Below are positions 1 to 64,000 of a stretch of DNA of 64,000 nt, piece by piece. The stretch is taken from assembly GCF_020085105.1 (NCBI RefSeq), contig NC_058043.1, positions 5,647,667 to 5,711,666 of the forward strand. Reading direction: 5' to 3'. The position numbers and the translations under genes are program-made. The notes under the pieces were generated by a model that saw only the letters and a program-made list of their open reading frames with translations, had not been told where the DNA came from and did not search any database. This stretch comes from Siniperca chuatsi. Lineage: Eukaryota; Chordata; Actinopteri; Centrarchiformes; Sinipercidae. Each line of letters opens with the position of its first letter. The first letter of the stretch is position 1.

Positions 1-1188
1 GCTTAATCTGCTGTGGGGCTGTTTGATTGACTGAGCCGTGCAGAAAGGGGGAAAAAATGCTCAAACAGAAATTGTGTAGGGAGCGCGTCTGGTATCCCAT
101 TACATGTATTTTTTTGTTATGAACATATTAAGTTGAGTACAAAACGCAAAACCAAAGATGTCTCCCTGCTTGCCATCCCTTGGAAGAGTTAAATCCAAGA
201 CTATGATAAAACAGTGAGTCAAAATATAAGTGGACTTGCTGATCAAAAAGGGCTATATTATAAGAACTGACCACTTCTAAACAGAGAGTACGTCCACATT
301 AAGCTGTTAAAATTTGTAAACGCATCTTTTTCTCTTGTTTTCATCCCTACATCCAAAACAGCCTTCTTCTCACCCAAAATTGAGCCTTTTCACAACGGTC
401 TCTGAGTATATCTCTTAAAACACCGGCTTGGTGTTTCAGTGTGTATGGGGGAAACTGGGCTTTTTCAAAACAATGATGTAATCCAGCCCAGTGCGGGTTG
501 GTCGGGGGCTGTGTGACAGTAAATTTAAGAAGCAACTATTGTCATTAACCTGGATTCATGATGATTTTTAGACAATGCTGCGACCATAAAATAATGACTT
601 TGACAACTGGGCTGTCTGTCCCACTCTTTACCAGATGCGCAGTTTTGTTGTTTGCCATCTGAAAAGTAGCGATTTAGCTGTTTTATGTTCAGGTATTTCA
701 CTGTGGTCAGAGGTCTCTACAAAAACAACCTGGAAACACTAGTATGGAGGCAATTTGTTTTCACGTGAAATCAGCGTTTAGACTGTGGCAAAATTACAAG
801 CATCTCCTCTATTCAAACCAGCGCTACACCTCTCTCTACAGCTGTGTCGTAACAAGGCCTCTTTTGTAATGGCCACATGATTGGCGTGTTGAAGTGAGGC
901 TTTGATACGTTGCAATGTTTTTGTTTTAAATGGTTGATACTGTGTCGAGCAATTTGCTTCAAGGTTTACTACAAATACCTTAATTTATCATGTATTTAAT
1001 CCACTAGAGATTAGCCAAAAACAGACTTTCCATTCTAGCAATTGCTAATGGTTTGTAAAAAATACTGTGATATAAGTTGAACCATATCGCCCACACCCAG
1101 GAGTGTGTCCTATGTCTAGGAGGGTGATTTACAGTTTGCTGTAGTAAAAATCATTGTGCTGATGGTTGTTGTGTGTCTGTTGCCATAG
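1..1188 (+). other. cyc1 intron (partial), no other feature seen
   Basis: This stretch lies directly upstream of a cyc1 exon that starts after a TTGCCATAG acceptor, so it should be the 3' part of a cyc1 intron. I looked for earlier cytochrome c1 exons (haem-binding CXXCH and the following segments) and saw none. It is AT-rich unique-looking DNA with no repeat I recognise. Confidence 0.6.
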
Positions 1189-2339
1189 GAACGCCTGCCA
1201 CTATGAGCCAGGTTGCTAAAGACGTGTGTACTTTCTTGAGATGGGCTGCTGAGCCGGAGCATGACCAACGCAAACGCATGGGACTGAAGGTACAACACAC
1301 ACACACACACACACACACACATACTGCATCTGGACTGGGTCTCATTTGAAATTTCACACACAGCCAGGGTAGCGCCTGGCTAAAGTTAGCTAGCTAGTAG
1401 CAAGCAACGGGCTAGACGGTTTTAATCAAATGATGTGCTCAATCAGTAACCAGTGCAACATATTTACGAGGTCCTGCCAGCAAGCCCTTCGTGACTGAGG
1501 GGATAGATGGACCGATACCGCGGGAACATTTCAGAAACTTCATATTTTTCGTAGGTCTTGTGCTGAGTAGCCAGCCAGTAATAGTAACTATAGTAACAGC
1601 ATGAGAACGCGCTCGATTCAGTTTGTCATTTGCTAAGCGATAGTTATCCATCCATACATACATACAAAATTCCCTTTCGTCCCGGGGAAGATCTTTGTCC
1701 CAAACACATTTTCTAAGCGTGTTCATGCACAACACTGCCTGTATGCGCCGTCAAAGTTTTGATTTTATTTAGTTATGTCCACCATACATGTGGATTACAT
1801 TACATATTCAATGTGGTTCGCCCTGACCACCTCTGGAGGTGGTTTGACTGATCGCATCACAATCCGTCCTCAATGCTTCTTGGGTGCATTTACACCTGTA
1901 CTTTCATGTGGTCAAGCACTATCTGATTGCAGTGCGATCACCCAAAACACATTTTAATGCAAGGTGGGTAGGGGATAACAGGAAATGTGGGGAGAAAGAA
2001 GGGTATAAACGCATGTCATACCCCAAACCAGGGACGTTCTGGTTATATGGTATGCATCTTAACCACTAGGCCACCGGATGTGCCTATAAATGCCCTTTTA
2101 GACATTTTCTGTGTTTAATGAAGGAATTTTTAGAATGTAGTCTGAGCACACATACACAATGGAACAAGTGGAAACAGGGTGTAAACATGGAGCTTGTTGT
2201 GGGATTAATCTTTCCGTTCTCATTCTCTTTCAAGTTGCTAATGGGCTCGGCCATCATCATCCCTCTGCTCTACTACATGAAGAGACATCGGTGGTCTGTG
2301 CTGAAGAGCAGGAAGATCGCCTACAGGCCTCCGAAGTAA
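1189..2339 (+). CDS. cyc1: Cytochrome c1, haem protein, mitochondrial (3' two exons only)
   Basis: Cytochrome c1 is the haem-c subunit of respiratory complex III. It passes electrons from the Rieske protein to cytochrome c and is anchored in the inner mitochondrial membrane by a C-terminal helix. Two exons are visible. Exon 1189-1289 enters in phase after an AG acceptor and reads [18 protein letters not shown], then [15 protein letters not shown], ending at AAG|GTACAA. Exon 2235-2339 follows a TTTCAAG acceptor and reads [20 protein letters not shown] followed by a basic tail ending in AYRPPK and TAA. Both match the conserved C-terminus of vertebrate CYC1: the membrane anchor, then the matrix-facing KSRK..YRPPK tail. 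The haem-binding exons lie before the window. An AC repeat starts five bases into the intron between the two exons. The TRIM gene downstream is convergent. I am very sure of the identity. Confidence 0.96.
1295..1320. repeat. (AC)13 microsatellite in cyc1 intron
   Basis: A pure AC dinucleotide run begins five bases after the exon-intron boundary of cyc1, directly behind the 5' splice site. The far end of the same 945-nt intron has an ordinary pyrimidine tract and no matching GT run. Confidence 0.95.
1960..2085 (-). mobile_element. tRNA-derived SINE relic
   Basis: Read on the minus strand, it starts with a tRNA-like head (GGTGGCCTAGTGGTTAAGA, an A-box type sequence), then a degenerate B-box region around CCTGGTTTGGGGTATG, then the pyrimidine-rich TTTCTCCCCACATTTCCTG body common in fish SINEs. 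It lies in the last cyc1 intron. The tRNA-like part cannot be a working tRNA because the arms are not conserved. Confidence 0.65.
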
Positions 2340-3082
2340 ACGGAAACAAACACATCCCTACCTGGGCTTAAAACCTACCACAGAGAGGGCTGCGTTCAAT
2401 GACCCCCCAACGCTCTCCTCATAATGATCATGCGGACACAGAACAACTGACAAACACACACATGCCTTTCTAAGAGGGGATGGAGAAATAAGAGTACATA
2501 TATATATACTATATTTATTCTTACAGAAAAATGCCTTTTTTAGTTGTTGGCGTGGTAGAACTAATTGTGTGACAGATTTCCCTACATCTGGAATATTGTG
2601 GTGCAAGTTTGGGTCAGAGAGTTGTGGCGTTCTTGAACGCACCTTCCACAAAGTTTATGTTTGGTTTATCTGCATCGAGTCATTGCTGGTAGCAGTTCCC
2701 ATCTCGACATCTCGTATCAAATCAGACACTTTGTCACAATTGACTGAAGTTGATTGATCGGCCATCTTTATAAGATACTCAATAACCACAGAAGCGCTGA
2801 GAAATGGTTGCCATCAAAGTTTGTAACATCCTGGGTGTGTGTAAATCCATCCTCCCGTCCTGTCCACACAGCCACTCAGTGGATCAAATGCAGCCTCTGA
2901 ACCTCTGTTTTACTGTACAAAATAAATTATCTTAAAGGAAACTTTTCTGTGTGGCAGTTTGTTTTGTTTCAAGCAACAATAGATGTTACACACTCTCAAA
3001 CCTTTCTAATGTTACCTGTGTCATTCTGATCATTTCTGCCTGACTTCTGCATCTACACTTTGTCATGTAAATATTTAATAAA
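2340..3082 (+). promoter_or_regulatory. cyc1 3' UTR with two candidate poly(A) signals
   Basis: From the cyc1 stop the sequence is non-coding. AATAAA occurs at 2921-2926 and again at 3077-3082. The first, about 580 nt from the stop and followed by a T/G-rich stretch, is the better candidate for the main cleavage site. Choice between them is inference. Confidence 0.6.
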
Positions 3083-4089
3083 GTGGTGAATGAACAAACT
3101 TATGAGGTTATAATTTGTTGACCTCCAGAGTGGAACTTCACTAATCCTTTGAATATGTGGGAGATTCATCTGTTTCCTGTATTTCACAAAAATATATGGA
3201 AGAAAAATAGTAAAATAATACAAAACAACTACTCAGTTTTTATTGTTTTGTACATTCATGACATTTCCACAAAGTTTGACACAGCATTCCCTGCATAACT
3301 CCTGGAGCCAGTTAGACCAGCTCTTCACACCCTCAAACTTTGCCTAGTTCAGTCACTTATTTTCACAACCAGAAATATTTTGGTATTGGCTGTCTGACAA
3401 CTGTAATGTTCTCCGTTGAAAAGAGCAGATCAGCCAATATCCTGCTTTTCATACTTGGCGCGGTTTCAGACAGGGAGAGGTTGCTGCCCTTCAAAGTCGA
3501 TGTTCAGTGTTTTGAATTGGCGCAGCTCCCGGCTACCTCCGGTCCTACCTGCTGCTATCCACATACTATAATGTTATCACACAGCTAAATAGAGCAACTT
3601 AAAATAGAGGAAAGGGTAATATGACACAATATAACGTTAGCAAGCTTTGCTAACTAGTATCATAAAACTTATAATCAGACAAAAGCCAATGTTTCCGTGG
3701 TGGAAAGTTGGAAAAAGTTGAACCACCGTAAAATCCAAATGCAGCGGTCAAAAAGTTGTGCGCGTTCACAGTCCATGCATACTTGTTTACATTGAAAACA
3801 ATGGAGAATGCAAGAAAGCACACTGCTTGAGCAGTTGTGGACGCCATTGAGTGAAATATACCTCAGAGTCTTGGCTATTTTCTTGGCGGTTGAGGAGGGG
3901 TCACAGAAGTCGGCACCCCAGGGGTCATGCATGCAAGCTAGTTTGGAGCATGTATGTAATGTATGCATTGTCGGAAAAATCACCTGTTTTAACACAGTAT
4001 GCCAACAAGAATCTATGTGATTATGTGTGCATTTAGCAGTAAAATAGCTAAATAATTGCCTACAGTTATTTTCTTGTTTATTTAAATGC
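3083..4089. other. Intergenic, no gene seen
   Basis: Spacer between the convergent cyc1 and TRIM genes. Open frames here overlap on both strands and resemble no family I know. The part from about 3690 onwards may belong to the dispersed repeat described at 4095-4408, but I cannot place its left edge. Confidence 0.5.
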
Positions 4090-4094
4090 CATTT

Positions 4095-4408
4095 GAATAG
4101 CATCGCTGCAGCCTCGCCTCACCTCCCCTTCCATGCGTGTAGGAGAAGCTAAGGTGGCCACGAAACTCGCTAAAAACATCAACGGCCCTATCTAGAGCCA
4201 CTGTTTGGTTTGTCCGTTCTGGGCTACTGTAGAAACATGCCGATGCAACGTGGTGGCCTCTGATGAAGGGGACCCGCTCCCTATGTATATAAAAATGGCT
4301 TATTCTAAGGTAATGAAAACACAGCAATTCTTATTTTCATGTGATTATACACTAATTAAAACATTTCTGCCAATAGCTCCTCCTAAATGTTACACACTGG
4401 ACCTTTAA
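4095..4408 (+). repeat. Dispersed fish repeat ending in TTACACACTGGACCTTTAA
   Basis: The segment contains several blocks that I recognise as a repeat present in many copies in percomorph genomes: CTCGCCTCACCTCCCCTTCC, GTTTGGTTTGTCCGTTCTGG, and the terminal AAATGTTACACACTGGACC. It ends about 270 bases before the TRIM stop codon. Class is unknown to me; a nonautonomous DNA element is plausible. Confidence 0.6.
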
Positions 4409-4678
4409 CTGAACTGAATTAACCATTGACCACACAGTTCTCCAGGAGGGCGCCTGTCACCATGATGAGAAGAAAAGCACTCCATTTGCTAAATTGCGGC
4501 TCCATCTGTAACATTCCTGTCTTTTTTTGAACGTAGAGTCAACGTGCAACATTTCTATAAGACCTGTATTTGAAAGCCCAAAAGCCATTATAGATAAATG
4601 ACATAGATAAAAAGGTAACGTTCAATTTTGAAAAGATGGACGGCATATTTTACACCACTGTTAAATCCATCATGCTCT

Positions 4679-6089
4679 TCATCTCTGACTGTCCTGTTCT
4701 GTTGTTATAGAGATCTTAATTGGTAATATCTTCAGTGGCAGTTCATTTAGTGTGTTGATGTATGGAAACAGCTTGTCAGTGAAAGTGTGTGTGAAGGTGT
4801 GTATGTGTGTGTGTGTATCAGGATCAGAGAACGACAGTCTTCCTCTGTTCCAGTCCAGATGAACTCTGATCCTATGGAGTGTCTTCTTCACTGAAAGAAC
4901 AGTCTCTGGATCTAATGGGGAGCGTGCTCTGTATTTACTATCACAGAACCCTATTCTCCATAATCCAGACTGTTTCTTTCCCTTCCTCTCAACAGATTCT
5001 GCTGCCACACCCAGAAACCAGAATGTGCTTTTTTGAACCTCAACATCCCAGCTGTGAGTCCCTGAGTCAAAGCCCTCAGACCCCAGGACAGAGTGAAAGG
5101 GATCAAACCTCTCTGAATTGTCAGGAAGGTTTTGTCCCTCTTCATGTCGCACACTGGTCAGATCTTCAGACAGGATCAGGTGTGGGTTGGCAGAGTTTGG
5201 ATCCAGAATCACAGGAGTGTAGGAGACCATCTCCTTCATCTTGCTCCAGATGTTGAAGGTCAGGTTGCCCAGGTGTTTGGCCTCGTCTATCAGAGCTCCT
5301 GAGACCAGCGCTGGATCATCCAGCAGGGGGCGCCGCTGGACTCTTTCCACTGCAGCCTTGTAGTTCTGCAGGAATGAGACGTCTGCAGCTTTCAGCTGCT
5401 CCTCTGTGGCTCTGATTGTGTCTGAAAGATCTGCTATGTCGTTATTCAGAGCCTCAATCTGCTCCTTCATCATCTGACTCTTCTGCTCCTCGTCCTCCCT
5501 CACTGCAGCGATCCTGGCCTCCTCTTCCTCTTGTAGAAACTGGTGAAGCTTCTTAAACTGCTCCTTAATCTCCCTCTCTGTGTTTCGGGCCTGGACCTTA
5601 ATGTGTTCTGCTGTTTGATCACAGTTTCCTTTAACTTGTTTAAAGAGCTTTCAGTTTCTCCTGTACAGGCTTCAGGGACTTCTGGAGCTCCTCTCTGCGA
5701 TCCTGTGCAGCTTCATCGACGGGTCTGAATCTGTGGTTGCTGTGTGTTTTTGAATCTCGACAGATGACACACACTGGCTGCTGATGGTCCAGACAGAAGA
5801 GTTTGAGTCTCTCAGAGTGCAGACTGCAGAGAGCCTCAGACCCTGCTGAAGCTCTCTGATCTCTCTCCAGTAAGAAGGCCTCACACAGGTTCTTCAACGT
5901 TAAACTGACAGGTGGTTTATACATAGATGATCTTCTCTTACAAACTGGACACTCCTGTGTTCCTTTCTTTCTCCACCAGCTCTTCAGACAGTCATTGCAG
6001 AAGCTGTGGCTACATGACAGGACAACAGGATCTTTAAAAATGTCCTGGCAGACAGGACAAGAGAGATCCTCCTCTGATGGGGAAGCCAT
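4679..6089 (-). pseudogene. TRIM family RING/B-box/coiled-coil/PRY-SPRY E3 ligase-like gene, frameshifted
   Basis: Starts at ATG 6089 ([18 protein letters not shown]). A C3HC4 RING covers residues 11 to about 53 (CPVC, CSHSFC, CPVCKRR). A B-box 2 follows at about 87-125 ([27 protein letters not shown]) and then the start of a coiled coil. The frame stops at 5640. The next frame continues the same protein without a gap from 5647 to the stop at 4679, giving the rest of the coiled coil and a full PRY-SPRY domain ([55 protein letters not shown]). One extra base near 5648 explains the break; with it ignored the product would be about 469 residues, normal for fish TRIM16/TRIM25-like ligases, which often act in antiviral signalling. 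A 76-nt 5'UTR intron (6101-6176) is possible: the minus strand shows TCAG|GTAACT and a TTTTTCTTAAG acceptor. No other stop was seen, so a young pseudogene or a one-base sequence error both fit. Confidence 0.85.
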
Positions 6090-6177
6090 TTTTTCTCTGT
6101 CTTAAGAAAAAAAATACATCAGACAGAAAGCACAGTCAGCATAGCTGTGCCTCCCCTCCCCCTTCTAGAAAGTTACC

Positions 6178-6729
6178 TGACACTTGTTTTTCCCTTGAGA
6201 TGAGTCTGTAAGCAGATTTGCAGCAGGTTGAAGTAGCAGTATTTTAGTAGTTCAATAATCCAGTATTTGCTCCTGTACCTTTTGTTTCTCAGTGGAAGCT
6301 GTGAGTTTAGTCAGAAGTAAATCTTATTGTCCGTCTCTCCGTCTGTTTGTCTCTCCTTAGCACAAAATAACAAACTATGTTTCCTGGTGTGCCTCAGGTG
6401 AGTTGAGTAAGGGGTGGAGCTTTGTAAGACTACCTCTGCTAAATGCTGATGCATTAACTGCAATATACAAAAGGTTTAATTCCAAAAGATCTGTTGGTTG
6501 GTATTGGTTTACATTCCAGCACCCTAATAACAAGATAACAATTGACTGATATCTTAGTTACAACACAGAAATACTTGTAATACCATGGTAATTATAGGAA
6601 TAATAACCTGGTAATGTCTTGACAATAACGTCGGAATTTGGGGGGCTGCTAAATAGCATCAAGTAAAAGTTTTAATTTGCCCAGTAATTAGTTTAGGACC
6701 AAATTCTTGAGAAACTAGATAAACTAATG
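6178..6729. other. TRIM upstream region, no gene seen
   Basis: Non-coding DNA upstream of the minus-strand TRIM gene and far upstream of hesx1; the two are divergent. It may hold the TRIM promoter and 5'UTR exon. I see no clear TATA or interferon-response element that I would stand behind. Confidence 0.4.
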
Positions 6730-6860
6730 ACCCATCAGCCTCAGGTGTACTTTGTGTTTAGTGCTAATTAGCAAATGATAGCATGCTAACAGGAAGAAGA
6801 AGAAGAAGTTGATGTTGATGTTTAGTAAACATCAACATGTTAGCATTTAGTTCAAAGCAT
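6730..6860 (+). repeat. Truncated copy of the 'GCTAATTAGCAAATG..TTAGCATGCTAAC' fish repeat
   Basis: The blocks GACCCATCAGCCTCAGGTGT, GTGCTAATTAGCAAATGATA, GCATGCTAAC and GTTAGCATTTAGTTCAAAGC appear in the same order in a longer copy at about 57.99-58.44 kb. An (AAG)n tract interrupts this copy. Confidence 0.7.
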
Positions 6861-6902
6861 CACTTTGTATCAAGATCAGAGAATGGCAGATTTCCTCTGA
6901 GA

Positions 6903-7030
6903 TACTTCAGTTCAATTCATTTTTATTTATATAGCGCCAATTCATAACAGAAGTTATCTCATTGCACTTTTCCTATAGAGCAGGTCTAGACTGTACTGAC
7001 CCAACAACTCCTCACTTCAGACAGCAACAT
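6903..7030 (+). repeat. Dispersed repeat 'TTATATAGCGCCAATTCATA', truncated copy
   Basis: The block from TTTATTTATATAGCGCC through CATTGCACTTTTCCTATAG to GAGCAGGTCTAGACTGTACT is nearly identical to 37.40-37.49 kb. There the copy continues into GGCAAGGAAAAACTTCC; here it breaks off earlier. I recognise this as a widespread fish interspersed repeat. Confidence 0.75.
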
Positions 7031-7414
7031 ACTCACAAACCCACAGTTTAGTATACACATAGATATACTGATTATTAGGATCTATTAGTCTTTCTTTGTC
7101 TTTATATGTATTGTAGTTTTACTAATAAATAAATATGTTGATAGGGATGCAGTGACCCAAAATCTGGTGTCTTTCAAGACAACTGTTAGTGCTTAGTGTA
7201 AAGTCACGGTGCTGTAACTTTAAAAGCTCTTTACCATTTTGTCCAGTGATCCAAACAGTAACATACATGTCCTGATCGCATCGGGGGTTTGGGAACATTA
7301 TAAGGCAGAAAAGTTTTCATTTAGGCTAAACTTACATCACTGTGATGCTGCTTGTTATAATACTAACCATGAAATAAAGCTGTCAATATTTATGTCACCC
7401 TTAATACAAAATCT

Positions 7415-8045
7415 GGGAACAGGGGGAAACAGCTTGCTCGGCTCTTTCTAAAGTGAAACAATAAGCCACAATGCCACTGAAACTGTCATATTTATACAAG
7501 GTATCTTGCTGGTTTACCTTCTACATAAATAGAAATGTAAAAATGCCAGTTTATGGTTTTAGGTGGAGTTACATCCTAGCTATTTCTTGGCAAACAACAG
7601 AGCAAACAGGTACAGTGTGCAGCTTCTTGAAGTCTTGTTGTCACAATGAGGTTGCCAGGTTTGGTACCATCGTGCCTGTAAAGAGAACAGAAACCAAAAC
7701 TTGTGCAACAAAGTACGCCGTGGATGGATAAACTGTTTGTCAAGAAATCGTTTCACTATGTAACTCCTCCTAAAACCACAAATTGTTTTTTGTTGGGTTA
7801 AAACTAGGCACAATATGTTAATTAGTGAGCTTCACTGGTTGGTGTATTTTTGAACTCTGGACAAAGCCAATCTAGCTGTTTCCCCCCTGCTTCCACTCTT
7901 TAAGCTAAGCTAAACTAATCACCTCCTTGCTCCGGCTTTGTATTTAACGCACAGACATAAGATGGATAACAATCTTCTTATCTCATACTCGAAAAGAAAG
8001 TGAATGAGTCTTTTTCCCAAAATGTTGAAATATTCTTCAACTATA
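7415..8045. mobile_element. Fold-back (long inverted repeat) element, copy 1
   Basis: The left arm carries GGGAACAGGGGGAAACAGC and the right arm carries its reverse complement, GCTGTTTCCCCCCTGCTTCC, about 440 bp away, with more arm homology around both. The right flank GCACAGACATAAG to TTTTTCCCAAAATGTTGAAA matches the right flank of a second copy at 37.3-38.1 kb. There is no transposase frame, so it is nonautonomous. The arms have diverged, so the insertion is old. Confidence 0.65.
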
Positions 8046-9087
8046 TTCCACCAATCACACTGCAGCTGAGTTTAGATGGCCTTCCTTTCTGCCTGTAGTC
8101 ATCACATCCTTACATCCATCCTGCCTTTCATTGAGGGATAAATAAATAAGTGTGCTGTTAGTTTAAAGCTGCTTCAGGCCTTCATTAGGAGCTTATCTGG
8201 TCCTGAAAAGGTTTTCCTCCCTGCTGCTTCAACCTGCATTCAGACACTACGAGCTTCATCTGCATCACAACACACACAGATTAGGTTAATAGCATTACTG
8301 GATCTCACCGGATCATTATTATTGCCATCATTATCATCATCATTATTATTATTATTATTAGATTAAACTCCGTCACAGACTTGTAACAGAAGGATGGATG
8401 TATTTTTAGTGTGAAAACTAAACTGATTTTCTACTTTGGTAATTCAGAAGAAAAGGGCGCGATTATGCTTTGTGTTTGTGTGACACTGGTGACGGTTTTT
8501 AAAAGGGCTCCTCATCCTAATCTCACACATACAGCCATACAGTATATCGCATGAGGGAAAACTCAGATACAGATACACACACACACATTCGTACATGCTC
8601 ACACACAAACTGCAAAGTTTGCAAATACCCTCTTTTTGCCGAGTTGTGACTAAGTATACTAAAAATGTAAATACGTTGTCCCTCAGTAATACACACACAC
8701 AGACACACACAGCAGAGATTAGCTGCTGTATGGAACCTCAGGGAATCTCATTCACATGGAAAACCACTTCTTAATTCTAATTGGTGGCCAGTGTGAATCC
8801 TCCACTCCCATTTAAACCAGCAGTCAGCAGTTTGTATTCCTGCTGCTTTACATGTACCTCAGACTTAACCATCCATTCACCTTCTCAGTTGGTTTTAGAC
8901 CACAGGTCCACAGTATAGAACTGTAGTATCATCAAGATTTCCACTGAAAGAAAATCGACTTATGGAACTATTTTATTTACAGTGAAATCAGAATAACTTT
9001 GTTAGTTGTTGTCGGTATTTTTGTTAGCACGCTGGGGGCTTTCTGCTCTCAGGGCTGTTTATTGATCACTTAGTCAGATCTATCATT
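8046..9087 (+). other. hesx1 upstream region
   Basis: Contains an (ATT)n run near 8337-8360 and short CA runs at 8574-8586 and 8690-8700. At 8771-8784 the sequence TTAATTCTAATTGG holds two TAAT cores, followed by GTGTGAATCCTCC and CCCATTTAAACC. This may be the promoter-proximal region of hesx1, which in other vertebrates is under homeodomain control; that link is inference. Confidence 0.4.
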
Positions 9088-11263
9088 ATGGCTCCTGTGA
9101 CAGCAGAAAACAGGCCAACGTTTTCCATCGAGCGGATTCTGGGTTTGGAGCTGAAAAGTCCTGGAAACTGCCTGAAACTCCACCGACCCTGGGCAGGTGA
9201 GGAGCAAAAGTCTTTGAATTTGAACCCTTTTCTGTGCAAGTTAAGTGAAGAGTCAAAGAGTGATGGGCCTGTTTCTTATTGATGAAGCACCAACCGTCAG
9301 TTTGATATGAATTGTGTGCATCTTACTGTAGTGCTAAAAATATATATACAATTATAGAAATATAGAATTGAACCATTAGTTCCATCTTGTCCTGTATTTA
9401 CAATATTTAAGTGCCATTTAATTCAATCTTTTCAGTCTCATCTCAATGAGTGTGCCGTAGTTGACAAGAAAATAAAATAGGAAATCAATTGAGGTATAGC
9501 AAAAATATTATTGCAAACATTAACACCATTAATTTGATATAAATGTATATGACACAGAGCACCACAATATCCTGTATAGTACTGTAAATGTATATAAAGG
9601 TAACATTGGTGATGTAAAACTCTACTTGATTAAATGTAAAAAGAGGCTCATACAAAATCTTTTCAGAGCAAAAGTTAATTTTTGAAAAGCAGTCAATTTT
9701 CCATATATCCTAATATAAATGCAGAAATTGAATTTTTGGCTCATTTGTGTGATTATATGACTTCTGAGCTCAGTATTTCTATTGTTAATGGTATTAGCTT
9801 CCACATTTAGTACATTCACTTATAATCATTTTCAGTAAATATTTTCCTTGCTGTTCTTTGACAACAGATGAAACAGATCAAACTCTTACTCAAACTTCAG
9901 TTTCTCTAGTTTGTCTGGTGATTGATCAGGATATTGTCCTGTTCAGCTTAACTGAACTGTAAACTAAACAAAAACTAAACTAAACTAAATCTCAGTGTTT
10001 CATTAACCGAAGGGATGAAGCACATAATGTGTGATCTGTCCTTCTTTTATTTTTCCAGAGATAGGAGCAGAGACAGAGAACAGAGGAAACAGTATATGCT
10101 CTAAACAACAACAACGTCATCATCCTCAGCAGCTGAACTCTGCCAGGCCGACATCAAACTGGTATATCGGACGCAGACCGCGCACTGCCTTCACCAACAG
10201 CCAGGTAATCAGTTAATCAATAAATCAATCTGTCAATTAGTCATTCAGACAGATAGATCCTAAGAAAGGATTCTCTGTCATACAGAGAACACTGAAAGCA
10301 AATACAAGATAGTCTTTAGTATGTTAATCTGTATGTGTGTGTCCTGCAGGTAAATGTACTGGAGACAGTGTTTCAGGTGAACTGTTATCCAGGTATCCAG
10401 CTGAGGGAGCATCTGGCCGGGAGACTCGACCTGGACGAGGACCGAATACAGGTTCAGACAGCACACACTGAGAATTTAACTCTGCCATTTTATTCTGAAA
10501 TGAAGCTAGCTATACTGCTTCTGCTGCTGTTACTCCTTTTAACCTCTTAAACATCAACAATCCACAAATCATTACAAACTCTGTTCAAAACCAAAGAACC
10601 TCATTTTAAATCGAAAACTTTCCAAAGATACCAGATATGTCAGGCTTGTTTTGGGGGAAATGTGTGTAAAATAATGCACAAGACATGTGCTGTATATTTC
10701 CAGCCATAAAACTACATATACCACCAGGACACATGTTTGGTATTTGTAGTCCCACTTCACTCGCTCACGTTGGCTAATGGTGGTGCCTTTAAAGGAGAAC
10801 TCCACCAATTTTACACATAGTTTACAGGTGGTAAAAATACTGGCAGCTGGTCAACAGAGGGAGCATAAGCTTAATTCACAGTCAACAAGCTTAATAAATT
10901 ATTATTGATTATTTTACATGAGCAAATTAATTAGCTGTTTTTTAACTTTTTAAGCATTTTACCATTACTTCTTGATCTAATCATCTAATACAAGTAAGCG
11001 GCTGTAAAACAGGCGCAGAAGACAGTAGCCTCATATGAAAGCATGTTGTACTTAATGACAAGAAGCTCTTCTCCTGATATCTCTGCCACATTCATTTTCT
11101 CTCTCTCTCTCAGATCTGGTTTCAGAACCGGCGGGCCAAGCTGAGGCGTTCCCTCAGAGAAACCCGTCTTCAGCTGGTTCAGACGGCCGTGGCTGACCTC
11201 GGGGTCAGACACGAGGTCATAGGTCAACTGAAGGCCAAGCGGAATCTGCAAAGTGACCTGTAG
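9088..11263 (+). CDS. hesx1: HESX1 (Anf/Rpx) paired-like homeobox repressor
   Basis: Transcriptional repressor of the anterior neural plate and pituitary primordium. Four coding exons join in phase: 9088-9196, 10059-10204, 10350-10451 and 11114-11263, giving 168 residues (human is 185). Residues 12-20 read FSIERILGL, the eh1 motif that recruits Groucho/TLE co-repressors, and HRPWA follows as in HESX1. Exon 2 ends the linker with [16 protein letters not shown]. The homeodomain has F8, L16, F20, then NCYPGI, and helix 3 with W48, F49, Q50, N51 and R53. The intron between RIQ and IWFQNRR is in phase 0, as in human HESX1. All splice sites are GT-AG. The C-terminal tail is longer than in mammals: about 17 extra residues lie between the RSLRET and [10 protein letters not shown] parts. 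The start is the first ATG before eh1. AATAAA at 11466-11471 is a likely poly(A) signal. Confidence 0.94.
10755..10845 (+). repeat. Fragment of dispersed repeat in hesx1 intron 3
   Basis: AAAGGAGAACTCCACCAATT followed by TTTACACATAGTTTACAGGT is a block I recognise from a common fish repeat. The edges are unclear. Confidence 0.45.
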
Positions 11264-12120
11264 CTCACCCGGTGGCTAGCCTCTCGTCTCCAGCTGGAGG
11301 TGGAGGAAAAGGAGGAGTGATGCTGATGACCTCAACCTGTTTCTGATATCAGGATTGGCTGTTTACACGTACATTTATTCATCAGTTTCTACCAGCTTCT
11401 GTCTTTCTTCTTCCTTCCTTCCAAATGTCATGCAAAAACACAACTGTGGAAAACAAATGGTGACAAATAAAAGTCACAGTTTGCTTTCTAACCCTAGTAT
11501 CACAGTGATAATTGGTGCACCGATCGTTTTTGGTTTTTTGAAGTCTGTGATTTTTAGTAAACAGGATTTAATGTTTACAAAAACAGGTGAATCTATCAAG
11601 CATACTGAGGAAGTATGCCGTCTGTTGTCTTGAAGATTTGGCAGTTTGGAGATTGCTGTGAGATCTGGTCTGGATCCATTTGTTTAATGCTCTGCAATGT
11701 TAAAGTGTCTTAATGTGTGAATAGGTTTCTGTTTTCTAAACTGTACAAAGTCTAATTAAAACTAATTCAAGTATTTGAATCTTGTGTCTGTCCCTGGCAT
11801 GACTTCACCATAGTACAGTCATTCAGATTTATCAATTTGATGGCTGTTATATTCACTGGTCAGAAACATTGTTTTTAAGCCAACGATTCACCAAAACTTT
11901 TAATAGTACTTTTAATAATACTTTTAAGCAGGCACTCAAGATAATATATTGTTTATGCTGGTAAGTCGTTATTTTCATTTTGTATTTATTAAAGGTAACT
12001 GAACATAGCTACAACTCAAACACATAAATACATACCAAAATTAATTAATAAATAAACACTGAAACTTTATTTCATTTTTTGTGCATTGAATTTTCACTTT
12101 ATGCTTCGTCAAAAATTAAA
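11264..12120 (+). other. hesx1 3' UTR and spacer to ergic3
   Basis: Non-coding. It contains the poly(A) signal AATAAA at 11466-11471, about 200 nt after the hesx1 stop. The rest is AT-rich spacer with nothing else I recognise. Confidence 0.55.
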
Positions 12121-12139
12121 AAGACAAAATTACGCGGCC

Positions 12140-12276
12140 GACGCTGATTGGTTCAGTCGTGCCTCGTGTCGTGTGTGTCCCGGAAGTGAAAGCGAAGGAC
12201 TGATGTGTGTCTGGAGCTGTAGTGTAGGAATCTGTCGGTAACATTTGTGTTTAGCGGTGGTTTTCTAGTTTAGAAA
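12140..12276 (+). promoter_or_regulatory. ergic3 promoter: inverted CCAAT box and ETS/GABP site
   Basis: CTGATTGG at 12144-12151 is an inverted CCAAT box. CCGGAAGTG at 12180-12188 is a consensus ETS/GABPA (NRF-2) site. The region is locally CG-rich in an AT-rich surround and sits about 90-130 nt before the ergic3 ATG, as expected for a TATA-less housekeeping promoter. Transcription probably starts near 12190-12220 (inference). Confidence 0.65.
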
Positions 12277-15200
12277 ATGGACACGTTAAATAAACTGAAG
12301 CAGTTTGACGCTTATCCCAAAACTCTGGAGGATTTCCGAGTGAAGACGTGGGGAGGAGCGACCGGTGAGAGGCTTTAATTTATCAGAGAGCAGCAGCCAT
12401 TCAGACACACAGGTTGTTAGCTGCTGCGGCTAACAACAAGGCTAACTCAGTCATTTCTCCTTTAAATTATAAAATATAGAAAACACATCAAGTTACAGTC
12501 TTATCATTATCCTTATAACGCTGAGTAAGCCTGAACAGCAGCAGATTAGACATCTTTAACATTTATAATTCAATAATAGAGCACCACAACGGCAAGGCTA
12601 GTGATGAAAATGCAAACATATACATAAACAGGAGATGTATTTTCAAATAAACTTATGTGACATCAGCTCATTTTTAGGTATTTTTACCGCATATTTTCTG
12701 CAAAGGGCATTACCAGTGATTTTGCATATTTTTTTGCGACATTAGAAAAGCTACATACACTATATACTGGGCCATATCCACCGTCTCATAATCATCTTAA
12801 TAACCTACACTTAACTTGACAGTTCATGCACTATTACTTATTACTTATATTACTACATTGTATTATTATACCGTACATACTTATCATCAACCGGTAAATC
12901 CACTTTGTACTTTACACTTATTTTAATGTTATACTTATCCACTTTGTACTTAATTTATCTTGCCTGTATCATAGTGTATTATGTTCTGATTTGCTTAGTA
13001 CTTCTATTCCTGTGTGCACTGACGTGACAGTGAGCTGCTGTAACAAAAGAGTTTCCCCTCAGGGATCAATAAAGTATTTCTGATTCTGATTCTGATTCTG
13101 ATATACATTACAATGCCTTAGACTATATAAGTGAATTGTGCAAATTAAGTCCAGTAGTGCAACTCTGGCAGCCATGACATGAACTATATATAGTATAGTA
13201 TAGTATAGTATAGTGTATATATATTTATATAAAAATAATAAATATAGTCTAGAATGTTGTGTATGTTATATGTGCAGTATATACAGTAAAAATGCAATGC
13301 TGTGAAGTATATATAATAGAAATGGAATGATATAGCAAAATATAATAATGAAAGCACAATAATTACAAAATATAGTAGGAATATAGTACTATTATATAAT
13401 GACACCAGTAATATAATTCAATGAAAATGGTGTTAGATATGTTACTATTACTTTAGCCTATCAAGCAGCCATTGATTTCATTTTATTTCTGTGTGGTTTG
13501 AAAATCCAGTGATAGACTGTTGAAACTTGCTGGTTGTGTTATGCATTTAATTTTCTAATTAACATTTTCCTTAAACAGAAGCTATTAGGCTGATGTAAGT
13601 TACAGAGCAAAGATAGTGTCTTTTTAAAATGTGAAAAACATAATGTAATGCATCTCTGAAAATGTTTCTCGCATTTGATAAAATATGATGAAAAAACATT
13701 AGAAGAGGATCTGAGTGCTTTTTTTTTTTTAAATTCTCGCTCTCACAGTTTGAAACAGGATTTAAAAGAACTCTTCTGATTTCTAACATGCACACTGCCT
13801 CTGTGTCTCTGCAGTGACCATCATCAGCGGTGTCATCATGTTAATCCTGTTCGTCTCTGAGCTGCAGTACTATCTTACTAAAGAGGTGAGTTCATCCACA
13901 TCACCTGACTATTTGATATTGTCCTCTAGTGGGCAGAAAGCTCCAGGTGAAATTAAATTTGACACTTAACACAGAGGCAATTTAACACGTGTGCTGCCAA
14001 AAAGAAGTCCTGCTTTTGGCTTTGATCACTATAGTGTGTCCAGGCAGGCCAGCACACATTTTCACACAGCCTCATTTATCGATTGTACAAATTACATGTA
14101 AACAGGTGATAATTTGTCCACTGACTACCACAGGTCTTGAAAAGTCTTTAAAAGCATTGAATTCAATCCCCTCAACAAAAAAAGGCCTAAGAAGGTATTA
14201 AAAAGTCTTACATTTGAATTACAAAAGTCTTGAATATTTGTTCTTGCCTCCTGTAGACAGTAACATAGTTTTTTTTTTTTTTTTTATTATTATTTTTTGG
14301 GTTGTGGTTGTGGACACGTTACACATCTATAAATTAAAAGTGAGATTGTTTTGAAGCAGATTGTTCGCACAGGAGGCTGTTCAGTCCTTCAGCAACCTGT
14401 AGCAAACACTGTCACAACTGCTAGCCACAGTAGCTAGGAGGCTCATCGACTCATATTGGGTGAATTTTAGCAAAAACTTTTTAATTGATTATTTTTAATT
14501 GGTTACTTCATCAATTTTATGCCACTTATCTGGGTTCAGGTCACGATTATTATATTACCAGGAATTATTGATACAGACAAAAATGTAAGATAAATGTCAA
14601 TAAATTCATGTACTTAATGAATAATTGTAGGCCTTATTGTCCTTGCTAAATTGCAATTGCATGTGGCATTAAAAAGGTCTTAAATTTAACTTTGTGAACA
14701 CTGCACAAACCCTGTACCAGTTACCCGTAACACTGACAGCAACATTGTAATGGTTTAACAAAACAATCTCAATTCAAGGTCCACTCACCAGCTTGTTCCC
14801 AAGCTTTAAACCATATTACGCAGTCTTCATTAGCAGATGGCGTTTGTGCAGTTGTAATGGAGCTGTAGATGTTCAAATGTTCTATTTTTGCAGCACTTTT
14901 AAGACTTCTCATCAAGTTCAACTTTTAGGCCAACATGGACAAGAAGTCCCAAAAGTGCCCAGAAAAACAAAGTAGTTGTTGATGAAGCTGTTTCCAAGTT
15001 TGTTTGTTTTTTCAGGCGATGAAGGGCACAGATTAGTAAACTATCCAAAATTAATAAATAATGATAATAATAAAGGCTGTCTGGGGTTACCATTAACCAT
15101 CTTTCAGCCTTCAGGTGTGTTTCCTGTCAGGCTGGTCTGATGAGTCCAATCACACAAACAATGAAGCTTTTGTATGCTGAAGGCTCAAAGTTCCAACACA

Positions 15201-16582
15201 CAACTGTGAAATCAACACTAGTTTTCATCATTGTGTTGCTCATAGTTGTTAATCATGATAACTGGTCTTAATAATTTGAAAGTGACATGTTTTCACTTAC
15301 CTTTAAAGTCACAAGATTCAGAATTATGTTTGCATTGAACAGTTTTATATTCATCAGGTAATGCAATCAGTGACTGTTAAAGTCCTGTTTCCTAAACATT
15401 TCAACATGTTAGCTCCAATTAAGTAAATCAAGGACAAAAATTCAGTCGATGTCTTTTGTTTCATGGTACAAAATGTTGTATAGCTAATAAGGCCAGTAGG
15501 AATGTAGTACAAAGACCCATTAAAATGTTTAATTACTTCTACTACTACAAACTGAATGGCAGAAAGGCTTAATTTTCTGTTGCTTTGGTGCAAAAAACAT
15601 CACGAAAGGGGAGATGTGTTGTTGTCATCTAAAAAACTGTCAGTTAAATGTTTCATGCATCAGTGTCAGACATGTTTTGTGTTTTGACTTCATGAAAATT
15701 TGTCCGTGCTGTTTGTTCCCTGCAGGTTCACCCTGAGCTGTATGTCGACACGTCGCGAGGAGACAAACTGAAAATCAACATCGATGTCATTTTCCCTCAC
15801 ATGCCCTGCGCCTGTAAGTGGCACTGCTGTTACCTCGCTGCCTTAGCGAGAAGCTTCTGGCTGATGAAGCGAACATGTTAATGATGACACATGTTAATTA
15901 TAAACAACCCCTCGCCTTCCCCCATTCTTTTTTCTTTTGTTCGCTCAGATCTCAGTATAGATGCGATGGATGTGGCCGGTGAGCAGCAGTTGGACGTTGA
16001 ACATAATCTGTTCAAATTGCGGCTGGACAAAGACCTCAAACCTGTCACCCAAGAGGCAGATAAACATGGTAAACCTAGACTTTACTCAGACAAATGACCC
16101 CCTGACACTGATCGACAGCTCTTGGCAAGGCATTCAGGCCAAAAATGGTGCATTAAAGTTAAACAAATTAAAAAACAAAAAACGCAAGGGGCTACATTGA
16201 TGTGGTCAGGTTGCTACAGGTATCTGTGAGTAGAGGAAATATGATCCAGGAAGGCCAGTTTGAGTGATACATCCATGAGGTCAAAACAGCGCACAGCATT
16301 TTGTAATACGCAGACAGGCAGCAACAGTTTGCTCCTCTTCCTTAGTGCTTGTGAGGTTAGCAGACATTAAAGCAACACTAAAAGCTACACACTACAAGGT
16401 TCTAGCTGGACAGTTTGGGTGCGCATTTTTGATTTGCCTTTCTGATTGTGCGTTAACAGATAACACTGGAATGCATGGCAGCAAAAGTAAGTTTTTTGCT
16501 GGACAGCCCTGTGTTTTTTTGCCAGAGCCTCTGCGACAGGAATTTCAAAACTAAATCATGTTTGTTGGTTGATAATCGTGAA

Positions 16583-16618
<36 letters not shown>

Positions 16619-19600
16619 GTGTTTTTTTGTGTAGAACTTGGTAAGGCTGACGATGGTGAAGTGTTTGACCCCAGTACACTGGACCCAAACAGATGCGAGA
16701 GCTGCTATGGAGCTGAGACTGAAGACCTCAAGTAAGACACGAACACACACACACACACACAGACAGGCTCTGCTTTTTCTGTCTTTGTGTTTTCTGTATA
16801 ACCTTGTATTTACTTGCCTTGCCTTCTGCTTGTGTGTGTGTGTGTGTGTGTGCAGATGTTGTAACACATGTGATGACGTGCGGGAGGCATACCGGCGGCG
16901 AGGCTGGGCGTTCAAGAGCGCCGACACCATCGAGCAGTGTAAGAGGGAGGGCTTCACACAGAAGATGCAGGAGCAGAAGAACGAAGGCTGCCAGGTTTAC
17001 GGCTTTCTGGAGGTCAACAAGGTACTCCAGTTCTTATCTGTGAATTATTGTTAGTATCTCAAAAATGTCAGTCTTTAAACAAAGAGCAACAGCCTTGTTT
17101 CTATCTGGAGGACATCCAGTGGGGTTTGGAAAAATGTTCAGAGGAACATATGCAAATATAAAAATTCAGTGACCTGTAATACTTTAGATCTGCAAAATTA
17201 CATTTGTATAATTTTATGTTGAGATTTTAGTTTATAAAATTAGTAATCTAGAAGTAACATCCTGAATTTGCAAACCCTGGAGAAACTTTTAGAGTGTTTG
17301 TAATTTATTAAAACAACAGTTTGTAGTGTATGATTCTTTTACAGTTCCTTAAAAAACACACAACAACTCTTCCTCAGACTGTCGTCATACTCTTTCTGGT
17401 CTTACTCGTGTGTTCTTTCCTTCAACACCTGTTCCAGACATAATAAATGAGTTATATGCCTGACTCAGTGATATATGAGTATAAGGTCCAATGAAATGAA
17501 GATAGAAATTTGAGAGTAAAGTTGAAATATTTTGAGACGAACATCATGATATGAGAATAAAACTGTAATTTAAAGAAAATGTTAAGCTGTATACCTGTCA
17601 TAGAAAGTGTCTACAGTCCAAAATCATGTCTTTTGCAAAGAAAAGTTTTAACTGTTCAGTATATATGTACTATCAGGAAATGCTTAATAACATACAACAC
17701 TTAGTTCTTAAAATACAACAACAACTTTCTCATAATACTTTGATTTTAGTCTTGCAATATTATGACTTTTTTTCTCAAAATATTATGACTTTATTCTTGA
17801 AATTTCTTATTTTCTCTTTCCTGACAGTGGTCCTGATACTATATTGATTGGATTATTTTTATTTACCCTCTCTTCCTCTTTGTGTCTCAGGTGGCAGGAA
17901 ATTTCCACTTCGCTCCAGGAAAAAGTTTCCAGCAGTCTCATGTCCACGGTAAGACCTGCTGTTTATCCGCTCTGCTCATACACTCACATAACCATTCAAA
18001 GGTTTTTGAACACCCTGTGTTAGTTTCCTGTGGCAGACGACATACACTGGAAATTTGTTCTACGCTTAAATGCATTTTCTACATGTTTCTAACTTATACG
18101 GGCTGAAGTGGTAGCCCTTTTAAAAATACTTTAGTTAGTTAGGTCTTTGTTGGGACCTTTTTTTCGTTGAAGATGCACTACACAACTATCAAGAAGTAAT
18201 GCAAGTGAAGCACAAAAATCAAAGCTGCAGCAAGCTGTATAGACAGGTGTTAGTGTCAGTGTCAGAGAAACTGAAAATCTGTAAATGTCAGTTACATTTG
18301 CACTGTTCAATAAGTTATGCTAGTTTTAACAATTAGAAAAACATTTGTAAAGACACTCACAGCCAGCTCACATCAGAGAAAAGGCAACGGAATAAGACTT
18401 GTGGAATGATGAATCTAAGTTTGAGATTCTCCCGTCGTCGGGCCCTTTCCGATCAGATTCACTTCTCAGTTCACTTTCTACAATAAAAGGTGTTCTGAAA
18501 CATTTGTCTGGTAAGTGTGTTTATCAGTCTCTGTTCATTCATCCATTCTTCATCCCTCATCATAGATCTATACATCCACACCCACCACATCCATGAACAA
18601 AACATTCATTAATCCCAACTCAGGGCTGCACAGAATAATTTCTGATTGCATGTTGAGATTCAGATAATCAGTGTGATTTTCATTGAACATGTTTCAGTGT
18701 TTGTGCACTAAAAGTGACATTTTGTCAGTATTTGAACAGTTTTATTTAGAAAACCCATTGTAGTTGAATCGTAAAAATGTTGGTATAGGACACTGTATTG
18801 TATTGTGCAGGCCTGCAGTCAGTCTGTCTGTTCAGCTCTCTGTTGTACAGTTTGACTCACACAGGTGAAGGTCGGGCACCAGCTATATATATAGTACTAT
18901 ATATAGAGAGTTTGAGTGTTACAAGGTTTCTAAAGCTGATGCCAGTATTATCTGATTGAATCAATATTCTGTAAGTGTAAATTTGACTATTTTAATTTAC
19001 ATCTGTCCATATTTGTTTTCCTGTCAAGAGTGAAAAAGCCTCAGAAACATAATTTTGGTCATAATAGGGCTCCATGACTCTACACTGAAACCAAACTGAT
19101 GACATTCTTTTGCAGAGGCTGACAAATACAATCAGTCTCTTTATCTGCTCTGGCTGGCAGATTTTCTTGTTTTGTTTTTAAAACAAAGGACATTATCACC
19201 TGATACATCAGCAAACACTTGATTATGCATTAGTGTACCTCTAAAAAGCACAATTTCCTCACATTTTTGTGCTTTTCCTCTGCATTTGTCTACATTTTTA
19301 TTTCTTTCATTTGTTTTGTCCTTTGACTGCTGTTGGTGACTTTTGTTCTGCCATCATCGTGTGTCAGTTTTGGTCTTTGTTATTATCGTGACTGGACTGT
19401 CCTGTTTTCCTTGCCTGCTAAACATTTCCCTCGTCTGCACATTAAATCAGAGCAGGAAATTAACAGCAGCCAGCCATCAAATGCTCAAATAAATCTTCTC
19501 TAACAGCCACTTCAGCAGGAAAAGTGCCACAATTTATAGGCTGCGTCTAATCTGAACGAACAGTAGTTGGCTACTAAAATGGAGAACGTGGCTAGTAAGT

Positions 19601-22600
19601 TAGATTACTCTTCAGGTATCCAAGCATCAATTGAAAATACTAGTATGCTGACATGCAAATCTGGTTGGTTGCTAAAATAGTGCAAGTGGCTGAAGTCTGG
19701 GCTGCACTTACCAGTGTTGCTGTTAGTTTCCTACCCTGAACAACATCCTCTGATCTCTGGCTCTGTAATGTGAGATAAAACAATCTGATTGAACGTATTT
19801 ATTTTGTTTGCAGTTATATTTGAATGCTTAGCAGCAGAAACAAGAGACAAGAATCACTTGTGCTGAGGATTTGACTGTAAATAAGTCTGCGGCTGAAATA
19901 AATCAGCCTCACCCTTATTCTGGTCCCAAACCCCCTTTAGTCTGGACTGACGTCATGTGTTTGGGGCTGCACGATTACCCAGACAGAAGTTATACAGACT
20001 ATTTTCTAAAGCTCTTATTCTTTGACACAGAAAAAAATATAATCCTCCTCAATGAGATATTCTGCTGTTATGTAAAATCTCTGGCTTGTAAATCAATTCG
20101 TAAAGTGGAGTTGAGCTTTTAACACTTTGAAACCAACCAAATCATGAGCACAGAAGCCTGAGGTTAGTTTTAAAAGCTGTGTCCTCATGTGTCACTGTTC
20201 ATATCTTCATAAAATTAGATTTGTAAAAAATATTGATCGTACAAAATCTAAAAAAAAAACATTTTGTCAGTGTTGTGCAGCCCATATCAGCACCCTCCCA
20301 CACATTAACATAACATGGTTTGTTGTCTACCTGCATCGTTATAGTGACTCTTCTCTCTTCTTTCTGCAGTGCACGCTGTGGAAAGTAAGTCCATCTTTAT
20401 TTGCCGTTTTTTAAAATTATATAAATACCTATAAACGTCACTGAAGAACAGCCTCATTCCAGTACAGTAACCTGTTTATTGATATATGGGAAAGTATTGC
20501 AAGTATATGAATATTTTGTAATAAGAAGTGAAAACGGGTGAAAATGACTTAATGTTGAATTTAAGTAGAGGATCGTGCTCACTATATAGAACCCAGTTTA
20601 CAAGTCAGAAGACAAAGTTAAATTTACAATTTTGATGTGATTTGTTTTGATATTCACAAGATGCACTCAAATATGACTTAATAGATACTAACATTAAACC
20701 AGTAAATGTATCTAAATATTACTGTGGTATCAGCATGTGATTGGGCATACATTTTTAAAGGGCTGAAGGAAGCGGAATCTTTCCAGTTAGAAATGTTATT
20801 ATTGAAGACCGACGTTTCTCATCCAGCAAGCGTCTTGAGCTTCTGCTCATCAGCCTTGTATCTCACTGTGCTCCATCTGTAGACATCTGCTGAACTTTTG
20901 ATGGTGTCAGTCATAGTGTGTGAACTTAGAATGAAGTTGGTCAATTCACGCCACTGACCAAACTGACAGCAGAACTGTATTTTTAGAAAACAAATCCACT
21001 GTGTCTCAGTTGGGAGGCTTGTATATTATTACAAACTAAAGTTTTGTCCTGAACAGACGGAAAATCTGGTTTGTGCAACTCTGAGAAACTTGCTTTGTTA
21101 TTGTGTATTTGCAGTACTTTCCAACAGGTTAACAAACAGGGCAATGGAGCTGCTGTAAAGTTGAGTGTTGTTAAAGCCTCCAACTCCAAGCTCCTTAGCA
21201 GAGCTGTGGATGGGCTCTTTATATTTACTGTATTTAGCTGGCACTTTTAACCACTGACTTACATATTTAGTCTGACGTCAAATCTTAAGTCTTTGAATTG
21301 TAGTTATTCAGCCAGTTTTTAGCATTTTTACAAACATATTTGATGTTAGGTTTGTTGGTCAAGTCTGGTCAGGTTTGCAGCCAATTAGATTTTAGATACA
21401 GTGGGAAGAACAACTTCACAATAACACCTGCTCACACAGTTATCATAACACATATTTACTGTACAGGAATAAATATCACATAAAATGTCAGCATGCTGAG
21501 GTCATTCTGAATTTGTGTTAACAAATGAAGTGAAAGATGACTCAAACCAAATACCTCATGATAGTTTATAAATACAAACAACCACATTTAAGCGAGGTCA
21601 AAGGTCAGAGCCTTAGCACCCTGAGGACAGACACGCAGCTACTAACTCTGATATGAACTTGTGTGTGACTGGTGACTTCAGCTTTATTTGCTGCCTTTCA
21701 TCTACAAACTAATCAGACTGAACAGCTGAATCGATGGCAGTAATCAGTCACAAACTGATCATTAACTCTCATTTCTGACAGATCTGTAACTTAAGATACA
21801 TTCACATTCCTTTTTCTTTACTAAATGTGTATTTGAAGCATTTGTAATTAACAGGCTAAGTGATGTTTTTGTTTGTGTTTGCAGTACACGACCTGCAGAG
21901 TTTCGGCTTAGACAATGTAAGTAACACAACAGATGATATCTTCTTTATCTGTTTTTGAGTTTCTGCAACTTTATATTTTCAAAAATAACAGATTTGTATT
22001 TTTTTCGTTTGCTTACTTGAATAAGAGTTTGTATAATTTTAGAAAAATCCCAAACCTTGAACTGTCAGGTAATATTCAAAATTGTATATATTAATACTAA
22101 ATAAACACTTCGCACTACATGTCCCTTATTAATAATATTAAGAAAAGGCTTGAGATGACAAGCTGTTCAGTTATATGAATTTTGTGTTTTAAGTCTGTTA
22201 AATTCTGATGAGTTTGATACCATGATCTCGTTCACAAAAACAAAAGGCTGGGAATGAAGACATTTTTAATGGAAGACCTGCTTGTTGCTAATCCCTATGA
22301 AGGGTTGCTGAAGTCTGTCAACTACTAATATTTCTGTCTGTCGTCCTGCAGATAAACATGACCCATCTAATAAAGCACCTGTCGTTTGGTAAAGATTACC
22401 CCGGCATTGTTAATCCTCTGGATGAGACAGACGTCACAGCGCCACAAGGTCAGTAATATCATGGTTTTGCTGTTTTCAGTATGATGCTGGTAGGAAGAAC
22501 ACAATAAGCAGCAGTCTAACACTTATGTTTGGTGTTCAAACTAAATGTTTTCTTGAAAAATACATGGATAATTTTACTCTAAATCTTACTATTACATCCT

Positions 22601-25600
22601 GTTCATTCTTAGTGGGTTGGAAAACCCTCTCAAAATCAATGACATACATTTCTTCATCTGCTCATTATCTGTGTGGATGTCCATGGACCACCCAAAAATT
22701 ATGACCATGTGAACTGTCCCTGTCTACCGCACTAAGGAACAAGGAAGGGCTTTTATCAGCTACATATAACAGTATCCGTGATAATCAATGCACATTTACA
22801 CTGGACCCTGTAAATTTATGACGTGCTTTCGAAAGGAGTTGACTAACTCACACTGAAGTGGCTAGTTTATCCACAGTTGTTTTTGATGGATGTGGACTGT
22901 AAGAAGTAGTTACTGGTTTAGCTTCTGGCTCAAGGGCTGAATTAACTTGCTAAGAGTTTGACCCAAATAAAACAAGAAATTTGAACATCCAGGCAGAAGC
23001 CCACTTCTGGTTTGACTCAGTTTCATACATTTGGACTAAACTTAGCGATGCAGAATTAAACAAACTAAGTGTGCCGGGATAAAATTTGCTGTTTTGTGTC
23101 TGTCACTCTAAACTAGACGTTGGCAGCAGCAGAACGTTTAACATATCCACTCTGAAAACCATTTGACAAATCAGAACTTTTATTGACAAAACTAGACTGT
23201 CGGTTGAGAGTGTGACAGCATTGAGCAGACAGAGAGGTGTGGTTGTAGTTCCTGGAAGAGTCCCATAGCTGTACAGTTGTGTAGAGGAGGTTGTTGTTAC
23301 TCGTCCTCAGCAGCGGATGCCCATACCGATAGCCATGAAGGTACCGAACGTCCCCCCGCTCTGCATCATGGTCTTCCCTACTCCTCCCATCAGCTCCCTG
23401 CCACGCATGCCGATCCTAGAGACAGAAGAGACAGCTTTTATTTAGTGGCAACTGAATTGGGAAAGTGACCATCAGGCTCTAGTTTGAATGTTAGACTCAA
23501 CTGTAGGTTGTCTGAAAAGTAGACTTACAATTTAACATGTAAATAATGGTGTCAGATAACTTTGAGTTGATATGGCTGATCAATAACAGTGTACACAGAA
23601 TTAAGTTTAAGAACTCTGTTCGTGTACAAATTTGACTCAACTCGAAATTTACTTGCAGGCCAAGTGTGGATGTTGTGTTTGAATCTATGCAGAGGATGGT
23701 CCAAAAATTGATTTTATTTCAAGTTAGCCTGTTTTCTATTTGCCTACAAAGCTCTGATTGGCTCAGTTGTTTATCAAACACCACCAATGAGCCCAGCCCC
23801 AGACCTATTGAGTTGCTGATAAAATTTCTGAGATGTGGACAACATGTCAGAGGTTAATATTAGGCCTAATCTGTGTGGTTTAGACAAAACCGCAACAGGC
23901 CTGTTACTCTTTGCTCCATTATAATCATTAAGTACCCTCCGTTTATTATAATAAATACACAGACAGTTATCACTCAATACTGTAGATTACTTACAACTAA
24001 TTATGCTAATTTACGTCTTCATTGTTGGTGTCATTTGAGATTGTCTATAGACAATATACTCATCGCTCACAGCACACACAAAACATCCACCGCTGGTTGT
24101 AACACAGCTGACTACTGGACAGTAGCATTTATGATCATTGGTAGATCGTAGGAAATAGACAGACAGGTACTCCTGAAGGAATCAAACCACCAACCACACC
24201 TAGTGCCTTAACACACTGAGCTTCCAACTCAGAGCAGAGGAAGGGCATGTTCACATTATTCTGCTTTTCAAATAAAACTGACACTGTTTTTAGAGTAAAG
24301 TCACTGGGAGGCAAAGAGAAGTTGTCTGGTTTCTTATTTGGCAGAAAAATCTGAATAATTGACCCACCAGCCCTTTTTCCATGTGTATAATAAGCCAATT
24401 TTATATTCAGACTGTTGTACAGATGTTCAGAAAAGCTGATTCATTGGTCCACTGAACAGTTCACACTGGCTTCTAGACAACAACAGCTGGTCTTAATGGA
24501 AACCAAGTTTACATTTTCAATTTCATCCCATATGCAATTGCTGTTTCTATAAAAGCAGAATAGCTTGGGTGCACGCTAAGTTCAGAGTTACCTAAGACAG
24601 GAGAAAGTGCCAAACATGGCGCCAGCAGCCATTCCTACTGCAAATCCCATCATGAAGCCCATCTTGACCCGGTCAAAACAGCTGGGCTGGGTCTGGCCAT
24701 ATGGACCTACAGCCACTGGCATCTGGAGAGGAAAGACGGACAGAGGCACGTTAGAGATGAGATAGATGGAGCAGTAGACAGTTACTGTTCTGTTTTCCGA
24801 GTGACATGCAGTCTGTTCTGATAGCGTGAGGAACAATATACTGAGCAGTATTGTCTTTATTCCACTGTGAACATTACATACTCAAAACCTGCAAAAAAAT
24901 ATTAAGTAAACACTAGTATGGATTGAGGACACTAATGCTTTCAACATCTAACTACTGTTCGAAAATGCAATTAAAGTTTTAGAAATTCAAATGATTGCTT
25001 CCTAAAAGTCAGACATTTGACCTATGTATCCAACGTTTGCTTGCTATTTGTAAAAAAAAAAAAAAAGCCTGTCCGGTGGCATCACAGTAATGTACTAAAA
25101 AGATCAAATCTAGTCAGCTTTGAGAGCTTTACTCATTTTTGTTTTCTCAAATTAGTTTTTAGACGTATCAACAGTCTAGCCCCAGAGCCTCTTTCCAGAT
25201 ATATCCAAAGACAAGACAGTAACATGAATGCAACTATAAAATACCACATCATAGATGTAAATTTGGACAATCAGCTTTCTCCATAAAAGGCCTGTCAACT
25301 CAGGAGCACATTGCCAACTGAAGTCAAATTAATTCCAGATATAAAATCTTTTACAACAAAAGGTTAAGTGCTGGCTAAAAGCCAACCAGAGCTGTACCCA
25401 TTTTAGCTAATTGAACTCTAAATTACCAAAGTGTATTGGTGTACTGCGGTATGTTTATTGGGGTATATGTATTTTCATATCTGCAGTGTATTGTGGTTTT
25501 GATACTGAAAGCTGTATATTTTAAATACACTGTATATGAAAAAGCCCAACTAGGGACACGCGTTGAAAATAGCTATAAACTCTCTGTGCAGCACACAAGT

Positions 25601-28600
25601 TTCATGCTCTGTATTGAAACTATGTTAAATTGCATCGTCCCTATCAAATAAAAATAAATTCAATTGCTAATAGTCAGTTATTTTACTATAATTCCTACTG
25701 GTCATTTAATGCTCAGCTGACAATCCATGCTAGCTACAAACGTTGCCTTAACTAAAGTCATTTGGCAGTTAAGTTGCTGGTTAAAGTTGTTAATTGTTTC
25801 TGGATAACGTTAATGATTAAGTTGTATTGCTAAGCCTGTAAGGTTAGCTAAGTCTGGGTTATTTAATTAGCTAGTAAGCTCTACGAGGCTAATGTTAGCG
25901 AGCACACTTGTATTAACGTTTGCAGACGAAATAACCAGCGGCTTGTTTTACTGCAGCCTTTAAACGGTCACCATACAATACCATACAGTAACGTTATTTC
26001 TGTAAAATTCACTCTTTATCCCACCCAGATCGTTTGTTGTGCTAGCTTAGCATGCTAACTAACAGGCTAACGTCACCTATGGCCTTGACAGATAAACATG
26101 GCGCGTTTTCACCGATAAATTGTGTCTTTGATCAACACATTCTCGCAAATGCGTCTGAAATCGACCTTACCTTGAACTATGTGTTTAGAATAAGGTTGGT
26201 TTTCTGGTTCCTAACTAGAGGATTATCGTATTTTGGAGCGCAGGTGCGTTTAAATGTCTTTCTAGCAGACCTCCATAACCGGATAGAGGAAGGAAAAAAG
26301 GACAGAGGAAGCAATTTATAAGAGGAGAAATAACCTGGAGGAGAAAATGAACAGCGCCAACCCGTGGTTTGTTCCATTACTAGTGTTATTTAGATAGTTA
26401 ACCCACTTGCAATACAAAACTCGTTCCTCTTTAGTTTTTCAGTACTGGTCACATTGTGAGTGTCAGTGTTTTATTTTCAGAACTTGTTTGGTATCGATGC
26501 TTCTGAAAGTTGAATCCGTCTGATCGACTGGACATTGTATTGTTGTTTATAATACTGGAATACGATAATAAATACACATGTTTTTGAGTACACAGTATGG
26601 TGTATTTAATATATGTAATATATATCCTATTGTGAATGAGCTTTAATTATATAGCGGTTGATCCTAAAACTTCTGTTTTATTCAAGTAGATTAAACTACA
26701 GTAGAATAGACTGTAAATTGTTTTATGCTGTATGAACATCCACACCTCAGTTATACCTCATTCATTTTCTTCGTCTCATGACACTCCTCAACACGCTTCA
26801 CTGCTGTAATAATCCATATATTCCTTACTTAAAAGTCCTGCCTCTTACATTCTGGTTTGATAATTGTTTGTTCTGTAATATTTAACTATATCCATTGCTC
26901 TAAATAGTTTTTCTTATTTCCTGCTATTTCTTCTTGAGCTACCATTTGCTATTGGTATTTCAGAGATTATTAACAACCATGTTGATCTCAAGTGTTTTCT
27001 GTGTGTCTGCATTCATATTTTATTTCCTTTTTCTCCCCACAGCATCAATGATGTACCAGTATTTTGTGAAAATTGTTCCTACCATCTACGTTAAAACTGA
27101 TGGAGAGGTGAGTCCAAAATTGTATTAAGTTTATTTTACATTTCGTCCCTGAAATTCCTCTTTCATTCCAGACCTTATCAATGTTGTTAAAGTGACAAAT
27201 TGAGAAATAAAAAGGTTGGTGCAGTACACAGAAACATAGTTTTTGTATCCTTTCTTTTTATGTTTAGTAGGTTCTTAAGCATTTAAATGCAACAAACATG
27301 TTGTGTACCATAAAGCAAACATTTATTTAATCTAATCTAATCTTTAATTGAAAGCTGTACCAGGCTACATTTAACCTCCAGTCCTTCTCATCATCCTAAA
27401 ACAGTGTTGTCATTTTGTTTTTGCAGGTGGTAAAAACAAACCAGTTCTCAGTCACCAGGCATGAGAAAGTGGCCAACGGGCTAATAGGAGACCAGGGGCT
27501 GCCGGGCGTGTTTGTTTTATATGAGCTGTCACCCATGATGGTTAAATTCACAGAGAAACACAGGTAGGAGACAATGGAGGGGCTCGCTTAATAAAAGCTG
27601 TCAGTTACTTTATTGCCCTCTCATTTAAATTGGTGAATTGATGTTGACACTATACTGGCACATTACGCAGCCCATTTCCAGCTGCTTTTTCAACTCGTGT
27701 GCAGATGGCTCCTAGCTTGGCAGTGTATTTGTCTTGCAACATGGTAACTGTGTTGTTGAAACTGCATAATACAGACATGGTGCATGAGCTGTATCTGTAC
27801 CTGAGCTGGTTCTGGTCCCGTTGTCGGAAATCAAGAGAACCACTAGTGGTTGTCGACCCTGCAAGTCTGAAGACATCTGCATAAAGTTGAAACTTGCTCC
27901 TCCATGTCGTGCTGCTGGATACCTTTTGAGTCTCAGATTCTTGTGATAAGCGACGGCATGTATTGTTCAATTCACAATGTCTGAGATCCTGTGGCTTCTC
28001 CATTCTTTGAGATCGTACCAGTTCAAATTGCAAATGCATCTTATGTAGCTGAGCTTTGTTCAAACTCTCACAATGTAATTTTACAAACTAGTAGAGAGAG
28101 AGTGAGCAATAAATCGGTCGCGCCGATATTTTAGTTTTAAATGATCTGCTCAGTATGTATCTTGGTCACGAATTTTAAAACAACAAAAATTTCAAGATTG
28201 TTTATGTTTTCTAAAAATGACTATTGGCTGATATATCGTTTTCAGATTCTTTAAACTCCCACATATCAGGCGGTCTAGAGTAGAGATCCTTGTTTGTTAC
28301 ATGGAGATGTAATGGTTCAACCAGTTCTAAAAAGAAGGAGTATTTTAGGTTTGAATACTTCACTCAGTGTCTGATTCATATAGCTTTAGTAGCGATTTTG
28401 GAATAATCAGATTAGAAAAATTAACCAGATACTGCATCAATAAATAAAATAATAGTTTAAAGGGGAAATGGTTTAAAGGACATTTAAAGGCAATACAATG
28501 GTTCAAGAAGTAAATTCAAATTGCTAGTCTCACATTTTTAAGGAGGATTTTATTGACAGTTATGTCAAGAAGATGTGAGCTTCTTTAAATCTTATTGCTA

Positions 28601-28876
28601 AATAACCAATTTTCTCTCTCTCTCTCTGTTCAGATCGTTCACACACTTCTTAACAGGAGTTTGTGCCATTGTTGGAGGTGTATTTACAGGTCAGTCAGGT
28701 TACCTGATAATACACCGCAGACTGAAATATGAATAGAAATTTAAATGAAGTGGATGAAATCAGACTCTCTTCTTCTGTCACTTCTATTTCCTGCAGTGGC
28801 CGGTCTGATCGACTCGCTCATCTACCACTCAGCTCGGGTCATCCAGAAGAAGATAGAGCTGGGCAAGGCGTCCTAA
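12277..28876 (+). CDS. ergic3: ERGIC3, ER-Golgi intermediate compartment protein 3
   Basis: Membrane cargo receptor (Erv46 family) cycling between ER and cis-Golgi. Fourteen coding exons join in phase: 12277-12364, 13815-13885, 15726-15813, 15949-16068, 16635-16731, 16856-17021, 17891-17948, 20370-20384, 21885-21916, 22352-22448, 27043-27107, 27427-27563, 28634-28689 and 28797-28876. The product is 389 residues (human 383 or 388). It starts [22 protein letters not shown]1 is about residues 31-46 ([16 protein letters not shown]). The luminal part has a cysteine cluster (CESC at 143-146 and CCNTC at 156-160). TM2 is about 348-372 ([13 protein letters not shown] and following), and the short cytosolic tail ends KKIELGKAS with a dilysine. 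Exon 8 is only 15 nt. Intron 5 is 124 nt and flanked by AC and GT repeats. Intron 10 contains antisense romo1. All introns are GT-AG. Confidence 0.96.
12365..13814 (+). repeat. ergic3 intron 1 with a repeat tail and (TATAG)n tract
   Basis: From about 12760 to 13100 the sequence ends GGGATCAATAAAGTATTTC and then TCTGATTCTGATTCTG, the 3' tail type of a common fish nonautonomous or LINE-derived repeat. At about 13186-13215 there is a pentanucleotide run (TATAG)n inside AT-rich DNA. No coding potential was seen outside the exons. Confidence 0.6.
14100..14725 (+). repeat. Dispersed repeat with recurring AAAAAGTCTTA blocks (ergic3 intron 2)
   Basis: Blocks such as GGTCTTGAAAAGTCTTTAAA, GGTATTAAAAAGTCTTACAT and AAAAAGGTCTTAAATTTAAC recur from 14130 to 14695. 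I recognise them as internal parts of a common fish repeat. A T-run of about 22 bases with one break lies at 14270-14290. Confidence 0.55.
16583..16615. repeat. (GAT)11 microsatellite in ergic3 intron 4
   Basis: Eleven GAT units lie 20 bases before the exon 5 start at 16635. The pyrimidine tract between them is TTTTGTGTTTTTTTGTGTAG. Confidence 0.9.
16732..16855 (+). promoter_or_regulatory. ergic3 intron 5: 124-nt intron with (AC)9 at the donor and (TG)11 at the acceptor
   Basis: After the GTAAGA donor, AC repeats run 16743-16761. TG repeats run 16831-16852, ending three bases before the exon in TGTGTGCAG. The two runs are complementary as RNA, so the pre-mRNA could fold with the splice sites held together. 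The TG run occupies the place of a normal polypyrimidine tract. See findings. Confidence 0.8.
18393..18440 (+). mobile_element. Possible Tc1/mariner transposase scrap
   Basis: Reads [11 protein letters not shown], matching the W(S/N)DESKFEI block around the second catalytic aspartate of fish Tc1 transposases. The match ends after about 11 residues, and a stop sits just upstream in frame. It lies in ergic3 intron 7. Chance is possible at this length. Confidence 0.4.
23307..24722 (-). CDS. romo1: ROMO1, reactive oxygen species modulator 1 (mitochondrial inner membrane)
   Basis: Small inner-membrane protein linked to ROS control, cristae/OPA1 and TIM23-type import (family knowledge). Two coding exons on the minus strand, 24722-24592 and 23415-23307, join AG|G in phase with a CTTAG|GTAACT donor and a TCTCTAG acceptor. 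The product is 79 residues, exactly the human length. It starts [20 protein letters not shown], followed by the glycine-rich helix [19 protein letters not shown] (about 22-40), and ends [13 protein letters not shown]. Cys15 and Cys79 are both present. A CTTTCCTCTCCAG acceptor sits directly before the ATG, so a non-coding first exon lies further upstream. The whole gene lies inside ergic3 intron 10, in antisense. The reading frame is intact and has an intron, so it is not a processed copy. Confidence 0.95.
25070..25665 (+). mobile_element. LINE (non-LTR retrotransposon) 3' end, degenerate
   Basis: The frame reads [18 protein letters not shown] and a later block matches [14 protein letters not shown], the C-terminal end of fish LINE ORF2 (NGLAPPPLS.FI and SLPTEI..L motifs). 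A 3' UTR with AAAGCCCAACTAGGGACA follows, and the end CGTCCCTATCAAATAAAAAT is a typical A-rich LINE tail. Stops and shifts break the frame. It lies in ergic3 intron 10, upstream of romo1. Clade uncertain. Confidence 0.75.
26171..26340 (-). promoter_or_regulatory. Candidate romo1 first exon and promoter
   Basis: On the minus strand TATAAAT lies near 26315, and a good donor TTCAAG|GTAAGG lies at 26171/26170. The area around 25880-26200 is locally richer in CG dinucleotides. It would splice to the acceptor directly before the romo1 ATG at 24722. This is inference; no transcript evidence. Confidence 0.35.
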
Positions 28877-31800
28877 CAGCGCCCCCCGCTGGCCTCCATG
28901 GTGCAACACAGACCAAGACACGGACACGGAGACGGAAAGAAGAGGGACAGACAGACAGAAGGAGCAGTTTGGAAACAGAGTCAAGCAGTTTGTTTTCCTT
29001 TAGTTTTTCTGTCTTCTGTCAGATTGAGTGAGAGAAATACAGAGAGAGACAGAGATGTTTTAAATCATCCAAGTTTTGAATTCCTCTGTCTGTCTCTCTT
29101 TTCGTTGTGACAAAGCACTGGAGAGGAACTTGTGGGCCTTTTTGAATTTTGCTCTCCACTGTTAAATTCGATGCCAACAGGACAGAGTCAGACATCAACC
29201 AGAGACTTTTTGAGACTGAACTCAAGCAGAGAAGAGGATGCCAGCCTCCAGAAGCTTCTTCATGGAGAAAGGGAACTTCCTTCCCTCCCTCCTGTTTACG
29301 TCCTGCTTCAGCGCCAGTCAACGCTCTGATCGCTACACTGAATGTTCTTTAGAGGATCTGTAGCCGAGCCTTTGTTCCAGAGGGGTCATGATGAGAGGGC
29401 ATGGAGACTTTTTAAAGTAATATGTCACCCAAAATTTTTCATTTTCCTATCAGTTACTCACCCCATGTAACCTGGACTGCTTGATGAAAAAATGTTTGTA
29501 CTCACATTTCTTTACACAGAATCACAGAAAGCACAATAGGACATAGATAATGTTTTCTCATGATTACAAGAAAATTGTTTTGCGATCTCAGTGTAACAAA
29601 GAATGATTGTTTTGGTCATAGGTTTTAATGATGTCTGGTGATATTTTATACTTTTCTTATTGTCCACAAATCCCATGAAAAAAAACAAAACCAACAATTA
29701 ATTGATCCTACTAACAGATATTTTCTGTGTATCCAAAGCCTGATATATCTTATTCCTCTGGGCCATAGAGCTCCATTGTTGTCCAAAAATTATTAAAAAC
29801 ACATCAATGAGCCACACTGGTGCACTGGGTGACATGTTCCTTCATTACCATGAACACACACACTAGTTTATTTTGACTCAATCCCACATACACCGTCCTG
29901 CTGCTGGAAATACTCACTAGATCACCAAATGTGGATTAATCCACCGCTGAAAATAGTCCCCTACAAATGCACTATTTCCTCCTGTGAAAAACTACAGTGA
30001 TTAGCTGTTTAAGAAAAAATCCTGAGCCTTATTTAAAGATGTATGTCTTCAGAAGGAACCAGTGAGCTTGGGGCTTGGAGTGCCACAAACATGATAGGGA
30101 TGTCAGAAATTATTGAGAGAAGGACTAACACATTGTTGGTTTTGGTCTTTTCATGGGATTTATTGACATTAAGAAAAGTACATAATATTGCCTGCCTGCC
30201 TTCTCCTTTAAGTTCTCTCGCCACGCACTGTTTGTCTGTTTTTTAGTCAGGAATTTAGTGTTTAAGTGTTTAAATATAGTAACCTTAACTAAAATTCCAG
30301 TCCGTCAGATAAAGACCCATGTTCAAAGCCAAGCAGGATCTGAAAAGATTATTAGCATACCGGTTTGCTAAACAAGTCGCTTGACACGTTTTAATATTGT
30401 GTGTGTTTAATGGACTTAGGAGAAACCTCTTCCACCGAAGCTCTATTCTCTATGAATGTGAGAAAGAAATCATCCGGTACTCCAGGCCTCAGTTGTGAGT
30501 TGCTGAAACAAAACATTTTGGGTGACGTGTTCCCGTAAAGACTTGCAGTACATAAAATGCTTGAAACAAGCTGATATTCTTTTGAAACCGCTAAAATAAC
30601 AACACTATACTGGCAGATTTTTGCCAGAAAAGCCACTATGTGTAGGATTTTGTAAGTTTGTTAAAAAATTAGACGATCCTGATGGAGGTTGGTGCAGCCT
30701 GTGTTGCTTTCAGCCTGCTCATCTCCATGTGCCTGTGTTGGATCTGTGAGTGGGGGTGCATGTTAGTCTATCCTGATAATCGGACAGAATTTTGTTCACT
30801 TCATTATTCAGTCTGACATCGTGTCCATCTGATCACAGCCATTGATGATACAAGTCCAGCTGGTCAACACAAACTTACATAAATCCTGCACATAACAGCT
30901 TTAAAAATGTTTAAGTGGCCGTTGAGGCTAGCCGACTAGCGCAGCCAAAATTTGCAGCATTTGGCTCAGTTTCTTTTGTCCCCCGCCTGGGTTGGACTCA
31001 GAATAGGAAGATGAACCTCCACCAGAAAAGTCACTGTAGCTTCTTGTGATTTCAATGACACAATTTTCAGAGTGCGCCCTGCCTTTCTTCCTCCCCTCTC
31101 CTCTACATCCATCCTCAGTTTCACTCATTTGACACCTAATGTTTTAAATGTATTGCCACCAGAAAATGTATGCAAATTCAGGCGCTGTTTTAGGGCAAGT
31201 TACCTCCCCAGTTGACAAAATGGCCCTTTTCCTGACGTTTCCCTCAACATGATCATGCAGCTATTTGGAAATGAAGTCTTCTTATGATTTTAACTCTTTT
31301 TGTTATACATTCAGGAGTGTAAATACTGTACAGACACATCCACCACTGCCTCAGAGAAGGGAGGGAAACGACTAAACACTATATGTATCCCACCAGATGG
31401 AGTGTTGCACTGCACTGTCAGTGTTAAAAACTCAGATTAAGTAGATGAGATTTTTTTTTTAATATAGGGAAAAGGGCTGCTTCTACTCTGCTTGTTTCTT
31501 TCTTTCATTTGCTGGGATAATAGAACGCAATCTGCCCTGTTAGACTGCTGTTAAACGATATGCTTATGTTTTTGTATTTTTTTTTTTATTTTTTTATTGG
31601 GTCTGTGGGTGTTGGGAATGTTAAAAGGACCACAACAAAACCAGTTGCTTCAGATGATGATCCTCGTCCTGTGGCCCTGTGAGTGTTATTCTCATCCAGC
31701 TGTTAATGACAGGCCTAGCAGGGAGGCAGCAGGAAGCTCCCGACCACAAGAACACAGCGTGTAAATGGCGGGTTGATTCTGACTTTATTCCTGACTCAGT

Positions 31801-32267
31801 GTTGGGTCACCATATGAGACCCAGATGTTTCTGACAGTTTGATCTTCGCCTCTCTGTGTTTATTTTGAGCCAATTTCGACCGTCCCGAGTGTTAGACAGA
31901 CAGAAACAGACCCAGCCGGGCGAGATTGTCGGTTAAAAGGAATTTATCTGAAAAGACCACACTGGTGGTTTCGCATGCTACAAATCATAAGCATAGCATA
32001 GTTTATATCACGACCGACCATTTTTATTTCAATATGTTAAGAAAATCAAATATACAGATTGGAACTTGCTCTTCAAGTTGGTAGTCCAACAGTCAGTTAC
32101 ATTTATTGTATTTTTTTCATCATGTTGTAATGTTGTAATTGTTAGGGTGTGTAGAGTCTACTGCCTAATAAGTCTCACTGGACATCAACTCCAATCCACA
32201 ATGCCAGTCTGTCTAACGCCAAATGCCACAGGTGCTTTGCTTTTTATCAGTCTGCTAGGAAACAAAT

Positions 32268-32560
32268 AGGGCTGCAAGTTATTTTCATGATGCATTAATC
32301 TATTGTTCTTAATCAGTTAATCATTTGGTTTATAAAACGGCAGATATAATTGTGGGAAAAAACCCTCGTAAGGTCCCAGAGCCACTTTCATGTCTTGTTT
32401 TGCCAGACCAACTGTCCCAAAACCAAAGATGTTCAGTTTACAATGATATAAAAACAGAGAAGAGCAGCAAATCTTTACATTTGGAAAAGCTGGAACGAGG
32501 GAATGTTTGCTTTAAAAATGAAGAGTGTTAATTATCAAAATAGTTGTTTAATTTTCTGTT
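32268..32560 (+). repeat. Dispersed fish repeat starting AGGGCTGCAAGTTATTTTCA
   Basis: AGGGCTGCAAGTTATTTTCA, then TTAATCTATTGTTC, ATTTGGTTTATAAAACGG, CCAAAGATGTTCAGTTTACA and ATTATCAAAATAGTTG follow the order of a very common percomorph repeat ('agggctgcaactaacgatta' family). Confidence 0.75.
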
Positions 32561-33822
32561 GATCCACTCCGACTGGCTATCCACAACAGCAATCACAAGT
32601 GTCTACACACAGGTTTCAGGTGTCGCTTTTTATTAGTTGACTGGAAACAAGTGAAGAGAGATTAAAAAATGGTGCTTGTTCCTTCTGAATAGATGGAAGA
32701 TAGTTTTCTGTGAGTAGTCCTCACCGTGTTTCTTTGAGTTTTGAGCTGTGTTGATCTGTTTTCCTGAGGCACCATTTCCGAACTTGACTGCTGTATTAGG
32801 TCACACCAAAGCAGCATTCTGTGTTTGGTCAGTTTTAATGTCAATCAAAATCATTTCTGGTCAAAGCTGTAGTTTCTTAAACATGTTAAAGAACCTTGTG
32901 GATCATTATCCGTTACAGGATGCCCGTGTCTGCTTACTGTGTATCTTTTGGTGGGATTTTTTTTCCAACAATATAGCTTTCTAATGCCAGGAAGGTATTC
33001 TACAGTATATAGTCCCTGCTTTACCACATGGCAATATAACTTAAACAACAAAATAAAGGCAACAAATAGCTTACTGTAAAGCAAGTTTAAAATCAATGCA
33101 TGGTGATTTTCAGAGTTGAAAGCGCTGAAATGACTTTTCAGGCTTTTTTAAAAGTTGTAAAAATTAAACAAAAAACAACCATCTGGCTAAAACATGCAAA
33201 ACCACCAGTTTTCCTTAACAATCTAAATTCACATTCACCACAAATCACCTGTCAATCAATGAAAGTCAGTAGGACACACATCATGTTTTGATGAAGTTTG
33301 AGTTCCTCTATGTGGGGCTCTTTGTGCGGTGGAGATCACGATGTTGCTCCCAGCTCTTCTGTTTCTGTCTGTCCCTAACAAACTAAAACTACGAAATGTA
33401 TCAACAAAATTACAAAAGACTTCAGTCAGTCAGTCAGACCTTGCAGCATTGGACCAAACCTCTTTTTTGTGGTTTTGACAACACTCAACTTCTGTTTGAC
33501 TCGGCTAACAGACAAATACAGTATGTAATAGCAGATATGGCTAATGTCATGATGAAGTTCATCCAGGATGTGAAGACATGTTGGTTCAGTGTGAATCTGT
33601 GACTAAGATTGAAGCTCATGTTACTGTTGCAGCTAACATGAACAATTCAGAGTATTATGGCTGTAAAGAGACACTTTGATGACCATAAGTATCAAAACTG
33701 TCCAATATTTCTTCTCTCTCTGTGTTTAAATAGCTTCTGAAATCTGGATGATGAAAGTTCCCGATGAGTCGGTTGTTGATGGTTGATTGTTGCACCTTTT
33801 AACATCTAAATCAGGGGCAGGG

Positions 33823-33824
<2 letters not shown>

Positions 33825-33863
<39 letters not shown>

Positions 33864-33912
33864 TATGTGTGTTCTGATGCCTGCCAGTTTGTGTGTGTGT
33901 GTGTGTGTGTGT
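33825..33912. repeat. Two (GT)n microsatellites
   Basis: (GT)n at 33825-33861 and again at 33891-33912, separated by GTATGTGTGTTCTGATGCC and a short linker. Just downstream is an AATAAA at 33978. Confidence 0.9.
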
Positions 33913-33990
33913 CTGAGTGTGAGAGAGAAATGTATTTATATTTTGATTGTCCTCAAACAGTTTTTAAAATGACAGAAAATAAATGTTGAA

Positions 33991-35380
33991 TACACCAGCT
34001 TCAACTGTCTGCCTCCTCATTATTTTGGCTTTAATATTAAAATGTAATCTTAAAACATCTTAAAACACTGCCTTACATTAAATCAGATCACAGTATGGTA
34101 GTTAAAGAAATTCTTGGTTGATACATTACTTTTTACAGACTAATTCTGTTTATTGAAGTGTGTGATGAAGTTGATTGTGTGCTCCCATTGGGAGCAACAG
34201 TTAGCAGATTAGCATCAGTCTGTTCAGAGCTGAGCCATCAGGGACACTTTAAATCATAGTCACGTCACCATCACACACTATTGTGACTCTTGAGTTTTAT
34301 GAAAAAACTGTTCTGCTTGATGTTTTGAGTTGATTCCAGCTTTTCATAACAAGGAAACTGGATTCACAAAAATATAGGCTGTCAAATTAGTAACATTGTC
34401 TCTCATGCCAGGAAGATGCAAAGTGTCACCAGTGAAAGAATCACGTTAAGTCCCCATAGGAAGCACAACACAGTGATCAATATAGTTAGAGAACATACAA
34501 AGAGTCCACAAGAGTAAAAGTAACAGTAAATTTAGCAACACATTAGCACATTAGCCTCAGACAGCAGCAGATTATGTGTTCATCCACATCATCTTTTATT
34601 TAACAGCACTTTTCTGAACAGAACAACAAAGCCTTACACAACAAAGAAAAAACAGTCTGTCCCTGCTGAAGTGCCCTTGAGCAAAATGATGAACCCCAGA
34701 GGTCAAGTGTGGCTCCTGGCTGACCTCTGACCCCGCAGGCCAAACGCACACCTGTAAGTCTTTTCAGAGGGAGACGTGGAAAACTGATTTCTCACTGAAT
34801 CATCTGAAGCAGCAGATACACTTCTCTTCATTCTACACAAATCAAATCAAACTAACAGGAAATCTATAAAACAGAGAGAGCAGTAACTTGTTTTTCTTAA
34901 TGTTATATTTGATGTCATTGTTGAATAATGCTTGTTCTTTCCTGCTGAAATGAAAGTTTTTCTGTCACATAAATTAATCTCTTCTTCAATAATTTGAAAT
35001 TCCAGTTTACGTCTATCAGCCACTAGATGGCGACTATGTGCTTCAAACTGATTAGTTCTTGCCACTGTCCTCACACACACACACACACACACAGAGGGAG
35101 ATACAGATCACTTCGCCCCAGACAGATAATCATATTTCCAGTATTAAACTGTTCTCTGTGGACTGTAATGCTGGACTGCTCAGCCTTGTGTGGGCTCTGA
35201 CACACACACACACACATGCATACGCACACACACCCACAGGAAGTTACTCAAGCCTGCTGTAATTTCATTCAGATGCTCTGTTCTCTTTCTCTGTGTGTGT
35301 GTCACATTAAATCCATCACATGTACATTTTAAGTCCTCACAGGGACAGAAAGACATCATCAGGTGCATTTCTAACACTGA
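33991..35380. other. Intergenic with CA runs and a possible SINE scrap
   Basis: CA runs at 35072-35093 and 35201-35216. At about 34668-34740 the block GAAGTGCCCTTGAGCAA resembles the body of a tRNA-derived SINE (plus strand), too short to be certain. Nothing else recognised. Confidence 0.45.
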
Positions 35381-35384
35381 CAAC

Positions 35385-35930
35385 TTTACATAGTTGTGGA
35401 AGTGTAATATAGATCTTTTACTTAAAAGTAGCAATACAACAATGTACTTCATTATGAGTAAAAGTCCTGCATTCATAATTTTACTTAAGTACAACTACAG
35501 AAGTATTATCCGCAAAATGGACGTAAAGTGTGAAAAGTAAAAGTACTCATTAGGTGTCAGAATGGCCCCCGTCAGAGAGTTATGTTATCATTTATTTTCA
35601 TGTTAGGCTTACAAGATTAGTATTACTGATGAATCAAAATGTAAGCAGCATTTTAATGTTGCAGCTAGTTGATCTGATGTTCATTTTAATCTATATTTGA
35701 ATATATATCAAATCATATTCTATAAGATGATAATATGCTTTGCATGTAAAATATTGAACTGCAACGTAAGTAGTAACTGCAACTGTCAAATAATGTACAC
35801 ATTTCTCTCTGAAATGTGACGTAAAAGTATAGTAGTACACAATGGAGATACTCAAGTAAAGTACCTCAGAATTGTCCTTGAGTACAGTACACGAGTAAAT
35901 GTACTTAGTAACTTTCCATTTACCCCCACC
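35385..35930 (+). repeat. Dispersed fish repeat rich in AAGTACTTAAGTA
   Basis: Starts with ACTTAAAAGTAGCAATACAA, has GTAAGCAGCATTTTAATGTT inside, and ends AGTAAATGTACTTAGTAACT then TTCCATTT. I recognise the order from a widespread percomorph repeat. A related short copy is at 53.65-53.84 kb. Confidence 0.75.
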
Positions 35931-36339
35931 AGGCAGTCCCATTCAGCAGTTTGTCAGTGAGATATCCTTAAAAACCTGTGAAGAGAACTGAGTGAAATGT
36001 GGTGGAACATTCAGCCATGAGCCAAGGAACAAATTACGAGCTTTGGTGCAGATCCAGGAACTTTTTACTTCTTAATATTGTGAAATAGGACAATTTGATA
36101 GTTTTTTCATGAACTATTGCACTCACTTGAATGCAAATCTTCTACATCTATCTAATGATCATTTATCACTATTCTGAAGCATAAATGTTTTCTGTTATTA
36201 AACAGAAGATTTTGGAAAGATTTTGTAGCCTTGACAAAGGTATATGCTGTGTCAGTGTTTTCCAGTTCTAAATATATAAGTTGTATATTGTGTGAGACAA
36301 TAGACTAAAGCATAGATTCACATTACATTCACGCTAACT

Positions 36340-37080
36340 CGACAGCCGTCCAACTTCTGGGGTCGTGAGAATTTTGCGACCTAAAACCTTTTAGAGGTTA
36401 TTTTTTACAGGTTACAGTTCAGCTTAAATTTGGCATTTAGGGTTCATTTGTAGGGTTTGTGGTGTTAGGTAGGAGAGCTTTTTGTTGTGTTTTAAAAAAA
36501 GAAGATAACTTTACTGTCAATGTGCGCATAGAAAAAATGTTTTCTGTCATCCTTACCTATTACCCTGCACAGAGGAGCCAGAGGTCAGGGCCAAGCACAG
36601 TGCAATGCCCCTGGGGCTGTTGTAGAGGTTTGGTGCCTTGCTTAAGAGCACTGACAGTTGGTGACGCTGTGGATGTAAAACCAACCTTAGTTCAGGGATT
36701 ATTCTAAGGCTTAGGTTATAATTTTAAGATTCAAAGATGAGTTGGGGGTTTTTCAAATGTATTGTGTTAGGTTCAATAATGGTTAGGACGGGTTTCAGGA
36801 TCTGTTTTTTGGATTTACAGTGTAGGGTTAATGGGTTTTGGGTAATGATTTAAGGTCTATAGTCTGGAGTTAGGGTTAGACGTGAGGTTTCGGTTTCTGT
36901 GTTTATTTCTAGGGTTTTTGGTTTAAAATGTGTTGGAGTTAGGGTTAAGATTTAATTAGAGGTTTAGGATTCTGGTTTATTTAGAGGGTGCAGGATTTAG
37001 ACTTTAGATTATGGTTGGAGTCAAGACTTTAAGTTGAGGTTTCAGGTTTAAGAAGAAGCTCGAGGTTTGCTTTGCATTCA
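36340..37080 (+). repeat. G/T-skewed stretch with scattered telomere-like TTAGGG/AGGGTT words
   Basis: Over more than 600 bases the plus strand is rich in G and T and poor in C. It repeats words such as TTAGGGTT, GTAGGGTT, GTTAGGTT, TTAGGATT and GGGTTTTTGG in irregular spacing. It is not a clean (TTAGGG)n array. Confidence 0.55.
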
Positions 37081-37304
37081 GTTTAAAGTATAATGTCTGA
37101 AGGTGAGATTTCTAACCTCTAAATGTTCCAGTGATCCAGCCCAATAACATGGATGCTCTTGAGATGTTGAATGGCTATCCTTGCTAGCTCATACTTACAT
37201 TTTGTGATTAATCTGGTGATGTCTCTGCAAATCTAACTACTAAAATCGAACTAAAATGCATAGAAGAGATGGGATGTGGTCATTAGTAAAGTCAGTTGAT
37301 GTGT

Positions 37305-38140
37305 GAAGAATGGGAACATTTAAGAGCAAAATGATATTCTTTGTTTTGCTTTCTTGGAGAGTTGACAAGATCAATACCACTCTCATGTCTGTATGCTAAA
37401 TTAAATTAAATTAAATTTTATTTATATAGTGCCAATTCATAACAGAAGTTATCTCATTGCACTTTTCCTATAGAGCAGGTCTAGACTGTACTCTTTATAA
37501 TATTATTTACAGAGACCCAACAAATCCCACCATGAGCAAGCATTTGGCGACAGTGGCAAGGAAAAACTTCCTTTAAGAGGCAGAAACCTTGGACAGAACC
37601 AGACTCAATGGTGGGCGGCAATCCGCTACCACCAGCAGTTAGCTTAGCTTAGCATAAAGATTGGAAACATGGTCAAACAACTAGCCAAAATCTGCCTGCC
37701 AGCACCTCTGAAGCTCACTTATTAACACATTATATCTCATTGGCCGAGCGCAGTAACTTCCTGGAGTCTTGACATCATCATGAGGTTGATAGGCATCCAG
37801 CGGAGACTTTATTTACTGACTTCTCCCTGCCAAGAAGTACTCCAGCACATAACCCCCCGTAAAAGTGCAACTTGTTGCTTTTAACTTTAAGTTTTTTATA
37901 TGAATAAGCCAAGAAAATATAATGTGTTAATTAGTGAGCTTTAGAGGTGCTGGTAGGCGGATTTTGTTACCTCTGGATATAGCCGGGCTAGCTGTTTCCC
38001 CCCGTTTCCAGTCTAACCAGCTGCTGGCTGAAGCTGCATGTTTATCGCACAAACATGACGATGGTATCGAGCTTCTTAGCTAACTCTCTGAAAGAAAGCA
38101 AATAAGTGTATTTCCCAAATTGTTAAACTATTGCTTTATG
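37305..38140. mobile_element. Fold-back element, copy 2, with nested insertion
   Basis: Left arm: TCAATACCACTCTCATGTCT near 37370, then after the insertion AGTTAGCTTAGCTTAGCATA and GCCAGCACCTCTGAAGCTCA. Right arm: TGAGCTTTAGAGGTGCTGG with CTAGCTGTTTCCCCCC, then AAACATGACGATGGTATCGA. The arms are reverse complements. The unit is split at about 37391-37622 by another repeat. No transposase frame is present. Confidence 0.7.
37391..37622 (+). repeat. Repeat 'TTATATAGTGCCAATTCATA' nested in the fold-back element
   Basis: Starts with a TTAAA tandem, then TTATTTATATAGTGCCAATT, the block CAGGTCTAGACTGTACT, and GGCAAGGAAAAACTTCC near its end. Longer sister of the copy at 6.90 kb. It sits where the fold-back left arm is interrupted. 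Confidence 0.7.
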
Positions 38141-38262
38141 GGGACCCCAAGCCAAGAAAGTTGGGAACCACAGATCTAGATAATGTATGTAGATATAGAT
38201 CATATGGTTTTACCAGGTGGGAATGGGGTCTCATTTGAATTTTCCATACCTGTGTCGATACA

Positions 38263-38264
<2 letters not shown>

Positions 38265-38309
<45 letters not shown>
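38265..38309. repeat. (AC)22 microsatellite
   Basis: Pure AC run of 45 bases following CGATACAAT. Confidence 0.95.
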
Positions 38310-38310
<1 letters not shown>

Positions 38311-41190
38311 TTTACTGTAACCTTCAAGCAAAGGTAGGTAATGTAAAAAAAGAAAGAAAAATATCCTGAATCTGTGGCTGGCAGGCCTGTAAAAAGCCAA
38401 TCATTTAATTCTGCCTGAATAAAATTAATGGGGGGGGGGGTACTTTCAAAATCTAGCTGTCTCTTGCTAGTTTCTCCAACAATGCCTACTCTAGCTTTAA
38501 CCAAACATTTTCAGAAATAATTTTATGCTGAAATTCTTCAGAATGTCTGGACCTCACAACTGTGTGTGTGTTTTCTGTCTTTGGGATTCAGAGGCAATGA
38601 TGTAAAAACCTGTTGGCTTGTTAAACTGAATTTAAGTCAGATTTTTACTGATCTGTGACACATTCCATTTCTACCAGCAGAAGCTGATAGTGGTGTTGAT
38701 CAATACCAGAGCAAAGTTCCTTGTGTGTTGTGATTACCGGCAGTACCAGAAGCTAGCTGGTGTGCTATCTACATCTAGCTTCCCTGCTAAAACAAAGCAC
38801 ATTTAAGAGTACACAGCCACACTTCCTTAGTTTGCGTTCCTGTCTGTATTTGTCATCAGTCTCAACCCAAAGTACTGTGCCTTATTCAAAGCCATATTTA
38901 ACCAAGAATGGTCCAATAACCAGAAGGGTTCCAACCATGGATGTATCATAATAACTGGATACTGGACTCAAACATGGCACCCATTCATTTGAATGAAAAT
39001 TGCCCGCCCAGCGCATGAGCCAATTAAGTTTTCCGTCTTCTTCGTTTGCTTCCACGCTGTGCAGCACTGCACATGTGCATTAGTGTTTCTTCCTCTGGCC
39101 CCGCCCATTCAATCTATAGACTTTACACTGGGATGACATCAAACACAGAAAAATAGCTTTTCCAGGCTCTGGGGAAGTTTTACAAACATAAAACCTTCAT
39201 GGTTAAGAAATTCATAATACAAAGAGTAATAATTTACCTTGTTGGCATTTCGAGGTGTCTTGTCAGTTATACAGATGTCTCTTTTATAATGGAGGTCTAC
39301 GGGTAAAATCTTAATGGGCTGCAGGTGAATTTCTGTTGCAGTACTGCAATCGGCCACTCGGGTAAATTGGTAGCAAGGCTGATTGGCCACACTGTATCTA
39401 GCTCTCCTAATACATCCATGGAGCTGACTTCATTGAGAAGTATGATATTAAAATCATGTTTTATAATAGTGAGGATAAAAGGTGTAGCTGTTGACCACAA
39501 CTCACAGTCAATGTTTGAAAAAGAGCTAAGCGGACCCTTAAATTGAGATTATTGTGTCATAGAACAGTTGTACGGTGGGAACGCTGATGTTCCCAATGAA
39601 AACTGAGTGTACTGTGTCCTCCCATTCTCATTCTCATTGCCAAGTACTAACTCCCAATGCAAGTTTTCATTTCCTATAGTGCTTGGATCATTACAGTGAA
39701 CTTCCATCAGGCATACATCAGAAACCAGTTCATGGACCCTGGATTGTGCAGAAAGTTGTGCAACATTCAGCGATACAGAGAACAGAAACATACAGCAGAT
39801 GTTTTGTAAAAAAGGAAAACCACAGCCTCTCCTGTAAATGTTCTGATTACATCAACCACTTATGATGGCTTTCCTTTTAGGGAAAAGAAATAAGCATCTG
39901 GTTTAATGTTTAGGCATTATTTGGAAAGAGTAATTTCCCATCCTGGAAGCATCCCTCCAGCTTCCAGCAGGCTGACATACTTACTGGCACTTGTGTATAA
40001 ACAAAAGAGATAAGATACAATGTTACACTGGAACAACTCCCACTTCTGATCGCACTGACCTTCATATTGTCTTTCTTTCCCCAGTGCTTTTCTTGGTCAT
40101 CCATCTTCATTAACCGGCTCAAAGGGAGATTTGTCTATGGTCTTAAATGGTCAAGTTATTGTCTGTATCAATAATAAAGTGTAAAAAAAATCCCTCTGTT
40201 GTGGTGTGGTCAACATAACACCACAATCTTCACATACTGTATTCAGTTTACAGCAACAGGAACTCACTGCCCTTACTGCTCAATAACCAGAGTACTATGA
40301 AATCACACTCAGTTTAAAGTACTGTTACCTAGTTTAAAGAATAATTCCGGTTAATCACAACTTATTTTCGTAGATTTGCCCATGACTTCTAACAGTAATA
40401 CAGTAATATCATTGTACTCACAAAGTTAAATGCAGAGATTTGGGAACGCAACACAAAGACGTCCCAAACTGTCTGTCAGCAATTAGTGCAATTTTATTGT
40501 TAATGATGGGAATGATGGATAAAACTATGCAAAGAAGACCAAAGTTGTAATAAACCTCAATTGTCCTTTAAGTAAGTAGAATGCTTATCTTCTGCTCAGA
40601 CTATGTGTGTAGGTGCACAACTATGCAGCAAGATGAACACACTTCCAACTAGAAGAGTGCATTCAGAAATCTGCCAGGTGTGTCTGGGGGCATGTGGGTG
40701 GGGAACAGGGAGTGCAGGGCAGGCTGTGTCCAGCGTGTATGCATGAGAGGAGTGGAATGAGAGTTTGCTGGAGTAGGATATGAAGTTTTCTTACATAGAT
40801 GGAGAAAGGGTTTTTTTGCTGACAGATATATAGATAGTATAGTGTACGAGCGTCTGCAGATGCTCCGGTTCAAGATGAGACCAAACTTTTCTATGGATGT
40901 GAGTTTTTGAGTCACGACAAAGGGCAAAATGTGGCCTGCAATAGATAGGAAAGCCTAGCCGAAATGCCTTTTGCTATGTCGTGACGCATATCGTAAAATG
41001 GCGAATACTGCTGAAAAGACGAAAGTCTAAGCTTTACGTTAGGCTTAGTCAATAAAATAGGTTTTTCAAAAATTGTGAATCACCGCAACCACGAGAGGTC
41101 CTTGAGCATACAGTCATAAATGTGCACAAAAAATATTAAGCTGATGGATCCAATAGTATGCAAGAATAGCTGCGGACAGAAACACACGCA
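38310..41190. other. Intergenic, no gene seen
   Basis: A ten-base G run near 38431. No exon-like segment with both splice signals and a recognisable protein was found on either strand. Short open frames here are on both strands and look random. Confidence 0.45.
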
Positions 41191-41191
41191 A

Positions 41192-41400
41192 ACACACACA
41201 CACACACACACACAACCAAACGCAGCATGAGATAATTAAGGTAAAGCTTTAAGCTAAATGCTAACATCAACATGCTAACACATTTCATGGCAATCCATCC
41301 AATAGTTGTTATATCCAATAGAGATATTTCAGCCTGAACCAAAGTGGTGAACTGACCGATCAACAGACCATCATTGTCATCCATAGAGCCATGCCACTAG
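41192..41400 (-). repeat. CA run plus fragment of the TTAGCATGCTAAC repeat
   Basis: (CA)n at 41192-41214. Behind it, AAGCTAAATGCTAACATC, CATGGCAATCCATCCAATAG and CATAGAGCCATGCC are blocks shared with the repeat at 57.99-58.44 and 60.2-60.7 kb. Confidence 0.55.
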
Positions 41401-41680
41401 CATGGCTGAACATAAAATGAACCCAAAACTATGAGCTAAAAGATGCTCAAAAATTCAGTGGAGCTGCAGAATTGGTGAGAATCCTCTGTGAGTTTGTCAG
41501 TAGAAGAAACCCTTTCACATTACAGAGTCATCTGCTTCATTGTAAATATAAACAAATGTTGATTTGTGGCAATTTAAGGAATATTGTACCCAAACAATAT
41601 AACATATACAGTAAATAATTATAATTTATAGCTTTGATCTACCCACTCGAGAAAAAGACAAACCTATGACCCTTTTTCAG

Positions 41681-41681
<1 letters not shown>

Positions 41682-41717
<36 letters not shown>

Positions 41718-41892
41718 TACATGCGCGTGTGCGCGTGTGTGTGCATGTTGGCGCTGTATTCACACACTCATCCACCTACTTCCTGTCTCTGGATTATGAT
41801 GCCATCAATGCGAGCCGCTGCTCTATCAGCTGGGATCTACAAGGTACGGATGTTAGCTTTGGGATTTGCACACACAGTGGTCCCCTCATGCA

Positions 41893-41927
<35 letters not shown>
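41682..41927. repeat. (GT)n and (AC)n runs in inverted arrangement
   Basis: GT run 41682-41714 and AC run 41896-41927, 180 bases apart and complementary, so a single strand could form a long hairpin. The sequence between is not recognisable as an exon. Confidence 0.85.
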
Positions 41928-41931
<4 letters not shown>

Positions 41932-43669
41932 GCTTGCTGATAGAAAAAGGAAAAGGGCGTAGTCAGCAGTTCTGCAGACCAGATGTGCTGGTTTGTGAAT
42001 CAGAACTAAAAGTAAGCAGCACTGGGTTCATTACTCTGCAAAATAGTCACTTGTCTGCCGGTAATCACTTAGTTTCTTCTCATCTTCTCTTCTATCTAAA
42101 CTCTGGGTGTGTCTCTCCCTGGTTCCGTAGGCGGTTAACTGCCTAAAAATAAGCACTAATTTGGTGATTTGTAGGTCCAAAGACATCTAGACATCGAGGT
42201 TAAAACTAGGCTACGTTTGGTTTGATTTTTTGGATGTCCAGGATACAGATAACTGTTGTTTCTATGGAATTTAAATGGTTATGTTTCAGTGTGAAGCAGG
42301 TCCTAACTACAGATTTAAATATGCTGTTGAACAACAGTTACATGTGACCTAGACATTGACAAAAATAGGTTTTAATGTGAAAATGATCAGGTCAGTGCTT
42401 ACAGTGAGGTTCTGTAGTCTGTCCGAGTAAGAAAAACATTCCAGTGTAGTGGAAGTTTATCTTTCTAAGAAATATCCAGAATGCAGTGTAAAAAAATCAG
42501 TATGTGACCAGGCTTCATGTACTATTGCTATCACAGCTACATTTTAAGAACCAGTTTATTTTTTATGACTTTTTACACTGTAGCCCACCTACTGATACTA
42601 AAGCTGGGAACACACTTTAAGATTAATGAAACATACAAAGACAAAAACCCCCAAACAAAACTACTGTTTCCACCAACATGTCCCGGCTATCTTATCATTT
42701 TCAGCTCATCTGATGTCTACATTAATCAGACACAATAAACTCAGTGGAGATACGTTTGAATAGAAAACAGGTAACAGGAGAGGACTGAAATGATTTTGGA
42801 CAGGGTGACTGAGTGATGAATGTACTATACTGATTTCCTCTGCCAACCAGATGCAGACAGTTTTATAAATGACCGCACTTCCCTCAGAGAGTGGACAGCT
42901 GAATTTGACTCATCGTGTCGTCTGAAGCTGATACATTCCCTCCACAGCAAAATGGAAAACATCAAACATAAACCAAAATGCACCAAAAAGAGTCCACTGT
43001 CATTTTATTCTGATTTTTTCAGGCATTAGTCTGCCTCTGATCCACAGTGACTCACGCTGAGGTTGCTCAGTGTTTTATACACTCATGGAAATCCCTTCTA
43101 CTAAGAATCGCAGCAGATGAATCAGTAGAAATGTTTAAAACTCAGCTCAGTGGAGCATAGTGTTGGTTTGGCATAGTTTAGCACATTTCCTTCCTTCCAA
43201 GCAGCCATTGGTTGAAGTTTAGTATAGTTCAAAAAGTATGTTTTAAAAAAAACTTGAAACCTGCTGCGGATAGATGATCCATCACAGTGAACCAGTGATT
43301 AGTTGGCTTTAGTTACCGTTGTGAGTCAAGTTCTGAGCAGGGAATTTTTTGAAAACATTAACAGAAGAAATGACTTCCTCCTCTTTGATGACTGAATTAG
43401 ATTTTCCGACAACATTCACACATTCATTAGTGAACCACATTTGGGCAGCCACCTATCAAGTCTCAGGCATCACGGCATCTTTGATGCACCAGGGAGGGTT
43501 CTCCATGCAAGTCAAACATCCGCACCCATCGTTTTCTATGTAAGCCCACACCGCCGGTGGCAAGATGCTCGTCATTGTTGACATGCTGTGCCAGATCAGG
43601 ATATTCCAATTTCCTTTTCCCAAGAAATTACACTCGTAAGAGCTGGTTTGGGAGCTGGTTTATGGAGAT
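41928..43669. other. Intergenic, no gene seen
   Basis: AT-rich DNA without recognised repeats or exons. Confidence 0.45.
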
Positions 43670-44090
43670 AAGCTGTTGGTTGCATTACACCACTGCAGAA
43701 GAAGAGGGCAAACAATGTGGAAAACATGATGGAAATATGACATTTATGTTTTTTTTCATGTATTAATTTGAGGAACACAGTCTCCTCATCACTCCACACA
43801 GAGCTAATGTTTTCATCTGCTGCTTTTACACATGTTCATTTACGTCATGATTTATGCACTTTGTGCATGAAGAAATCCTACACCGACCTGTTGGTAGCAC
43901 TATATGAAAAGTCACCAAATTGTAATAGGGTATTCTTCCTCTGGGGATCATGAATGTCTAAACTGTACCAAATCCAGTCCAATAGGTGTTGAAATATTTC
44001 ACTCTCAAGTGGTGGACCCAAAGACCAACAGATTGGTTACCACTGTTAAAGCCGCATCACTAGTGGGGTTCAAAACGTATTGTAGCTTTG
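43670..44090 (+). repeat. Fragment related to the 60.2-60.7 kb repeat
   Basis: ACACCACTGCAGAAGAAGAG, then GGAAAACATGATGGAAATATGA are shared with 60.29-60.40 kb. AAAAGTCACCAAATTGTAATAG and the GGGGATCATGAATGTC block continue the same family. Confidence 0.55.
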
Positions 44091-45804
44091 GAAAACAGTT
44101 GGCAGTAATGTAAAGTATATGGTATTGTAGTTAATAGGCAAAAACATTCAAAACTATTGCTACTGTCTTGTTTAAAACCTGTTTTTAATTATTGGCTTTT
44201 CTCTGTGTGATGTTGTCTATAATATACATTTCTCTGCTGTATTTAAAACTATTATAATTTGACTTTGCTGTAGATCAGTTTATCCAAACCAAGATGTCAG
44301 GAGCCCATAATAAGCCTGAGAAGTAGTGAGATGGTTACAGGGATGAAAAAAAATGTAGACCAAAAGAAATACATTTCTCTTACAATTTTTTTGACTATTG
44401 TCTAATTTTACCTTGTGAAATACTGGATACTTTGGCCCTTTTCAGGTGTATAAAAATCATTAAAATTGAAAACTGTGAGAGGAAAAAATAAACCACTCTC
44501 TCACCTGCTCACTCTGCTCAGATACACTGGCGTTGATGAGCTTAATGGGAGGCAGGTGTGTCGGCTGAGCAGAGTGATCTCAGGTGAGTGAGAGTGGTGA
44601 AGTCAGGAGCCAGTGGAGAGAGACAGGAAGAGTAGCCATGCCTCCAGACACTTATGCACACACAGAGAGACAGACAAGGGAGAGACAGGAGACACAGGAC
44701 AGGGGAATAACATTTGGAAATCAGACACTGTCACAGCCACAACATATAGACACATAAGTGCTCGCACTGCTTTGTTTTCAGGGCTCACAAACCAAAAAGG
44801 TTGGGAACCGCTGCTGTAGATGTTTGGTCCTCGAGCTTCACTTCCCTCTTTCTTCTATTTCTGTGAAGCTCTTTGATGAAAACCTGGTTTCTCTTTAGAG
44901 TTGTATTAATGAAGCTGACTTACTGTTACAGGTTACAGGACAAGTAGTCAAACATTTTGTCACTGTTTATACAGTGTTTCTGTTTAATTACAGCACAGAC
45001 TTGAATCTGCAACACTCTTAACACTCTACACGTCTTAAGAGTTTATTAAACTCCCCCTTCAGTTCAGTTTGACAGTGATGGCAGGTTGACAGGTCACCAA
45101 AACTCTGGTAGCTGTCCAGTTAACAAGCTACCTTGTCAGTCCGTCAGTTTACTATCCCTGGTTTGCTTGTAAAATACTTGGTGTGATCAAATCAAAGAGC
45201 CAAATAGAAACATACAGCTTTCAACTCTGCAGACTGCTGAGTCTGATCTTTATTTCATAATATCATCACAAGTTGTTTTATATTTACAGATGAGGAATTG
45301 AGAGTCACTCCTGACTCTTAAATTCCTCCTTTTCATTAGCTGTTTTGTTTTGGAGGAACTGAAGGTAGCAGACGACTCTGTGGTGAGTCAGTCCAGCATC
45401 TACAGCTCTGAGGAAGGAAGTTCAGGATTTTCCAAAACTATACACATCTATTTTGGATTTTTTTAAAATCATTTCGCTAAGTTCTTCATTTAGTGTCCTT
45501 AAATATGAAGGATTCAGTCTGAAGTGTCTGTCTGATTGTGGTCAAACTGCTGACAAATCTCTTTGTTTTCGTTAAATCTGTTGCACATTAGGGTGTTTCC
45601 AGAAAAGTCTCAAATACATCCCTATGTCCAAGTTACTTTTCACCTCTTTATGAGAAAATTGTTAGTCAAGATTAAAGTCTTGACTTAAAAGAATCACTGC
45701 CCTCCAAAACCCAGAACAAGTTTCAGCCATGTATGACCCCAGGAGCACACACACACACACAATCCAGCGGGGTCATCGTCCACATGGGTCATTGTGTTGA
45801 TTAC
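44091..45804. other. Intergenic; short repeat scrap at 44770-44820
   Basis: CAAACCAAAAAGGTTGGGAA near 44788 resembles CCAAGCCAAGAAAGTTGGGA at 38150, a short dispersed motif. No gene recognised. Confidence 0.4.
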
Positions 45805-46640
45805 CAGCCCTGTTTCAGTGAAGTCTCTTCCATCCATCCATCCACTTATCCAGGTAGCACACACGTGCTTCTCCAGCCATGTCCTCTAGCCTCTCATTGG
45901 CTATTCCGGGGAAGACGGGGAATCCCTTTACTGTGTTCTGGGTGTATCTTGGGGTCTCCTCTCAGTTGGACGCGAGGGTGACGTAGAGGGAACGTAGATC
46001 GGCCAGCTTCACCTTCAGACTCCCTTTTCACCACGACAGTCTCTGGTACAGTGCCTGCATCACCACTGACACTGTACCAATTCACCTGTTGATCTCATGC
46101 TTCATCTTACCCTCACTCATTCATGAACAAGTCAATACTGAAACTCCATGGCCACAGACTAGGAGGTGCTGACGCTCATTCCAGTTGCTTCACATTCAGC
46201 TGCAAACCATCTCAGTACAAGCTGGAGGTCACAATCTAATGAGGCCAGCAGAACTACATCATCAGCCAAAAGCAAAGATGCAATCCTGAGGCCAACGTAC
46301 TCTCCGTCCTTTGGCTGCACCTTGAGATTTTGTCTACCGCTGTAGCTACCACTGAGGTCATCAGACAGATACAGAAATATGCATTTAATAGATGGAAGCT
46401 ACTACTCTGTACCGCAGGAAGTTGGGAAACATTCTCTCCACAACCCCCATGGCTCCCGCTGGACTTTTTAAAAAATGTAAACATTTCTGGGCCTGATTCT
46501 GTCCATCAAAATCAACAGAACTGGTGACAAAATATAATCCAAAGACCGGATGGCTCGTAGCAATGGTCCTGGCACCCTGTATTTCCACAGCACACGCCAC
46601 AAGACACTTTGGGGGACAACGTTATGAGCCTTCTCTAGGT
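45805..46640 (-). mobile_element. RTE/Rex3-like LINE reverse-transcriptase relic, 3' end
   Basis: Minus strand: LRIASLLLADDVVLLAS near 46300-46240 contains the RT catalytic (L)ADD motif, followed by AAECEATGMSVSTS, then a C-terminal block (RESEGEAG, RVQLRGDPK) in a shifted frame. It ends in a (GGAT)n tail, seen as CCATCCATCCATCC on the plus strand at 45830-45845. Stop codons and frameshifts show it is dead. The tail type fits Rex3/RTE; the clade is from memory. Confidence 0.75.
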
Positions 46641-48399
<1,759 letters not shown>

Positions 48400-48556
48400 T
48401 GGTGTAGGTGGACCTCCCCTTGAAATCCCTCTAGCCAAAAAGCTCTCAGCGTTTTTTTTCTCTCTACACATCATTCCACGTGCCTTGTGGATGCCACGTC
48501 AGCTGTGTCAGCCTGACTCTGCACAGTGTGTGTGTGTGTGTGTTTAAAGAGCTCTG

Positions 48557-48634
48557 TATAAGGCTGTCTGCAGCAGCAGGGAGCAGTCAGAGTCCATATT
48601 TCATTGTCAGACTCTGGATTTGAGGGATGCAGTT
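48557..48634 (+). promoter_or_regulatory. Possible TATA promoter and first exon
   Basis: TATAAGG at 48557-48563 is followed about 30 bases later by CAGGGAGCAGTCAGAG, a plausible start region, and by a consensus donor AGTT|GTGAGT at 48634/48635. No downstream coding exon was recognised, so this is a weak candidate. Confidence 0.2.
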
Positions 48635-48639
48635 GTGAG

Positions 48640-49129
48640 TTTAATATTTCTGTAAAGCTGCAGTGAAACTCTTCACAGGCTCAAAGAGTCACTTCAGCTT
48701 TGGTCCACTGAGTGTTTCAGTTTACAGCCCCTGTGGTTTCCTGCAGTAAATACTGTATTCAACAACTTGGATGATGGTGTCACTGAAAACTGAACTCAAA
48801 CAGACTGACCTCAGTTTCATGCAGCATATTATAGCAGAGATGCCTCCCCAGAGAACAAGCCTGCTCATGTTAACTTCAGACGAAATCATTACATTTTTAT
48901 CAAATATATTATCCCTTAAGGGTAGAAGCAGAGGTACTACACACAGCAAAGACCACATATTTAATAATTGAGGAAGGTGTTTATACCATCTTCTAACAAA
49001 TGTGTCACATTCTGCCTGATTCACCTCAGCCGGTGACACTGATTGATGAATCATCCAATAAGTCCTCATACCTAAACAACAGAAAAGGTCGATTGCCAAC
49101 TCCCAAAATGACACATATGACTGTTCCCC
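48640..49129. other. Intergenic, no gene seen
   Basis: A 130-codon open frame on the minus strand (49114-48722) overlaps others and resembles nothing known; treated as chance. Confidence 0.4.
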
Positions 49130-49500
49130 AAAACAGGCGTGACGTTAAACATGTGGTTAACGTTATGAAACGGTCACAGTTTGGTTAGGTTTCGGCAACA
49201 AAACTACTTGGTTAGGTTTAGGAAAAGATCATGGATTGGGTTAAAATAAGTATGTTACGTTACGTAAGTGGCGTGATGGACATGACGTAAGTCACGTACT
49301 TGGTTTCACGCGGGACACGAACCCCGGGCTCCTGGGTGAATGTCCTGTGTTTGTTTGGGGGTTAGGATTAGATCAAAATTACCATGGCCACTAGAGAACC
49401 CCACCTAACAATGAACGTAAATATGGGTCTTAATAAGCTGCTTGCACATACGACCTATACGGCCATTTTTCTGGTGAGGACGGGCTGGAATCATCACATC
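49130..49500 (+). repeat. Dispersed repeat with GGTTAGGTTTAGGAAAAGAT
   Basis: The order GTTAACGTTATGAAACGGTC, GGTTAGGTTTAGGAAAAGAT, TACGTAAGTGGCGTGATGG, CGCGGGACACGAACCCCGGG and CATACGACCTATACGGCC follows a common percomorph repeat. Confidence 0.7.
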
Positions 49501-51165
49501 GTATGTTCACTTTGTGGTAATTAATCAGAACAGCACATCGAAATGATGGGGGAAAAAGAAGCAAACAACTCAGTCAGTCACAATCAGTGTGAGGAGAACA
49601 GGAGTAGTTCTACGAATACTGGATGAACGCTAGAGATGCAAATTCAGGTATTGCATACTGTCTCTGGTGGTCAGGAAGACTTAAAATGGAAACTCACCAC
49701 AAAAGCAGAGGAGCTTTCCACCTCTGCTAACCAAGTTCTTTGGGGGAAAACCTGGAGGTCAACATAATGAGTTGAGACAGATGCAGAGAAAAATGCATTG
49801 TTAAAAGGAGGCGAATTAAAATAAAAGACAGGATGTTCTCTTAAAGCACAGACGCTGGTGGAAGTGAAGAGGCAGCAGGTGGATGATGGACCTTCATTGG
49901 TCAACTCTCCCAGGACAAGATGACAGTCTTGGTTGTGATGGGGAAGTGGAGAACAGCACATGTATTATATTTTTAATTTAATGTATTTATTTAATGTATT
50001 TATATTTATTTTATTTATTTATTTGCTTTTATTAGAATTTTTGAATTATATTATTTTCAGTTTTTTTATATAATTTTTGATTCTTTTATTTCATTCCGTT
50101 TTTATTTATCAGCCTTTTTTCAACTTTGCTAGATTACCATTACTGACATCTATGGTTCATTTATGACTATTTAAGACATTAGTTTAAGATATATTAATGA
50201 GATCCTAAATATCTTTTGAAATATAATAATTTGAATATAACTTCAAAGTGAAGTTATACGTATCTGGAACTGCACTTAAGCATAGTCAAAAGTGGAGATG
50301 AAATATCCTGAATTTGAGTTACGAGTGAAAATCTCTTTTATGTAACCTACCAAAAAAATAGATCAGTAGAGGGGAATATCTGGACTGATATCTAGAGAGT
50401 GATGTCAGGTGTTAAGCCTGTGACGAACTCTGACAAATCTTTTTTTTTTTTTTTGGTCTCCATAGTGTCGAGGCAGTGAGCTGCAGCCAACACATTCCTG
50501 CCTGAAATAGAGTGAGTGCTGGATTTCATCGACCTGACCCGCTCAGCTGTATTACACAGATCGTATCCTCGGTGATGACATAGTAGTACATTTATTCTCG
50601 GAGTGGACTGCATGCTCTGAACGAGGCACTCCACGGCAGCGTGCGTGTGGGCGGGGCCACACTGGGTTTTTATGTCAACTGGCGGCATTGGCGCCACCTC
50701 TGCTGAAACACATGGTCAGGAGTGAAGGAGTGCAGCCTGGATCACTGGGACAGAAGTACTTTACGAGGTGTGAAATGTAAATCCTCAACATTTGAAAGCA
50801 CTGCTTGCTTTTGGCTTTGTAAATAGGAATAAACAGTCGTCCCTCAAAATGTCAAGTCCACCATTTATAAAAATCATATCTGAAGGCATTTGTTCATTCG
50901 TTGAGAAAGGAGAGTTTAAATTCAAATTCATTCAGTTCAAATATTTCTCGCAAGAGGCAACATTTTTCCAAAGTAGATGTTATGTACAGCAGGTTGAAAT
51001 TAAACCTGACAAATATAGAATGACCAAACAAAGTTTGGGCTCAGTGTCACTCTGCGACCACTTCGTCATCTCGCCTGAAGAGAAGAAAAAAAAGCTCCCG
51101 CCAACCAGCTGTCCAAAAAGAGTGCTGCTGCCTTTGATTCCCAGAAGATCACCCAGTGAACCTGA
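49501..51165. other. Intergenic, no gene supported
   Basis: AT-rich region 49960-50110, T run at about 50440. A 184-codon open frame (50792-51346) has an ordinary-looking first half but ends in glycine from a GGA repeat; no family recognised. Confidence 0.4.
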
Positions 51166-51318
51166 AGGAGGAGGAGGAGGAGGAGGAGGAGGAGGAGGAG
51201 GAGGAGGAGGAGGAGGAGGAGGGAGGTGGGTGGGGGGTTCGTCAGGTTCTTGGGTTCAGTCCAGGTCATGGAGAGAGAGGGAACAGCAGGGGAATGTGTG
51301 TGTGTGTGTGTGTGTGTG
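51166..51318. repeat. (GGA)18 purine tract and (TG)11 run
   Basis: GGA run at 51166-51221, followed by TG run at 51296-51318. The first is a pure polypurine strand. Confidence 0.9.
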
Positions 51319-51689
51319 GCAGCAACGAGCTGCCAAATATGGCTAGGTGAGATGAGCATCCAAACATGTCCAACGCGTGTGTGAGAGAGTGTGTGCTGGA
51401 AATAGTTGTTCTTCTTCTTCATTAGTATCAGCAGCTGTTCGACATGTTTTATGCTTTCATCCAAACACACAAACTAAGAAAAGCAGGGTTGCATTCAAAT
51501 CATATCTATTTCATCAACTGTTTGTTAAGCAGTCGGGACACTGAAGTGGCCCTCTGATCTGAGTTTAGGGCAGAAATTAAGCATAGATGATTAAATCCAC
51601 ATCACTAAATCACCTTGACACAAAGCAAAAAATAAACAGTTTTGTCAGTAATTCACGGTATTGTGATCGCAATAATTAGGGGTTAGATT

Positions 51690-51930
51690 AGGACTTTCCA
51701 AGTTTTTCAGGGACGCCCTGATCACATTCATGCCTGGAAGTTGTCCAGTACAAGCACAGTCTGATCTGCTGGCCACTGAGTGGTTGGGGTTAAGGGCCGT
51801 GCTCAAGGGCACCTCAGTGGTGGTAATGAGGGAGGGCCAAGCGTTGCTTTTATCCTGCTGATTGAACCGACAACCTTCCGGTCACAAGCTCGCTTCTCTA
51901 ACCTTTAGGCCACCACAGTGCCCACTTTTT
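51690..51930 (-). mobile_element. tRNA-derived SINE
   Basis: Minus strand: GTGGCCTAAAGGTTAGAGAA head (A box), GGAAGGTTGTCGGTTCAATC (B box), then GAGGTGCCCTTGAGCACGGC body. This is a well-preserved fish SINE. Confidence 0.8.
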
Positions 51931-53649
51931 AGCGATCAATCAAATATGAGGAACTTTATTTGACTTTAAACTAATCATTTGTTTTATGGAGTGTGTTGGC
52001 AACACTACATGGTAGGAAGCACAAAGGTTACCTTAAGACTAAATGGAAAGGAAAAAACAGTTAAGTGCGTCCAGCTTGGTGGCTAACTGCACACGCTAGC
52101 AGCTACCAACTTCTGAAATCATCTTAGAGATTCCTAAACTAATTTTTACTCTCACTGGAACTTGTAACATATCACGATTATCAGCTGGTTCTTTAACAGT
52201 CACATTTTCTTTCAGCTCCCACCAACCCACTGTGGACTGTGTCTCTCACGCTTACTGTCTTTCTTACTTTCGGTTTTCCTTTGAAGAAGAGTAAAAGGGA
52301 AGCTATGTCTAACCTAAACAAGGTTGCGTGTCTGCTAAATGCAGAAGTGATGCAGCATGCTGAAGATGCATGAAGCTACAAAACAATCTGCTAAAATGCT
52401 CAGATGAGTATAAATATTTGTTTTTAGGATCAAGATAAAATAATATATTTCTGCATTTCCCTCTCTCTGTGTCTCTTTCTTCTTGTAGTCCTAAAAATAA
52501 AGTCCTCTGGAAACACCACTCCACCACACTAACCCTGATCTCCCGCCCTGTTTCCACTCCACCTCCTCCTCCTCCTGGTTCGTTCCTGAAGTTCCTAGAA
52601 TCTTCCACAGTTCCAGTTTCAGGGAATGTCGGGAACGTCAAGACGCTGCCAGCTCCAAAAACTGTGGTTGGCCTCAGATGACGTCTTGTTCTTTCTGTCT
52701 CTCCACATGTAGTTCACATGTGAGATGTGCCGGACACTGTCTGTACATCCATCTCTCTGTCTGATTGGTTCACTGCATATCTGTCCAGCTGCCTTACTGG
52801 CTGAAAATAGACCTGTTTCTGCAGTGTGTGCACTCGATAGCATCAAGGTTAACATCCAATCAAATATACATCTATTACAGTTCATCAAATTGTTGAAAAC
52901 TAAATCTTTCAAATTATTTTCATGGTGTAAATTAGTAGAAAAATAAGATTATCCAGGCAAAAATGAGTGCAGTGCTTTGTGTTGCTTTCTGTTTTACACA
53001 CAGTGGCTTTAGAGCTGCAGAGAACAGAATTATCTCCCAACTCTGCAGTTCTCTTCAGCTCTTCCGAGCGTTTTTATGTCTTTTAGCTTCTTTTGGTTTT
53101 ACTGTATGTTTCAGTTGTTTCCAGCTGTGGCAGGCAGCTGTTTTCAGCAAACAAGCTCTGATAAACATTTAACAGCCAGATAATTGTCTCAGGAATTTGT
53201 GGAGATCAAACCAGAGCTAAAAGGAGAGTCAATATTACTAAGATGCCAAGTGGCTCATGCCAGCCTGAAAGCTAATGTGCATGTTAACCATGATGATGGA
53301 ACTCTATCTTTGACTAGCCACTTGCCTTAGTTATGACTTTACATCCAACTAGTTGCCTAAGTAATGGTGGTAGCTGATTTAGTTACAGACTAACTAGCAG
53401 TTACTAAGCCTCTAGTGTCGACTTTACACCCTAACTTAGAAGAGAACTTACAAATAGCTGGTGCAACCCAGTGCAGAAATCTATGTTTTTATGGATATAG
53501 CGTTAGCCATTATCACTGATATTGGTCAGGGAAATTTCAGCACAATGCCTTACGTTCTAGGAAGGAGCAGTTATCCAGATAGCTAGCTACTGTCTTGCCA
53601 TTCAGATTCACATACTGTACTTCAATCTGTATCTGGGTCTAGCAACTAT
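51931..53649. other. Intergenic, no gene seen
   Basis: Nothing recognised except short simple sequence. The region 52540-52580 holds (CCT)n. Confidence 0.4.
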
Positions 53650-53840
53650 TGTAGCTAGAGATGGAAAGAGTACTAGAATATTATACTCAAATAAAAGTAC
53701 TGTTACTTTAAAGAAATTCTACTTAAGTAAAAGTACTTGTGTAAAAATGTACTTAGTATAGATGATATACATATTGATATAAATGTACTTACATAAAAGT
53801 AAAAAGTATGTCAGTTAAAATGTACGAGTACGTTTGTGTT
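53650..53840 (+). repeat. Dispersed repeat rich in AAAAGTACT
   Basis: AGAGATGGAAAGAGTACTAG, TACTTAAGTAAAAGTACTTG and ACATAAAAGTAAAAAGTATG; the same motif family as at 35.4-35.9 kb. Confidence 0.6.
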
Positions 53841-54675
53841 AATTGATGGAAAGTTGTTAGCTAGCTAACTTGTTGAAGTTATTCTTCTTCTGGTGTTTTT
53901 GGCAGTTACCAAACAGCTTCAGGTGCATTAACACCACCCTCTGAACTGGAGTAGAGCTGAACCGGATTTGCATGCAGCTGGGAAAACCAAGACAGATGCA
54001 ATCAGATTTGTGATCTGGCCAACAGAGAAACATATATGGGGCTATGTGTAAATTAAAGTGTATTAAATCACATCTAGATTTTATGCAGATATGAGACAAT
54101 TGATGACAATGTGTAGATGCAGCCACAATGTGTGGTGAGAAACCATTAATGTAAAAATAATGTTTGCTTACAAGAAAACACCACAGTGTACCTTTAAGAC
54201 AAGTGCTATATAAATAATTAAAATTATCATTATTTCTTAAATCAAACATGCACTATTCTTCAAAAAGTCTTGTCAGTGTCTTTCAAACCAGAGGATTCAC
54301 TCTTCCCAACTACAGCACAGAAAAGTATCAAGTTATCAAGTCAAGTTTAACAATAAATAGATCCTGAGACAAAATGTTCCCAAACTGAGATGTGCCATGA
54401 GCCATGACATTAAAACATCCTGGAGCTACTGCCCTAAATAATGTAATAACCAACCGGAAAAACAGACATGTGATGAGACACTGAGGAGCACAGAAAAAAT
54501 GTCTCCACAGGGCTGAACGGGTGTTCAATCACACAAAGGAGCATCTGTGACTGTGTGTTCAGAGGCCTGCAGGGGATTAACTTCAGCTCAATAGGACAGT
54601 GTGTTTTGTTTATGTCTGTGTACAATATTGGCTATTTGACAATAGTAGCTGTGTAATTGAATGACTGTACCATAA
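53841..54675. other. Intergenic, no gene seen
   Basis: An open frame of 130 codons on the minus strand (54249-53857) resembles no family. AAGTGCTATATAAATAATTA at 54200 resembles the tail of a fish repeat. Confidence 0.4.
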
Positions 54676-54750
54676 GTGGGGCAGGCCGGTGGCTCAGCAG
54701 GTGGCGACAACTCACTCTGAGCCGGCGGCGGTTCGGCGCTCACTGTTGGC
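54676..54750 (+). mobile_element. Possible SINE head
   Basis: GCCGGTGGCTCAGCAGGTGG resembles an A box and GGCGGTTCGGCGC a B box, spaced as in tRNA-derived SINEs. Short and uncertain. Confidence 0.4.
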
Positions 54751-55164
54751 TTCTGTCCTGTGTCATCCGCTTTATTCCTACAGAATTAACTGTGAAATGT
54801 CATGAAAATAATCTTCAAAGGAAGAACGTTTGATTATGCCACAAACATTAGAAAATTGTATCAGGAGCAAATTTAAATGTCAGAGCATCTTTTCAGTGAA
54901 AATTTATCGTGCTAATACACGCACTCCTTTTCTTCAGAACTCTGTCTTCCTCTGTGGTGCTGATTCCTGTGGTGTTCCTGCACTGCACTGTTAAAGATGA
55001 TAGGTGGGTGCCCTTTTCTTTGCCTATTCCACTCTGGTGGCTAACGTTGCTCATGCTAACTATATAGTTCTTTTAGCTTCAAACTAAATCATCATTGTGA
55101 AAAGCATCACCTCCTGCAGCCACAATTGTACTGATGTCACTTAGTCCATTGCATTAATTATATA
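54751..55164. other. Intergenic, no gene seen
   Basis: No recognised feature. Confidence 0.4.
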
Positions 55165-55295
55165 TAACCTTAAAACCCACGCAGACACAGAGAGAACATG
55201 CAAATTCCACAGAGAAAGAATCCAGTCGGCTGTTGGGTTTGCACCCAGTACTTTCATGCTGTGTGAGCCACTCTAAGACTCTAAGTGCTATGACA
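55165..55295 (-). mobile_element. SINE fragment
   Basis: ACGCAGACACAGAGAGAACA and TGCAAATTCCACAGAGAAAG on the plus strand are the reverse of the GTGTGGAGTTTGCATGTTCT part of a common fish SINE; TTTGCACCCAGTACTTTC is the B-box area. Confidence 0.65.
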
Positions 55296-56727
55296 TTAGC
55301 ACTATATGAAAAAACATTGCCCCCTCATTCCTTTCAGTAAGACCACTGTGGCAAAATTTTTAACCTGGCTCAACTTTACCGACAACACACTGCATTGGCC
55401 AATTAAATGGATTGATTTGGCTACATTCCTGGTAGATTATTTTGTGACACAGCCCCTTGCATTTTTTTAACGCAGAGCTGTTTTCTGTCTGAACGCCTCT
55501 GAAGTCACTTCAATCTAACAAAATTATCCAGCATGTAGCACAGAAAAAGGATGTGTTGGGTCCAAAATATATATTTTGTTTAGTAATCATAGACAAGTGA
55601 AGAGTTTATGAGAGCAATCCTGCAGTTTGTTGTCTGGTACTACATTATCATCAACACAAGATGCATCAAGACAACATTGTTTCTGCAAATTCACAGGTCA
55701 AAGTTAAGCAAAAGTGAAGTTTAACCTAAGATAAAATGCATCCAAGAATTCATTAAAAAATTTAACTTTTAGGGAATGACACAGTAGCAGATATTCATAG
55801 ACACTGGTGTGATTTAACCCTGCCATGTAGCTGTAACGTCATGCTTCACTGGATTCAGGAGTTTTGATGTGCGGGAAGTCATGTCATCATCTAAACACTT
55901 CTATAATTTGGTGATTGGTCCGACCAACTTTTCTTAATGGCTGTTTTCAAGACAAAATCTCAAAGGTTTCTGAGGCTACACCTCCTTCTGTGGCAGGACA
56001 GAGCTACTAGACACCATCTGCATATGGAAAATGTCTAAAGAACTGTATATTGTCTAAAACAGAGTGAGAGACAGACTGTTCTTCACACCTCTCTGCTGAC
56101 ATGAATGGTGTTTTTGCAAGGCGTCCTGTATGTGTGACCTGCGGTCTGCATGCAACAAGATCTCAACACTTTCGAAATGCAGGGTCCAGAGCGTCCTATA
56201 CTTTCTATTATGAAGCAGAAAGAGGAAGAGAGAGCAGGCAGTTGGGGGATGGAGGCCTCTTCCTCTTCCTCCCATTCGTCCTGTTGCAGTCATGAATGAG
56301 CAGGTTCCTGGCAGACTGAATGGAGAAGTAGTGTGTGTGTGTCCAGAGTGCAGACAGTTATCATTCATGCTTTTCATTTATTCAATACATGTGTGTATGA
56401 ATGTCATTTTGTCATTACATTTGTCTTTCCCTTCTGCTTGATGACATTTAACCCACGTTAGGCACAAATCTTTTAGCTCCAGTACAGAGTTCGGAAAATT
56501 TGCACACTCGAAATTGACCCGTCACACTGAAAAACACAGACCTGAACCCAATCAGGCCAGAAAAGGCTTTGAGCACTCACTGTTTGCTGATGACCCTCCT
56601 CTAATTACTGTTAGTACAGCATAGAGTACTGGGGCCAGATGCATAAAAGTGTGTAGGTTCATGACTAAAACTCTGTGTACGCACAAAGACAGAAACATGG
56701 AAATATGCACGCTTCTGTTTTCCTTCC
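55296..56727. other. Intergenic, no gene seen
   Basis: No recognised exon or repeat. Confidence 0.4.
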
Positions 56728-56895
56728 ATTCATCCAGCCACTAATCTGGGCTGGTGCATCCTTTGCCTCAGCCACGTCCTCCAGGTGTTTCTGGGTGATC
56801 CCGACGCATTCCTACACCAGATGGGATATGTAATCCCTTCAGCGTGTTCTGGGTCTGCTCCTTGGTTTCCTCCCAGTTGGGTGTCACCAAGTGAC
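56728..56895 (-). mobile_element. RTE/Rex3-like LINE 3' end scrap
   Basis: Minus strand: AACTGGGAGGAAACCAAGGA, CAGAACACGCTGAAGGGATT and ATATCCCATCTGGTGTAGGA are the same C-terminal region as in the relic at 45.8 kb, followed by the CACCTGGAGGACGTGGCTGA part. Confidence 0.7.
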
Positions 56896-57139
56896 TCTTT
56901 CAATGTGAAAGAGCAGCAGTTTCCAACCTGTCATATTTGAGGGTAAGTCCAAATGCAAAGGAAAGTCATTTCAGCTGCTTGTATCCGTGATCAAATTCTT
57001 TACCTGTCATTTTGTAAATAAACGTTTTCTGTAGGTTACCTACAGTATCTACCAGGGATATTGTAATCACTATCACTAAACATCAGAAAATATAATCAAT
57101 GATTTAGTTTATTGCAAAACAGACTCACAAAGTTCTTCA

Positions 57140-57235
57140 CAATACATTTTGTACAGACTTTCATGGTACCCAGACATCATCTAGTTCCACCAAGAGGTGG
57201 ACCTTTTTGTTTTTAGTGAAATATCTCAACAAATG
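57140..57235 (+). repeat. Left part of the TTAGCATGCTAAC repeat
   Basis: CATCATCTAGTTCCACCAAG and GTGAAATATCTCAACAAATG are the left part of the repeat whose right part continues at 57985. Confidence 0.5.
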
Positions 57236-57984
57236 AAGTTATTATAACTAAGGTTCAGAAACAAGACCATGCCTCTCTCTCTCTCACTAATCCAATCACC
57301 TGTGCCTCGCTAATTCAATCACCACAACTTACGAGTGTTCATTTTTGCTTAGACTCACACGTTACTTGAATCTAGTTAACAGTTAGATTCACTTACTGAG
57401 CTCATTTGAACCCATCCAAACCTACTAACCAAAGATTAGCCCACCATGCTTCACCACAAGACCCTCTCTTCACCACCGAACTAGGCAGAGTTGCTTCTGG
57501 TTCCACCACCATCTCCGCCAAGCTCTGTCCAAGCCAGGGATTTCTCCCAAACTATACTCACTCCTTCCACATTAGAGCCGCTTCAACTGCTTCCAGATAA
57601 GGAATCCCAGACCACACCATCAAAATTCTTGGTCACTGGTCTTTCCAAACTTACCATAGCTACATCCACAGCCACCTCCGCGACATCCAAAAAGCCTCTT
57701 CTCACCTAGTCCAGTGAAGTTAACTTTGGGGGATGATGAAGCAGAAAGCTCATCGAGACCTGCCCCCACACTGAGTCTCGACCCCCGGCTTCCTAGCCAC
57801 TCCAGCTACATCACGACTCTAATCGGACCCTGTTTATCCCCATGCAATCGACCCCCTTCATCCTTCTCCTCGACCCCTAATCATCCCACTGTACACGACC
57901 CTCATCCTATCCTTCCAGAATCCTAATACCAATCCAAATAAACTACCTTTTATTCCGCCCCAAATGGCGTGGTCTTTGTTAGTT
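57236..57984 (+). mobile_element. C-rich inserted segment of unknown type
   Basis: Splits the repeat at 57140/58445. From 57370 to 57960 the plus strand is rich in C and poor in G and has overlapping open frames (64, 72 and 70 codons) with Pro/Ser/Thr-rich products. AATAAA lies at 57937-57942, near its end. It could be an LTR or a retroelement end. I cannot name it. Confidence 0.45.
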
Positions 57985-58445
57985 AACAGTTGGATGGATT
58001 GCCATGATGGCACAGATATTTATGGTGCCCCAAGGATGAATCCTAATGACTTTAGTAATCTCCTGACTTTTGCGCCACCAGAAGGTCAAAGTTTTCACTT
58101 ATGCAGTGAAATTCCTCAACCCTATTGGATGGGTTTGGATGGATCTTTGGATCTCTTAAGTTTTCATCTTTTGCCAACATGAGGTCAAAATTATAATTTG
58201 TCCAATACTTTGGTTTATGACCAAATAGCTGCTTAACTAATGACATGCCCTCATCAGCTGTATTTTGTTCATTGCTAATTAGCAAATGTTAGCATGCTAA
58301 CATGCTAAACTAAAATGGTGACCATAGAAAACATTACCTGTTAAACATCAGCATATTAAAATTGTTATTGTATGCATGTTAGCATACTGACATTAGCATT
58401 TAGCTCAAAGCACCACTGTGCCCTAAGTACAGCCTCACAGGGCAT
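57985..58445 (+). repeat. Right part of the TTAGCATGCTAAC repeat
   Basis: TTGGATGGATTGCCATGATG, TTTGGTTTATGACCAAATAG, TGCTAATTAGCAAATGTTAG and TTTAGCTCAAAGCACCACTG follow the order of a very common percomorph repeat. Other fragments are at 6.73, 41.2, 43.7 and 60.2 kb. Confidence 0.7.
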
Positions 58446-59169
58446 GGATTTAGACTCTTAAGCTGGTATTAATAAAACAAGACTATGTATGGGAAACAGT
58501 TTATGCATGGTTTTTGTGCATACACAGTGTTTACACATCTGGACCCTGGCATCTGAATTCAACTCTGAACCAGCTAAAATTTCAGATTTTAAACTAACTG
58601 GCCATAAACTGGTACATTCAAATCTCCCATTGCCCAATTCACTTTGACATTTCAGCAATCACAAAAGACAAAGGGTAGTCTTTTGCAACAGTGACATTTA
58701 TAGATTTTTTTCAGCAGAAGTGATGCAGATAAAGATCTTACTGGTGTGTATCAAAAGCCTTATAGTGAAATTTACTGAGTCTGTCTGACAGTGCAGCTTC
58801 CTCCCCTACCAAAGAGCTCTTAAAGTAACAGCATGATCGCTAAAGGCCCTGAGGGTGTAGACTTTTCCTTATCAGCTCTCAAATGTTCCTCTGCTCCACA
58901 CGAAAGTCGACTAATACCCCATAAAGCAGAGTACCATGCACAGCACAGACTCAACTCAAGCGCTGATTAACAACTGACATACTGTGTCATTCAAAACAAC
59001 AGTACACAGCTTCTTCTGTATAAGTAATTGACAAAAAAAATAATTTAATGATGGACAATAAAGAAAATAAATACAATTAAATGTTTTGTATATTATGTTT
59101 CCATGAACTTTATAAACATTTCTAAGTTGCAACACCATCATAAGGCATTTGACATATGTGTGGGTTTTT
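58446..59169. other. Intergenic, no gene seen
   Basis: AT-rich, no recognised feature. Confidence 0.4.
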
Positions 59170-59345
59170 TTAATAGTTTTGGGGGGATTTTTTATGCCTT
59201 TATTCAATAGTTTCAGTAAAAGAATATAGACAATAAGGGGAGAGAGAGAGAGAAATGGAGGATGACATGCAACAAAGCTACTGGCTGGACACAAACTGGG
59301 GTTCTGTTTAATCATCTGCGGTTCTGTGTTTTTTAAATCCAACAT
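59170..59345 (-). mobile_element. Worn SINE of the same family as at 63.7 kb
   Basis: GGGGGGATTTTTTATGCC, GGGGAGAGAGAGAGAGAAAT and GGAGGATGACATGCAACAAA, then AAACTGGGGTTCTG, correspond to the reversed SINE at 63.67-63.87 kb. Confidence 0.65.
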
Positions 59346-59864
59346 CAGTTATGGCAAGAAATCCCCATGGGGGAAAAAATCGTATTTCAAGGTCAAATAT
59401 CCTTTTCGCTGCTCGATCTTACACAGTGCCATTGGCCCCCAGACTTCCTCTTTTAGCTAAAACTTGAATGAGTTGCTTCCTGGCAAACTGTGTTTCTGCA
59501 TGCAAGTGTGTATGCACAAGTGTGAATGTGTCTGTCTGTGTGTATATAAGTGTGTGCGTCCTTATCTTTCTCACTTTAAGGTGGTTTGTTCTGCTCTTTT
59601 AGCTACTACTACTGTTATATGACAGCAGTAGTAATATTTAGTGAATAACTTCACAGTCCTGCACATTTTCAGTGATAACATCATCTCATTTGCAGCTCTT
59701 CTGCTGCATTTTTGTCAGTTTCAACAGCAGAGGACTCATCACACTGGCATCGTGTCTGCTGTCACTGATAATCTGTAGCTTTTTTGTTACAGCTCCAACT
59801 GTTTGTCTTTATCATGACTCTCTCACTCTTTCATAGCCTCTTTCATGTTTGTCTGTTGTCTAAG

Positions 59865-60202
59865 TGTCACAATTCGAGGTACTAGGCAACAAAAAAGAGA
59901 ACAGAAATGCGGACAGGCTGAGCAAAGCAGGGTACTCGCACTTTACTAAAATCAGTAGTCTATGAATGGGTTTACCCAGGTAACAGGCAGGTTTACAGGA
60001 CAGGGCCAGGATACTGACCGGCAGGTACAGGCAGGGGGCAGGCATACTGTATAGTGTGGGGCTAAATGAGAAAACAAGAAACAGATGTGGCGATCAGGCC
60101 GGGCGGGAAACTCTGCAGGTATCTGGTGGACAGGCGGGGAATGATCAAAAGAGTTCAATAATAGATGCAGGGGTTCGGGGAGGGCAAGGGTCATCATGAC
60201 AC
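59865..60202. mobile_element. LTR- or MITE-like repeat with TGTCAC / TGACAC ends
   Basis: Starts TGTCACAATTCGAGGTACTA and ends GGGTCATCATGACAC, giving short inverted TGTCA...TGACA ends. I recognise both ends from a common fish repeat. No clear target duplication. Confidence 0.45.
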
Positions 60203-60224
60203 AAAATCAGGGGAACATGAATGT

Positions 60225-60665
60225 CTGTATTCAGTTTCATGGCAATCCATCCAATAACTGTCAGCACAATTTCTAGTCTGTGCATTAAACCACTGCAGAA
60301 GAAGAAGAGGACACAACGAGATGACGTCATTAAAAGAGCTCCAGTCAAAGCTCAAATGATGGAAAACCATGCGGAAAACATGATGGAAATATGATCAATA
60401 AAGTCAGTAGGATACATTATCTGGGGACCACAAATGTCCATACCATCAAGTAGATTTTGAGATAGCGTATTGGTGGTGCTTGATGAAAAGTCTGGGATCA
60501 CCAAAGTCAGTAGGATTCATCCTCTGAAGACCATGTATATCTGACCAAATTTAGTTTCAATCCAAGTAATAAATATTGAGATATTTCAGTCTGGACCAAA
60601 GCGGTGGACTGACCGGCTGACAGACAGACATTGTTGTCCCTAGAGCTGCTAGCATGGCTGAAAAT
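60225..60665. repeat. Composite of TTAGCATGCTAAC-family fragments
   Basis: CATGGCAATCCATCCAATAA, AAGTCAGTAGGATTCATCC, GATATTTCAGTCTGGACCAA and GAGCTGCTAGCATGGCTG are typical blocks of the family also at 41.2, 43.7 and 58 kb. Confidence 0.65.
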
Positions 60666-61203
60666 GGCAGACATTATGCTCTCCATCACTGCAGCTTTTT
60701 CTGTGCTAGCCAATCCAATCAGAAGAGTTGAGCATTTACAAATAACAGTACAAATAGAGGAATGGCTAGTAGTTATTGTTGATATTTTTTGCAACAGACA
60801 GAATTAACCACAAAATAAACTACAAACATCCAGCTTGGAGGAATTTATGTTATTTCTGTTTTTGATTGAACAAAGCTGCTGCTGAATGTTATCAACACAT
60901 GAGGGACTCAATTACACATTGCCTAGCAACGGCAAGACTGCCAAAAATGCATCAGTGTGATGGGAATCAGAGCTGCATGGAGACTTTGTGTTTGTGCATC
61001 GATGTTTTTAGGCATCCAGATTGATCGTCCCATGAGGCCACCACAACTGCCATCTTGGTTACTATGGTTACAGATGTAGCTGAGAGAGCAGCCTGTGTTT
61101 ACCTGCTCATACACACACAGTACTCAGTTCACTCTTTCGTTACATGTACCAGTCATACAAGGTTCAGCTTAATTCAGTTTCTTTATTATAGATTGTAATG
61201 GGC
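60666..61203. other. Intergenic, no gene seen
   Basis: No recognised feature. Confidence 0.4.
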
Positions 61204-61330
61204 TGTGTGTGTGTGTGTGTTTGTTCGTGTTGGGGGTTAGGTGTTGTTTCTGAGGGAAAACCACTTTCTCAAACGGTTTCTCCACTTAAAGAGAATTCAG
61301 GAGTTTCAGTAACTGTGAGACCAGGCGAGT

Positions 61331-61399
<69 letters not shown>

Positions 61400-61518
61400 T
61401 GGTGGGTACAGGCAGGAGGAAATGGGATGTGTGTGTGGAGTCAAGTGATAGTGTGTGTTTGTGTGTGATCAGATACTCTGTGTTGCATTATACCACCAGC
61501 TTTCTTATCAATGAGCTT

Positions 61519-61579
<61 letters not shown>

Positions 61580-61702
61580 AGGACAGCAGTATGTTGTTGC
61601 TGATAGCACTCTGGTGATGAACAGTTCTGTTTTCCATTGATTGCCATTCGGGATTCACTTATCTGTCCTGACACAGCAGGCGACTGATTATACACACACA
61701 CT

Positions 61703-61736
<34 letters not shown>

Positions 61737-61738
61737 CA
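61204..61738. repeat. Cluster of four GT/AC microsatellites
   Basis: GT runs at 61204-61220, 61336-61397 (31 units) and 61524-61578 (27 units), then an interrupted AC run at 61692-61738 in opposite orientation. Confidence 0.9.
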
Positions 61739-62429
61739 AGCAACTGATTTCCTTTCTGTTGAAACACAACGATACACAGACTTAACTGCAGCAGGAGGTT
61801 AAAAATCAACCAGTTAGCCAATATCTGATGATGTCATTATTACAGTAAGACTGTGAAAAAAACTACTAATTCATTTTTTGTTGTTTAAACAAAACTGATG
61901 TGTTGGACATTTTACATGTCAGTTTTCTTCTTTCCAGTTTCCAGCTGCTGTCATATGAATTACAATGTCTTCATTTATAAATACAAAGGGAATGGATGGC
62001 AAGTTGTGCATGCATGTAGTTTGTACAATGTGTCTAATAAAAAAAGGAGTAGAAGTAGAATTAGAAAATGCATTAAGGTTTAAGAAAATGTCAGGGGGCC
62101 AAAAGCCAAACAAGGATGTCGACTTCACATAAACCTCTCCTGACCTGTCTGTGTACTCTTTGTTTGAAACACACACACATATTTGTTCTTATGAACCCAT
62201 GCATATCAATCTGCTTTTGTTTTTTAATGCATGCCAACTCTCCACACACACCACTGGAAATTTGAAATGTTATGTATGTATGTGTGTGTGTGTTTAGATC
62301 TGTAAATATTTTACAGATGATTTCTGTTCTCAGATCAGCTGATGGAGCCTCAGGATCTGAACTCTTTCAGGTTAAACTGTTTTGACACTTTCTCACTCCA
62401 CTCTTAAGTAAAATGTAAAAGCATTCTTT
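61739..62429. other. Intergenic, no gene seen
   Basis: AAAAAAGGAGTAGAAGTAGA near 62040 is simple-sequence like. Nothing else recognised. Confidence 0.4.
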
Positions 62430-63290
62430 CCTAAATCAAAAACTGCCAGAGCCAACACAGATAGCTGTGTTTTGATAATACCTAAGCAAGGTAAAGCCCA
62501 GAGGAACTCAAAACTACCAATTAGTTTGCAATGTGTGGACAATAAAATATTGGCTTTTAGCTAAGTTATTAGATCCTATTCTAGTCCCACATTAATATAG
62601 GAAAGCGTTCAACCAAATCGAATGGAAATACATGTTCAACGTTTTGAAGTGTTTCTCTTTGGGCAATATATTTATAAGTTGGGTGAAATTACTGCATACC
62701 TCTCCACAAGCAATGGTTATGGCTAATGGTTTCACATCACTGCGGTTTACTCTTGGGTGTGGTACTCGTCAAGGTTGTCCACTGTCCCCACTTTTTTATT
62801 ATTTCGTTGTATGCGGATGATAGACTGCTATTTCTCTGCAACCCTAAACAATCATTTCCAGCTATGCTAGAAACAATTAATGAATTTGGTAGTCTTACTG
62901 GCTATAAGATCAATGTGGGTAAACCTACTGCTCTCCCACTGGGAGGTAGTGGAGATTCAAATAACAGCATAACATCTCTATTAATATAATTAGTTCTACA
63001 ATGGCTTTGAATATCTGGGGATCCATATCTTCTTCTTCTTGTTTTGACCCTGGTTTTAAAGAGTGGAACACATTTGGAATTCAGGTGATAAATGATCTCT
63101 GTGAACAAGAAGAGTATGGGCTACCTAAGATATACTTTTTAAGATTCTTACAAATTCTAAGTTTTTTAAACTCAGTACCCCATTATAAGGAAGGTTATGG
63201 ACCGGAGCAGATTGAGGTACTCATTCACCAGGTCTGCCTATGTGCATTTAATGTGGCCCTGAAATTTCCCCTGTAATTAGCATCAGCATC
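62430..63290 (+). mobile_element. L1-like LINE reverse-transcriptase relic with internal deletion
   Basis: From about 62450 worn blocks match VLIIPKQGK, PISL and VDNKILA of the RT N-terminus. Then VLKCFSLGNIFISWVKLLH and LGCGTRQGCPLSPLF follow, and after a frameshift LYADDRLLFL, with the catalytic YADD at 62810-62821. TINEFGSLTGYKINVGK and YLGIHI-like blocks come next, and a later part reads LPKIYFLRFLQILSF. The RQGCPLSP and YADD motifs are only about eight codons apart, much closer than in intact L1-type elements. Dead copy. Confidence 0.85.
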
Positions 63291-63669
63291 CAACATCCAT
63301 CCAACCATTTTTCATAAAGTAATGCTTTCCCTACTTCCAAACCCAAAACATAAGAGCTTCATGTCTATTGATACTAATACTAACCTTAGGACCAGCAGAA
63401 CGGTGCAAAATGTCCGAACTTTCAAGGTCTAAAACTGTGATTGGTCCTCACAAAGATAAGAAAGAAAGTTCAACAGTATACACAAAAACACATTTGCATT
63501 AGTTGTTTGGCAGCTGTATTTCTTACAGTCATCCCCTTGAAGACCCTACACAGCCATAGTATACCAGGTGTTTTCACTTTTGTGTGATTAGACCTCTTCT
63601 CAGGATTGTGTATGCATCTAGACTGTGATTCATTAATTGACATCAACCCTCACTCTCCATCACATGATT
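63291..63669. other. Intergenic, no gene seen
   Basis: No recognised feature. Confidence 0.4.
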
Positions 63670-63870
63670 GATTTTTTTAAAGATAGTTTTTTGGGGTATT
63701 TTACTTTTATTGGTCAGTGATAGCTGCAGACAGAGACAGGAAAGGCGGGAAAGAGAGAAGGGATGACATGCAGCAAAGGGCTGTGGGATGGAATCAAACC
63801 CGGGCCACTCCGGTAAGAACTCAGCCTTAGTGGTACGCACTCTACCAGGTGAGCTACCAGGGCCCCACCT
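63670..63870 (-). mobile_element. tRNA-derived SINE
   Basis: Minus strand: GGCCCTGGTAGCTCACCTGG (A box) and GGCCCGGGTTTGATTCC (B box; plus strand 63790-63801), then CCCTTTGCTGCATGTCATCC and the CTCTCTTTCCCGCC body, ending in TTTTTTAAA-type AT. Best-preserved SINE in the window. Its tRNA-like head is not a functional tRNA gene. Confidence 0.85.
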
Positions 63871-64000
63871 GATTGATTTTTGAAGAAAAGTCACTTGATT
63901 AATGAGTTTTAATCTAGTTTTCGTCGAGGACATTTCAGTCTGATATTGTGTATGAAATCAAAGCATGTCAACCTGGTTTGACGGCTTGTTGGACAAGTAA
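63871..64000. other. End of window, no feature seen
   Basis: Short unique-looking sequence. Confidence 0.4.

Follow-up and report, generated by a model that had tools for sequence, protein, structure and literature searches.

The fifth intron of ergic3, a gene of the secretory pathway, in Siniperca chuatsi carries an AC repeat close to its donor and a complementary GT repeat at its acceptor. By its sequence, the order of its repeats and its predicted fold, it is most likely a new case of the (AC)m-(GU)n introns known from zebrafish. The explanation towards which we lean is that a hairpin of the two repeats would bring the splice sites together and lower the need for a pyrimidine tract. If intron 5 behaves like the zebrafish introns, paired dinucleotide repeats would contribute to intron definition in another fish as well, and in a gene that is broadly needed. 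Intron 5 opens no new kind of mechanism; it offers a compact test case of 124 nt, and a residual pyrimidine stretch within it makes it useful for asking how RNA structure and U2AF2 share the work of splicing. The DNA analysed, here called the window, is a 64-kb piece (C2:5647667-5711666) of a 719-Mb genome assembled in 65 contigs, and the positions given below are those of the window.

The ergic3 gene and the repeats of its fifth intron

The ergic3 coding region with its introns occupies 12277-28876 on the plus strand. The 14-exon model built here joins into a single open frame of 389 aa, whose product matches the Pfam families ERGIC_N (6.3e-34) and COPIIcoated_ERV (1.1e-90), the domains expected of ERGIC3. 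A genome search with a 74-aa query taken from exons 6 and 7 returned two matches, both of them inside ergic3. Intron 5 (16732-16855, plus strand) is flanked by exon 5 (16635-16731), which is supported by the gene model and by the Pfam matches of the joined protein, and by exon 6 (16856-17021), which is placed by the gene model. It is a phase 2 intron of the form GTAAG..CAG that splits the third of the codons GAC CTC AA/A TGT TGT. Introns of the U12 type have donors of the ATATCC or GTATCC type, and such an assignment was rejected for intron 5, the donor of which is GTAAGAC.

The intron opens with GTAAGACACGA and continues with (AC)9 (16743-16760) plus one A. This AC run (16743-16761) begins at intron nucleotide 12 and forms the 5′ arm of the predicted hairpin; the 3′ arm is provided by (TG)11 (16831-16852), directly after which comes CAG. 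The two runs are thus complementary, stand in AC-then-GT order and lie no more than 12 nt from their own splice sites. The first-pass annotation, made from the sequence, had placed (AC)9 about ten bases after the donor and (TG)11 three bases before the exon, and both its coordinates and its repeat counts are right.

Predicted structure of the intron RNA

Folded alone, intron 5 has a minimum free energy of -45.6 kcal/mol (z -4.45), which none of 200 shuffles equalled. Of 3168 further 124-nt segments sampled along the window (plus strand, taken in steps of 20, those overlapping 16600-17000 excluded), 12 folded at least as well. The minimum free energy structure consists of 35 pairs in one long hairpin, in which 17 contiguous AC/GU pairs join 16743-16759 with 16831-16847; the other pairs comprise 4 CACG/UGUG pairs outside this stem, 8 pairs inside it and 6 in small inner helices. 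The terminal nucleotides are unpaired in this fold, six at the 5′ end and three at the 3′ end, so that GUAAGA and CAG stand at the base of the hairpin, and the path from the 5′ to the 3′ splice site is reduced to 10 steps, as against 123. Per nucleotide, the minimum free energy is -0.368 in intron 5 versus -0.157 to -0.254 in the eight other ergic3 introns that were folded (9 of the 13 in all). Only two of these introns are of like length, and they reach -26.8 kcal/mol at 135 nt and -21.3 kcal/mol at 107 nt.

The dependence of the fold on the two repeats is also apparent from in silico changes to the sequence. Scrambling of the AC run gave a mean of -25.8 kcal/mol and scrambling of the TG run a mean of -29.8 kcal/mol (100 scrambles each), a cost of 16-20 kcal/mol for the loss of either run, while the fold stayed at -41.0 when the arms were exchanged. 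In a context of 324 nt, which includes 100 nt on either side, the model has the TG run pairing with an expected 16.5 of the 19 bases of the AC run; the probability of this pairing is 0.99-1.0 for 14 of the 19, and is lower at the ends of the run. The suggestion, made before any folding, that the two runs can pair and bring the splice sites close is therefore borne out at the level of prediction, the modelled fold being dominated by AC/GU pairing.

The same extended context suggests that the splice sites are not simply free. The unpaired probability of the donor GT is 0.35-0.36 (0.35 for the first G), and that of the acceptor C, A and G is 0.27, 0.48 and 0.77, respectively, so that in the model both sites pair in part with the exons. 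Folding of 16700-16880 (181 nt), which the first-pass annotation had named as a check, had a divided outcome: the AC/GU stem stays, but the fold as a whole does not stand out (z -1.31, with 22 of 200 shuffles as good), in a shuffle test that is weak because dinucleotide-preserving shuffles also keep the AC and GT steps.

Branch point and pyrimidine content

Judged by sequence, the most plausible branch point of intron 5 is the adenosine at 16812 (plus strand) in UUUAC, the only match to yUnAy in the intron. It precedes the 3′ splice site by 43 nt, a distance that is the same with or without the intron fold, and its unpaired probability in the 324-nt context is 0.91. An alternative adenosine might be seen in the UAAC at 16801 (plus strand), 54 nt ahead of the 3′ splice site, for which the corresponding probability is 0.24. 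The letters that follow A16812 are CTTGCCTTGCCTTCTGCT, a residual pyrimidine-rich stretch (16813-16830, plus strand) with C or U at 15 of 18 positions, after which the TG run begins. This stretch is partly paired in the predicted fold, at 16821-16828. There is no AG between A16812 and the final AG of the intron, the preceding AG being at 16765-16766.

In the 20 nt that precede the last three nucleotides, intron 5 is 50% pyrimidine, the lowest value among the 13 ergic3 introns, the others ranging from 65 to 95%. The earlier view that the TG repeat stands in place of a pyrimidine tract consequently holds for the last 25 nt or so of the intron and fails upstream of them, where the pyrimidine-rich stretch is found. 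The persistence of such a stretch after a plausible branch point means that U2AF2 may still be used, and it weakens any argument for a lower need of U2AF2 that is drawn from a missing tract.

Comparison with zebrafish (AC)m-(GU)n introns

Introns of the (AC)m-(GU)n kind were reportedly described in zebrafish by Lin et al. in 2016 (Genome Res 26:12-23, doi 10.1101/gr.181008.114). The zebrafish work to which the first-pass annotation referred does exist, and the same terms are used in papers that cite it (PMC9024468, PMC9198270, PMC6093180). According to one of these, the zebrafish introns form hairpins in which the terminal Gs are close, they are removed without U2AF, and their folding energy is 50-100% below that of introns of the same length; in the example of cep97, the branch point is masked in the hairpin (PMC9024468). 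A second paper has dinucleotide-repeat hairpins across the intron ends mediating U2AF2-free splicing in zebrafish (PMC9198270), and the point about U2AF2 is repeated in two others (PMC6883713, PMC9508853). Introns of this kind are cited as making up about 10% of zebrafish introns and as possibly present in many ancestral vertebrates (PMC6093180). Among the literature matches listed, none reports an (AC)m-(GU)n intron in another fish, which is no proof of absence. Three further papers (PMC7404189, PMC5766209, PMC9977717) yielded no additional information on such introns.

Intron 5 shares with the zebrafish kind the AC repeats near the donor, the complementary GU repeats at the acceptor and a predicted hairpin that spans the intron. 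Per nucleotide it also folds almost twice as stably as the gene's two other short introns, a further likeness to the zebrafish kind. Terminal Gs that are unpaired and close are likewise predicted when the intron is folded alone, and less clearly so when the 100-nt flanks are included. There are also differences. Unlike the zebrafish kind, intron 5 keeps a pyrimidine-rich stretch between branch point and repeat, and its best candidate branch point, A16812, is predicted to be open, whereas that of cep97 is masked. Moreover, in contrast to the share of introns cited for zebrafish, there is no sign of abundance in the 264 kb made up of the window and the next 200 kb, where the candidates were partly inspected.

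Frequency of paired AC and GT runs

Runs of at least 10 nt number 14 for AC and 16 for GT in the window, and 67 for AC and 98 for GT in the 264 kb. Within the latter, pairs of runs 10-100 nt apart occur 12 times in AC-then-GT order and 10 times in GT-then-AC order; for wider gaps the corresponding counts are 10 versus 19 (100-300 nt) and 8 versus 26 (300-1000 nt). The region thus has no general excess of AC-then-GT order. Combinations of a donor and an acceptor around AC-GT pairs were found 22 times in the 264 kb (10 on the plus and 12 on the minus strand), the ergic3 intron included. Eight of these besides ergic3 leave an open joined frame, and ergic3 intron 5 is the only one with flanks that are known to be coding. 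No second convincing case was found in the 264 kb, one candidate (L044) having been inspected further and seven others judged only by their predicted peptides; we do not take this as evidence of rarity. The candidate inspected further, on the minus strand, has a GTGAGT donor, an AC run of 35 nt, a TG run of 19 nt and CAG, and was rejected on flanks that look non-coding by eye.

When the AC and GT runs of the window were redistributed at random in 200,000 trials, 0.026% of the trials gave at least one of the 13 ergic3 introns a layout like that of intron 5, in which an AC run lies no more than 30 nt after the donor and a GT run no more than 10 nt ahead of the acceptor. This figure is a guide only, because the thresholds were set after the case had been seen, only ergic3 introns were counted, and many introns had been scanned beforehand. 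A genome-wide search for a splice-bounded AC-GT pattern with a spacing of 20-50 gave no matches and no controls, at a spacing that excludes the ergic3 intron (at least 80). The raw genome-wide counts are 1252+1282 for AC..GT and 999+1039 for the pattern read backwards, and are uninformative with regard to introns because the matches overlap and each repeat is counted many times.

A proposed role for the hairpin in splicing

The explanation that we tend to favour, hairpin-assisted removal of intron 5, can be set out as follows. The AC run would be the first to emerge in the nascent RNA, and it would pair with the UG run once this had been made 69 nt further on. In the single long hairpin that results, GUAAGA and CAG would stand at the base, both splice sites would be held side by side, and intron definition would need less help from a 3′ pyrimidine tract; the remaining pyrimidine stretch and U2AF2 may share the work with the hairpin. 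From the modelled fold we infer that such a structure arises in the nucleus and assists the splicing of intron 5. A function of the hairpin is likely on these grounds, and the shared use of structure and U2AF2 appears plausible given the sequence between branch point and repeat. It would be a considerable further step, and a very improbable one, to suppose that selection keeps both microsatellites pairable, that variation in their length between individuals or species tunes the splicing of intron 5, possibly with temperature in a cold-blooded animal, and that the pyrimidine tract serves as a backup.

The same sequence can be read in ways that give the duplex no role. Two ordinary microsatellites may by chance share a single short intron, with the hairpin tolerated and not needed and with U2AF2 using the stretch after A16812. 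Such a coincidence is possible though somewhat unlikely. It would be eased by the density of AC and GT runs in the region, and it gains from the fact that the ordinary signals are in place, with a largely pyrimidine stretch, a normal yUnAy and an interval without AG that extends from 16765-16766 to the final AG, as well as from the failure to find another convincing case among the partly inspected candidates of the 264 kb. The joint placement of the two runs is nevertheless rare at random, on thresholds set afterwards, and part of the pyrimidine stretch on which U2AF2 would have to rely (16821-16828) is predicted to be paired.

It is also conceivable, although we regard it as improbable, that the runs act as protein sites and not as a duplex, with AC bound by hnRNP L and UG by TDP-43 or CELF-type proteins, and that splicing is raised or lowered in this way. 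CELF-type proteins bind UG repeats, and the CFTR TG tract and the eNOS CA repeats are precedents for protein-bound repeats that alter splicing. The (TG)m(T)n tract that precedes CFTR exon 9 is a TDP-43 site and resembles the TG run of intron 5 in placing UG repeats near a 3′ splice site; Hefferon et al. are said to have proposed, in 2004, that RNA structure is also involved there. Unlike the CFTR tract, the TG run of intron 5 abuts CAG without a T tract and has a complementary AC run in the same intron. Intronic CA repeats of eNOS were reportedly described as bound by hnRNP L by Hui et al. in 2003, and they lie near a 5′ splice site, as the AC run of intron 5 does; in intron 5, however, a complementary run follows 69 nt further on. 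Both runs would be long enough for several sites, and in human the length of AC repeats correlates with HNRNPL binding and that of GT repeats with TARDBP binding, according to a preprint (PMC13174678). This evidence of binding is from human, and binding to single strands would have to compete with the predicted 17-bp duplex.

Related sequences and neighbouring genes

Scans for ERGIC3 orthologues, one of genome contigs and one of viral contigs, found only three short and distant matches of at most 23 residues. These lie at L051 1145-1210, L052 1270-1323 and L053 2765-2812, show 48-56% identity and belong to one contig of a bacterial MAG and two contigs of IMG/VR; they may be eukaryotic sequence misassigned to bacteria or viruses.

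Several other features of the window were recorded. Within ergic3, a (GAT)11 trinucleotide repeat (16583-16615) is found roughly 20 nt ahead of the intron 4 acceptor. Exon 8 is only 15 nt long (20370-20384), and the reading frame is open with or without it, which is reminiscent of a known ERGIC3 isoform difference. Nested antisense in intron 10 (22449-27042) is a two-exon gene of 79 aa on the minus strand (24722-24592 and 23415-23307), which we take to be romo1-like. Just upstream of ergic3, on the plus strand at about 9089-11263, are pieces of a homeobox gene, comprising an N-terminal motif and a homeodomain split in three; this gene is presumably like hesx1/Anf. Farther from ergic3, open frames on the minus strand at 4679-6101 are RING-, B-box-, coiled-coil- and PRY-SPRY-like, as we would expect of a TRIM/fintrim-type gene. 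At the other end of the window, an open frame on the plus strand (62687-62989) resembles part of a LINE-type reverse transcriptase, as suggested by a YADD motif.
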